Positions 1 through 64,000 of a stretch of DNA of 64,000 bases are shown in pieces. The number at the start of each line of letters is the position of its first letter. Within the stretch, counting starts at the first letter, position 1. Below the pieces are notes generated by a model. It made no database searches. It was not told where the DNA came from and was given only the letters and a program-made list of their open reading frames with translations. The stretch is from contig WEDG01004886.1 in the NCBI GenBank assembly GCA_017591395.1, positions 1 through 64,000 on the forward strand, written 5' to 3'. The translations under genes were made by a program, and so were the position numbers. This DNA is from Schistocephalus solidus (taxonomy: Eukaryota; Platyhelminthes; Cestoda; Diphyllobothriidea; Diphyllobothriidae).

Positions 1-107
1 AAAATATGTGTAGATAAGGAGGTATAGCTGAAGAAAGGGAGGCTGAGATGGAAATTTCAAAGCTATCAATCGTCTTTACATCATCAAAGGGATACATTTT
101 CGACCCG
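1..107. repeat. Left copy of a ~100-bp direct repeat
   Basis: This block, ending in ttttcgacccg, reappears in the same orientation at about 1281-1380, ending in atttacgacccg, with only scattered differences. The shared core includes gagatggaaatttcaaagc. The two copies bracket the satellite array and the PLE-terminus repeat. They could be a flanking duplication or part of a longer tandem period cut by the window edge. No coding potential is seen. Confidence 0.75.
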
Positions 108-126
108 CATAGAGAATGCTTGGCGA

Positions 127-198
127 CCCGCTGAGGAGCCGAACCCTCGTTGCTGCTTCACGCAGAAGCAGAAATTATCGGCGAAACACGTGTCTGGG
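127..198 (+). ncRNA. Candidate hammerhead ribozyme, satellite copy A1
   Basis: The core CTGAGGA (131-137) fits CUGANGA. Stem II pairs GCCGA (138-142) with TCGGC (178-182). The loop between them holds a second hairpin, CTGCTTC (153-159) with GAAGCAG (165-171). GAAA follows at 183-186. Stem III is the palindrome ACACGTGT (186-193), and C194 completes a GUC cleavage triplet. Stem I pairs CCCG (127-130) with TGGG (195-198), including one G-U pair. All invariant core positions are present. The nested hairpin in stem II is unusual for hammerheads. Self-cleavage is inferred, most likely as a dimer because stem III is palindromic. Confidence 0.7.
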
Positions 199-488
199 CT
201 TTTTAGCTGAGTACCTATGTCGGAAGAACGGTAAAATATCTGTGCCATATAAGATTCATACTACTTGTAGTACTACTTGTTTGTAGAATGGGCATTTCGT
301 GGTTATTCCACAGTGGTTGATTGTCGTTCGACCCAAATGTTCATTGAAAATTTCGGGTCTGACCCTAAAAATGTCATGTCCGAATCATCTGACTACCATG
401 TCCTGCACTTTAATAATTTCAGAAATTATTTCCTTGATTATTCTCTGGAGTCCATATACCAGAAAACCGCATAGCGAACGCTGGGGGA

Positions 489-561
489 CCCACTGAGGAG
501 CCGAAACCCCTCGTTGCTGCTTCACGCAGAAGCAGAATTATCGGCGAACCACGTGTCTGGG
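489..561 (+). ncRNA. Candidate hammerhead, satellite copy A2 (one core change)
   Basis: Same fold as A1: CTGAGGA 493-499, stem II GCCGA 500-504 with TCGGC 541-545, and stem I CCCA 489-492 with TGGG 558-561. The core reads GAAC instead of GAAA (546-549), which breaks the conserved A15.1-U16.1 pair at the base of stem III, so this copy is probably weak or dead. The nested loop hairpin is kept. Confidence 0.55.
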
Positions 562-843
562 CTTTTAGCTAGTACCTATGTCGGAAGAACGGTAAAATAT
601 CTGTGCCATATAAGATTCATTCTACTTGTAGTACTACTTGTTTGTAGAATGGGCATTTCGTGGTTATTCCACAGTGGTTGATTGTGTTCGACCGAAATGT
701 TCATTGAAATTTCGGGTCCGACCCTAAAATGTCCTGTCCGAATCATCTGACTCCATGTCCTGCTTTTAATAATTTCAGAAATTATTTCCTTGATTATTCT
801 CTGGAGTCCATATACCAGAAACCGCATAGCGAACGCTGGGGGA

Positions 844-915
844 CCCACTGAGGAGCCAAACCCCTCGTTGCTGCTTTACGCAGTAGCAGAAACATCGGCG
901 AAACACGTGTCTGAG
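844..915 (+). ncRNA. Candidate hammerhead, satellite copy A3
   Basis: CTGAGGA at 848-854, GAAA at 900-903, palindromic stem III ACACGTGT at 903-910 and C911 as the cleavage residue. Stem II is GCCAA (855-859) against TCGGC (895-899), with one A-C mismatch. Stem I is CCCA (844-847) against TGAG (912-915), also with one mismatch. The nested hairpin is shortened by mismatches. It is a decayed version of A1. Confidence 0.5.
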
Positions 916-959
916 CTTTAAGCTAGTACCTATGTCGGAAGAACGGTTTAATATCTCTG

Positions 960-977
960 CTATATATATATATATAT
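960..977. repeat. (TA)n tract at the satellite/PLE-terminus junction
   Basis: A short alternating TA run lies exactly between the last satellite unit and the repeat that begins ggtggacgcgtgaac. Confidence 0.9.
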
Positions 978-1140
978 GGTGGACGCGTGAACTTTGACTA
1001 ATTCAAGACCACCAGGAGCAGCAAGCTTTTTACTCTGATGATGGAAGCGAGAAGGCTTTCGAAACATCAGTACAAATTCAGTTTTGGTCCATGAACTAGC
1101 CCCCTCTTCTTCTTCGTCTTCTTCAGGAGATAATGAACGC
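978..1140 (+). repeat. PLE-terminus repeat, copy 1
   Basis: The segment runs from ggtggacgcgtgaactttga through gaccaccaggagcagcaagc to a pyrimidine-rich cttcttcttcgtcttcttc stretch, and is bounded by (TA)n on both sides. Copies occur at 39655-39862 (minus) and 40735-40893 (plus), where they flank a PLE endonuclease pseudogene in inverted orientation. I therefore read this block as a solo PLE terminal repeat (pLTR). It contains a hammerhead-like motif at 1027-1076. The serine-rich and IYIY-type frames here are artefacts of the low-complexity DNA. Confidence 0.65.
1027..1076 (+). ncRNA. Candidate hammerhead ribozyme in PLE-terminus repeat
   Basis: CTGATGA (1035-1041) is followed by one extra T. 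Stem II is GGAAGC (1043-1048) with GCTTTC (1055-1060), six pairs including one G-U, around loop GAGAAG. GAAA lies at 1061-1064, with cleavage expected after C1068. Stem I pairs TACT (1031-1034) with AGTA (1069-1072), then after one mismatch TTT (1027-1029) with AAA (1074-1076). Stem III would be ACAT in dimeric form; this copy has lost the perfect ACGT palindrome seen in the 40.8-kb copy. Hammerheads in PLE terminal repeats are an established association. Confidence 0.65.
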
Positions 1141-1141
1141 G

Positions 1142-1142
<1 letters not shown>

Positions 1143-1173
<31 letters not shown>

Positions 1174-1175
1174 AC
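1143..1175. repeat. (TA)n tract
   Basis: An alternating TA run, interrupted once by tt, follows the PLE-terminus repeat. Confidence 0.9.
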
Positions 1176-1280
1176 CATGACGGAACATACCGTCGATCTA
1201 GGTTTCGGGCGTGTACATAACGTCGTGCCTCGTGGTCCGATCAAGAAACTTCTAAGCGCTCGCCAAATGACTAGAAATTA

Positions 1281-1380
1281 GTGTACATAAGGAGGTACTG
1301 AGAAGAAAAGGGACGACTGAGATGGAAATTTCAAAGCTATCAATCGTCTTACATCATCAAAAGGATATATTTACGACCCG
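1281..1380. repeat. Right copy of the ~100-bp direct repeat
   Basis: It matches 1-107 in the same orientation, including taaggaggta near its start and acgacccg at its end. After this point the two copies diverge. Confidence 0.75.
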
Positions 1381-3299
1381 GTTATTGTTATCGTATTGAA
1401 ATTGCCTTGAGAGCATAATTATCTGCTCCAGTGTTTAATCTAAACTATTACGTAATACTCTGACGAGTGTTTCGCCGTATAACTGAACAGTGATATGCCC
1501 CTCAGGTTCTAGTAGATTTGCCAGTTGCTTCTATAGTTACAGTAATAGAAAATAATCAAGTTCTTTAAGTTTTTGTGTATTTGGTTGTTTATCCGTATCA
1601 TCTAAGAAAGAGAGTCGAGCTCTTACATGGCAACCCTTGTTTAGGAAAAAAAGATTTTGTATACGTCATTTTCATTCGGTTTTAGTTAAGCCAGTAGGGA
1701 GGTTTACGTAAGGGAATGGTAGTGATATCCAATTAAGATAAAAGTAAAAATTGAGATTATTGGCCATTTATTCGTACGATGGACGGATCTACCGAATTCC
1801 CTTTGAAATATAATTAAATTGCGGGCTAATACTGTTAATATTCAAGGGCATAAATGCGATTTTAGTCCGAAAAGTGCCTTTTGATTAGTGAACAGTTTCA
1901 CTCTCTGTCTTTGAAGTTTTTACAATGTCATTTGATTTTCAATGAAGAAACAAATATATGTTGTATTTTCACAGTGTTTCCCATCACGAATTGAAATCTT
2001 AACGGGAACGTTACTTTGGGCACGCTTTCTGATTCAAATTTTAAATAGAGGATTTTAGCATATTTGAATAATTCATTTGAGTCACTTGCAAAAAATCTCG
2101 CCTGCCTATTTTAATGATTGGGAAGCATCCACGCTGCAGTTTTAAATCCTAAACCATTCTTAGGCCGTATTGTCTGTTCCTACGCCGGCATTTAGTTTTT
2201 CCGTTTGCAGTACTGTCAATCTGAATGTGTGCAAGTGATCGCGAAATATCTTTTTCACGTCATTGAGTTCTGTCAGCACGAGAGCTTACTCGCTGAGTAT
2301 GACGGCTGATTCGTCCCATCCCAATTGATGTGCTTTTTATCCTCAGACGATCTTCTGTATCCTGTGCTCAGCATGGTAGCCGCCTAACAATGGCTTTTTT
2401 GCGTCTTCTGCCACTCCGCTCCATTCAGATACCATTCCTTGCGGAATCAGGGCCACTGGTAGTGCACCATTTCCCGGACGGAGCGGAATGTCCCTCTTTC
2501 TAACCAGTTACTCAGCGGGTTTTAAAAGTTTGAGGGAATACTGCAGCCTGCAATTCCGGGCAAGTTCACTTTGCAAGCTTCTGCCGAGGCACGTGGCGTG
2601 CAAAAGTGCAGTTGGTGTTTCTGGTAGTGGGTCGAGAGCGGTTTCGGCGTTCCTCATGCACGGTCTGCTTGCAGGCGGCAGGAATATCCGAAAAGCATTT
2701 AAACAATGCAGCTTACTGCCCACCTCTGCGATGGATAAATCTGCACTGGCTGTGTATTTATCCCAGGCAATTGTTTAATTCCAATTTTGGCCACGACTTT
2801 GTTTGGCGTGGAGATACTTCACCTTAATCCACCTGCGTGAAAGCTGACTGACTAAAAGCCCATTCTACTCCTTGAACCTGTTAAACTAGTAACCTTAATG
2901 TGAATATGTTTGAGCCACCCCCATGACATAAAATCTGGTGATTAACAACTTTTTAATTCTAGCAATCTGTTTCCATTTGTATGCATGCTTTCAGCGCTAA
3001 TCCATTCACGGCAAATATTACTGTGAAAGTGTGTATAAATACACAAAAACACACATTAGGGCTATGTATGCGTTTTTTGCATTACGGAGAAGCGATATTT
3101 CCGTTGAGAACGCAATTTCCATTATTACTGCTGGTGACAAGACTAATAGGTACTGGCAGGTTCGGGGCGATTTCAATTTCCCTTTCAGTCGTCAGCAGAT
3201 TTGTGTATTTCCAATTCCCCTCTTCGTGACATCCACTTGCCTAAACGATTGACCAGAGGAAACTGCTGATGCAAATGAAAATGCGAGTCCAAGGAATTA
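1381..3299. other. No recognisable gene
   Basis: The stretch 2400-2830 is richer in G and C and has short open frames on both strands (up to 96 codons, 2488-2778 plus), but none resembles a known domain and the two strands are equally open. A short run near 2057-2103 (tttgaataattcatttgagt) resembles the tail of SINE family 2 and may be a scrap of it. Confidence 0.5.
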
Positions 3300-3343
3300 A
3301 TTGAGAATAATTAAATGCAATCGTTGGGACAAGAGCTTTATTA

Positions 3344-3385
3344 GCCTGACATTTCGGATTCCAACTCGAACATGTCATCAGAGAC
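3344..3385 (-). ncRNA. Hammerhead-like motif at 3' side of PLE P1
   Basis: On the minus strand CTGATGA (3381-3375) is followed by a 19-nt stem-loop region and then GAAATGTC (3355-3348). Stem I pairs GTCT (3385-3382) with AGGC (3347-3344), four pairs with one wobble. Stem III ATGT is near-palindromic. Stem II is weak: only GTTC/GAAT pairs, and unpaired bases separate it from the core. It lies about 300 bp downstream of the P1 endonuclease and is followed by AATAAAG, which fits a PLE terminal repeat. It may be decayed. Confidence 0.45.
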
Positions 3386-3680
3386 AGTATCAGATTTAGG
3401 TAGTTCGTACGGGAAGAAGGTTGCACTATTGATAGGATGAAGGCACTATGCTTCGGCGTGCCAACGCAATTATCGCCTCCCTCTTTACCGATGACGACTG
3501 CGGTCTGGTGCGTTAATTATTTAATGACCTGCATTCAGGTCGTTACAAACTGAAATTTCATCACACGTCTTGGAGGGTGGCGTGATAATTGCTCAGCCAT
3601 CTGGCTCACCAGTACAACCGTTGAAAAATACATTCACCTGAGCGCTCCACGAGTAGCCGATTGGTCGGCCAAACTGATTC

Positions 3681-4121
3681 TCAACCGCGAATATGCATTG
3701 GGTAGGTCATTGCACTTGTTGATAGACTGGAGCCTGCATACAACGATTCAATCAACTCGTGACTCACGTGATTAGCACCTCCTGCGAAAATTTCAGCTTC
3801 ATTGAACTTGAATTTATAGTCATTTCTCGCCGAAACAGCCGGGACTTGAGAATAAATGTCATTTCGCCGCACTGCTGCCGCCGCTTCGGCAATTCGCCTC
3901 TGAGGCAGTCTTCCGGTTTCTCCGACATAGCTGCTTTGCCCTAAAATGCCCCAGATCAGAAAAATCACTCCAGGTATTTCTTGCCGCAGCAGTGGGTCCT
4001 TTGGTATCATTAACTGACGCCGAACCGTGGCGTCCGGTCTGTGTGCGACCACACCCCAAGTGGCACGAGAACGTGGCTGACGACTTCCGATACGTTTTTG
4101 ACGTATGGAATCGCACGCCAA
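3681..4121 (-). pseudogene. PLE P1 GIY-YIG endonuclease remnant
   Basis: The open frame of 146 codons carries the PLE linker (VVAHRPDATVRRQLM, then PKDPLL) followed by the GIY-YIG nuclease domain. GVIFLI and SSYVGETGRL correspond to the GIY and YIG strands. The helix with RIAEAAAAVRRND supplies the expected arginine, and HELIESLYAG carries the expected catalytic glutamate. This domain nicks DNA at the target during PLE retrotransposition. The cysteines usually found between the two strands in PLE endonucleases are replaced by GILGQSS. The reverse transcriptase remnant lies upstream on the same strand but is out of frame with it. Element identity is sure; activity is very unlikely. Confidence 0.85.
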
Positions 4122-4389
4122 TATTTAGGTTTAGTTCGATTTTGTCGTTCGTGTCACCTGCGCTTGCACCGGTTGACTAAGTTGCGTTGGAAGCCATTTT
4201 CTCGAAACTCCAGTTCAAGTTATTGTTATGCGGCAACCTTGTCTTCTGGTGTATCTGAATACTCCGATAAAGCATCCATACGCAACTGCATGTGTGGCTG
4301 ATGGGGTGGTTGCTATTGAAGTGCAGTACAATGCATCGTATTTGTTGCTTTCCTGAACACTTTGGTTTTTAGGCCACCACAATATTTGT

Positions 4390-4930
4390 GCAGACGTCGT
4401 TTATTGTATATCCGGGAAGGCACTTGCGATACGTTCTTTGAACGTGAGCACATGATCCCGTTCGATGACTACGAAGTTGTCATTCACAAACTGAACCCAG
4501 AATTTCGGTCTGTGGTGCTGGAAGATCGGTGAATCCATCCATTGTAGGACCCCCTCGGCTATCAGTTTGGAGATCGGCAAACCCTCTGGTGTCCCCTTTA
4601 CCTGCTTGTAGATTGTTCCGTTCAGCGTGGAGTACGCCTGAGACAGAACCTCGTCAGCTGAAGAACTTGGGCATCTCCGAGGTGATCCTCGGATTCATCC
4701 TATTTGCTTCTCAGGATTAGTTTAACGGTCTCGACTGCCAGGTTCTGCGGTCGCTTGGCAGGAGGCTTACCCATTTAAGGTTCTCAAAGAATTTTGTTGA
4801 GGAGATGACTGTGGTGTCCGAATCCGCGGTCAGTAATTTGAGGCGCCTAAACAGCCACTTTGCCACTCCGTACTTTGGAGTGCCATACGATGGGTTCATC
4901 AAGCGCACTCTTCTTTACATAAACGTTCAG
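4390..4930 (-). pseudogene. PLE P1 reverse transcriptase fragment
   Basis: Two frames show PLE reverse transcriptase. The upstream piece (4717-4908) contains GTPKYGVAKWLFRRLKLLT and a KWVSLLPS segment, typical of the fingers/palm. The downstream piece (about 4600-4400) contains KGTPEGLPISKLIAEGVLQ, followed by the catalytic box, which here reads FVND (4479-4490) in place of YVDD. A frame change separates the pieces, and the N-terminal third is missing above 4930. RT polymerises DNA from a nicked target and the element RNA; loss of the first catalytic aspartate plus the frame break makes this copy inactive. The linker sequence shows it belongs to the same PLE family as the 40-kb copy. Confidence 0.82.
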
Positions 4931-5253
4931 GAAGTAGGCAAAAACAATCACAAAATGCCTCAGCCAGATGACTGCGTATATTATTCGACAAAATTAGTAT
5001 TCTTTGCTACATCTGGTGTCTGCTTGCACCCATACACTAGGCAACCCACATTACGTTACTGGTTAGGCATTCCGCACTTCTGATGAACGTTCAAAGTTAA
5101 CATGCTTGAAAAAACATGTGCGTGTGAGTCGGTAAGGAAAGGAAATGGTTTTTTATTCACCGCAGTCATGGCTTTATGTGTCTGAGCATTTGATCTCTTG
5201 CTGGAGTCCATCAACGGCAACAAAAAACGACCAACAGTTATAGGGGGCAGCGG

Positions 5254-5622
5254 TCAATCCGACATTAGTGTCAACAGTCCGGCTCGGTATGCCGGCGCCA
5301 GATCGATTAATCGATTGACTGAGTTCTCATCGGAGGCCCAGGCTTTAATCAATTCTCGGCTTGTCTTGCTTCTGACGTTTGTGATTATCTTCGTGGCTGC
5401 AAAGTTAAACCCGTAATCCGTTTCGTAGGTGTGGGCAGCCACTTGCGATAAGCCATCACCCTGTCTCACAGCCCGCTTATGCTCGCGTATGCGCAATCCA
5501 AGCATACGTCCAGTTCGCCCTGTATAGTTAAGGGAACAGTTTCGGCACCGGAAGCGGTACACTTCCCTCGACTCCTCATTAGGATTTGATGTAACCTTGA
5601 TTTTCATGACATTGTTGCGCAT
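5254..5622 (-). pseudogene. PLE P2 GIY-YIG endonuclease, uninterrupted but Glu lost
   Basis: This is the best preserved GIY-YIG domain here: 122 codons without a stop. EVYRFRCRNC (GIY strand with the CxxC pair) is followed by NYTGRTGRML (YIG strand), LRIREHKRAVRQGD (helix with the conserved Arg), SQVAAHTYETDYGFNF and SRELIKAWASDENSVNRLI. In the window's other copies the residue after the Leu/Ile pair is Glu (LIES, VLES, FLEV), the metal-binding glutamate of the family; here it is Lys. No reverse transcriptase is detectable directly upstream, so this is a 5'-truncated copy. It sits about 0.3 kb beyond the RT end of P1 on the same strand, as a separate insertion. Confidence 0.85.
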
Positions 5623-7984
5623 GTTAGCTCATTGTAGCTCATACGAATAAAGCCATGATTCTGGCAATCAAACAATCAAACATTTTCTTTACATATATAT
5701 AAACATTTGAAATGCGAAAATTTACCTCTCTATATGTGTTAAACTCTGACCACGGTCTACGCTGGGACAGAACGCGGGCAGGACCGGCTCACTGTACGAA
5801 TTTGTTGAACTGCGCTGAATCTGCGTATGTTCTTGAATGTGGTGCGTGTGTGAGAGAGGAGATGACGAGTCAATACTAATGGTTCATACCCGTGGTACAT
5901 CAGTATATAACCTACTACTATAAATTTTAAAATGCCGAAATTGAAAACACACTTGTACAAGGTTCATATGCGAAAGAAAAAGGCGAGAGTTAACACACAA
6001 AACGGGGGATAAATAAAACGAAGGCCCGGGGAGTACCTAGGCAACTTCATATGGACCACATAAACAAGCGTTTTCCGCCGGTTGAGTTTCCGCCGCTGTA
6101 AGAAGGCTGCTTTTTGACAGTACAAGAGTCGAGTTGGTCATCCTCGAACCAGTACTCGAAAAGTTGTTTTGTTGATCCCTAATGACCAATATCCAGGAGG
6201 AGTTTATTTTCCTGTTTTAAAAGCCATATAGGCAAATTCTGTGCTGCCCTGGCTACGAATTGTCTCTGCATTTACCCAAGCTCTTGCGTCAGCCGGTATA
6301 GGTAAAGCCATAAACACAGTTTGTGGTGGCGTGCGACAGCAAGAAATAATTTTTCCCTCTGATTGAAATAGCTTTAGAAGAATAGCATTCTACTTTCTTC
6401 GGGTGATGCAGCCTGACCGTCGTTTGATGGTTCTTCAAAGGTTAAGAGCTTTAAGGGTAAGCATTCAATAACGGACAATTTTGGAACTGACAGCTCGGTC
6501 AAGTTTGACCGTCATTCATTTTAAGAGAGTATTTACCAGTTTTCATTTCCGTTCCAGTTATAAGAAGTACATAAAATATTAATATAAGGCCTTTCACGTG
6601 TTCCTGTGGAAACTGATCGCCTAATTTTTCTCTAAACATGACATTGTCCAGGAAGGTAATGTTTTTGTACTGCTCCTTTTAATTTATGAGTGTAATCTTC
6701 AGGTGAATACTTTTCATCAAAATAATAAGGTTTTTGGCTTCTTTTTCGTTATGAACCTTTGTGAATATATCACACACATAGCTTCGATGTAATCTTGTCA
6801 CGTTAGCTTTCGGTGACATCTTCTAGGTTAAGCATAAAAAACTTCAGCTGCTGTGCATCTATTTTTTGCGGAGCTTCGACTTTTTATTTACTTTTTATTC
6901 GTTATCTGCATAATTACGTCCATATTTCATCGCCAAATGTGTCTAATGCCCTGACTTTTACTGTCTACGTCCGTTTTAACTTAATAACGAAAAATGTATA
7001 TCAAATTTGAAATTATAACGAAGTGAAATCTCTCATGCTTTTGACTGTGGTCCACTGACGGCATAAGTAGGTGCTCATGAGAGTATTTTGTAATTCGTTA
7101 TGGATTGACTGTTAGCCCACGAAGACTCCTTCGCTACATGGATTTCATGACTCTTTCACGAACCTGAAATCGGAATCATCCTCAAGTAAGTCTTCTATAA
7201 GCAGGAGGTTTCAACTCATACGTGTAGCTCGTGCAAAAGGCTGTGGCGAAATAAAGGCCATTTTATCATGCAAATATATTTTCTCTTAACATCGGAGCAA
7301 AGTTGACGAGGGTTGAGCGAGTGCGGTAGATGCTGTACACGTTCAAATACTGCGACCGTTGTGGTGCGAAACGCTTAAGCTGTTGTTTGCTTCTGTATCC
7401 GAGGACTCCTTGTGTTGTTCTATATCAAAAAGAGTCTGCGGCCCACAGAAACATCGGTTATTTGGCTTGGACATTGACATGTTTGGATGTTAATGTGTGT
7501 TGTTCAGTAAGCTGCTTGCGCAGTCCACATAGCGAACAAAGCTGAGTGGGTTGCGATCAAACACCTTTAATCGGATAATTGGATTGAAGGCATAAAATAT
7601 AAATTTCTAGCAGGAACTACATGTGTGACCTTTTTTAAGCCCAATCGTTGCAAAGGCAGTGAACTATAGTCAACGTTTCAATTTCAGCAAGGTGACAGAT
7701 CTCGATGTCTGGTGCAAATGGACCGCAGAATATAATGTGATGATTAAAAGCGATACATAATTGATGCCTGACTGCATATCCTCAACTAAAAGGATGTTTT
7801 TTTCTTAAAATACAGCCAGGCGTTCAGTAGGCAGTGTGGTTGTTTTTATGAGCAAAACGTTTAGGGCAAATTACCTTGATGTTTGAATGTTGGTTTTCGT
7901 AACCAACTGAAAAGATCTAGCATACAGGCTATATGGATGATGTATATATATTTCAAAGCAAACTAATTCTTCGGGAAACGATGA
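5623..7984. other. No recognisable gene
   Basis: AT-rich with scattered stops in all frames; the largest open frames are 65-71 codons and look random. A short (TA) run lies near 5692-5701. I see no repeat unit, RNA gene or splice-bounded exon that I would defend. Confidence 0.5.
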
Positions 7985-8440
7985 CAAACTTTATTACGTA
8001 AATTGTTGACGCTGGTTCCCAAGGTCGTGGTCAAAATTGTGTTAAAGGTGCAAAACAGTTCAAATTAAAAGTGTGCTGGAAATAGCGATATCGCTGAGTC
8101 TGTTCTACCAATAGCTGTGACTGTGGGTGGGTATCTCATCCAGATTGGCTACCACCATTTCATTTTTCTTTGAGATTGTTGTATACGAAATCCAATGCGA
8201 TGTACCGATTAATGCACGCGTAATCTAGACGAAAAGAATTCAAAAATCCCAGGCAGAAGCCAACAAGGCAGGTTTCGTCCCAGGCTTTGTGCCCAGGTTT
8301 TAGTGTATGCATGGCAACTTGAGACAAGTGGTCTCACCTCTTAACGGCCAACTGGTGTTAGTGTAGTTTCTAGAGGCCGATACTCCTGTTCGGTCAAAAT
8401 TAACTGCATTAAAACTGTGTTTCGTACGTCTGCGTTTGAC
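7985..8440 (-). pseudogene. PLE P3 eroded endonuclease 3' end (family A)
   Basis: Minus-strand translation in shifting frames gives FDRTGVSASRNYTNT, a LVSSCHAYTKTWAQ segment and RYPPTVTAIGRTDSAISL. These line up in order with the pieces at 43.9-44.3 kb (SKTGKSASTCLHEHH; VVMHILETGHTFAC) and 47.6-48.0 kb (RYPPTMTAIGLADSVISL). It is the C-terminal half of a GIY-YIG domain plus the PLE 3' tail, ending near a cgtaataaag segment at about 7990-8000. Several frameshifts and stops are present. The frame may extend upstream to about 8542, but that part is not alignable by eye. Confidence 0.7.
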
Positions 8441-8540
8441 GATGACCCCGGGAACCAGTATTAAATTTTTACACAATACATTTGCCTTCCCAACGAAAGT
8501 ATTCCGACCCAAATAATATTTTTTGGGATGCCTGCCTTTC

Positions 8541-8560
8541 AAGATATATATATATATATT
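8541..8560. repeat. (TA)n tract
   Basis: A short alternating TA run just beyond the 5' side of PLE remnant P3. Confidence 0.85.
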
Positions 8561-11500
8561 TTGGCATTCGTTCTAATGCAAATGGCTATCTGGGTTATAT
8601 TTGTAGACTTACACAAACATGAAATCTCGCTGCTAAGAAAAATGAACGTCCACAATAGAAGCTGGTAAAATATATGCCTTTAATTTGTAAAATATCTTTC
8701 TACAATAAGTTAACTTTTAAAAAAGTGCACTAATTAGCTGTTTCTTTGTCAAATACCTGCGTAATTAACGTTTTTCCAAATAGAAGTCTTGTTCTAAACA
8801 TTCAAACACACAAAAGAGTGGCCGAATATATACTAGAATTTTGCGATAAAATGTGAATATTCTTCCCCTTCCGTTTCAAGTTTCCTTATTCATTTATAGT
8901 CAACTGCAGACCGCAATTGTCTTTGCAGGCTTCGCGTACGCCACGACAGCGAAAAGTCGCGGTGTATCATCGCGTCTCGTATATATGCGCATTTAACGTC
9001 CTAACTATCAGTGTGGTAAAACAAAGTACATTCACAAAATTACAGCGTCTTTTGGTACAAAACGTAAAACTTTGCGAAACTTGATTTTTAAACTAAATAT
9101 GTCATCATTTTCTGAAAACAATGCAAGATTTCAAACTAAAAAACACATGATTTTCGTGAAAACAAAACAGAATTTTCCGTTCTCCAAAAAGATATATTCC
9201 TAGTTTTCCGGCTTATATAAATGTTCATTCTTAGTACTGCGCACAGAAGCAAAGTTTTTTAACCTATATCTTGTAACAGCGTAGGAAAATGCCTGAATAG
9301 CAAGAAACGTCAGATTTTGTCGCATTTAGCCTCTTTTTCTCATGAATAAACTGATCTGAAGTGATCTCTTTATTATTAAACAGCTTTTTGTGAATCAATT
9401 AAATACAAAAATCAGAACTAACACCTTAAAATGCCTGCCCTCCTACTAGCTCAAATTTCGCTTTAGACATTTCATGAGATAGGCAACCAACAGCTATATA
9501 CCGCTGCACACTGATTTTGTTTTCAACTACATCCTATTGTGTGCCATTTATTTTTTATCTATGATATGCAGCGTGTTGATGCACTTTAATAAGAAGTCAC
9601 CGCATTTGTTGGGATCAGTAACTTCAGCCGTTAACACACCATTTAATTTGCTCCATTTGCAATCTGCGAACAAACTCAGCGAACAAAGGATTCATCAGCG
9701 AGTTATACGGGACATGGGGTTTAAGGGATTTGGTGGATAGAGCTACATGAAGAACAGAAGAGTGCAACAAAGGTGTTTCACAGTGGTTTATTGTACCTAA
9801 ACTTGCAGCTTCATGATCCTAGCTGGCCTAATCTAATTTTATACTGCCCCTCAATGGGAGCAAGATCAAGGCCGGCTCTGCGCGATGGTGCATTACCGCA
9901 GTCAAACTGATGCGTATTGAAACGAATAATGCGTCCTAACAGTCGGCGCCTGGAAAGTAGTCACTTTACCCGATAATTTGTTCCGCCTACGGTTGGAAAG
10001 GAATTTATCTTGTGCCAAACACTACAATAAATGCCGGAATTGAACCTTAGAAATAAAACATATAAATGTACATTGACTATAAAAATATGCATGATTCATT
10101 TCCTTCAGCTGCCAGGAGTGCAAAATAACGGCTTAATGCACTCATTATTCCAGAACTCAACACAGATTCTCGTTTTCTGTTCGGATACCCCCGTCTTGTG
10201 CATTTTATACACCTCGGAGAAGGAGAGTTCACTAAAAGCTCCCCAATTTCTTAATGATGAAATAGTTTTGAATATTTCCATCGTTTAGTGGTTTACCCAT
10301 TTCGTGTCTGTTACTTGCTAAATGCATAAAAAAGACAACAGCGGAAAGCAAAACGTACTTGGTGACATAAATTATACTGCTAAGAGCTACTTTGTTTTGC
10401 GGATTTCTGTGTTACTAAGCAAAAACTGCACCCACGTGCATTATTAGAATGAAAAGATTAAGCATCAAATGAATTTTAAGTGCTTGAATAAGTTGTTATA
10501 TTCTTTAAAAAAATGCATACGCAAAAACCTGATACGCTGACGTCGTAGGTAAATGGAAAGAAACGACAGTTTCTTCTTCGCCTCACGTAGAAACTATGTT
10601 GCAATATACCATAGCATGCACATACATCTTATTTATCTAAAAAAGACAAACCTAGCAATAAAGAATCATTTCGAAAAAATAAGATGAATCCTTAACACTT
10701 GGCAAGTGAACATTATGCTAGGATAAAAAACAAGGATCTAAGGACAGGTTACTACCTGTTAGAAGTGCAAGAAATCACTTACAATTTTTAAGCATACGTT
10801 TTAATTTAGTACCTATTGAAGATAGATTAATTATCATGTATCATTACTTCTGCCCTATTTAAAATCTTTTTTTTGTTTTGTGGAATTAGTAAGTTCAGAT
10901 GGAGAGTAATATTTACTTGAGCAATGTCCATTGGTAGTAAAATTAACCGCCCAAATACTAGTGCTTCATGTGATTATAATACATTTAATAGCGGGTGGTT
11001 TTGGAATTAACTGATTGCTCTAGACGCAAGTACAGCAATTTGAGCCTCGAACTTTTATTTTTGCAAGGAAATTTAATATAAACTCCAGCAGCAGAGTAAA
11101 AACCACCCTTCAGATTCCTGGGCAGTTAAGTCAATCTGCGTAATTTTTAACGCACCTATTTTTCTTGTCCTCACTTGTTTACCCAGACATCCGCAGTGGC
11201 GATTCTGAGCGGCCTCTCATTTTACCACCCAGGCAGACCTCTTGGCTAGTAACAGGGGAGATTTACCAAGCAGGTCATGTTTAATGTTAATCATAACTAG
11301 GTCACTGTTGGAAAACCTTTTTAATCGACTACCGTTGAAAAAGAAAGTTCTGCCATTCAACTTGATAAAATATTCTAACATTTTGAGAGAACATCCGATA
11401 TGCTTGCCAAACGAAGGTTGAGAGTTTGGTTACATTTTGCGTTTTCACTTTAGGTTATGCAATTATGAGGAGAGTACCTTTCACCCAATTATCCTTTTGC

Positions 11501-14500
11501 CGGTTTCTATTGTTTTTTAATGCAGCCTTTTGTGCTGAGGATAAAATAGATGCAGTCGCTAAGTCAGTTTTCTTGATTTTGCGTTTTCATAGGCAAAATA
11601 GGAAAGCTCGAAGTTTGGCAGATTCTATTCTGTCGATCGATGATCTGGTCAGGCGCTGACAGTTACAGAGCATCGAGCAGTCCTCTTCAGACTTGCAGCA
11701 AATTTGCACTTGTAATGTTACTGCTGTCAACTTCAAAAATTGACTCCTATACGGGTTCAAAAATGGTCTACATATCGCCTTATTCTCCGGTTTACTTATT
11801 GAGGAATAAGGTGTCGTTCACTTGTAGAGCAAATACTTTTTATAGCCAACTTATGCATGAAACTGAACACAATAGTCCAGGATAGCAAAAAGAACCGGTG
11901 TTTTACCGTGTCACTCATTACATAGCCTTGCACTCACCCAGTGGCGCTTAAACGTCCTACATTTGAATTATGTTCGACTTTTAAAGGAAGATGATTGGTT
12001 AGGAGGAAGCGTTCGTACACAAGGATATACGTGCAGTAGAATGCAATTAACTTATACCTTGATAGGCTAAATATGCTATTTACTTACACAGTTTTTATTA
12101 AAACCCAATTAAGCTATTTAGAATAAATTTCTGTCGAATGACGTAAAATATATCGCCTAGCCAGCCAAAATTACTCTTATTATCAAATTGGTTTAACATG
12201 AAGTTCCTAAAAATTATCTTTGATCGTTTGTGAATATGTTTACCATGGAAAATGTTTCTGGTTCGGTGTCATTCCCCTTCCAGAGGAATCAGTCTGGTTT
12301 CCTTTGCTGAGCACAATTAATGCGTTCTCTCCGTTACGTGTGGTAAAATGTTTGTGGGTTTTCCAGTATAAAAAAATATAGACTATGAGACATTTTGACG
12401 GAACGTAAGACGTCAAATTATGTTGCATTCGTTTATTAATGCAGACCGATCGCTACTAGATCAATTTTCAACATCCAAAAAGGCCACAACTGCTATGTAT
12501 TCTCGTGCATACTCCAGCAAATTTCGGCATTACATGCAGAATATGTTGATAAGTAATCGAATTCGTCAAACGTTTTTCTAATATGAGCGTGAATCTCAGT
12601 AGTTTGCTTTTTGAATTGCTATATTAGATTAATTTTGCTCATAAATGGAGAACAATTAATTTGCGAGTTTTACCGAAATGTAATTGCCACACCATAAATA
12701 TTAGTTGTTTTGCCACACACCTAGCCATTTTAGAAACCCAGGTTTGCAAAATCCCGTTTTTATATGTAAAAAAGCAGAACTTATGTATGTATTTAATTAA
12801 ATTTAACTTAATTTATCTAAATAACCCCATATATTTCAGATTTTCGGATTTAAATCTCATATGATAATGCGGATGAGCCCCAATAAAAATCGATGTCCAG
12901 TTTAAAGCATGTGGTATGACAACCTTTGCATGCTTGGTTTATTATCTGAATGGGCAGTAGATTAGCTGTTTTCGCAGTATCTTAGTATTGATAAGGCCAT
13001 TATGAAGTGCTTGTGGAATTCGAGAAACGACCATTTCAGTTCACAGTAGATAAAAGTATTACTTACTTTTAGAAAGACAAACATGTTAAAACTTTAAATG
13101 TTTACATTGCTTTAGTCTTGCTAAAATGTACTGAACACAGACATCTGTCAGGCAAATATTTAATTAAATTAATTTTAAAAGAGGAAATTAATTATAAACA
13201 ATGTCTTGTGCGTCAAAAAATTAATGACGAGTTTTGTGGATGTTTATTTTTATCAGCAATGCATTTTCAAGTTTGTTTGAGTCTAAAAATAGGACCCAAA
13301 TGGTCATTTGCATTAGGAAGAATGTTCAATAAATCATTGGGTAGGTTAGTGCCTTTAATAAATATAGAATTTTAAAGGTTTAGATAAAAACATAGAAATG
13401 ATTTTAATATATGAATAATCGCTAAAAATCGTAAAACATTTAGTACTATATCAAGGAAATGCTTAAACTCATGGGAATCAAATACCAGAAATACCGATAC
13501 AAAAGGTAAAGAAAGGAAATTTCTTTTAATATACATCAAATGGTAAATAATTAATTGCACCAGCTTATATTTTTTAAATGGTTTACTCGTTGACCAGCCT
13601 GTCCATATGTGACCTTAGGAAGAGGCTTATCATTTTATATCTTTATCCACAAAATCAAGCATACCCTATCCTCTCCCTTAAATTAATCTTAAAATATCGG
13701 CATACAGAAGCAAAACCAGTAATTTTTCTGAGCTGCTGCCCAGATCCTTGCTTTTTTTCAACCGGCAACACTCGCTGGGCTCCTCTTCTATGTGGCTCCC
13801 CTGCTGTATGATCCGAGTCCAAGATTATCACAGTGCGCTAAGCACCGTGGTGTGTGTGGTTTCCAACTGACAATTAAACTCAGGCCTCTCGGTCACTGAA
13901 AGTTGTTTTTATGAGGAGTGACTGACTGGTGGTCTGACAGTCAGACTGTAATAACTCGTTCATAACGTGATCTCTGGCTCTCTCCTGGTGCACGTATTTT
14001 CGGGGTCAATTAGTGCTGTTGCACGTTGCTATAGATCATGTACAGTTTATTCTTGCGGTTGATTGCAAACTGGTGTTAATACAGTCATGTTCCAAGGCGT
14101 TTATCTGTTTCCTCAGGATACCACTTATCATATATTTGGTATGGTGTGCTCAAGACTACTGCTGATTTTTCTATCAATGGTAAGGAATCCTGGGAAATCG
14201 CGACTTGCTGTCTGATCGTCGGCTCCTGCGTACAAAACATGAAAGCATAGGAAAGAGTTATGCTTGTAGTATGACGAACGATTTGAATTTTTCATTTTCA
14301 ATTTTTTAAATTGATCTGAGGCGAAGAAAGCTGGGTACGTCTCGGCCTAATGAGAGGAAACTAAAAAGGAATTGGTGAAATCGGACGTTTCTAATTATCC
14401 AAATCATTTTCTTTACTATAGCCAAATCTTTAAGTTATGCACTGCACACCAAAAGAGTGCATTACTGTACGCTGGAAATGTTATAAGCAAATTGCATTCT

Positions 14501-15894
14501 AGAAACGCGAAAAGTTGTTTTTGAAGCCATGAAGTTCATTTGGAGGTAGGCATAAGAAATCGCATTGTTTGCCAATTCAGTTCCAAAATTTAATTTTTTA
14601 AATTGGTGGCCTTTGGTACCAAAAACATCGATAGAAAAATGGTTTGATTGAATGTTTTGTCCGTAAAAAAATATATTAAAAAACAAAAGCACGTTGTAAC
14701 CTTTCTCTGTCACGACGTATGATAGAGATGTCGAGAGGATATCTGCCCATAGTATACTACGAATGAATACGGAAATTAGCAACAGAGGCATTGCCGTATG
14801 AGTCATTTGCAAGTATTTTAATTATTAATAACGTCTTTCTGTGGCGCATTATTAATGATAGAACCGTGCCCAGAAATAAGCCGGGCGGACAAATACTGTC
14901 TACGAGTAACTAAGACAAAGATATTTTTCGTGGTCATATATGTGAAACCAGTCACCGGGAATACCTACGGAGTTTTATATAGAGGTAATAAGGCAACTGA
15001 TGCAGGCATTTAAAAGCCTTCAGACAAATAAGACAATGAAACAGTTTATAGCAATAAAATTAAAAATGACCGTCTTTCATTTACTAAGAACTACTTTCAT
15101 TCTGAAAAAGCACACTGTGCCGACGGTTACCTTCAAGAAGTTTCCAAGGTTGATATTTTGAATGGTTATTATATTTGAAAAATGGCTAGTCTATTGGTGA
15201 TTTTTAAGACCGCCCTCATCAACAATTAGGTGTTTATGAATATTGTCTAGGCTGTCATCGGCGCAGTTGTATTTATAGGCATTTATTGAATACCGTAATA
15301 TTACAAGACAATGCACATGCTCACCACCATAAATAGGCATGGATACGCCAGCATATGCAAATATACCATTTTATAAAATCACCAGCCTGTTCTCATGCAA
15401 CCTTCAATTAATTTTTATTTCAGAGCATCACCATATCAAAAATAGTTTTGTTATTATACAACGCCTCCAAACACATAGAATAGCCTCTGTACACAAAAAG
15501 TGACAATACTTAAAAATTATATTCAGCAATCTTCTATTGTTAACCCGGCCATTTCTTTGTCTGAGAAGGTTTACGCTGTTTTGAGTGCAATTTGTAATCG
15601 CTTACTGTTTTCAGTAGTATTTCCTTTGATAAGCCCATTTGAGTAAAGTTATATTGTAGCCATAATCTTTAATTTAAATTTCTTCAAAAAATTAATAAAA
15701 TTGATATGAAAAAAAACTGATTTTTAGCCAAAATAGTCTTTCTTTTTTAAAAATGTTGTTTCACCTTTGCTGTAATACCTTTTGTGGAGTAGAGTGAACA
15801 AAGTTTGGGGAAACATACATTTTCGTTCGGCTTTTATGAGATTCCGCTATTTGGTAAAAACACTTGATGTAAATATATGTATAATTTAAAAGAA
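8561..15894. other. Long AT-rich stretch, no recognisable gene
   Basis: No known protein domain, RNA gene or tandem array is visible in 7.3 kb. Open frames reach 116 codons (14462-14812, minus) but are rich in Ile, Phe, Asn and Lys, as expected from base composition. The area 8800-8880 has loose similarity to 36150-36220 (both contain an actag-attttgcga segment with shared flanks), possibly an old dispersed repeat. The part around 13730-14050 is less AT-rich and also unassigned. Confidence 0.5.
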
Positions 15895-16300
15895 ATAAAG
15901 TTTTTTACAAACTATGTAAATTTTGTTGATGGTTCCCCAGGTTGTCTTCAAAGGTATAGTAAGTGCACAAAATCTGTAAAAAATTGACAAAGACCCAAAA
16001 AATCGATATAGCTGAATCAGTTCTGTCTGTGGGCATCTCATCCGGCTTGGCTTCCGTCTTTAAAAAGTTTTCGTTGAGATTGTTGTTAACAGCATCAAAT
16101 TCGATGTTCTAATTAATGAGTTAGTCAGCAGACTGAATAACCTCCAAGCATTCCTGGTTTTTTTAGTAGGCAAAAACAAACAATGCAAGCCATGTACGAT
16201 ACGAATTTGTGCCAATTTTGTAGCGTATGCATGGCAACTTGGCACATGTTTTCTCGCCTTGTTAAACAATGTATTCTGCATTGCATCTGCCACTAGAAAT
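15895..16300 (-). pseudogene. PLE P4 eroded endonuclease 3' end (family A)
   Basis: The minus-strand frame 16293-16060 contains HVPSCHAYATKLAQIRI and further downstream matches the tail seen in P3, P6 and P9 (the aatcgatatagctgaatcag segment and a gggcatctcatccggcttgg segment, read here on the plus strand). It ends in an aataaagtttt segment at 15894-15905. It is more degraded than P3; the GIY and YIG strands are not visible. Assignment rests on the shared order of segments with the other copies. Confidence 0.6.
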
Positions 16301-16891
16301 CTTGTAAACTACATTTTTATTCAAGAAGAAAATCCTTTCGTTAAAGTATTTCAGCTGGCTTCACAGTGTAATTGACAGTTTGTTCACCTCAGGTGCCTTC
16401 CAGCGAGTTCAGACACGCTCTTAATACACATTGTGGTTGGTCAGTGTTTTTATGTTGGCCTGTTGATAGGAAAAATCTAGGTTTTTTTTCCTTTTCTTTA
16501 ACTACTATCACCTCATGGATCGAGGCACTTAATCTGTAGGATAACAACGACTAGAAAACCGTTTGCAGAGAGAACTACTTTCGATTTGGTAAAGGCCGTT
16601 TTAAAAACAGTGCGTGTTTGCTCGATTGCGCTGGTGGTTGACAGCAATACGTTTATGAGCAGCAGGGTGGATACTCTTATAATGCAAGATAAATTCCGGA
16701 CAAAACATTTTTGCAGTCAAATTAAAAAGTAAAAGGTCCCGTCTCTATTTCGATTAAAGAGTACTCTAAAAAAAGGAGATAGTTCTCAACTTATTTTTCA
16801 AGCTAGAAGGTGATAACTGGTATCGTTGTGTTAGTGAATCCGTGCCAGGTTTTCCGTTGATTATTTTTAAAGAATTCAAATGTATCAACAA
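16301..16891. other. No recognisable feature
   Basis: AT-rich DNA between PLE remnant P4 and a long (TA)n tract. Nothing assignable is seen. Confidence 0.5.
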
Positions 16892-16967
<76 letters not shown>

Positions 16968-17031
16968 ATGGAGTAAAACTCCATTTCCTGAAGAGCATTT
17001 TTCTTTTCATATATATATATATATATATATA
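16892..17031. repeat. Two (TA)n tracts flanking a short hairpin
   Basis: The first run is the longest in the window (about 16895-16967) and the second spans about 17010-17031. Between them is a perfect hairpin, ATGGAGT (16968-16974), loop AAA, ACTCCAT (16978-16984). The second run abuts the truncated end of a tRNA-SINE. The IYIY-type frames here are not genes. Confidence 0.9.
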
Positions 17032-17035
17032 TGAT

Positions 17036-17292
17036 AGTGTGGGGCTCACCGATCTGCTTTAGGAACATGCATGTTACGTTGTGCCCTGGAGCTCAGACTA
17101 GAGCCCTCGCAGGCGGTCGCATAGCGACGTGTAGCATATGATGGAATGGAACCGACAAAGACAAGGGAGACTGAAATGGCCATTTCTGGCTTATTAGCCG
17201 TCATCAGCCAGTCATACCCAATCCCAAGTGTGGCACACCTGGGATTCGAAACCGCGACCTTTGGTATTTGTGTCGAACGCTCTACCATTTAG
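17036..17292 (-). mobile_element. tRNA-derived SINE (type 2), minus-strand copy
   Basis: Read on the minus strand, the element has a tRNA-like head with box A (gctctaccatt is its complement) and box B (gggattcgaaa is the complement of a diverged GGTTCGAATCC), then the ttgggattgggta linker, a 45-nt hammerhead motif and a tail ending in the gatcggtgagccccaca segment. It corresponds to one unit of the 37.7-39.4 kb array, truncated at the (TA)n side. No encoded protein: SINEs depend on partner reverse transcriptases. Confidence 0.88.
17169..17213 (-). ncRNA. Candidate hammerhead in SINE, minus copy
   Basis: On the minus strand: GACTGG (17213-17208), CTGATGA (17207-17201), stem II, GAAA (17186-17183), palindrome ATGGCCAT (17183-17176), cleavage residue T, then TCAGTC (17174-17169) closing stem I with G-U at its first pair. 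The core is intact. Confidence 0.6.
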
Positions 17293-20200
17293 GGTTAACT
17301 CATGGTAGGACGGTAGCCTTCAAATTGTGTCCCTTTCTTCAGCTAGAAAGCCAGAAATGGGTGACTCTATGAGAGTTAAGCTGTTGATAGTATTCCTTGA
17401 AGAATGAACAGTTTATTTCGAGAAATAGATCTAGAACTTCAAGCAGGCCAGATGCAAGAGCATACATGGCATATGACTGTAGTAGTTATTTTGTATATTG
17501 CCTTGCCAAATCCAATGAATGGATATACAGAAAGAGACAATATTGGAGGATATCATTATTTAATTTTATGAAATATTTAGTCTATGCATTTCGTTTAGAA
17601 TGTATGGATTGAGTTTGCAGAATAGCCACTGTTCAATCGAGTAATTGGATGCACCGCTTAGCATTATAAACATTCGCAGTGGTACTTTGAATTTTTAGAG
17701 CTTAGATTGTCCATAGGGCTTAGCTATGGTCAGTTTGATTTATTTCACGGTCTTGGCAATATCACCTGATATTTATTTCTTCCTTATGAGACCTTTTAGT
17801 ATCTTTTAAATCGCTTAATTCTGCATTTTGGGAGGATCTGCATTAAGCGGTTAATAGGTTAACGTACCTTGTAAAAATGACAGCCCCTTTTCCTCGTTAT
17901 TTTCTCTGTTTATAATGATAATTGAGCCGTCTTTTTCCGGAAGTAGGATGACGATAATTTTTTGGTTTTAACACATGCTATTGCTTTATTTTATTCGTGT
18001 AATAGTACTAAAATGGATTTCTGTAGTGTGAAGCATTTAATGAGCTACACCGTATTGTGAAACGTTCACCGTTGGTAATTTCTTTTGCTGATATACTGGT
18101 CTTCATGTTCGAAAGAAATCAAGGTATTTTGAATCGGAAATATTGCAGTTACCTCCCTTAGAAAACACAGGCTCTTTAATTATTGTGATGATCCTCGACG
18201 ACAGATTAACTACATTTTGTTAAATACTTTGGGCTTGCGTAAGATCATTGAGAAATGGTTTTGTATTTCTTATCTAAAATGTCTCTCATCCTCTGTCATT
18301 CGATATCAGAAAAGCTGGCACTCGTCCTATTTCAAGATCCAAATATCTGTGAAGGAAGATCTGCAAGAAGTGCTTCTAAAAAATTCAAATTTATGAAGTC
18401 TTTAATAAACATTGAAAGTGAATGGGCCAAGCATGCCTTGACCTTAACGAGATGCCATATAACTTCCTTCGGTAGGTCCTATGGCAGATGTTCAATGGAT
18501 AGAATTTTGCAAAATCTTTATTGCGTAAGATAATTGGCTAATCACGCCAACACCCAAGTCATGGTTCATTCGAAGAGACCCAGCTACACGTTAAAGTCCT
18601 CTGAGGTTGAATGTCCTGCCAGCAGGGACACTCACGTGAGACTCAAGTAGCTTTTATCATGGTTTACGGGTCCCCACTCTTGTATCAATTGCCATGACCT
18701 CTCAAACGCTTATTTTGTGCTGATAATTAGTTTTATCAAATCAAACAGCCGATCGAGAAGCACGGTGTGGAACCCATTTTTCGTCTTCAATGCAGTTAAG
18801 CCAGGTTTCTAGGCCATCAGCACGCAATTCTCCAACATGGATGATGGAATGTCAGCAGGTAACGACCGCATTCTGGCCATCAAGCAATTAACCCACCAGA
18901 AAGCAACAAGTTTCAATGAATGGGGAGCGGTTGATTGTCGTATACATGCAGAAACACAGCAACAACAACCTTTATATCCTGCTACTCTGTATGTATAAAT
19001 TACCCGTATCATCCGCTCTCGCTGATGAGCAATTATATAGTGGATTCGCAAAATTTGGCAAATAAAATAAGTAAATCAAAAGGCATAACCGTGTTACCGT
19101 TTACATGGTGAAAGCAAAATAGCCGGACCCATTGAGAACATTTAAAGCAAGGCCAATTGTATTACGCCAGAGGTTCTTATTGGTAGGACAGAAAGAAAAA
19201 GCAGAAAAAGCCTGAAAAGCAATCAGAGAAGGCAGAGGTTATTAGAACCGACTATAAATGAGTTAAGTGGAACCCGTGAGATTAAAAGGAAAGAAATAAA
19301 AAGTATGCTTTATGGGTGAAAGGCATGGAAATCGGTCTCCTGGATCGATGTAAAATAATGCTAACCTGAAACTGATGGCAAAGAGAGCCAATGGGATGCA
19401 GATTTCTTAAGAAGGAAAGTTAAAGGCGTGAAAATGAAATCAAGGGCAACTAATCCAGAGCCAGGTCTCCCAGTGGGTCTGGCTATTGTGCTTTCACCGT
19501 TTAACTTTCCTGAACTTCGATAAAAACTGTTGAATATAATATGAGCATTCACAAAATTAGGCTAAAATTATTCACTTAAAGAAATATCAATTCGTTTTGC
19601 TTGGATAAATCATTAATGACCTTTCAAAGTGCGCACTCTTGCGTATCGGATGATTGATATACAGAAACATTGGCTTGTTTCCACCTAGGTGAACAACAAT
19701 GCAAATAAGCGAAGTATAGCAACTAGTTTAAAAAATATTTCCGCCTCAATTCATTACTTAATTATAATACAAATGACATCAGCGCATCGCTGCAGCATAC
19801 ATTAAAGATGGGACCCACTTGACGCCTCCCGTTCAAAAATGATCCAACAGCTTAATTGAGAGAATCAATTTACAAATTTGTGGATTCAATCTGCAAACCC
19901 GACTCCGCGCACTATTGGGACGAATGATTTTGTACTAGTTGCCATAGCAGCTGCGTTAAAAAAAAGAACTTAGTAAACTGTATGCATTCAGCTTTAAACC
20001 ATAGAACGTTTTTCATTTTAATGCACCCTAATTGACCAGTTCTCGACGAAACCTTCATAAACGTCGTATCTCTTTAATTTAAAATCGAGCAGATGTTTAA
20101 ATGCTTTGTCAAATTAAGCTGCAAACGTAAAATACCATTTCTTTTTAAATTTCAGGAGCTCGTTCTTTTCTTGGTTAATTTTACCAAGCCTATATTTTTA

Positions 20201-20799
20201 AGGCTTCCTTCTACGATTAAGCGTACACAATAAGAACCCAGCGATTTGCTGCGAGGTTCCATAGATAGCTGTTAACTCACTATCTTAACACTTGCTAAAA
20301 AATGGAAGTATGGTGATAAGACATCTATCCATGGCCTATTAAATATTCGCAAAGGGCAGGTCAAATATGGTTAATCTTACATCAAGAATAACATCTGCTG
20401 GTTATTCTAAATTGTTGACAACGTCAAATTTACTACTTTCGTGACAAAGAATGCGTATCAACCTCTTGTTTTATCCGAGAAAACAGTTTCTAAGTAGATG
20501 ACATTGCTTTGACTAATATTTCCGTTTGAAGTAATTTCCTGTGGTTTACAAAACAAGCATTGGAAATAAAGGTTATCAAGCAGAGTAAGTAAAGCACGAA
20601 ATTTCGAAAGTATTCAGCTTAAGTTGGCTGGCTTCCGCGGAATCTTGTAAATGTTTCTCATACAATATTATTCAGAAAAATAAATTCACATGAAAAACCC
20701 CTAAATGATATAATTTAGTACCGTGTTTTAATGCTCCAAGTTGATCATTTTTATTTTCATCATGAAATCCAATGGTTTACTTCACCTAGTTTAATATAA
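17293..20799. other. No recognisable gene
   Basis: No domain, RNA gene or array is seen. The largest frames (for example 92 codons at 18255-18533 plus) do not match any family I know. 18590-18900 and 19300-19500 have a slightly higher GC content, but no supported feature. Confidence 0.5.
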
Positions 20800-21180
20800 A
20801 TTTAGTAGAGGTTTTGGCAGATTTGAATATTTCCTTTGGCCCACTTTTAAAAAACTCGGTGGCCTCAATGGAATTTGAAACCACACCAGCAAGGAAAAGG
20901 CTTTAAGTACAGCCAATGCTCAAGCCAGCTGAGCAACGAGGCCCCACCGGAAGCCTTGAGTTTAATCTTACTTGGGTCAATTTACCCGCCTAGCCTACTG
21001 CAACGTATGGAATCCACCAATTGTGATACAGTAAGATGACTGCCCAAACCATAGTTCCTAAGAAATCAATCTAGAATCCACCAGATGACTACCAGGCACA
21101 ATTAATTAGTAGAATTTGGCAGATTTGAGTAATTCCTTTGACCCACTTGTGAAAAACTTGGAGGCCACAAGGAAGTCATC
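20800..21180 (-). mobile_element. SINE family 2, tandem partial copies
   Basis: The minus-strand reading of about 20945-20860 is tRNA-like: a gttgctcagctggc D-arm segment, box-B-like GGTTTCAAATTCC, and GGCCTC/GAGGCC ends that could form an acceptor stem. A tail segment containing tttggcagatttga and cccact occurs at both 20813 and 21113, so the locus holds more than one unit. The middle (tacccgcc-agcc-actgcaac and aatccaccagatgactacca) is shared with 50.9-51.05 kb. It is unrelated to the HHR-bearing SINE and shows no hammerhead core. Confidence 0.7.
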
Positions 21181-24100
21181 CGATTTCTGATTACGGTTCA
21201 TCCAATTGGCTACGAACGATACAGTTTTTTACATAGTGAGTTAACTTTGGCACATTTCTGATTGCTTAAAGTTTTATAAAAGCATGTTTTACCAAAATTT
21301 TTAAAAGAAAGCGATGATCGAAGGATAGCCCATATACAATTATAAGGCAAAATGTTGCGTCAAGGTTTCTTTTAATTCCGAACTGCGACTCCGAAAGCGA
21401 CCAATGGAACGTTGAATTTACTTTTGTGTTGAGGTCACAAGGGGCCAAAAAAGGCGACAATCCGACGAGTCACACTATATAAGAAATCGGCAAAACGGAG
21501 TCATTTTTCGCACGTGAAAATTTGGGTTTTTAAACTGAATGTTCGACTATCTCCAAGGGGACCAGTTACTATACATGCATTGAAATGTTTTGTTTTTTCG
21601 TACAAAAGGACGATTTGCACACCAGCGCTTTGTTAAATAGAACAGTGCATAATTCCATCGCCATGCCTATTAGGCATGCAATTTGATATTCACATGATAA
21701 CAGTAGGTTTTCGAAGAATTCCAGTTAATCAGATATGACTCTTGTCTTGTTTGAAGGGGCTCCAAACGCGTCTAAAGGTTTCCTTCAATTAAACCAGAAA
21801 AAAGCAGTTTATTTGCAAAGAACGACAGTTTTTGGGCAGGTTTGAACAAACACGTATCTATTTACGATCCTTTCGTATGCTTCAATTACCGCAGACGTGC
21901 ATTTAAAAAATAATTTTAACAACTGAGTTTGACAGCCGTGTCGCTATTGTAACCCACGACAAATAGCCTCCAGCATGAATATAATGAAAGGTCTAACCAG
22001 ATGGTTTCGACAGCGAAACGTTTATATTTCAGATTAACACGCTGTAATCCGCCATACCTGTTGTTTTGTATGGAATTTATCAATCCGGACACAGTCGACC
22101 GATTGCTCGAGCACATTCTCCATTACGCGTTGAAAGTTATTATCTTAAATATTTTTTAATTTTTGTTTGCGCTACTTTCTCGGTCAATTTCTTTATCTCA
22201 AGCAGGGAGAGCGTTGAAAATACTGAGAACCTGATATTGCTGCCATCGTTGAGGTTCTCATCATAGTAAGACTTTGGTATTTAGTTGAGTATACATTAGC
22301 TACCCTAAATCATGGAATTATGCCTGAAATCGGAAAAGGCATATTCGATAAAAAACTTTTACAAAGGCGGAGATCTCTTATGGATTTTCGTGTAAAATAA
22401 TCTTAAAAGAATTTCATTACACCCGAATGCCAACGTTTTAATTAGTAAACGTTCAGCCACCTGAATAAATATAATTTTATATAACAAAACGTTTAATTGG
22501 TCTGATCTTCAGCACACAGCATTTCAGTGCTTTGATAATTTAAAATCAATTTTCTTCTACATAATCGAAAATAATCTTTATCATATAAGGTTTTCGTTGA
22601 CCAAGTGTTCGGCAAATTTCCTTTTGAAGACAATTTATCTTCTCGTTTTGAGAATACTTTTGAAATCAGCCGACAGTTACAATCGCATTTAAGGCATCAA
22701 AAGTACTAAATGCAAACTTAATTTGCAAGGAAAATAAAAAGCTGTAAACGTTATGTAGAACATATCATATAGCATCTTTATCATTCTAAAATTTATGTTT
22801 AACATTTTGTGAAGCACAAAAGCATAGATAATAAATGAAAATATTATGAATGTTCTTAATAAAAGCTTACAAGTAGAACGTTTAAACCAACGCGTTGCTC
22901 TTTTTTTAAGAATTACCACTGTAGAAGAAGTAAAGTTCTACCAGATAAGCACAAAAACAATATTTGTGGTAACATTTTTAGAAAATAATTTCGCTTTTAT
23001 AAGAACATCACTAATAAATATCCAAAATTATTACTTCATTTAATGAAGTTTAACTTGCGTGGATGGACAATAAAAGGATCATAAAATATGCAAATCGCGT
23101 TGTCGGAGAATTATCTTTGGTGAATGCAGCATGATATACGATGGCCTCAATTTCAATTAGAAAATGCTTTGCGAAATTCTGTTAAACATTGCACCAAAAA
23201 GAGGATTTTTTTCTTTTTAACGGCTTCCATGTTTGAGAAAAAAATTTAAATTACAATGCGTGTCTCAGAGTTAGAGAGAAAGGTTTGCAGCATTTAAAAT
23301 GCTGAAAATTCTAAACGGTAGCTTTTATTTGAAAAAACTCATATAGTCCTCTGGGGAATATACTGATAAGCCGCCTCCCAACTGTGTTATGAAGTGCAGA
23401 ATGTGCCTGTTCTGCTAATTGTTTTATGCCCTTGTATGTCCATATTGGTAAACGATGATATAGACCACAAAACGTGAAACAATTGGTCCTTATGAGGTAT
23501 TTTGGTAAATTATTTGAATATAGTGCAGAACTTTGTATTTCTTGCCAGTCGTGTTATTAAATTAATATGTTGACGAGGAATATTGCCAAAATTTTTCTCT
23601 TAATATTTCCGTTGCATTGGGGCCAAGGTAATTCAAACATCTTAATTTTTCGCACAAATCTCTTGGCTGCATTATTCAGTCGAATAATTGCTGACCACCA
23701 CAAAGAGATGGTTTCATTGATCGTGAAATACTTGCTATGATTTAACTATTATCAATCTAGTCTCTTTCTGTATTATACAGATATTAATTTTGCAAGCATA
23801 CCAACATAACCACCCAACACAGCGTGTTCTTTCCGATATCAACCATTATATGACCCACGCAACAAAACATCTCATAAAACACATCCCCGGAAAAGTGCGG
23901 GACCTTGCTGCAGCCTATAAATCAACAGGTTCCCAGGACACTCACTCTGATTGCACTCTCAGTTAAGAGGATGTTGTTAATGCAAATTGTTAGAGCAGTC
24001 AATAGGTTCAGAGGGTGGGGCAGGGAAGGAAGTTAAAAGGAAAAGCGGAGGTGTGAGTCAACGAGGTGCCGCTGGGTAAGACTAACGTGCAGTACGACGC

Positions 24101-24734
24101 ATGAAGTAGCCCAGCTGCAAGTTGGCACATTTCGCAAGCGACTGCGCGCTTCGCTGCTCCGATAGAGGGTCAGGCAGGAGCTACCAGCCGGATGCCTTTT
24201 CCGGACCTCGCAATGAATCATCACCGAGAATACCGTTCACTTAGCGGCCAGGCCGGGCAGTTGTGGGTGGCAGTTGTGGATGGTTAGGATGTGCACACTG
24301 ATTTGTAAGGCTGTGAATATTTTTTATTGGAAGGCGCCCATAGGTGCGTTTGTAGCCCTTGTACTTGTCTTGAGGTACGGCAAATTCGTAGCATGATGAA
24401 CTAAGGGCCGTGGTGCAAAACGAAAAGCACTGATTTTAGGCGTGAAAGGCAATTAGCAGAAAATATTGTGGGTGCGTACCGTTGATCTACAGGTTATAAG
24501 AGAGGAAATCAAAATTGTTTAGGAAGCCTCGTAAATATTGCCTATTTAATCATTTTTTTAAGTGTTTCTAGGGTTTTTGATTGTTTTGGGCATACAATCC
24601 GGTGTTTGCAAGGAAGTCAATTTTTAGGAATGTTTATTAAATATGGTTTATTAAATGAGAGAATGAGACTAATATGCTTAATTTTGAAGGTTTTTAATCA
24701 AAAGATTCAGCAACAATGGCTCAATGCACTGAGA
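21181..24734. other. No recognisable gene
   Basis: Mostly AT-rich. 23990-24290 is distinctly GC-richer, with a 63-codon minus frame at 24033-24224, but no family is recognised. A cctataaat motif at 23915 is TATA-like but has no gene attached. Confidence 0.5.
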
Positions 24735-25030
24735 AGATTTAGGATAAGTTCACTAATTATATAAGATTCACTCTTAGCTTCTGTATTTAATCATTTTCCA
24801 CGTAAGGTAGCATGCTTGTAATGGCATAACAGAGCACTGATATGTCAATGTACGACAAGCGATATGACGAAAGCCTCAATTAATGGGACGGAATGACTTC
24901 ATGACAATGAGCTTGGAGGGGAGCGGATGGGTAACATCATCGAACATTTGCTTAGTTAATTTCATGAATGTTGCGTAGTGCCGTTTACTTACCGTATTTA
25001 ATAAAACAATACATGCAGCAGCGGCCCCAG
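24735..25030. repeat. Dispersed repeat, copy 1 (pair with 28.8 kb)
   Basis: It shares an ordered set of segments with 28755-29075: aggataagtt, tcttagctt, acaacagagca/aacagagcactga, gatgtacggcaagcgat/aatgtacgacaagcgat, gacgaaagcctc, and a gtgtcgtttta-ttaccgtatt/gtgccgttta-cttaccgtatt segment. Divergence is substantial. It is probably the untranslated part of an old retroelement, because copy 2 lies next to an RT fragment. That link is inference. Confidence 0.55.
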
Positions 25031-25840
25031 AAGGGAATATATTTTATGAAAATTTTGTACTATATTACTCATCTTAAGGCAGCTTACCAAAGTAAGACCA
25101 ACTGCATAAAAAATTAATGACAACGATGACGTGTACTTTGATTAAATTACTTTTTGAGTGATCTTATTCTTGTAACTTTGAACTTTATAGAAGACGGTGC
25201 TTGCTTACTCTTTTTCATGCGACAATACCCTAAGGTCACTAGCTTTTCCAAGTTGCGGCCAGCTTAATGCATTTAATCTACTGAAAAACCTTTAAAATGC
25301 AAACCCAATGGGCAACAGACTATGTGTAGATTGAATGCTTAGGCAAATCCTGCTTACACTATTAGCCTACTACATTTATATGGGCGAATTATATACGATG
25401 CAGTAAGATGTGTGGGCAAGATAACCAAGAGTGATGCAAGACTCTCAGGTAGGGTACTTGAGCTCAAGCGATTAGAACGTTGGTGATTTTCTAGCTCTGA
25501 GCTTATTTTCATGGATTCGATTCGCAACCTGTCAATGTCTTTTTCCCATTTTTTCAGTCTTCCTTTCACAAATCGTGTTCTAACTAAATGTCTTAAGTAG
25601 GAACGGGCATATGAAAGTTAAAGTTACTTGGATTTTTCAACGAATGAAACCATGGCTAAAATATTTTCAAAAGTTGACCTTAGAATTTTTATATACCAGA
25701 CAAAAGGAATATAACTGGATTAAACGGATACCATTGGTTCATTTTTTTAAGAAAAAAAAACTTGTTCATATACGATGAAAGGTTCTGAAATCGACCAAAA
25801 ACTTATTGAATAGTTGATTTAAGATTGTCATTCTTGGCGA
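25031..25840. other. No recognisable gene
   Basis: A minus frame at 25569-25354 begins with a charged, helix-prone stretch (RLKKWEKDIDRLRIESMKIS) that could be coiled coil, but it is short, lacks a partner exon and is not identified. Confidence 0.4.
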
Positions 25841-25849
25841 TCAACAATC

Positions 25850-26845
25850 TTTGAAGATGATGGTTGAGAGTTGGGCTCATCAGGGCTCCGTCCTTGGTCC
25901 TATCCTCTTCCTTATATACATTGATGGCTTCTGTAAGTGGGCTAAACTGTGACACCTCCATGTTTGCCAACGACCTAAAGCTTTGGAAAGGTCATTCACA
26001 ACGAAGCTGATTTAGCAAATCTACAGGCGAACTTGCATCGACTAGAGGAATGCTTGAAAAACTGGCTCACCGCATTCAATGCTACCAAGCGCAATATCCT
26101 GCGAAACGGCAGAACCAGCTCCGCGCACCAGCGAATATGCTATCTGAACCACACACTGCTGCCAAAGGTAGCGGCTCAAAAAGATCTAAGAGTATGCATT
26201 ACGATCTCAACTAATCCATCATTCCATTGTTAAAAAGAAGCAAAATCCGCAATGTCAGCCTTGTATCTAATTAAGCGGGTGATTGCAACGTTCGACAAAG
26301 GGTGCTTTTATAAGGTTTTCGGGATTTTCGTGAAACCGCAATTGGAATTTGCCATACAAGCCTGAAGACCGTGGGCGGTCAAAGACCACAGCACCCTTCA
26401 GAAGGTTCAAAGACATGCAACCAAGCTTTTTCGAAATCAAAGCTACCTGCCTTACGAGACACGATTGTCCAATCTTGATCTGTTTCCTCTGGACTATAGA
26501 CTGCTGTGGTGTGACGTAAAACAATCGTTTCGCATACTGCGGGGTCCGAACTTCTTTGAGCTGGTCACTAGCACTACTTTGAGAGAACATCAACTCAATC
26601 GACGTGTGAATGGGGCACAACTGGATGCAAGAAGGTTCTACTTATATAACAGAATGATTATGGTCCAGAACGCTCTGACTACGGACCTCACCATGTCCTC
26701 ATCCGTAGACACTTTTAAGCGGAAGTGTGACCAGTACAGCTATATGTACCACCACGACATTAGCAACTTGCACATTACTCCAAGCAATCCCCATTCACAA
26801 ATTAACGGGTTATCCAACATACTTCTCCCTATTTTTGAGTAACAT
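25850..26845 (+). pseudogene. CR1/Jockey-type non-LTR RT, C-terminal fragment
   Basis: Several frames give an ordered series of non-LTR reverse transcriptase segments. HQGSVLGPILFLIYIDGF (near 25880) is the motif before the palm. CDTSMFANDLKLW (near 25950) is the FADD catalytic box, with the first Asp changed to Asn. LHRLEECLKNWLTAFNATK (26033-26100) and LLPKVAAQKDLRV follow. Finally 26465-26842 holds the C-terminal region (LDLFPLDYRLLW, FRILRGPNFFELVTS and ...MVQNALTTDLTMSSSVDTFK). It lacks the endonuclease and N-terminal RT. Frameshifts separate the pieces and the catalytic box is damaged, so it is a dead 5'-truncated insertion, as is common for this class. Confidence 0.88.
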
Positions 26846-28754
26846 GATTTTATAAATGTTTTATTTCGATGCCCTGTAAAGTGACGGGGTGATAACCTTT
26901 TATTTTGTGTCAGCATTTTTTAATTTGCAAGTTCATTGAAATAAATAGGGAGTTCAACAGCGTCACCTACCGTTCCCGTAATAAAACTGACTATAAGCAC
27001 AGCAACTGAACAAAAGCTGTGACATAATCATATATGTTATGAGAGGCCATTGCTCACCAATCGATTTACAGTACACCTACTTTCCGCTGTGCCTTGTAAC
27101 TCTCTTTAAAACCGTTGAAGCCAGTCACATTCCGGATTTCACTTGTCGTCTTCGTTTCTACCTAATCAACATATATTTTCAATTCGCTATCCATATGGCG
27201 TAGTGATGATCGGTAACAACCATGAAAACGGCTGTCTGAATCTTGCTTGTAGTGCCCTTGATAACCTTCCTTTGTAATATATGGTTCATGCGTCCTGTGA
27301 CGCAACGTTCCTTATTACCAGGGGAAAGTAGGGAAGCAATATGCGATCAAATTTTGTAAGCGTAGTTTAGCATATATTTGATATTGTTATTTTGGTTTGT
27401 TAAACGGAAGTAACACTCAGGCAGCCTTTTTCTTAAGAAAACTGTATGTCACATCTTAGATATTAAAGGGCAGTAGGCAGAATTTGGGCAAAATCGGAGG
27501 TTGTCAGACATCCAAGAACTTACATTTTTAATTTAATATAACAACACAAAACGAATTATTTGTGTGTCTTGTGCTGTAAAACAGCAGTAATGTCAAACAA
27601 ACACCTTCTGTAACAGGAAAATATGATCTTTCGTTAATTAAAATAAGGTGAAGGCAAGTGTAAAAAATCGCATGTTTCCGGAATTCTTTCGTGCAAATTG
27701 CTGAGGTATTTTCGCCAGAAGACGCAGAAGTAACTTGGTATACCCCTATTATTCTTTTACAACGGTGAAAATGAAGACCTTAATAAAATACGTGCACAAT
27801 TCTTTGGAAACCAAGTAAACAAATACCTATGTTGAATTAAAATTATGCGATATAGTTTCTGCTTATGCAGGATTTAGAAATGCAACGGACAGAAGATTAA
27901 CAGTTTTAGCAATATCTTTGTATATAGTCGAAAACGTTGTTGTGTATTTTGTTCTTATAACGTAGCAGTATGGTTAACATATAAAGCGAAAAACGCTCTC
28001 TTATAAAGCAAAAGGTGATGTTTTCACTTAAACTAGAAAATGTACCATTTATATTCAGGGAATTAAAAAAACAATTGCACTCACACATTTCTAATTTAAC
28101 TTTATCTTGAATAAGTTCGGGTGTGTATATGTTCGTAAGGTTAATATCTAATTTAAGCGCCATTTATAGGGTCGAGGTATTATACCATGATTTTGATTGA
28201 TCATTGGCATACTAAATGTTGACGAAGCTGTAGAAGATCATTTTAATTTGCAAAGAATTTTCATGATTTGCCGAAAATTCGAATATGACGTAAACGGTTA
28301 TCAAAATTAGAAAGCATATCCTAAAAACTAATTACATCGAAAAAATTGTCGCACGAATTTTGCGACACATTCACGGAGCCACGTTTATGATGCAAACCGT
28401 CGCAGTTTACTGCTACTTTATACGTTCTGTTTACTTTCGATGCTCTTGTTTGAGTACAAATTTTATCCCAGGGAATGTAGGTCTTATTGCTGAAAATGTT
28501 AAATAATAGCTCCAAATAAAAGCGTATATCTCTGTCATTAGTTATCGAGAAGTTAAAGATGAAATAGTTTTGAAATACGAGATTCCTTTTTTTACCTTCC
28601 TCATATAGGTTGCTTCAGAAAAGCTAATTCCAATTTGCAAGGTTTCAAAACATTTAAAAATAAAAAAGGAGGAGGAGAGGAGGAGAGTAATACACTTTGA
28701 TTTTGAAGTATCCTTCAAAGAGTTAATCAAAGACAGCTCCATTTACCACGACGT
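26846..28754. other. No recognisable gene
   Basis: AT-rich; the largest frame is 85 codons (28163-27906, minus) with low-complexity composition. A purine-rich aggaggagaggaggaga run lies near 28669-28685. Confidence 0.5.
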
Positions 28755-29075
28755 ATAGGATAAGTTAACTGATAATGCAAGAATCAAACGTTTAAAATAG
28801 ACAACTCATGTACGATACAGGTTTACTCTTAGCTTGAGCAATTTGATCTACTCGCGCATATATAAGCCTCCTGGAAGTTGTACAACAGAGCATTAAGATG
28901 GTGATGTACGGCAAGCGATAAGACGAAAGCCTCGGCGCACGGGGTGGGAAGAATTCAGGCGATGAGCAATATAATCAGGAATTTGCACATCAAATCACTT
29001 GACTGCTGCGAAGTGTCGTTTTATTACCGTATTCACTTAAACAGTATAGGAAACCACGCCAACAGAAGAAGGCAT
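28755..29075. repeat. Dispersed repeat, copy 2 (pair with 24.7 kb)
   Basis: See the partner at 24735-25030 for the shared segments. It is followed within about 200 bp by a minus-strand RT remnant, which may be part of the same element. Confidence 0.55.
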
Positions 29076-29289
29076 TTGGTGGATACTTTTTTTTCGGAGC
29101 AAAGCTGGAATAATCACGGGAGAACAATATAGGATGAGGGGAATAATTCATGCATATATTAATCGTCAGATAATCGAGAAACGCGTTTGATAGGAACGAT
29201 AACGTCTTACAATAATATAGAATTTGCCAAATTTTAGTAAAGGGTAAGTATCAATATGAAAGATTGTACGTTAGAGTAAGTTCAAGGTA

Positions 29290-29620
29290 CCAGAAGGAGG
29301 ATATCTCGTTGAGAAGGACATTCAATGATTTAGGATTAAGAGAGGGTCCCAGGCGAAAACACATTTGACAGATTTCTTACGGTTAACTTGAAGACCATTT
29401 GCTGATGATCTAACGGAGTCATGGTAAAATTGTTCTTCCGAGACTGTTAGTGTCTGATTTTTAAGGGGATGGTGAACAGCCATATCCTCAGCATAGTTTG
29501 CGTACAAACAGTCGTCTGGTTATCGAAAATTGTCAGTATGTAAGACTTGAAATTGAGGATACATGATTGTGATTTTGAAGAACACCAGAACTGTTTGAAA
29601 AAGAATACAGATTTCTACTG
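29290..29620 (-). pseudogene. Non-LTR reverse transcriptase scrap
   Basis: The minus frame 29507-29322 reads YANYAEDMAVHHPL, then a NGLQVNRKKSVKCVF segment. This resembles the YADD catalytic box region and the downstream NG(L/M)xLNxKK motif of non-LTR RTs. The box appears as YAED, so a catalytic Asp is changed. Upstream (29520-29620) a weak SSGVLQ-like segment may be the remnant of the preceding motif, out of frame. It differs in sequence from the 26-kb CR1-like copy. Too little remains to name the clade. Confidence 0.55.
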
Positions 29621-31689
29621 CCAGTGAGCATATATTTGATGGCAAATAATGTTTATCTTAGTGCAATATGTCAAGAAGTATATCAGTTCTCGCTTGGAGG
29701 CATTAAATTTATATAAAGTGGAAAGGAACTGCAAAATGACTTCTCCTTGAATGTTGGTTTCCCTCAGGGAAAATTGACTGAAACAAGATGTATTTAAATT
29801 GAAAAACAACCGAACAGGATAAGCTTTCATTCAGCTAAGTGCACGAATTCATTCAGTGGAGGCATAAAATATTGCACGTTTGGAAGGCAACACTTTCCAT
29901 ATTTTGGTATGTTTCCCCAAATAGCCATTTGATTATAAGCCCATTCCAAAAGGAAAACGATGGCCGCTGTCCACTTCACAGTGTACAGACTGGAGGTCCT
30001 GCACATTGCTTGTCCAACTTCTTCGGCATATCCAGAGGCTACCAAGATTAATTGCTTTGGCGGTAATTACAATGTTCAAAATAAGAATGGGCGTGCACCA
30101 CAAGAGGTTTCTTGTACGTCTGGCATTTTGGCCACTGGTTTTGTCTACCCATCTGCAGAGCCTGCAAATTTGGGCTCAAAGCTCTCATTATACGCCGCCT
30201 TGCCGCCTTGTGCGCTGCATCTGACCAGCGTCTCATTTTCACTGGTGTCGACGCCACCGTCTACGCTAACTGCCTGTGAGGTCACATCGGCCTGAATCTC
30301 CAGTCACTGAAGATGGATAGCCAAAACCACTACTTTCATCGTCAGATGCACAATAAAGCTCTCACAGTGATTATCCGATCGTTTTTAGACATACCACCTG
30401 TGAATAAAAATTTCACCAGTATTTATTGCACAGATGAGCAAGGCAAAGGTGATGAAATAAACGGAATTTAATTATATCCTTGACTTTTGCGATCTGCTTT
30501 GCAACTTTCAACGGTCATTGACTTTTAATAAGTCACGATAAGTTGTCAAAACAAACACCAACATAGAGTTATGCAGCGTGATAGGTAAATATGGCATGAC
30601 CTGTGGGTTCGGTTATGGAGAGTGCTCATGGTGAGAGAGAAAAGACGAAGGCAAGTTATCTAAGCAACCCCTGTTTAGACTTTCAGTCAAAATTGTCAAG
30701 CGTGAATGAGACTGCAATACATGCAACAGCAGTTAGTCATGCCGTGGAGGGAAGTGAGATGAGGGTTGAGATGATGGGGTAACGTATTTTGTTGGTCCTT
30801 GCCCCGGCAGTACAAGGTTGCTCCTGTGATCTAACTGCTTACAGTGGTGATTTAGGGAGTTCCAGATGCACTTATAAATAAAATATACTGGACTGGTTGA
30901 GAACAGGAATCATTTCCCTGAATCCACGCATCTGGCTACCCGCACCTTTTAAACGGGTCGCGAGTTAGACTTCGCAGCCGCCAGGAAAATGTCTACGTCC
31001 GACCTCGGATGGGGAATCATTAATTTGATATATAGAGGTGACACCAGTATACAGAGTCCCAGAAAGTTTTCCTCAGCACTGTACCCCCGAACTTGTCATT
31101 GGCCATGATTCTGTCGTTATTGCTGACTTCTGCACTAGCTTGAAAGCTTAAAATAACGAAGGATTATAGTAAAGACCAATATGTATCTTATTCTGCGAAA
31201 CACTCACTTAATATTCTGCTGACGATATTACCATAACTTTAAAATAAGGAAACAATTTATGTGAAAATTTCCTTGTAATTTCGCAGCTTTTTAAAATATA
31301 AGAGATTGTGTACCTTCATCTCGCTCACAGGTAAACCTAATTTGTTTGTTAGCACATAGTTTCAGGCGACAAAACGCCCTGCCGGGTGCAAGTAAAACAT
31401 ACATCAGACGTCGGGAATCTCTGCATAAGCTGCTTAGGAGTATTTGAAAACATTCACCAAGCCGAATCACGTTAATTAGCGTCACATTCTTGTTTGGTGT
31501 TAAATTACTTCTTGAGCAAAAGCAACATCTTAAATAATTCCTGCTTCAGGAACTAATGGATTGCAGTTCAAAAACGTCTAGACAACGGCTTTTATCCTAA
31601 GAGTCTCTTTTTAAACTTCATGATTATATTTTGCCTAGGATAAAAGATAATTTTGGTAACTTACATGGATTCACATAATTAACGGATCG
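29621..31689. other. Unassigned; one exon-like open stretch near 30.2 kb
   Basis: Between about 29840 and 30310 open frames of 70-111 codons occur on both strands, in DNA of more balanced composition. On the minus strand about 30305-30155 the frame (starting QADVTSQAVSVDGGVDTSEN) has a protein-like composition, but no family is recognised and no intact gene structure can be drawn. The remainder shows nothing assignable. Confidence 0.4.
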
Positions 31690-34600
31690 GTACCATATCA
31701 ACGACCTCGGCGGGATTCAAATCCGTGAGAGGAGCGGCAGGCCAAATGTCCCATAAACTGAAGAACATGGATTTGATCAATGGTCCCTGGGCAAAGTGAT
31801 ACTCTTATGGTTCTTCAACGAGGCCATGAAGCTCAAATGGTTTGAGCGCCGACTGTACTGAAATCTTTCCCATTGTGTGGAGAGTTAAATTTCCACCGTT
31901 TTCCCTGGCTTTTTTGGGTATGTTTAACAACACATGGCCAATGGGTGCTTGGTGTATGTCAGAAATCAATAGAAATTGTAAAACCATTGTTGGGATATTA
32001 AAAAACCCCATATATTTATCAGTTTATGTTCTGTGGACATGGGTGACATAGTCGTCAATATTCCTAACTCCCGTAAGTACAACCAAATAGTATGAATAAC
32101 AATGAACCAAACCACGTTTTTTATATGTCTTATGATCGCTTCTCAAATGACTTTTTTTTGAAAATTATTTATTTAAAGATAATGGCGCTACTGCCACCGA
32201 ATTCCATAGTGATTACCCACCAAGAGCATCATGATGAAGTAATATTTTCGGGAATGGAGTGGCAATGCGAGCACTGCACAATGAAGGGAGATTTGTGCCA
32301 AATTCCAGGAAATTAAGTTTTGGTTTTTGGTTACATTTATCGTTAGGATTAAGGTTAAGTTTTGGTTTAAGGTTGTAGTAATTGTTAGCACAACTCCGAC
32401 AAAATCCCACGTGGAGTGAAAGCTGTGTTTGTAATTCCCAGCACTAATGACGGTTACCTTCTTTGGCACTCTTGCTGCCGGCGGTCATCCTTTTCATGTT
32501 TTCGTAAATTTTCCCTAGCCACAATGGCATACATCTTGGCAGAATTCAAAGTCCTGATGCCAAGAGACCTTTGGTAAATGCTGACCAAAAAATTCCCCAT
32601 GATCAGAAAGGTAAGATGGGCCAAATCTAAAAAACAAGCCGATGGCCATGGAAAAATCTGCACTTTTGAACCGGCAGCATCAAACGTTTCGGCGGGCCTT
32701 GCCAAGGCTGCTCTGTGAAGCTCTATTTAAACTCACTATCAGTAGTTGAATTAAACGTGGACATAAAATGCTTTTGCGATCCGGAGACGATGACAGCGGG
32801 GGATGGGAGGGGGCCATAGTTATCTTTGGGGTGGGGGAGAGGGCTGAGATGCTGGAGGACGGATTAACAGGGTTTCCCCCCTCCAGGTTTGATCAAATAG
32901 GGCATATATTCGCGTTGCCCTTCTCCCGGTAAAAGCCTTTGATTATTTTGAGTCCAGTAGTTCTTCACTCTAGACCCACTTTCAGGCGCTAACTTTAAAA
33001 CGATGAAGGCGCCTGTGCCGCACAAAACTAAGCCCGATCTGTTTGCCAGATCTTCCATTGTGGGCTCAGGGAGGTGTACATCTTCAAATCAGTCGGCTTA
33101 ATAGGTTTTGTGATAAAAAGATCTACAACAAAAACTAAGTTTCTGTTTTAAAGGGCTTCGGTTTTTAGGCGCGTTTCTGGTCGAGCCAAATGGTGGAAGA
33201 CGTGTTAAATGAACCCAAATGGATCTAATCGATGTACAGTGCTCAAAACAAAGCACCGTAAAAAAAATGTAAGCTTCACTTTAACATCTGTAAATATGCT
33301 GTGGTGTTTTAGTTGGAAGTTTGCCAACTCGGTCTCCATAGGACGTATTTTTGAATGACCGACAGGGCTGCAAGGGCTCCTTCTAAATGTGGTATATGGT
33401 GATTTGCTCACTCATGTGAGATCCGAGCAACCTTTACATAAATCTCCTACACGTTACGGTAACTACGCCGTTTGCAGCACGCAAAAAAGTTTTGTCTAGC
33501 TTTGTCAGTATTGCACTTGAGCTCATCTCTGTTTTGCCTGACAACGTTTAACCCTCAAGGCATGGTAGGCCGGGAAAGAGAGACTGCGCAGATATCGTGC
33601 ACATCTGCTTCAGTAGAAATTACTCTACGCGCAAATCGCAGTTGATGAACCGTCTCCATGGGACATGCGGTGGATCTCATTGTTGACGTGCTTGCATCGT
33701 TGTTTCCATCACATTAAATGCCCCGTTGTAGTTCGCTCGACTTCCCCACCCCACGAACACGAGTCAAATGTATTCTGATACTTACAGGCTTCGCTGACAG
33801 CCTTAGATGCGCTGAATACAATGTAAGTGCGATGTTTGCTTATCTCATCTGTGCAATCCCTAAACAGGGCATACAGCGATGAAGACCGACAGCGTTCTCA
33901 ATCGTACGTTCATTGAATGGTAGTCTTGTGTTTCCGAAACATGGACAAATTACATAGGATTGACCTCGGAAACCCACAAAGCAAAGATTATAGTCGTAAA
34001 CATGCAAGAATATCTGCCTAACATCCGACAGTCAGTTTTGATGTTTTATGTACCTAGAGTCTATCTGGAGATGTTAAGATGCTTAGGGAAAAGGGCGCAT
34101 TTGGCCAACCATTTCATTTGCGCTACTCAGAACCCGATATAAAGAGGAACACTACCTACTAAGCATGAAAAAGACCCAAAAGACCAAGCTGCCCTAGTGT
34201 ATTGAAATACCAACAACCGGAATGAAACGGTGTGTCGAAATCACACTTAAAGACATCTAGCTTTTCAAATCATGCACTTTGCCGTAAATACGGCTACATG
34301 AAAAGTCCCATACATACAGTAGATTACCAAATTCATTAAATATCGACCGAAATTCTGAAATGTGTTTTAATTTCGAACAGTTTACTCAAATAGGGTTTTA
34401 AAATATATATATATGTGCATAAAATATTCTTTCTTATACTCGTTTTGTAGCAATTGCGTCGAGTTCAAACTTTGTAATTGTAGAAATTGTTATTTTTCGG
34501 TTTTATAAATGTTCCTAATTATGAGGATTTTATAACCATGATATGATCATGCATAATATATGTATCCGTAAAGTTATAAGGGGTGTCTTTAATGCAGTCA

Positions 34601-36841
34601 ACATGCTCTATATAAATGTTGAACCCTTACAAGGAATGTGTAACCTCTGCGTGATTTTCCTTACACATAATGTTTACAACATGTACAATGGAAACCTTGG
34701 ATGCAAGTGTCATAGCCCTGAGCGTTTAACTCTATTCGTAAATCTAGAAACTAATTTACAACCGAAAGTTACCAATACTTCAAGTTTAAAATTTGAACAC
34801 GATGCAAGTTCTTACTCAATGATTATAAAAAATAATACTTTTGTACATGTTTTCGATTAAAAAAATATTTTAATTTATAATGACAGGGAAAATCACTGAG
34901 AAACATGCATGCCTCTAAGTTACATTTTTTACCAGTTAACTTTTGTAGATGGTCAAAAGGAAGCTCATTTTTAAAGACCGCATCATACATTGTCTGAAAC
35001 ATCGAAGGATATCTTTGCAAGTTAATCAATCTAACAACCCACTTAGTAATTTATTTGAATCGAAATCCCATTATATAATTTTGGTCGACATTTCATGAGA
35101 TAGGAAATCTACTGAACGTTCGTTGAGACAACTGCTGATACTTTAAGTAGACAGTGGAGTGATTCCAGATCTGGCGAGTACAAAAATCATTCGAAAACGT
35201 ATCATAAGTAACCACATTTACCTCTATGGAATGTGAAAGGTGATGCGAAGCGAGTGTACTTAACCATTTAAGTCGTCGGTCATGGACAATGTGCCGACTA
35301 TGTAAGAGAGATGGTGTACATCATTGCTTGCAAAGTCAGAAGAACGGTTCACCTAGCATCTAGAATAGCAGATGCAAAAGCTGAAATTAACGAAAGATTG
35401 AAAATCACACGCAATCCGATATAAATACATGTACCCAAGTTTCAAAATAGTAGTATTTCCATCAGGGCATTTAAAAATAAAAGGAAGTGTGAAAAGTAAT
35501 ATTAATTTTATGAGAAATACTTACCATTTAAAGAAGTGGCAAATTCTCAAAAAACGAGCAAAATCGCTGTATATGCGACGAATAAAGATAAATGACATTG
35601 TTAGGTGATAACCTAAGCATACAATATTGTGCATATTAATAGAACTATTCTTTCGTCAATTATCTTTACACGAATTTTTGTTATTAAAATACAATTATTT
35701 TCAGGTCGTCCTTAAAACACCGGTAAATAATTTACGAGTTTTACGGGTTGCATTCTACGGGCAATAAATTAAGATCCTGTCCTCGACGTTTATCAAAACC
35801 TTCAAAATAAGATAGTTCTTAAAAACAATTGCAAAATAGTGATCTTCTCGATATTTCTTTCAATGAAAAAAAGTCGTTTGCGTCATATTGGTAGATGTAA
35901 CCAAACCAGAAACTCATTCCGAGAAACGTGAACGTCAACAACGACAGTTGTCAATTATTTTGCCTAAAATTAATTTAAACATCTTTTATAATAAACTACA
36001 TGTTTTAAAAGCGCGTTACATAGATACGTCGCTGAGGAACATATACGGATTGTAACTTTATTCAATGTCAATCCACTGTGAAGATGTGGATGTGGTATCG
36101 CTTTCGCGAATTTCCTGAAATTAATTTATGTTTTCAACTGAAAAGGAAAGAACTTAATTTTCGCAAAAATACAGCAGAGTAGTTGAATTTGTACTAGGAT
36201 TTTGCGAAAACTGTTAATACTCTGTCCATTATGCTTCCGATTTACATAAGAGTTTCTGCAGTCTATGCTACCTTGTATAATGTTGGAAAGGTTTTCATTT
36301 TTCTCTTTAAAAAAACATTATTATTATATAACAATTTTTTTCTGCGATTTATGACAAAACGTTCGAAATGTGCACAACAATTTCTAAAGCTAAATGCTTT
36401 CTTTGCTATAGGAGAACAACATTATTCATTTCATTTGCTTTTACCTGAGTTTCGTTGAATTAAAACAATAATTTCCAGTTCAGAGAGGATTTGTTTGAAA
36501 CATTTTTTACTTTATTTATTTCTTTTTCTAGCATAACGCATGAAAAAATGAACCTTTTACTGTCATATTTAATGGCATAGTACATTTATTGGATATCCGG
36601 AAAGCTCACATTTCACCCAAATCTTGCCTGTTAACCTTCAATATATGAGATTAAAAATAATACGCTCATTAGTAAAAAGCTTCCCCATTCCTCACATCCA
36701 CTCAAAAAATCAACATGCAAGACCAAATATACGCTACATTACTCACTCAAATTGTGGTCACACATTGCGTGAGTAAGTTCACCTATTAAAACAATTGGAA
36801 GCATTAACGCCTTAAGTGTAACGGTGTAATAATGTAATATT
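31690..36841. other. Long stretch with no recognisable gene
   Basis: Frames up to 105 codons (34543-34860 plus) look random. At 31700-31745 a gcgggattcaaatccgtgag segment contains a box-B-like GATTCAAATCC and may be a SINE scrap. 32330-32385 is TTAGG/TTAAGG-rich. 34402-34411 has a short (TA) run. 36150-36220 loosely resembles 8800-8880. Confidence 0.45.
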
Positions 36842-36857
36842 TATATATATATATATA
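36842..36857. repeat. (TA)n tract bordering satellite array B
   Basis: An alternating TA run immediately left of the first inverted satellite unit. Confidence 0.9.
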
Positions 36858-36904
36858 TGGCAAAGACGTTATACCATACTTCCGACATAGAGACTAGCTA
36901 AAAT

Positions 36905-36976
36905 CCCAGACACGTGTTTCGCCGATGTTTCTGCTGCTGTGTGACACAGCAACGAGGGGTTCGGCTCCTCAGTGGG
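36905..36976 (-). ncRNA. Candidate hammerhead, satellite copy B1
   Basis: Minus strand: CTGAGGA (36972-36966), stem II GCCGA (36965-36961) with TCGGC (36925-36921), GAAA (36920-36917), palindrome ACACGTGT (36917-36910), cleavage C (36909), and stem I CCCA (36976-36973) with TGGG (36908-36905). All core and stem positions are intact. The nested stem-II hairpin is GCTGTG/CACAGC instead of the CTGCTTC/GAAGCAG seen in array A, so pairing is kept while the sequence changes. Confidence 0.72.
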
Positions 36977-37258
36977 TAACCAAGCGTTCTCTATGCGGTT
37001 TCTGGTATATGGACTCCAGAGAATAATCGGGTAAATTATTTCTGAAATTATTAAGTGCAGGACATAAAGTCAGGTGATTCAGACATAACTTTTTAGGGTC
37101 AGACCCGAAATTTCAATGAACATTTGGGTCGAAGACAATCAACCACTGTGGAATAACCACGTAATGCACATTCTACAAACAAGTAATACTACAAGTAGTA
37201 TGAATCTTATTTGGCGAAGACGTTATACCGTACTTATGACAAAGATACTAGCTAAAAG

Positions 37259-37330
37259 CCCAGACAGGTGTTTCGCCGATGTTTCTGCTGTTGTGTGACA
37301 CAGCAACGAAAGGTTCGGCTCCTCAGTGGG
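37259..37330 (-). ncRNA. Candidate hammerhead, satellite copy B2
   Basis: CTGAGGA (37326-37320), GCCGA/TCGGC stem II (37319-37315 with 37279-37275), GAAA (37274-37271) and stem I CCCA/TGGG are intact. Stem III reads ACACCTGT (37271-37264), so the palindrome has a central mismatch. The loop hairpin is partly kept. Confidence 0.62.
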
Positions 37331-37593
37331 TCCCCCAGCGTTCTCTATGCGGTTTCTGGTATATGGACTCCAGAGAATAATCGGGTGAATAATTTCTGAA
37401 ATTATTAAGTACAGGACATGGAGTCAGGTGCTTCGGACATGACTTTTTAGGGTCAGACCCGACATTTCAATGAACATTTGGGTCGAAGACAATCAACCAC
37501 TGTGGCATAACCACCTAATGCCCATTCTACAAACAAGTAGTACTACAAGTAGTATGAATCTTATATGGCAAAGACGTTATACCGTACTTCCGA

Positions 37594-37615
37594 CATATAT
37601 ATATATATATATATT
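37594..37615. repeat. (TA)n tract between satellite B and SINE block
   Basis: An alternating TA run joining the satellite end to the inverted SINE tail. Confidence 0.9.
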
Positions 37616-37722
37616 GTAATGGGGCGCTCATCGATCGGTTACGGGACTTACTCCTCCCGTTGTGCCTTGGGGCTAACTCTCAAGCCCCGTCAGCAGCCGT
37701 AAGGCAGCTTAGTATTTGGCAA
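37616..37722 (-). mobile_element. Type-1 SINE tail, inverted
   Basis: The segment (gggcgctcatcgatcggtta ... gccgtaaggcagctta) is the reverse complement of the tail of unit 1 at about 37903-37997. It therefore forms inverted arms around the unit-1 head and hammerhead. It lacks its own tRNA-like head. Confidence 0.85.
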
Positions 37723-37820
37723 GACAACGAGCTCATGGCGCAGTGGGTAGAGCGTTGGACTTCTGCCCAACAAGGTCGCGAGTTCGAGGCTCGGGCGCCG
37801 CAGCGCCTGGGTTTGGGTAT

Positions 37821-37865
37821 GGCTGGCTGATGACGGCTTATAAGCCAGAAATGGTCATTCCAGTC
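37821..37865 (+). ncRNA. Candidate hammerhead, SINE unit 1
   Basis: GGCTGG, CTGATGA (37827-37833), stem II GGCT/AGCC around TATA, GAAA (37848-37851), stem III ATGGTCAT, T (cleavage), CCAGTC. Stem I pairs all six bases, one of them G-U. The base next to the core in stem II is a C/A mismatch, as in most copies. Confidence 0.65.
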
Positions 37866-38124
37866 TCCCTTGTCTTTGTTGGTTATGTTATTACGCCTAT
37901 AAACTAAGCTGCCTTACGGCTGCTGGCGGGGCTTGAGAGTTAGCCGCAAGGCACAACGGGACGAGTGTGTCCAGTAACCGATCGGTGAGCGCCCCACACT
38001 ATCATCATATTCCCGATCACAACCGACAAAACAACGAGCACGTGGCTCAATGGTAGAGCGTTCGACTCAAATACCAAATGTCGCGGGTTCGAATCCCAGG
38101 TGTGCCCCACTTGGGATTGGGTAT

Positions 38125-38169
38125 GACTGGCTGATGACGGCTAATAAGCCAGAAATGACTATTCCGGTC
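38125..38169 (+). ncRNA. Candidate hammerhead, SINE unit 2
   Basis: GACTGG/CCGGTC stem I (one G-U), CTGATGA 38131-38137, GAAA 38152-38155. Stem III ATGACTAT is no longer palindromic, so dimer formation would be weakened. Confidence 0.58.
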
Positions 38170-38427
38170 TCTCTTGTCTATGCTGGTTCCATTCCATCAT
38201 ATGCTACACGTTGCTATGCACCCGCCTGCGAGGGCTCTAGTCTGAGCTCCAGGGCACAACGGAACATGCATGTTCCTTTAGCAGATCGGTGAGCCCCACA
38301 CTATCATCATGTTCCCGATCACAACCGACAAAACAACGAACCCCCTGGCTCAATGTTAGAGCGTTCGAATCAAATACCAAACGTCGCGGGTTCGAATCCC
38401 AGGTGTGCCACACTTGGGATTGGCAAT

Positions 38428-38472
38428 GGCTGGCTGATGACGGCTTATAAGCCAGAAATGGTCATTCCAGTC
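38428..38472 (+). ncRNA. Candidate hammerhead, SINE unit 3
   Basis: GGCTGG/CCAGTC stem I, CTGATGA 38434-38440, GAAA 38455-38458, stem III ATGGTCAT. Identical in plan to unit 1, fitting the mosaic origin of this unit. Confidence 0.65.
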
Positions 38473-38731
38473 TCCCTTGTCTTTGTTGGTTATGTTATTC
38501 AGCCTATAAACTAAGCTGCCTTACGGCTGCTGGCGGGGCTTGAGAGTTAGCCGCAAGGCACAACGGGACGAGTGAGTCCAGTAACCGATCGGTGAGCGCC
38601 ACACACTATCATCATATTCCCGATCACAACTGACAAAACAATGAGCACGTGGCTCAATGGTAGAGCGTTCGACTCAAATACCAAACGTCGCGGGTTCGAA
38701 TCCCAGGTTTGCCCCACTTGGGATTGGGTAT

Positions 38732-38776
38732 GACTGGCTGATGACGGCTTATAAGCCAGAAATGGCTATTCCGGTC
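38732..38776 (+). ncRNA. Candidate hammerhead, SINE unit 4
   Basis: GACTGG/CCGGTC stem I, CTGATGA 38738-38744, GAAA 38759-38762, stem III ATGGCTAT with one non-pairing position. Confidence 0.6.
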
Positions 38777-39034
38777 TCCCTTGTCTTTGTTTGTTCCATT
38801 CCATCATATGCTACACGTCGCTAAGTACCCGCCTGCGAGGGCTCTACTCTGAGCTCCAGGGCACAACAGAACATACATGTTCCTTTAGCAGATCGGTGAG
38901 CCCCACACTATCATCATGTTCCCGATCACAACCGACAAAACAACGAACCCCCTGGCTCAATAATATAGCGTTCGACTCAAATACCAAACGTCGCGGGTTC
39001 GAATCCCAGGTGTGTCACACTTGGGATTGGGTAT

Positions 39035-39079
39035 GACTGGCTGATGACGGCTAATAAGCCAGAAATGGCCATTCCGGTC
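39035..39079 (+). ncRNA. Candidate hammerhead, SINE unit 5
   Basis: GACTGG/CCGGTC stem I, CTGATGA 39041-39047, stem II GGCT/AGCC around AATA, GAAA 39062-39065, perfect palindrome ATGGCCAT in stem III. This is the most complete copy in the array. Confidence 0.68.
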
Positions 39080-39340
39080 TCCCTTGTCTTTGTCGGTTCC
39101 ACATTATCATTTTATGCTACACGTCGCTATGAGACCACCTGCGAGGGCTCTAGTCTGAGTTCCAGGGCACAACGAAACATACATGTTCCTTAAGCAGATT
39201 GGCGAGCCCCACACTCTCATCATGTTCCCGATCACAACCGACAAATTAAACGAACCCGTGGCTCAATGGTAGATCGTTCGACTCAAATACCAAAAATCGC
39301 GGGTTCGAATCGCATGTGTGTCACACTTGGGATTGGGTAT

Positions 39341-39385
39341 ATCTGGCTGATGACGGCTAATAAGCCAGAAATGGCCATTCCAGTC
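39341..39385 (+). ncRNA. Candidate hammerhead, SINE unit 6
   Basis: CTGATGA 39347-39353, GAAA 39368-39371, perfect ATGGCCAT stem III. Stem I ATCTGG/CCAGTC pairs only its inner four bases. Confidence 0.6.
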
Positions 39386-39405
39386 TCCCTTGTCTTTGTC
39401 TGTTC

Positions 39406-39423
39406 CATATATATATATATATA
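39406..39423. repeat. (TA)n tract between opposed SINE copies
   Basis: A short TA run separates the truncated plus-strand unit 6 from a minus-strand type-1 copy. Confidence 0.9.
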
Positions 39424-39625
39424 CAACCCAACCCCAGGCGCTGCAGCGCCCGAGGCTCAAACTCGCGACCTGTTGGGCAGAAGTCCAACGCTCTACCCAC
39501 TGCGCCACAAGCTCGTTGTCTTGCCGGTTTCGATCGGGAATATAAACAATGGTAGTTGGGCGCTCACCGATCGGTTACAAGACTCACTCGTTCCGCTGTG
39601 CCTTGAGGCTTCCTCTACAGCCCCG
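39424..39625 (-). mobile_element. tRNA-SINE type 1, minus-strand partial copy
   Basis: The complement shows the Arg-like head (gcgcagtgggtagagcgttg and the box-B segment gagtttgagcc) and, beyond a gacaagacaacgagc-type junction, part of a type-1 tail. It is cut at the (TA)n tract before its hammerhead region. It faces unit 6 of the array tail to tail. Confidence 0.85.
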
Positions 39626-39654
39626 CATTATACATATAATAATATGCGAAAAGA

Positions 39655-39862
39655 TTCGAGGTCCCGATTTCTTATTGCGTTCATCATCTCCTGAAGAAGA
39701 CGAAGAAGAAGAGGGGACGAGTTCATGGATTAAATTATATTTTTAATGACATTTCGAAAACCTTCTTACTTCCATCATCAGAGTATAGTACTTGCTGCTC
39801 TTGGTAGTCTTGAGTTAGTAATTTTTGCCACGTGTCTCGTATTGTATCCATGGTGGACGCGT
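39655..39862 (-). repeat. PLE-terminus repeat, copy 3 (inverted)
   Basis: The minus-strand reading matches 978-1140 and 40735-40893: gagcagcaagt, a CTGATGATGGAAG core, a tccatgaactcg segment and a pyrimidine-rich end. It includes HHR-like residues at 39748-39781 (CTGATGA 39781-39775, stem II GGAAGT/GTTTTC with wobble pairs, GAAA 39755-39752, ATGTC). At about 39852 it switches to the plus-strand segment ggtggacgcgtgaactttga, the start of the P5 element, so the two ends are arranged head to head. Confidence 0.72.
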
Positions 39863-39935
39863 GAACTTTGACCTGCCCGCGACCCTTATCCGCAAATTTC
39901 TCAGGAAGCCTTAGTTTGTGCGGTCGAATGAAGAA

Positions 39936-40445
39936 AAGCCAAAGTTTTGGCTCGCAATCCCCTATGTAACGAACGTTTCAGAGGCGGCTGCAAGAATCCT
40001 AAAACCTTTTTGGATTGGCGTGGCTCATAAAACAGAATGCACTAACACATAGCAAGTCATGAAGCCCACAGACCCGCTACCAGTAACAGAACAATCAGTA
40101 TTTGTCTACAGCATACTATGTTAAGATTGCGATGCAAGTTATGTTGGTGAAATGGGCAAGCACCTACGCACAAGGTTGCATGAACACCAACTTGCAATCA
40201 ACCGCAAATACAAGTTGTCTATGGTGTATGTTCACGCACAATAGCTGAACCACGGTTTTGCCTTTGAGAAGGCGAGGGTGATTGGCCTAGCCAATGAGAA
40301 GATGGCCAGACTGGTGCTCGAGAGTTGGTCCTCGACTGGTACACTCAACTGAGCTATAGACTTACATCCCGCCTACCAGGCGCTTCGTACAAGGCTCAGA
40401 ACAGTTCGGCCAGGGACAATAAAGCAAACGAGAACATGGGACTGA
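39936..40445 (+). pseudogene. PLE P5 RT C-terminus and GIY-YIG endonuclease
   Basis: A single frame of 170 codons, interrupted by four internal stops, gives the RT-endonuclease linker (FWLAIPYVTNVSEAAARIL, IGVAHKTECT, QVMKPTDPLP) and then the GIY-YIG domain. VYSIL is the GIY strand, DCDASYVGEMGKHLRTRLHE the YIG strand and arginine helix, and MARLVLESWSS carries the catalytic glutamate, followed by AIDLHPAYQALRTRLRTV. The same linker occurs in P1, so they are one family. No frameshift is needed across 0.5 kb, suggesting fairly recent loss by point mutation. RT upstream of the linker is missing. The element is bracketed by inverted terminal repeats at 39655-39862 and 40735-40893. Confidence 0.9.
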
Positions 40446-40734
40446 GAGCATACGCTCACGGAAAAGTGGGAAAAGTGGGCTGGTGGCCCAAGTTCACATG
40501 ACCAAAGTCAAAGAATACCTCACCAATGCGCCCGTAAAACTGAGAACAACTCACGAGAGCAGCAACAACTGATCAATCCGCTGATTGACGTGGTGGAGGC
40601 CAAAAGGCACGCCACCTTGCCTTTAACTACAACGGCTCCAAAGGGGAGAGCGGTCACGCGAGCCCGCCGGCGTTCAACCTCGGGGAGGTCTAAGGAAGTC
40701 AGCAGCGATCGGGCACCATGAATATAATACGAGA
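40446..40734 (+). other. P5 3' untranslated region
   Basis: This lies between the P5 terminal stop and the downstream terminal repeat. No further domain is seen; the 74-codon minus frame here is a shadow. Confidence 0.5.
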
Positions 40735-40891
40735 CACGCTGCAAAATTGACTAACTTAAGACCACCAGGAGCAGCAAGCACAATATTCTGATGATGGAAG
40801 CGAGAAGGCTTTCGAAACGTCATGAAAGATACAATTTGGTCCATGAAATCGTTCCCTGTTATTCTTCGTCTTCTTCTGGAGATGATGAATG

Positions 40892-40893
<2 letters not shown>
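40735..40893 (+). repeat. PLE-terminus repeat, copy 2, with hammerhead
   Basis: Same order as copy 1: gaccaccaggagcagcaagc, CTGATGATGGAAGCGAGAAG, a ttggtccatgaa segment and the cttcgtcttcttctggagat end, running into (TA)n at 40893. Hammerhead part: CTGATGA 40788-40794, stem II GGAAGC (40796-40801)/GCTTTC (40808-40813), GAAA 40814-40817, palindrome ACGT and C40821 (GUC triplet). Stem I is weak in this copy. Confidence 0.72.

Positions 40894-40931
<38 letters not shown>
40894..40931. repeat. (TA)n tract
   Basis: An alternating TA run between the P5 terminus and the second SINE array. Confidence 0.9.
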
Positions 40932-40935
<4 letters not shown>

Positions 40936-41243
40936 AGCTGTCATTATTAGCCTTCATCAGCCAGAAATGGCCATTCCGGTCTCCTTTGTCTTTTTCGGTT
41001 TCATCTTATCAACATATATCTAAAGTCGCTATGCGACTGCTCGCAAGGGCTCTAAAATGAGCTCCAAGGCACAGCGAAACATCAGTGTTCCTTAACCAGA
41101 TCAGTGCACAACACACTTTCATAATCCATATTCCCGATCGCAACCGACAAAACAACGGGCCCGTGGCTCAATGGTAGATGGTTACACTCAATGACCAAAG
41201 GTCGCGGGTTCGAATCCCGGGTTTGCCGCACGGGATTGGGTAT

Positions 41244-41288
41244 GACCGGCTGTAGACGGCTAATAAGCCGGAAATGGCCATTCCGGTC
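41244..41288 (+). ncRNA. Degenerate hammerhead with fully paired stems
   Basis: Stem I GACCGG/CCGGTC is six Watson-Crick pairs. Stem II is five pairs (CGGCT/AGCCG), including the position that is C/A elsewhere. Stem III ATGGCCAT is intact. The catalytic core reads CTGTAGA instead of CTGATGA, so cleavage should be lost although the fold is kept. Confidence 0.55.
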
Positions 41289-41545
41289 TCCATTTCCTTA
41301 GTCGGTTCCCTTTTTATAATATGCTTCACGTCGCTATGCGACCGCCTGCGACAGCTCTAGTCTGAGCTCCAGGGCACAACGGAACATACTTGTTCCTTAC
41401 GCAGATCGGTGAGCCCCATACTATCATCATATTCCCGATTACAACCGACAAAAAATGAGCCCGTGGCCCAATGGTAAAGCGTTCGACTCAAATACCAAAG
41501 GTCGCGGGTTCGAATCCCAGGTGTGTCACACTTGGGATTGGGTAT

Positions 41546-41590
41546 GACTGGCTCATGACGGATAATAAGCCAGAAATGGCTATTCCGGTC
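41546..41590 (+). ncRNA. Degenerate hammerhead, core G changed
   Basis: GACTGG/CCGGTC, then CTCATGA (41552-41558), in which the invariant core G5 is C; stem II is also weakened (gGAT/AGCC). GAAA is kept. Presumed inactive. Confidence 0.5.
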
Positions 41591-41726
41591 ACCCTTGTCT
41601 TTGTCGGTTCCATTTCATCCTATGCTACACGTCACTATGCAACCGCCTGCGAGAGCTCTAGTCTGAGCTCCAGGGCTACACGGAATATACATGCTCCTTA
41701 AGCAGATCGGTGAGCCCCATACTATC

Positions 41727-41729
<3 letters not shown>

Positions 41730-41776
<47 letters not shown>
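41730..41776. repeat. (TA)n tract
   Basis: A long alternating TA run joins the truncated SINE unit to a satellite scrap. Confidence 0.9.
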
Positions 41777-41779
<3 letters not shown>

Positions 41780-41935
41780 TAAAGCAAAGACGTTTTAACA
41801 TTTTACAGACATATATATTAGCAATCAGTCTGGGCAGTTATTTTGCTTATGTTTCTGCGTCTACATGAGGCCGCAACGAGGGTTTTTTTCCTTAGTGTGT
41901 TGTCCGGGGTTCCATATGTAAATAGGTTTATAAAT
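41777..41935 (-). repeat. Degenerate scrap of the ~355-bp satellite
   Basis: gcaaagacgtttta, a tgtttctgc segment, a gcaacgagggttt segment and cttagtgtg are in the same order as in array B, with many changes. No usable hammerhead core remains. Confidence 0.65.
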
Positions 41936-43859
41936 TTAGCGCTTCATCCTCATGATTGTTAACAGGATCCTGCTCAATCCCACTCTTTTCGCCCTCTTGC
42001 TTGCTTTTAGCGCAAAAAATGTGTGTCCTAGGACACATACCATATAAAATACGTAATAAACGCACTAAGGGTGTCCCTAGCAAGACGGAGAGAGCTGTTT
42101 TAATGTTGCAAGTAATCATTTTTTATGCCATATGCCTTATGAAGTTAGGTGCATACAGAATTAAACTTAACGCGTCAACCTCACTGTTTTTGGCGTACAT
42201 TGTCTTCAGTAGCGATCTGGTTGGTGGAAATAATGCGATCGAACGAGATCAAGACCACGACAGTGAGGGTGACGCACTAGCGTGACTGCTCTATGCCTGT
42301 CACACACTCAAAGTGTTATTTACGGATTATATGTGAGTGCTGCTACATATATTTTTTTATTTCTTAAAACATGTTACTTACAACACTTACAACACTTTGA
42401 AACAAGCCTTTTCAGACTGGTTGATTTCAAACCATCAGAACGCATAACCTGTTGATTGATTAGCGATTGCATTCTGCAAGCTCCTCCAGCACCCAAGTCT
42501 GCCCATTAATTTGACAAAATTTGTAGGTGGCAACGAAATCACCCAAGAAGGCTTCTATTCTTGGAATTCAAGTCTCATTTATATTTAGAAAGAGGTCTGG
42601 TAAATAGGAATAGCTTTCATAGATCCTATTGTGAACCTTTTTGTAATCTGCAAAGCTGAGATCATAACTTACTGAGCGAAAGAGCAGAAGCGAAGCTGGT
42701 TAAGCCTCAACCCAGAAAAACGACAGCTTTTCGAAAACAACAAATCCGATTGGATCACGTCGTCAAAATTTTAGTGGCAACAACTGCCTAGGCAGACGAG
42801 AATTTGTGAACGGGTTTAACGGCACGAATGGCGACTGCTAAGGTCAGCGAAAATTTGACCCAAACACCGGTCCCTTCGGAGTATGCAAAGACTGATGCCA
42901 TTTTCCACACTATCGTTCCGCCGTCTCGACCGCAATGTCCACCCCTTTTTAATACCCCACAAAGCCTCTCCATCACTCCCTATAAGTAGCATTGTAATAT
43001 TGACGAAAATACTAATGCAGCAACTGCTGATCACCAAAAGAGAGATGCACCCTCCTCCCACAATGGTAATTTGTATTCCGACGGCATACAGTGACGAATG
43101 AGAGGGAAACGATTACTCATGAGGAACTAGCACTAGAGACGAAAGCAAGCCAACCTGAGTGACAGCTCTTAAATATCATGAGATTAAAAGCTGCCAGCTC
43201 AGAAAATGGATGTTTGTTTGCTTTCGAAACGACAGAACTAAACCCTCGTGACTTCTAACCACCTTTGCCACTTATTCTGAGGACGATAATTTTCAGCTGA
43301 GTTGTATGTGTTGAGGTGAAAGTTCTTCTTTGGAAAAGGGAATATTATGGCATAAAATTGTAAATGCCCGGTCTCTAGTTTACTAAGGATCTTTAGTCTA
43401 TAAGTCTATGTTCATGACTGATCTTGCAAATGTGACACGTATGCGTTTGTTAGCCCAACGTATCCATATGGTTTAAGTGTCAAAGTTGAGCGCAGGGCTT
43501 TGGAATTTTACGAATAAATTTGCCTCAGAGATTTGGTTACTGGAGGAGAGGTGAATCAGTGTTATTTATCCCCACTGAATAAATGGATAGTTGAGGTTGT
43601 CCGGCATATTTTTGTATTACATATGCGACTTTCAGGTAGTTCTTTATTTCAGTTTGTTACAGCGTTCATGGATACAGTAAAAAACATTTTTGGGCAAATA
43701 GTAAACAAAGCGGATCGCTGATCAAAGAACTTAGGACTGTACGCGAAAACATTAAACCCTGCAGCACTTATTGGCCAGAAAAAAAATATATACCAAAGAA
43801 TCGGCAAATAGGCATCCCAAGAAGTATTATTTAAAGCCAATAAGTTCTGTTGGAAACGA
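41936..43859. other. No recognisable gene
   Basis: The largest frame is 109 codons (41956-42285 plus), unrecognised. 42790-43100 is open on both strands and likewise unassigned. Confidence 0.45.
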
Positions 43860-44340
43860 AAAGAAACTTTATTTAGAAAATTATAGGCGTTGGTTCCCAC
43901 AGGTCTTCGTCAGACATCATGTAAGTGTGCAAAACGTTTAAAATTTAAAGCGTGCTGGAAAATCGATATTGCTGAATCAGTCATTCCAACAGCTATCATT
44001 GTGGGTTTACATCTCATTCGGATTGGCTACCGCCTTTTAAACTTTTCTTCGAGATTGTCGGTTAATGCACGTTTCCGCGAGGTATTTGGCTTTCAAGAAT
44101 TACCGGTCATTCGTCTATGGATAGAAGCCAAAATGCATGCTTTGTACATGCAAATGTGTGCCCAGTTTCTAGTATATGCATGACAACTTGATATAAGTGG
44201 TTTTGTCTTTTTACACACAAATGATGTTCGTGTAGGCATGTAGAGGCAGATTTTCCTGTTTTGCTACAATACACCGCAATCCAATTGCTACACGTGACCT
44301 TATAAACGACTTCTGTTTTCAAAAGAAGATTTCGCGAGCA
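43860..44340 (-). pseudogene. PLE P6 GIY-YIG endonuclease (family A)
   Basis: The minus frame 44322-44107 reads EVVYKVTCSNWIAVYCSKTG (GIY and YIG strands), CLHEHHLCVKRQNHLYQVVM and a HILETGHTFAC segment. After a stop the homologous C-terminal part continues (LAETCINRQS, then the NPNEM-THNDSCWND tail). The YIG strand is YCS rather than YVG, and the helix arginine is replaced by Cys (STCLHEHH). The 3' tail ends near ctttatttag (43866-43875) and has CTGACGA at 43913-43907. It aligns in order with P3, P4 and P9. Confidence 0.8.
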
Positions 44341-44639
44341 TACGCGCTGCTTTCGATAACTTCTCTTCAGGTCAGTACGGTTATAGGGAAACGTTGGAAC
44401 GTGGTAGAAAATAAAAACCAGAAATCGATCATGTTCGTCCGCTTGTGTGCGCCTTTAGGAGGTGTGCATGGGAGAAGGATGATGAAAAACAGTATGTTAG
44501 GTGGCAGTGAGCGTTTGGTATTGCCATTCTAGGGGAAGGGGAGGAAAGCGATGGCACGGAAGAATGCACGCAGTTAAGCGAACGTTGGCCACGCTAAGCG
44601 CGGAGCTTGTACGAAGTTCTTTCGTGCGCACAACACCGG

Positions 44640-44880
44640 CTTTCGTCAAACTTATGGCAGTCGCTTTCTGCTTCTGCTAATAGACGTTGACCCATTTGCT
44701 GAAGGGAGTGTTTGATGGGATCTTATAAATTACCTGGAGAGCTTCACTGGGGTCCACACTATGCCCAGTGTCAAAAAAATGCAAGGATAGGCACCAACTC
44801 ATACGACTAATATAACCTGCTCCACAGGAACGAGTAAAGGAGTAAATGCACATTGAGGTGGACTGAGCCGACAACCTATC
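44640..44880 (-). pseudogene. PLE P7 GIY-YIG endonuclease with internal deletion
   Basis: The minus frame 44874-44677 has CIYSFTRSCGAGYISRMSWC and then directly LHFFDTGHSVDPSEALQVIY and KIPSNTPFSKWVNVY. Compared with P8 (46.4 kb), about 30 residues between the YIG strand and the FxDxGH segment are missing. It lies downstream of the P7 reverse transcriptase on the same strand but in another frame. It is family B, distinct from P6. Confidence 0.8.
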
Positions 44881-44963
44881 CTAACCTTCGCCTCGTGGAA
44901 GAAGGTTGGTTGACAACACTAGTTGAACTCTCGCTGCCGTTAACGTTTGTGTAAAGGCTTTGT

Positions 44964-46335
44964 TTAGGCTTCTTTCAGGAGTTCACTAGCCGCATCCTCT
45001 TTAAAGGGCACTTTTAGGAATAGAGTTTTTTCCTCAGTAAGCTTGACAGGTTTTACTGGTTTTGCGGCAATATGCTTTGTAATAAACCAATCAAGGTACC
45101 CGTAATGTTGAAGTGGGTTCTGGATCTTCTCAAGCTCCTCCTCAATACTACTTGCTAAGAACAATTTTCTAGCCCTTTGTGCTAAGCAATGGACTAGAAT
45201 TCGTTTCTGTTGAAGAGGTACGAAACTGCCAAAATTTGTATATTGCACAGACGAGGTTTTCTTTCAATAAACGCTCCTTCGGACGCTACCGTAAGATCTT
45301 CCGCATAGAAGGACGTCTAAGAAGGGGAGTGAACCTGCTATTTCCATCTCCAAATTGAATTTTATCGACGAGTTTGCTTGGTTTACAATTGCTATGATGT
45401 CGTCAACGTATTGGTCGGAGTGTCTTAGCTTATTGATCTGTTCGCTCGGCTGAAATTTCTCTAGCTTACCCATAACAACATCGGCTAAGAGAGATCCAAG
45501 TGGCAAGCCCATAGCAACACCATCTATTTGTCTGTAAAGCTGGTTATCAAAAAGAAACTGTACATTTAATGTGCATCTAAGTAATAATAATTTCAGTGAG
45601 TTTGTCGGTATTCCTTATTTTTGCCTACTGGACAATAAGAATTCACAGAGGTAATCGACTGTCTCAGTGACAGGGACATTTGTAACAAGGGATGAGGCAT
45701 CCAAAGATGGCATCATCATGCCTTTTAGGTTAAGGTCTTTGGCGTCTTTAATAAATTGAAATGTATCTCGGTAGCTACTTGGCGCTAGCTGATGTTTATA
45801 TGCTTACCACTTTGCTAATGCATGATAAGGAGAGTTTCGCATGTCCAAAATCGGATGAAGTGGAAAGCCTTCTTTGTGGATTTTTGGAAAACCAAACAGT
45901 CGAGGGATGTGTGTGCCTACTGGTCTGAGGCGTTCGAGGTCACGGTTGCTTAGAAAACCATCTGCATGGAGTTTTTTTAATCAGTCAGTGAATTATGCCT
46001 CTACTTCATCAGTGCAATCCTTTCCTTTATGTACTTCCCTGAATTTATTTTGATCGGATAGTATTGAGTGCATCTTTGTTACATAGACTGATCTGATCCT
46101 TATAACGATGCCTGTTCCTTTATTTGGTCTGGGTATTAGAATATCTCGGATCGCTTGAAGCTGTTTTAACTTCTCTACGTGTGCTTTGGTTAGCAATCCC
46201 CGAATTTGTGGTCTCTTGTCCACTAGAATTTATCAGCGTGGATGCAAAGTATTTAACAATCTCTGCGGAGATGGGCTTTAGGTCGTAAGTTTGGTTCCAG
46301 AGATTCTAGAATTGGGTTTCTAACTCTAATTGACT
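44964..46335 (-). pseudogene. PLE P7 reverse transcriptase, near full length with five stops
   Basis: One minus-strand frame runs from 46223 to 44964 (about 420 codons) with five in-frame stops and no frameshift. In order: DILIPRPNKGTGIV (N-terminal PLE signature, near 46140), LHADGFLSNRDLERLR, THIPRLFGFPKIHKEGFPL, SLDASSLVTNVPVTETVDYL (first catalytic Asp region), YRQIDGVAMGLPLGSLLADV, QYVDDIIAI (catalytic YVDD, 45410-45396), LPFLDVLLCG, and the thumb with EEELEKIQNPLQHYGYLDWF. Above 46223 a further conserved stretch (WNQTYDLKPISAEIVKYFAS) continues in another frame. The catalytic YVDD is intact, so this was a functional enzyme until point mutations accumulated. It meets the plus-strand P8 endonuclease head to head at about 46335. 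Confidence 0.93.
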
Positions 46336-46337
46336 AA

Positions 46338-46673
46338 GCTTTCGACAAGACAAGCCGAATTTTTTGCATCTACGCCTTCACTTGCTCCTATGGAGCAGGA
46401 TATATTGGTCGAACAAGTAGACGCCTATCCAAGAAGATGCGAGAGTACCATCCTACCTGGCTAAATCAAGGCACCGTAAAGTCCATCTCAAGTGCAATTG
46501 TGGATCATTTCGTTGACAGCGGTCATCGGGTTGACGTCAACAATGCATTCCGAGTAATCTATAAAGTGCCGACGAAACACCCCAAGTTCCTGCGTCGGCG
46601 GATACTTGTGACGGCAGAGGCAGTGGCCATACGGTTGACCAACCCAACTTTGTGCTCTAAAAAACGTTTGTAG
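46338..46673 (+). pseudogene. PLE P8 GIY-YIG endonuclease fragment (family B)
   Basis: An open frame of 111 codons plus stop, preceded by a stop at 46335-46337. Reads CIYAFTCSYGAGYIGRTSRR (GIY and YIG strands, with the conserved Arg), REYHPTWLNQGTVKSISSAI, DHFVDSGHRVDVNNAFRVIY and a KHPKFLRRRILVTAEAVAIR segment. The domain itself is uninterrupted; the glutamate expected near LVTAEAVAIR is present. The reverse transcriptase normally upstream is absent, so this is an endonuclease without its RT. It is inverted relative to P7 of the same family. Confidence 0.85.
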
Positions 46674-47574
46674 TGGCCCTAAGGTTCCCTCGGCCGACAA
46701 AATACTCAACATCTGCGTTCACACCTCCTGCCACGTCATATCACAGTGACGAAGCATCAACCTAGATAATTGCCATACACCTTCCCCCTCCCTTCCCCAT
46801 CCCCCCGCCTCGATTGGACAGACCATAACCACTGACCTCTGAACGTCCTCAACCATCTCCCCATACTGACTGCTTATTGGATGTTGAAACTTGTGTTACT
46901 ATTCTCTTCCTTATATTATCGTAAAGGCCTGATTATAAATAATGGAAAGCATGCGTTCGCCAACCTCGGCTTCTTAAATGCTTATATGAGTGGCATCGCT
47001 ACCCTAGGGATAATGCTTCGAGCGACGTTTTATCGAGAGGCCGAGAGGAATGTTTGTGAACGTACTGAACGGGATCTTTTGGAAAACGTAATAAAGGCTT
47101 TATTTCGTGCACCGTTTTGGCATCTGCACCTTTACTTACTATGTCAGGTTATCCAGAAAGCAGCGCGTTGACATACGTTACACTCTAGTTCTTTAAGGGT
47201 CAGTTGGTTCTCAGCGTATCTCTTCAGGATTTCCAGTGTTATATCTAAATAGCCAAACCCATACTTGTAGTGCACAACCTGATTTCGAATGAAGTCAATG
47301 GTTTGTGTACCACGTAAATTTGACGCTTCCCCAAGTCGCTTTCGACGAGTTGAAATACGTTCTTAATTAATGGAAGTATTTGCCAGTTTTTTTTAGTTTG
47401 GGCCCTTGATCGGAACAATCCATTTCCTTATCCTCTTATTTGAATTCCTGATGTCTCAGATATCAATGCACAAAATCTCCAGACTAACTGGTACTAGGAA
47501 ACAGTCTTAGCATGTAAGCAAGTTTAAATAAGAAATGTTCGTAGGTGGAACAGTGGGTTTTTGCACTGTTGACG
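46674..47574. other. P8 3' tail and unassigned sequence
   Basis: 46674-46880 is CT-rich and probably the P8 3' untranslated tail. A 96-codon plus frame (46881-47171) is not recognised. On the minus strand 47310-47185 reads IDFIRNQVVHYKYGFGYLDI, then TLEILKRYAENQLTLKEL. This is protein-like and may be an N-terminal part of an element, but I cannot assign it. Confidence 0.4.
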
Positions 47575-48025
47575 TGGGTGTTGATGGTGCTTTGTTTGTA
47601 AGTAACAGGGGATTGCTCCCGTAATGTAGGATAAATTCCGCATAAGTTTGTTTGCCACTACACGCCTAAACGAATACCAGGTGGTTGCAAAAAAACGAGA
47701 CTACTTGTCTCAAGTTGCCATTGTTGGCTTCTGCCCATCAAAGAGAGGCCGGGAATTCTTAGAGGTCATTCCTTGTGATGACTCGTGCATTAATCGGCAC
47801 ATCGAATTGGATGCCGTGCACAACAATCTCAAGGAAAAATTGAAAAGGCGGCAGCCAATCATATTAAGATATCCACCCACAATGACAGCTATAGGCCTGG
47901 CTGACTCAGTTATATCGCTTTGATGGCATGCCTTAAATTTTAACTGTGTTAAGAGACTTACAACAAGTCTGACGATGACCTGTGGAACCAACGTCAAAAA
48001 TTTACTTAATACAGCTTATTATCGG
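47575..48025 (+). pseudogene. PLE P9 GIY-YIG endonuclease (family A)
   Basis: Starts in a damaged YIG region (DCSRNVG near 47612) and, after a frameshift, continues from about 47648 as TTRLNEYQVVAKKRDYLSQV, SCINRHIELDAVHNNLKEKL and RRQPIILRYPPTMTAIGLAD with SVISL, then the common family-A tail. The catalytic region reads EFLEVIP, keeping Glu. The tail holds CTGACGA (47969-47975) and ACGTC (47991-47995). It is the mirror partner of P6 around the P7/P8 junction. Confidence 0.83.
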
Positions 48026-50099
48026 TTTCCAAAATACCTTCATGGATAAGTGTAAATTGCTCACTAAAATAGGCTTGTATAATCACTGACGTTTCCGAAA
48101 ACTTGTCCGGCTTCCCATTTTAAAAGCGTATGCTGCTAATATTGATCAGTTTTTTTTGAATGGCAGGCTGATTTTTGGGCCTTAGACGGATCAATGTTTT
48201 CTCTCTTTCGCTATCTAGGCAACAGCGTGGATTTTTGAACAGCTTGATGGCCGCTGGTTTTGGATAACTTCACATCGGCCGAGGGTGCTTGTGAGTCTGC
48301 TATCTCTTCTGATGGATTGATCGCGGGGCCGTCTTCACTTAAAGATGAAACTGTACGTGAAAGAACATGCATCTGTTTGCGTTATGACTTTTCATCTTTC
48401 CTCTGTAATTATATAAGCGGCGTTCCTTTTTTGTCGCATTTTTCATTAACGCCACATTCGATATCATTCCGATTGTGGTTGAGTAGTTCGCGGCAACACT
48501 GCAGCTGGTTCAATTGGATTACCGCTTCTAGAAGCCCATGTCAGTCGCTGGACTGTCTCGCAGTTGTAACCGTGTAGTATTTTTTAATTTTTTGTTTTGC
48601 ACTGCCATCTATCGCTTCCACCCTGTCATCCTTCCCATTAATAAAAGTACCCTAGTTGGCCGCTTCTATTCCCGCGACTTCTAAAGAGCTCTTTAGATTT
48701 CATTTCACAGCAATCATTTAACAATTACTGATGCTGTGTAACGAAAATAAGTCATTTAACCTGATAAAAGCTAGAGCTGATTCAAGACGATATAGCCTTA
48801 TCTTAGTGGTGTCGTATGCATGTGACAGAAAATAGGCTAAACAATAAACAATAAGCAACGTGGAGCTCATAAAGCTCCAGGGTTTCTGACTCAATTTTAA
48901 GCGTTGATCTAAAAAGATATGTAAAATAATACGTATTTGGGGATCAGCCTCGTTTTACTTATCTTCTGCTGAGGTGTTTGAAGAAGTATCTTTAATTCAT
49001 ATTACGCATAGTCAAAAACGTAATTTGTAACACAACTTCGAGAAAAAAAGGATAGGTTAGCGCCATATTACATGCCAAAGTAATCCTAAATCTATTCGGT
49101 GTGTTAGTTAGGGTAAGCATTCGTTGCCAGATTATCAAGGTCACACAATATTTAATTGGCGGTGAGAGCAATAAAGTATCGTTTCAAATGGAAAATTTCC
49201 AAGTTGCAACTATTTGGACACCACGGAATTTTATAAAACGCAACCATTTTACTTTGAAAATGATAAATCGCGTAGAGCGGATCTCATTCTTGCTCTCACT
49301 AAGGTTCCGAGTAGAATTGAGCAAGGTCACGCGTATTGGTCAGCTTAAGGTTAGGCCATCAGATCACGTAATCCGTACACATGTCTGGCCAACAAACGAT
49401 TTTGCATCCCTACTAACCCACCAGCGAAATCTTACCCTAACGATAACCACACATAGGGTAAGGATGAAGTTAGCATTCTTCTTTTCTTCATGAGGTCTCA
49501 CCCATAAAACCCATAATACCAACGGTCCCGTTTTATTTGCTGACCTATTCTTTGTCTTCTGAATTGGGTCACATAGTACGTTTTTTTCTAAATGCTTTTT
49601 TCAAATGCTGAGTTGATGGTCATTAGTTGCCATTGCGGATGTCGTAAGAGCTTCACTGTTGAATCGCGGGTCACGTTTGCGCGAGCAATAGTATTTATTT
49701 TATACAAGGTTTTGGCATTGTTTTGTATGCAGGTCTAAGAGTAGTGATTCCCGAATATAAAATTTAATAGTAACACAAACAACAGATACCTCAAAAAATT
49801 TCTCACTGATGAAGGATAGTCTCAGGTCAAATGGAAGTCCAACAATCATTTACGGTGTCTCCCAGCGTTTACAAAGCTCTTCCAGATATTCCCCTTAATT
49901 GCCATTGTAAAGCACCATAGCTACCCTAAATTTTATATGCGATCATGGAATGAATCGCTCGTCAAAACTTTTAAATCCTTTTTAAAGATTTGAAATGCTT
50001 TTCTTAACTGACCTCTATCGTTTGACCTAAAATAGGACCGTAATATCCAGTATCTACCAGCAGACACTGGCAAGTATATAAACTCTGATTGGTTACTAA
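48026..50099. other. No recognisable gene
   Basis: Contains the longest unassigned plus frame of the window outside the elements (130 codons, 49101-49493). Its composition (many Arg, Ile, Thr; no domain) does not allow a call. A 105-codon frame at 48260-48577 is also unrecognised. Confidence 0.45.
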
Positions 50100-50179
50100 A
50101 AAGGCTCAAAAGGTGACAGGTGGCTCAAAAAGTGGCTCAAAAGGTGTGGCTCAAAAGGTGGCTCAAACGGTGACAGGTA
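50100..50179 (+). repeat. Minisatellite of GTGGCTCAAAAG-type units
   Basis: GGCTCAAAAGGTG-like units occur five times with variable spacing; the first and last are followed by ACAGGT. Confidence 0.85.
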
Positions 50180-50789
50180 TGTTCGTATTGTGTACATAAT
50201 AAATTCAGAAGAGGCAAACAACGTATACCCTCCGCGTTCTGCAAGTGGATGGCGCTAAACATCAGGAGGGTTGTATAGGAATTGAGGGCTAGACCACTTC
50301 ACACAACGGGGTTCCTATTCCATCGTACCACACTTTAGAAATCCTGCGATTATGGTATGAATGATGTGCTAGACGAGAGACGGCACAAGTCTCGTTCAAA
50401 GAAGGCAAACTAGCTTCCTAGATGGCAAAATAGCACAAGAGGGTGGCTACGTCTGGAATTAACTGGAGATATGGTCTAAATTACCAATTATTCATTTTTG
50501 TAATAATTCTTACCTGAAAAAAACCTGCCGATTGGAAAAAAGTTCTTCTTACACAATTATTCCAGAAAGGTTTTTTTATAACGATATTTGTTTTAACGCC
50601 TTTTAAACCAAGTTTTTGCATACTGCAGATTAGATTTCAATATTGGTTATGTTTTAGCGAATGTGGTGTTCAGAAGCTGATGTGAACTCGATAAAACCAT
50701 CGTACAATGAATATTTTAAAAGAAGTTTTAAATTTCTATAGGATAACCTTGTTTGCAGCACATACATGAGATAAAAAAATTTAATAAAT
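50180..50789. other. No recognisable feature
   Basis: AT-rich; nothing assignable between the minisatellite and the SINE family 2 copy. Confidence 0.5.
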
Positions 50790-51245
50790 GCGTTCAGCTC
50801 ACTTGTGAAAACCTCGGTGGCCTCGCTAGGGCTCAACCCCACGCCAACAAAGGGGAGGGCTTTAGATCATCCAAAACTTTAGCCAACTGAGCTTTAAGGC
50901 CCCATCTAAAACCGTGAGTTTAATCACACGTGGGTCAGGTTACCCGCCCAGCCAACTGCAACTTAAAGAATCCACCAAATTTAATACAGTGAGCTGATTT
51001 CCCAAACAGGTTTCCTAAGACATCCATGTAGAATCCACCAGATGACTACCAGATTTTAATAATTCGTCTGACCAACTCATGGCTTCAGGTGAGGTCTTGT
51101 AGGTAAGTTGGCTAGGGCGTTCACTGTACTTAAGCCTTTCCCTAGCTTGCGTGGGTTTTAATCCCACCAAGGCCGCCACGCTTTTTACAAGTGGGTCAAA
51201 CAAATTATTTAAATCTGCCCGAAATTCCTCACGTGTTCTAAAATC
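50790..51245. mobile_element. SINE family 2, divergent double copy
   Basis: Left part (50905-50805) is a tRNA-like head on the minus strand, with ggcctcgctagg and an agctgagtt-type D-arm complement. Right part (51080-51185) is a plus-strand head: taagttggctagggcg as box A, gggttttaatccc as box B, and gaggtc/aaggccgcc ends. The shared body between them (about 50915-51060) matches 20955-21100. Tails containing cacttgt-type segments point outward on both sides. Either a fold-back insertion or two opposed insertions. Confidence 0.72.
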
Positions 51246-54130
51246 TTTTAACGAAATATGGTGTGGTTGAATGCGTACCCTGCAGACATTTAGTTCGAGT
51301 TTGTAGGCCATAAAACCTCTTGTGCTTCTGGCATTTTGCTGAAGTAAAGAGCAAGGTCACCTTTTATTATTAAAATTCATTCGCCAAACTCGGAAGATAA
51401 TAGTTTACTTAAGTGTCTGAAAAGGTTTTTTTCCTTCCGCTATTAACATACAGCTCTCAGAATTAACGTATTTTTATAAGCCACCGAAAGGAAACAAAAC
51501 AATTATTGTTTTCAACCACTCCTTTATCGGCGACAAATTATAATAGTTCACAAATTAAAGAAAAAAATGCTGTCCTGTAAAGAATTTCCGTAAAATATTG
51601 TTAACGAAAAACAATATCACTGTCTTGTTTTTATAACTGTCCTTCGACTTAGAAAAACATTCTAAAAATAAATTTAATCATTTCTTGGAGATTCACGAAT
51701 AAACGCACCACTGCATTGACCTGAGCTGTTCACATTCTGACTCGTACGGTGGTTCTTACTCCACGAAGCTCGAACGTTTGGTTATTCAAAGAAATTTGCC
51801 GAGTTCCAAAACTGCCGTTTATTTCCTTTTATTTTAAGATATTACTCAAGGGTTGAATGAGAGTTCAGTATACAGTACATGTTTACTAAAAATTGTCTTT
51901 TTTTGGCAGCAAACACAAACCAAGCAATGCACAAGATAAAACCGTTCATTTACGAGTCTTCAGTGTGACCTATCACAGAAAACCTTTTACAGTGGTGGTG
52001 AAAGAAGATGAAACAAGCATAGCATTACCAAAACACAAAACGTAGTGTAAAAGTTAATAGAAAAATATCTGAACATAAAACTGCAACACATTTGGTTATT
52101 GCTTCACAGCTGAATAATACTTCCATTGACTTTAAAATAGTCGAGCATAGGTTGCACAGGAAAAAGGATAGGTCTATTTCACAAACGCCTGCCTTCAACT
52201 TCGCGTAAGAGGGAAATCAATTGCCATCTCGCTACCACAGTGGTTGTTCCGCTTTTGAGTGTTATACAATTTATGAGATGACTGTTAATATGCAGTCATA
52301 TAAGTACAACCGAATCAGGGGAGTTACCAGTTGCAATTTAGAAAAAAAAGTAATCCGACTGCTGAAATAATTGTCACCTTGTTCTGATGTTTTGGAGAAA
52401 GCAACAGTTGTCAGCCGCATGCGCTCATCGATGCAATATATGGGACCTAAAGGTTTGCTTATTTCTTGCAGACAAAATTGGTTAGTGCAAAAATCGTTGG
52501 GTCGCTCAAGACTGAGACTGAAAGGGGAGCAAAACCACCATTGATATTGCTTATTGACGTGATGCCTTCACAAACATTTTGCTAGCGCTTGCTAGACCTG
52601 GGAAGAATATTCCCACTTAAGCTCTCTGCCGACTGACAAGTACGTTTAGAATTACCTTTGAAGCTAAGCCAGAAACGTGACAACGATTCCGTTGTCCTTA
52701 TTTTTTTCTTCATAAGAAGAGCTTAGGCTTGAGCATGCTTGCAGATATGTTTGGGTCACATCGTAGAAGCCCCGACTGAGGAGTGTACGTTACGTCTTCT
52801 AACTGTTCTTTCATCTTAAACTACCAAAATGCCAAATCATCCTTTGCAAAACTTTACTTGATTGCACGTGAACGCAGGATTTTCATACGCTGAGACCGAC
52901 GACCACTCCGTAGGGAGCCTAAACCACCTGACCGTTAAGAAATTTGCATGTAATGTTTCTGCAAAATGTGGAACAGGTCGCATATTTATTTCGACATGAA
53001 TGCTAACTAACTGGTCTGCATCATCGCTTTGGCAGAAAGCCAACCTCAGTCCTGGAAATATAATCGAACTATTTGGTGTTATTTAACACACAGAATATCC
53101 ACAAAGCCGTTTAACATCTGAATTATTATTAAAATAACGTTTTGGCATGCGTTTTTGTAAATTAAATTTGTTATAAGCTCTGTAAAGAGAGCCAATTTTT
53201 TTTAAAGACTGCTTTTAAAGGATGTCTCTTTCGATTGTTTGCTGCAGTGGAATCGCAAAGACCAGAAACAAGGAGTATATTTCAAGCAGCCTCATAGACA
53301 AGTCAGCCAGGTTGGTCAGACATCTTCCAGAAATATTGCAGTATGTAAATGTCGCTCCACATATCCCTTGATAAAATATAATTTTAGCCGCCAAATGATT
53401 TTACTCTGCAAATTAATCTTTTTTCAATTATCAGCTGTAGGCATATATGTAATTTGTTTCAAAAAACGTGCATGCTGATTAAATTGAAAGTAGGTTTTCT
53501 GGACTTACGAATTTCCAAATTCTAATATTTTTACCGACTATCCCATGATTTCTTCCTTGTCACAATAACGGAAAATTAATTGATGCATTTTATATTCTAA
53601 GGAAAGATTTACCTCTAATGAAATACCCTTCAAAGTATCGAGGCATCTCTTCCCAAGATAATGCGTAATAACATGAGGTTAATTTTGCTCGAGATGAAAG
53701 GTTGCAGTTGGAAACCTTCATGAGCCATTAAACCGACTTTGTCGCTGCTATGTACCGATGAATGCGACATCGGTAAGGTAATGGCATTGACGTCCACTTT
53801 CTGATTCGGTCCTTTCGATCTTTCTGTGGATTGTTAATATCCTATTTACAGCCATTTATTTTCGAAACAAAGTTGCTAGTTGTTTGCAAGGCAAATGTTC
53901 TTTCAATAACGCACTACGACAAAAAGTAGGTATTTTCTGCGTGACAGATTTTGGTCAAGCGAATATGTTTCAAGGAGTTTGTTTATCGACAAACAGTAGC
54001 CATCATCTGTCTGCGCACCTTCACATTTTCAAACTGTTAGCAATGTTTGCCTTTGCGGGCACGAATACCGATGAGTTGACTGCTGTTTATACCACAGCTG
54101 TCTTCTGCTTGCCATCATAAGACAGACAGT
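51246..54130. other. No recognisable gene
   Basis: Frames up to 79 codons, none recognised; no repeats seen. Confidence 0.45.
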
Positions 54131-54150
54131 GGCATTTCTTTCGAAATGCC
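54131..54150. other. Perfect 8-bp hairpin
   Basis: GGCATTTC, loop TTTC, GAAATGCC. There is no gene next to it and no U-run following, so no role is proposed. Confidence 0.6.
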
Positions 54151-54255
54151 TGACCAGTCACTGACCTTTTCGGTTTGTGTTCCAAAGCTCTACGGCCACT
54201 AGGTTTCCAGCACAACGACCGTCACCTCAATTACGGTTTACATGCGCGCACGCAT

Positions 54256-54507
54256 CTACAGTATGCCTACCCCGCGGAAAAAAAGATGCAGCATTTGCAA
54301 AGGACCATTTATTTCAAGAAATGCACCTGTGCCGGTCTGTGTAATGCTCTTTACTTCCTCCGAGTATGGTGTGTAAACTTGAAGTAAGACCAGGTGAGTT
54401 CGGGTGCGTTCCGAAAGCTGATAAGATTTTATGCAATGACGTTGACCTGTAACAGAGAACACACTACCAATCGCAGTCAGCAGTATGAAGATATTCATTT
54501 GGGCCAT
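54256..54507 (-). CDS. Possible small secreted protein or first exon, low confidence
   Basis: The minus frame opens at 54576, but an internal Met gives MAQMNIFILLTAIGSVFSVTG, a stretch with the layout of a signal peptide: short start, a hydrophobic core and small residues before a polar segment (QRHCIKSY). The frame then runs about 60 more residues to a stop, without a known domain. A donor-like ACAG|GTCAAC lies right at the end of the hydrophobic part, so this could instead be a signal-peptide first exon. No upstream promoter or downstream exon is evident, so chance is a real possibility. Confidence 0.2.
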   Translation of the reverse strand: MAQMNIFILLTAIGSVFSVTGQRHCIKSYQLSERTRTHLVLLQVYTPYSEEVKSITQTGTGAFLEINGPLQMLHLFFRGVGIL

Positions 54508-54793
54508 TTTTTCTAGTAAAGATGAACGTGTTCTGATAAAGTTGAAAGGCTGCAGTTGCAAAAAGAGGTTCCTCATCTGTTTAATATAACCGATAGATCA
54601 CAATGATTGTGGGCCTTAAACAATGAGTCCGTTTGAACACAAAATTAGCAAAGGAAATGTTTATGCGGTACAGCCGTTTTAAAAATCACGGGTAAAAACA
54701 AAATTCCTCTTTCTTTCAAGCATGTGGAATAAATTTGACAAGATTTACTCTCAGTTAAATTATAAAATTAACTGGGCAATACCATTTAATCTT

Positions 54794-55847
54794 TACCGAC
54801 GTTGTAAAGTATATAAGGCATAAGGAAAGATTGATTAATCTCAAAAAGGTTTTGCAGAATCAACCACGTCAGGCTTCAAACGAACTATTTCCAGTTGCGC
54901 CAAAATGCTACTCCAGGTAAAATGTGGTTCTTCGTGTGAACTGAAGAAAAAATATCTTTAATTAAAAAACGTTTTAACCACGAGATAATTAGGGATCGCG
55001 AATTAACCATATGAATAGCATCGCATCATAAGCTAACGTTTAGAATGAGCCAAATAACCAAAAAACCAACCCAATATGTTGCATTCTCAAACATGAATGA
55101 ATGGATGACCCATTTAGGATGAAATAGAAAAAAACTTGTTGTTTGAAAGCCTAAGTTAAAACGCAAAGAGAGCTACGGTTTACAATTTTTACAGAACTAA
55201 ACAACATTTTAAATCCTGAAAATATCTCTGCAGCACGATACTCAATACTTAACCCTAATCTAGGTGGTACTTTATAAGATAAAAGTGCCTTAAATTATTT
55301 CCTTACTTATATATTCACTTTACCGACGTTGTAAAGTATATAAGGCATAAGGAAAGATTGATTAATCTCAAAAAGGTTTTGCAGAATCAACCACGTCAGG
55401 CTTCAAACGAACTATTTCCAGTTGCGCCAAAATGCTACTCCAGGTAAAATGTGGTTCTTCGTGTGAACTGAAGAAAAAATATCTTTAATTAAAAAACGTT
55501 TTAACCACGAGATAATTAGGGATCGCGAATTAACCATATGAATAGCATCGCATCATAAGCTAACGTTTAGAATGAGCCAAATAACCAAAAAACCAACCCA
55601 ATATGTTGCATTCTCAAACATGAATGAATGGATGACCCATTTAGGATGAAATAGAAAAAAACTTGTTGTTTGAAAGCCTAAGTTAAAACGCAAAGAGAGC
55701 TACGGTTTACAATTTTTACAGAACTAAACAACATTTTAAATCCTGAAAATATCTCTGCAGCACGATACTCAATACTTAACCCTAATCTAGGTGGTACTTT
55801 ATAAGATAAAAGTGCCTTAAATTATTTCCTTACTTATATATTCACTT
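54794..55847. repeat. Exact tandem duplication of a 527-bp segment
   Basis: 54794-55320 and 55321-55847 read the same base for base by eye, starting taccgacgttgtaaagtata and ending ttacttatatattcactt. The short string ctt precedes each copy and follows the second, which is compatible with microhomology at the breakpoints. The unit has no recognisable gene. Full identity in otherwise eroded DNA means either a very recent duplication or an assembly artefact. Confidence 0.93.
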
Positions 55848-55865
55848 TGGCCACTCATGTTCCTT

Positions 55866-55887
55866 ATATATATATATATATATATAT
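55866..55887. repeat. (TA)n tract bordering a SINE
   Basis: An alternating TA run at the truncated side of the minus-strand SINE copy. Confidence 0.9.
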
Positions 55888-56280
55888 GAAATGGAACCGA
55901 CAAAGACAAGGGAGACCGGAATGGCCATTTCTGGCTTACTAGCCGTCATCAGCCGGTCATACCCAATCCCAAGTGTGGCACACCTGGGATTCGAACCCGC
56001 TACCTTTGGTATTTGAGTCGAACGCTCTACCATTGAGCCACGGGCTCGTTGTTTTGTCGGTTGTGATCGGGAATATGATGATAGTGTGTGGCTCACCGAT
56101 CTGCTTAAGGAACGTGTATGTTCGGTTGTGCCCTGGAGCTCAGACTAGAGCCCTCGCAGGCGGTCGCATAGTGACGTGTAGCATATGATGAAATGGAACC
56201 GACAAAGACAAGGGAGACCGGAATGTCCATTTCTGGATTATTAACCGTCATCAACCAGTCATACCCAATCCCAAGTGTGG
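55888..56280 (-). mobile_element. tRNA-SINE type 2, about 1.3 tandem units
   Basis: Minus-strand reading: a full head (box B complement gggattcgaaccc near 55986; box A complement gctctaccattgagcca near 56023), a hammerhead at 55914-55958, and upstream of it a second unit's tail and hammerhead region, broken off at about 56280. The second unit's core reads TTGATGA (56255-56249). The same unit type as at 17 kb, and again next to (TA)n. Confidence 0.9.
55914..55958 (-). ncRNA. Candidate hammerhead with fully paired stem I
   Basis: Minus strand: GACCGG (55958-55953), CTGATGA (55952-55946), GGCT-AGTA-AGCC, GAAA (55931-55928), palindrome ATGGCCAT, T, CCGGTC (55919-55914). Stem I has six Watson-Crick pairs, compared with GACTGG/CCGGTC and GGCTGG/CCAGTC in other copies. 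This is the best single copy for a cleavage test. Confidence 0.7.
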
Positions 56281-56559
56281 GTTCTTAAGTTCTTTGGATT
56301 CTTTCTTAGAAGTTTGCATAAAATGGACAATCTGGACATAAAATAATGTAATATATATGCACGTGAAACGACCGTCATATGTTGTTAGGTGTCATGCGAC
56401 GATAATATGATGACATCCGGTGGGCACGCAAACATGCACCTCGATTCAATGTCAATGTATAATAATTTCTTTTTAGATCTCAGTTGAAAACACTAGTGTT
56501 TCTTGGGTCAGAAATTGCTTCCATTATGTATTCGAAGTGGGCATTATCTTTCTTAAGTT
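56281..56559. other. No recognisable feature
   Basis: Unassigned AT-rich sequence between the two SINE copies. Confidence 0.5.
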
Positions 56560-56755
56560 GAACTAATTGTGAAAACCATAGCGGCCTCGATAGAGATCGA
56601 ATCCATGACGAATAACGAAAGGCTTTAATCCAGCCAACACTCTGAGATATGAGGCCTAAACGGGAGCCCTCGGGAGCTTTAGTTGCGCAAAGACCTTCCC
56701 ACTGCTTTTCTCGGTTCAAATCCCACCGAAGCCGCCGAGCTTGTTAGAATTGTGC
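56560..56755. mobile_element. SINE family 2, divergent heads
   Basis: A minus-strand head (complement of 56570-56657, with ggcctcgatagagatcgaa and gatatgaggcc) is followed directly by a plus-strand partial head with box B GGTTCAAATCC (56713-56723) and an aagccgccgagc end. The layout matches the 50.8-51.2 kb locus but without the long shared body. Confidence 0.65.
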
Positions 56756-59700
56756 TAAATGAATTATGGCAAAACCGCTATTGTACTTTCTTCTCAAAAA
56801 AAACTACCAGAGAAATTTCTTTCCCCATAACAATGGTTGGAATCATTTGACCAAATTAAATTCTCTCTCTTTCTGTGAAGAAGAAAGTAAAAAGAGGGAA
56901 CGTAAACTACCATCATTGTACTTTGTGCCTATTGTTTTTTTAATGAAATCGTTATGCCCAGCAAACAGAAGTGTCTGAAACCTTTGCTAAAACCTAGATG
57001 TTATAAGAAACATAGGCTTTTTCAGGGAATATAACCGAACATTAGTGCAGCGTTCAGCATTAAAAGGGGAACAGTTTTATATATCCTAAATAGAAAACAT
57101 ATCGCTGATGAATTTGTGTACAATTTAAATGCACTTTTAAAATTAAAATTACCGAGCTGATATATACTGCGATTCCTACCACAGTGTAATTAAGTTTACC
57201 CTTTGAAAATTACTGTTTGCAATCTCTAAGTCCTTGGTTTTCAAAATACATTTTCATAAGGATGTGTTATTTCTGAAATGTTTTGCAAATGCACATTCAC
57301 ACAAATAAACCTTTATATAATTAATACCGTCATTTAAATAAGGAAATACATGGAGAGTAACCATGAAAGCCAACAAATGTGCTTAAATTAGCATAATGTA
57401 TACAGCGTCCTACAATGTGATTCTGAATTGTGGTACTCGGCATCCAGCAGCTGCTGGAAAAAAAAAAACTGTGAGAGGGATGTGTGGGCGCGGGGTGGTG
57501 ATGAAGGTTGGGTTCTCACGATGGCAGTATAAAGTGACCGAAAAATTAGCGTTGCTGTCATTGTTAGCCAACCATGTGCTTCCGAGCCCATGGGAACGCT
57601 AGAAGAGTGGTATTGCCTACGGCGAATTTGTAGGGTCAGGCGCGCATGCGGCGATGCATCTAATTAAGCTCTTTTAATTCGCCGGACGGTAAATAGAGGA
57701 CGGTGAGAATTTGCTAGCGCTATGTGGGAACGGTTGTGGCCACAACAAAGCCTGCACTTAAATTTTGTTCAAATGTATAACTTATAAGGACAGAGCTTAA
57801 CAGCCACAAAGTCTTGAGTCATTAAAAGATTGTGCTAGCTTTTAACGTGCTTTTTAAACAGAAGTGTGAAGAACTTGAATTTCTCATTTTTTTTAAAAAA
57901 GGAACAAAGTTTTGTTTGGGCGTAAGGCTGAGGAAAGATTCATGTGCTATTGACGGTGATCTTGAAATAAAATAAACGATTCTGGTTGCGTAAGATCTTT
58001 ATGTGCAACTTTGCGGAAAGTTAACTGAATTAAACTTTTAGAAGAAAATCATGTTCTTAACTCATAAACGTAAACTGAACCGATTATCAGTAAGAAGATT
58101 AAAGGACTCAAAATAGTTGAGCTTGCTGTTACAAAGTAATTTTTTAACTATTTCTAGACGTGCGCAGTACCTATTGTCGTTTGTTATAAGCAGTATTACA
58201 CTAAGTGTATGTTTTAAGCGATAATTCATTAATAAATATCGATTTTACGCATTATATCAATTTTCGAGTGCTGCCAGAACGTGAAAAGCAAGACGTTTAA
58301 GATTCGTTTGGAATGAAGATATACCTTTTTAAACTGGCTACAAATTTTAGCTTAAATATTCCAATCGACACAACGCTACGTATTTTCGCTATAGGACAAT
58401 GTAAGATGGTGACAACAGATGGATTTTGGTAAGAAAAAAAGGCCTTTCAAATACGAGGCTGAATTGAATTGGTGTAAATATTTCTGAAGCGTAGTCGTCC
58501 CGTCTTCTGAATTTCTAGTTAAAATCCATTAAATATTTATAATTGCGTTAGTTTTATAGGGCTTTGCATCGCTTTATTTTGATGCAGTATTTCGGGAAGT
58601 TGGTAGTTAAACAAATAGTTAACCTTTTGACCTTGAGGCCCTATGGGTACAAAAAAAACATTAAGGGTCACAAAATTAACGTAAGCTACGTAGCAAATGC
58701 CAACATGTGCTAAATAAACCCTTAAATTTAACTCTCTTTATCTTTTCTACATGTAAATGCATTAAGTACTTCGTAAAGGAATTCACCTTTAAAATCAAGA
58801 CGCAATCACAGAAATAGACGAGTAAATACCTACAGGGTGTTGCAAAATTGAAAACACATTGTAACAAGTGATAATTCAATTGCTGTGTCAGAAATAAGCC
58901 ATTTTAAAGCGTGATGGCAGACAAACCAAGCTTCGAAAGAATCAACCGCAAGCACGCATGGTAAATAGAAGTTGAAATAAAAATTAAAGCGAAAAATACA
59001 TTTAAGGTGATAGTTTCCTACAGACTTAACATCAGTCGAATCAAAAGTGTTTTCAAAGAGGCTTTTCTGAGCCCAAAAACAAGGAAATTCTTGAAGCATG
59101 ATACAACATTTCCTGAAAACCAAAGTTTTGTCATTAAACATCATTTAAACCGATGGAAAGAATGTTTCAAATGGCATCTGGTAAGGTTTACGTTAACAAA
59201 CATTTTTTTACAAATTGTATGGTCTCAAAAGGTTACGGTTAATATAAATGGTTCATTTACCAGCAGTAAGCACAGCGACAGGAGACCAGCAAATTCGCAT
59301 GCTATAGTAAACCTAAGTGGTTAATGGCTAGGAGTTATATTGATGAAAAAGGCTTAAAAAATATATGCTTATAATGATATTGTGGCTGGATCTTAATTTT
59401 AAGCAAAATTAAATGTAATAAAGATTATGCCGTATATTTTTCGACAAGTTTCAGCACCCATTATCGATGTGATGGCTTGTTGTACAGTTGGAGCGGGCAT
59501 GGGGGATTTCATAGAATAGCTATCACATTAACCAGGCTCCATATAAATGAGTATTTGATGCGTGTATTCCTGAGAAAAATAGCCAGCATTCACATGACGT
59601 CAGCGTACCTACTGAACAATAATCATTTTCAGAACCATATAAATTATTGCCCGATATTTGCAATTTAGTTAGTCCGTGCTACACAACGATGCTCGTCAAA

Positions 59701-62700
59701 GTAAAAAACTGGGAAATTTCGATAACGTAGGCTTGATATGCATGCAAATCGTTGACGCGTTTGTATTTGACACTTTACATGTACGCGCTTGTCATCTGAT
59801 TAACATGGGTGTTTGTCAGGTAAGATGGTTAACCAAGCTTTTTCCTTAAACTCTATACCTTTTCATGACTTGCATCCTAGAGATGTACCCTTAGTAAAAG
59901 AAAACCAAATCGTAAATTAGAGCCCAGAAACATGTGGTTTCAATTAATATTTTGACTAGAACTGCCTGGTTCGTTACGCGAGTGCTTAAAGCGATTGAGT
60001 AGTTATAAATGTAGTAATGTGAACAAATTACATTCTTATCAAAGATTCAGTGAATGCGATCTAAATAAAATTTAAACATCAATTCTAGCTGCGAGTGAGG
60101 ACAAACCGTGGCGTTACCGCACGTCGATATCCTTTTTTATTTCGTCTGAAAATCAACTACTGTGGAAGGAAGATGATAAGAGTCGGTTTAAGATATTCAG
60201 TACACATCTTAAACTAGGGCGACTGTTTCTGTGCGTCACAAAATAACCAAACTACGGATCACGTTTGGTTGTTCGTAAACCTGACATCCTTCATGGTTTT
60301 CACCTGTATCGAAAACTTTCAAATAAACTGATCACAGAAAAATCTATAACCAGCACAAATAAACGCATGGACTAACATAAAGTCGATGCATTTTTATTTC
60401 TGAGAAGGAATAAGTCTCGTAAACGGCTTTATTGATGCCGCCTAGCCAGTTTTGGCGGGTGTCCGTCCTCTACATAAAACCGCCGTTTATTTAGCCGAAA
60501 TTCTGCCCGTAAATCTGATAAGGCACGACACCGCTATGTATCCTCATTACATATATTTGCCGGCAGCAATATAATTAAGCACTTAAATAACTGTCTTATT
60601 TGTCCCAACTCCCCGTACACCAGAATCTGATCCCAAAACAGTGTGTACGTTTTCAGCTTAAAAAGGTAGCAGTCACGTAAAAGCACTCGGCATGCTTGAA
60701 AGGGAGAGGTTCGTTAAATATATAATGGGGAGAAAACTGTCGTGGCCTTTTATGGATTATCAATCATTGAACGCGTTTATTTCAGTTATAAGACTTGTAT
60801 TCTTGGGACTGATAATCAGATGTCTTTTTTATACTTGCATGTTATATTAGTATATAATCTGCTGTTGGCGGTCTTTTAAAGGCCAGAATGGTTGTGGCAT
60901 TTAAGAGTGAAATTAAGCGTTCTGGTTGCCTAATACTCCAAACGCCTTTGGAAAAATCACACAGCTCTCATATCAGTCTTCTTTCTGTACTAGAGCAAAT
61001 GGTCAAGCAGTGCATATTCGAGCAGGTTAGTTCTTTCGATCCGAAACCGCCATTGAGTAGGTAGGATATGAGAGAAAAGTGTGATGCTTCTATAAACTGA
61101 CTTGAATCATTTTGAGGGATTACTGTTCAGTGGAGTTTAGCATTCCCCATAAGGAGTGAACAACGCTTATTGTTTTTGTTTAAAATAAAGTGCAGCTCAG
61201 ACATTGTTCGGCAAATCTAATTTGCAGTTGCGAAAATGAAGTTTGTTGCTTGTAGCACACTGTCGCCTAAATTCATTCTAGCTAAGCTTTTGTTAACATC
61301 GAGTTATGTTTGATCTTTTCTTCTGGCGTAAGTTGAACCTGCATTTGCATTGAAATTGCACAATAACTGGTTGGCTGAAAAGGCAGCGCTTCACTATTTG
61401 AAATGAGTTTTTTTTTTTATTGCGCATAGCTGTTTCACTCTCAGATATATAATTTTAATAAACGTGAACAATTTTTAGGCGTACGACGAGTTATGCAGCG
61501 TTATTTTTAAATAATGCGTTTTGTAAACTCACGTTCTCACGCTCCTTTTAAAAAGTACAATCGATATATTGGGAAAGAAGAGAACATAAAAAAATAACGC
61601 AGTCATCGGTGGCTTGCCAGTGCAAACAACAAATTGGTATTAACCTTTCAAAAAATTTGGTAATTTTAACTCTTTTGTGCAGCTTTATTCAAGTCTGATG
61701 GCAACCCAGCTTGGAAAATGTGCCAAATAAAATTTCATTGTTTTCCCAAAAACTCCGTGCAAAGCATGGTTGTCCAAGATTGTTCTTCTACCAGAAAATG
61801 CATATGCACACCTTCTTTCATACATGAATAGTACATAAATAGGACCAGGCACCAATCACATGCAAACGCAAACCAAATTTCAGAATGAGTTTAGGATGAG
61901 AATTAACTACATATTGGAAGTGGTAAATTATTTTTCTTGGAGCGCAATCCCCGGCGTCTCTTCCATTACCTTGAAAAAATAATGGAAGTATAAATATGAC
62001 AATTTTTCGGGCTGAATTTTTCTGGCGAGTATCAATGCACACCAAAATGAAATATATTTGCTAGAAATGGTTAGCAAACTATTCTACATGGTTTCTTTTT
62101 GAACGAAAATGACATCTTCGTCAATATATATTCTCAAAAGAATATTCTTTGGTAACAACAAATCTTCCATCGTAAAATGTGTTTAGACTCTGCCATGCCC
62201 CTTCAAATCACATCGTTTGCTATAAAATTATAGGCATTTCCTCCCTGTCAGTGTTAAGCGTTGTCAGTAATGTTTATTCTCTGAAACAGTAGTCCAAAAC
62301 TTTGATATACAATTATTATAAGCTATTTGCTGACAAGAAACTTAAATCATATTATGTGGAACACAAAGAAGTATATTAATCCTCATACTTAACACATCTG
62401 ACTGATTCACGGCTTGAAACTTTATAAAAAGAACGGATATTTTCACAAATGGGTACTTAGTTAAACTGGCTGAATATGCTTAGACTTTTTTAGTTCAGCC
62501 TAATTGATAATCATCTGATGAATTGAAGGTTGAGTGCACATAATAATTTAATTCGACTGCCAACCTACTGCATCAGAATAATGGATTATATGCTTGAAAA
62601 TATGCCAGTCGGATGTTTTTGGTCTTAGTGTATCTGGTCAGGATCTTGACTGAAATAAAACTATCCCTTAACTGCCGTTCTTCAAATCCTACCCTGCCTG

Positions 62701-64000
62701 TCCAGGAGTTATCCTTGTGGAGTTTATTTGTTGGAAATACCTTATAGAATAGCCGACGAAAAATAATAAAAACTGTGGAATATGCAAACATTTATTTCTG
62801 AGCATTTAGAATGTGTGTTCTAATGAAAATTGGAAAAAAGTCTAATCGTCAAATTTTTAAATAGGATTAAAAAGTATGCAAAAATAAATCCACACCACAA
62901 TAGCGGTTATCTTTCAATCTTCTGTGATCTAACTAACTCCTTGCCCAAAAATGCAATTCTCTCCATAATGCGCATACAGTATGGGCCACATTTGCTCTAA
63001 TGAAGGCGTTTCTGTAATTTAGTGCAGTAACGACCTCACGCTAGAGCACATATTCACACAGACAAGAAAGGGAAATAAATTTCACCCAAGACCAGGTGGT
63101 AAACCGCTTAGTCAAAAAAGTGCTCCTGGCATTTGAATCAGCTTGTTCTTATGGACCGAGGATGATCTGGGCATATATTTCCGCCTTTGAAATCCCTCTA
63201 CGGACTCTGAAATCAGCAAGGGAGCATCTGGCTGATTCATGTAACCTCCACAATGCCCCCTGTTGGACCCCCCAAGGCCGACAGTTTTTTCTCCTAAATA
63301 TCACAGGGAGTTTTTGTTACTGAGTGCTCTTTTTTTTACTATGTTGGCCTCGCCAACATATCGAGATACTATTTTTTTGATACCACAACTCGCATGTAAA
63401 AATAGGGAATTCAAAGTTGACTCGCATACATCTCCCTCAAATATACTGATACTGATACATGGAAACGTCTGCAGTATTTATGAACACACGTTTTAATTGC
63501 TTAAATTTGCTTGATGTGTAATGAACGTTCGTCGCTTTTGTGTCTTTTAAATCGTTTCTTTACAAGCCAGACATGTAGATTCTAGAGTGAGTTATACAAT
63601 GCTGGCATTTCCGTCCAGATATTCGGATTTGATGATATTAAAACAGCCATAAAACAATGGGTAAGGATATCAGGACATTCCAGTTCTTGCCTAAATAAAT
63701 TTAACCCATTACACCGCACATTCTCTTTTCTCCAGGCTTAAATTTTAACAAGACCAGGTCCTTCAGCCTATCAGCTTCAAGGATTATAAAATTAAAAGCG
63801 ATCGTCCTTCATCTTCTATAATACATGTTATTGATTCCCAGCTGTTATATTTGGCGTTAACCTATCTGGAACGTTTCCTAAATGGATGTAATCTGCAGAA
63901 CCTATTATTTTCTTTTAAAGCAATATCACCGACCTTCTTTCGAAAAGGATGCATAAAACCAGTTGAAACCTGTCAGCCTACCCTTTTTCTGACTCTGTGC
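56756..64000. other. Long stretch with no recognisable gene
   Basis: No element, RNA gene or array is seen in 7.2 kb. Frames reach 105 codons (59007-59324 plus; 59144-58830 minus overlaps it) without any domain. A perfect 9-bp hairpin, TATGTTGGC-CTC-GCCAACATA, lies at 63340-63360, directly after a run of T. Confidence 0.5.

Follow-up and report, generated by a model that had tools for sequence, protein, structure and literature searches.

How does a short, tRNA-headed element come to lie in tandem arrays with a hammerhead-like motif in each unit, does that motif cut RNA, and which enzymes carry the element from place to place? These questions are raised by six tandem units at 37724-39408 of the window, that is, of the whole 64,000-nucleotide stretch of Schistocephalus solidus DNA analysed here. 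The reading we prefer is a non-autonomous tandem retroelement, a SINE with a tRNA head, a length of about 304 bp and a variant type I hammerhead, moved by Penelope-like elements (PLEs); as a whole, this reading is given an even chance of being right.

Each of the six units contains one 45-nt block, and TRF reports a 303-bp tandem repeat of 5.3 copies at 37808-39408. The blocks start at 37821, 38125, 38428, 38732, 39035 and 39341, at spacings of 304, 303, 304, 303 and 306. A preliminary description had proposed six units of about 303 bp with such a block, which agrees with TRF and with blocks 303-306 bp apart, but the units are not uniform, as units 1 and 3 deviate. Each unit runs from a tRNA-like head through the hammerhead-like block to a tail, except that unit 6 stops past its block. 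In the BLAST map, unit 1 (37724..38035, +) is of type u1, with a different tRNA head and body; units 2 (38036..38338, +), 4 (38643..38945, +) and 5 (38946..39251, +) are of type u2; unit 3 (38339..38642, +) joins a u2 head region to a u1-like body; and unit 6 (39252..39408, +) breaks off at unit position 157, where (AT)n follows. Units 1 and 2 were found again as a 607-bp dimer (identity 96% and 95%). The array is bordered by (AT)n on the left (37595..37614) and on the right (39407..39422), and a 94-nt inverted u1 tail (37620..37713, -) forms a left arm; because of this inverted tail, the window array is head-to-head with both outer ends at (AT)n. The window also includes a second array of the same family (40956..41726, +) between (AT)n tracts at 40894-40931 and 41728-41775, a single copy (17031..17292, -) with its 3' end at unit position 272 against (AT)n, and a short array (55882..56280, -) with its 3' end at unit position 167 against (AT)n.

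The block occupies 37821..37865, 38125..38169, 38428..38472, 38732..38776, 39035..39079 and 39341..39385 in units 1 to 6, always on the forward strand, and the cut is expected after 37859, 38163, 38466, 38770 and 39073 in units 1 to 5. Three stems surround the core, with the structure open at stem I, a short palindromic stem III (3/4 pairs in unit 2) and U as the cut-site base. CTGATGA and GAAA are found in 6/6 units, the general core being CUGANGA, and stem I is fully paired in 5/6. In this sense, the earlier statement that every unit has all parts of the motif stands for CTGATGA and GAAA, but not for stem I of unit 6, where ATCTGG/CCAGTC makes only 4/6 pairs. The further statement that stem I pairing is kept across all window copies falls with unit 6 and with the copy at 17180(-), whose GACTGG/TCAGTC is a form that had not been listed. 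Outside the array the core is altered in three of five copies (CTGTAGA at 41250, CTCATGA at 41552 and TTGATGA at 56227(-)). A 28-nt core pattern with up to three mismatches has 11 matches in the window against 0 expected from 100 shuffles, and CTGATGA..GAAA with one mismatch permitted has 13 against 1.7 expected.

The base of stem II (10.1/11.1) is a C.A mismatch in all six units. The same mismatch is dominant genomically, 1,301 copies having another first base (mostly T among the matches listed). In type I hammerheads the stem II base is normally a G-C pair, and some viroid hammerheads tolerate additional bases beside the core; on that view this position may hold a G-C pair with one additional base on either side. 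Catalysis is nonetheless doubtful because the stem II base is mismatched. A comparison with Rfam hammerhead models, suggested as a check in the preliminary description, gave no model at its gathering score, whether in the window or at any scanned locus, an outcome that the description had set as counting against a hammerhead; a whole-window Rfam search returned nothing above cut-off. The best score was that of Hammerhead_HH9, 17.2 bits (E 0.029) against a gathering cut-off of 52, obtained from an 81-base stretch where it was the sole Rfam match up to E 10, in the same register as the block; this sub-threshold match belongs to unit 5. RNAfold favours a different fold by 5.5 kcal/mol. An alternative hairpin, CUGGCU/AGCCAG, keeps 2 double changes against 0.96 in shuffles and loses one of its six pairs in the related family C described below; it is possible, but not preferred.

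Constraint was assessed in the tRNA-headed unit family of the window array, hereafter family A. Among 83 distinct family A sequences, N7 is changed in 12 and U4 in none, and N7 varies more than the other T sites (26/664; P 0.0004); several of the N7 variants, in old copies, read CTGACGA and may go back to a single ancestral state. GAAA is changed in 7/332 cells and the remaining core in 25/498. The commonest stem I change, G42 to A (15/114 sequences), lies within a CpG. The pairing-preserving stem I variants to which the preliminary description had appealed were rejected as proof of pairing, being one-sided wobble and CpG changes. Across the family A stems, 9 double changes preserve pairing where column shuffles give about 2.6, but 9/16 double-changed cells pair against 91/272 at other position pairs (P 0.059), in rows restricted to 83 distinct sequences with at most one gap and at most 15 differences, with family C, duplicates and gappier rows dropped. 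Covariation inside family A is weak. A hand-picked alignment (the consensus plus 23/52 sequences, chosen by eye and including compensating-change rows) looks better, at 18/500 shuffles, but this result and the models R1 and R2 are biased towards the structure by that choice of rows. An argument for constraint from shared variants was also rejected, the deficit in the hammerhead block (16/41 sites against 53/97 in the spacer) being non-significant (P 0.14); the corresponding value for the hairpin block was P 0.037.

In family C, found at L047:8100-9994, L010:891-1363, L005:2184-2671 and L039:322-665, the tandem unit measures about 365 bp and includes a hammerhead-like block; no tRNA head was seen in it. 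The copies read have A.C at the stem II base and one extra core base, and a short stretch of the family gave no hammerhead against Rfam. Two blocks are common to families A and C and follow each other in identical order, the hammerhead block and a hairpin block (GATCGG..CCGATC); the intervening stretch is dissimilar. Between the two families, eight substitutions fall within pairs, of which 13 are retained, three through double changes (P 0.00015 under random substitutions and 0.039 under transitions only, 8/8 being transitions), in a test that omitted the mismatched base and the uppermost stem II pair (the 14th). A structured model built from A recovers four C matches at three loci (15.9 bits, E 0.18), whereas the sequence-only model from A has no C match; a longer sequence profile including the flanks reaches C at three loci (E 0.003-0.005). 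Scanning 361 kb for the whole architecture, with a design made after seeing A and C that permits their mismatch and extra base and is blind to family B (stem I of 4 pairs), gave 199 matches (30 distinct), all in families A and C, against 0 in five sets from first-order Markov resampling. The block is hammerhead-like and would be a variant of type I. Evidence from sequence for a hammerhead fold is moderate, a hammerhead origin is supported by the core pattern together with the compensated relative family C, and working self-cleavage would stand at about even odds.

The same PLE-moved SINE could also bear a hammerhead that no longer cuts, a relic of a PLE or retrozyme module whose hammerhead and RT-start region are retained for PLE protein binding, with uncut read-through RNA as the template. 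Anolis PLE hammerhead mutants insert like wild type and their main substrate is uncut RNA (PMC11167929), which is what such a relic would lead one to expect, as are a dominant form with C.A at the stem II base and the weak covariation of family A; the core that still holds a hammerhead pattern, with the N7, U4 and GAAA counts given above, and the 13 pairs kept through eight substitutions in family C fit it poorly. We regard this relic as possible, if rather unlikely.

Returning to the preferred reading, the head of the unit bears on how the element could be transcribed. The tRNA-like heads of unit 2 (38038..38106, +) and unit 4 (38643..38711, +) score 27.9 and 27.0 bits against the Rfam tRNA model, whose cut-off is 29; one related copy in L048 scores 33 bits, and ARAGORN reports no tRNA genes in the window. 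Units 2-5 each have a perfect B box. The Pol III head of the preliminary description holds up, with the correction that these two window heads score under the tRNA cut-off. The unit consensus is without TTTT, which is present in 24/170 units, and mean unit GC is 0.517 (170 units).

The element is abundant. The 28-nt core pattern, with one free position, has 22,122 matches in the 603.7-Mb genome and its reversed control none, and units cover 5,336/190,000 bases in 19 contig-start samples. At G000:C10:72149-72464, three core matches are spaced only 143-145 bp, possibly representing short-unit arrays. In two related tapeworm genomes, Penelope elements are reported at about 10% and SINEs at about 1% (PMC8166898). 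The window itself has decayed PLE-like fragments at 3681-5628 (-), comprising an RT fragment (RVT_1, E 0.0066) and two GIY-YIG-like fragments (E 0.0049 and 0.15), with scores all under Pfam cut-offs; at E 0.001 a Pfam search of the two endonuclease fragments came back empty. The GIY-YIG-like fragment at 5254-5628(-) has 42 relatives at E up to 0.001, all from Schistocephalus, Dibothriocephalus, Spirometra or Sparganum, which are diphyllobothriidean. A PDB search with the RT fragment was set aside, giving five weak lectin matches and zero RT, and phage and viral collections gave no match.

Three features that the preliminary description had missed are the most informative on element movement: the flanking (AT)n, a pair of fixed 3' ends and the head-to-head layout. 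Among 33 family A 3' ends at (AT)n, 13 fall at unit position 157-167, 19 at 270-277 and 1 at 253, and eight 5' ends at (AT)n are scattered over 45-264; only ends adjoining (AT)n were counted, three overlapping loci were skipped, and the loci had mostly been selected as best matches to the window unit. Positions 157 and 167 are probably a single junction, ..GGTTCCAT, because the matches continue into AT letters. Family A junctions comprise 11 head-to-head and 4 tail-to-tail, and from the head-to-head arrays we infer extension of both strands. At L039:816-925, two inverted unit tails fold back into a long hairpin, on which several Rfam miRNA models score below cut-off.

Similar ends are seen in other elements. 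Family B (36854-37597, -, and 105-966, +) is a 354-bp tandem repeat between (AT)n tracts, with head-to-head arrays in L010 and L011. Its hammerhead is more canonical, Rfam Hammerhead_1 scoring 26.3 and 15.9 bits (36903-36977 and 37257-37332) against a cut-off of 34. In families B and C the hammerhead-like motif lies a short way upstream of the 3' end in (AT)n, the termini being ..GCCAT and ..GAT in B and ..CTCTGCAT and ..TTGAAT in C, with a few copies of each at (AT)n. A further element, P, which we infer to be a PLE, has a hammerhead-like motif over the ATG of its start region (977-1142, +; 39677-39819, -; 40747-40894, +); a short stretch of it gave no hammerhead against Rfam. The end point of this candidate lies about 101 nt past the ATG that overlaps the motif; its terminus, ..GCGAT, stands against (AT)n in 2/4 copies, and the other two extend past it. 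The end pattern fits published Penelope-like insertion.

These ends also bear on the proposal that a LINE moves what is otherwise an ordinary tRNA SINE, in which the hammerhead likeness would derive from the SINE body and (AT)n would be merely a favoured target. LINE use is common among SINEs (PMC7245038), and two related genomes are rich in RTE-BovB and CR1 (PMC8166898); such a route is made improbable by the long arrays, tandem and head-to-head, whose outer ends are both 3', by the two fixed 3' ends, and by the like behaviour of the non-tRNA families B and C. Of 17 arrays, 12 are more alike internally than the between-array mean (0.955), L024 matches that mean, and the window array, L022, L030 and L048 fall below it; either a circle or an uncut multimer may be the template. 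The excess in the 12 arrays, together with L031, where one array reaches 32 full units or more, would suit mainly DNA-level satellite growth by unequal exchange or extrachromosomal circles, with (AT)n ends arising via AT-tract recombination, yet we hold this to be very improbable, since near-single copies at separate (AT)n sites with common 3' ends and variable 5' ends are better fitted by reverse transcription.

The mechanism put forward under the preferred reading is that of a LINE-independent SINE, Pol III-driven and hammerhead-bearing, that is moved by a Penelope-type RT and endonuclease, a proposal we consider evenly balanced between right and wrong. Pol III would initiate at the tRNA head and transcribe across several units, whose consensus is without TTTT, and the resulting multimeric or circular RNA would be taken up by a PLE RT and GIY-YIG endonuclease. 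The hammerhead would probably cut multimeric RNA down to single units, perhaps acting only in a dimer or when aided by the PLE protein; this is the weakest step. The PLE enzyme would cleave DNA at (AT)n, where the copies are found, and reverse transcription would start internally, either about 30 or about 144 nt past the expected hammerhead cut, at the two positions that correspond to the fixed 3' ends. Priming from both broken (AT)n ends, with extension of both, would produce the head-to-head arrays observed, and copying of multimers or circles would produce tandem arrays. Families A, B and C would then share one PLE-read module, consisting of a hammerhead and an RT start.

The significance of the proposal lies in the helper of such elements. 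Animal retrozymes have been proposed to be moved by PLEs, but according to a 2020 review their repeats show no motif naming a helper (PMC7761336). Here three families in one genome have fixed internal ends in (AT)n, and A and B also have head-to-head arrays, the pattern reported in vitro for a PLE; with copies in the tens of thousands, this genome makes the retrozyme helper question open to test. If true, a shared PLE-read module in A, B and C would name that helper, and the pattern suggests that SINEs can exploit a retroelement class besides LINEs. Among the matches listed from the open-access literature, a scope outside which most subscription papers lie, none described a tapeworm hammerhead SINE or a PLE-moved tRNA SINE.

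Among known systems, the MetaSINE superfamily is marked by a 66-bp Meta-domain. Small PLE-associated hammerhead variants (those of Lunse 2017) reportedly cleave as dimers; the tapeworm block resembles them in its short palindromic stem III and differs in its mismatched stem II base. The Sm-alpha elements of schistosomes are annotated as tRNA-Gln-derived SINEs with hammerheads (PMC2770079). The likeness of a tRNA head and hammerhead-like block in tandem to SMalpha, drawn in the preliminary description, is upheld by that annotation, and SMalpha/Sj-alpha also match the tapeworm element as tRNA-derived SINEs with a type I hammerhead and very high copy number in the same phylum (PMC2770079; PMC8490949); the SMalpha hammerhead is proven active, whereas the tapeworm block has C.A at the stem II base. 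Metazoan retrozymes have units of 150-450 bp in tandem, carry type I hammerheads and co-exist with PLEs (PMC7229834), which they are thought to use (PMC7229834; PMC8969392). Circular and linear RNA of unit length is a further mark of retrozymes. The 303-306 bp tandem spacing is retrozyme-like, provided that the variant hammerhead is accepted; on the other hand, the tapeworm unit has a tRNA-type promoter head, whereas retrozymes seem promoterless in the account of PMC7761336, and its GC is 0.52 against under 0.50 in retrozymes. In the Anolis PLE, RT starts at two adjacent internal sites 111-118 nt into the ORF, a hammerhead lies at the ORF start, and AT-rich DNA is cut with both strands extended (PMC11167929). 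The tapeworm element shares with PLEs its tandem copies, AT-rich target, proposed internal RT starts and a hammerhead-like motif upstream of them, but its units are short and noncoding. Overall, we read the element as a tRNA SINE that resembles both SMalpha and retrozymes and owes its movement probably to Penelope-like elements; it combines the SMalpha and retrozyme kinds in a tapeworm, with a hammerhead of variant form and a visible PLE-like insertion pattern.
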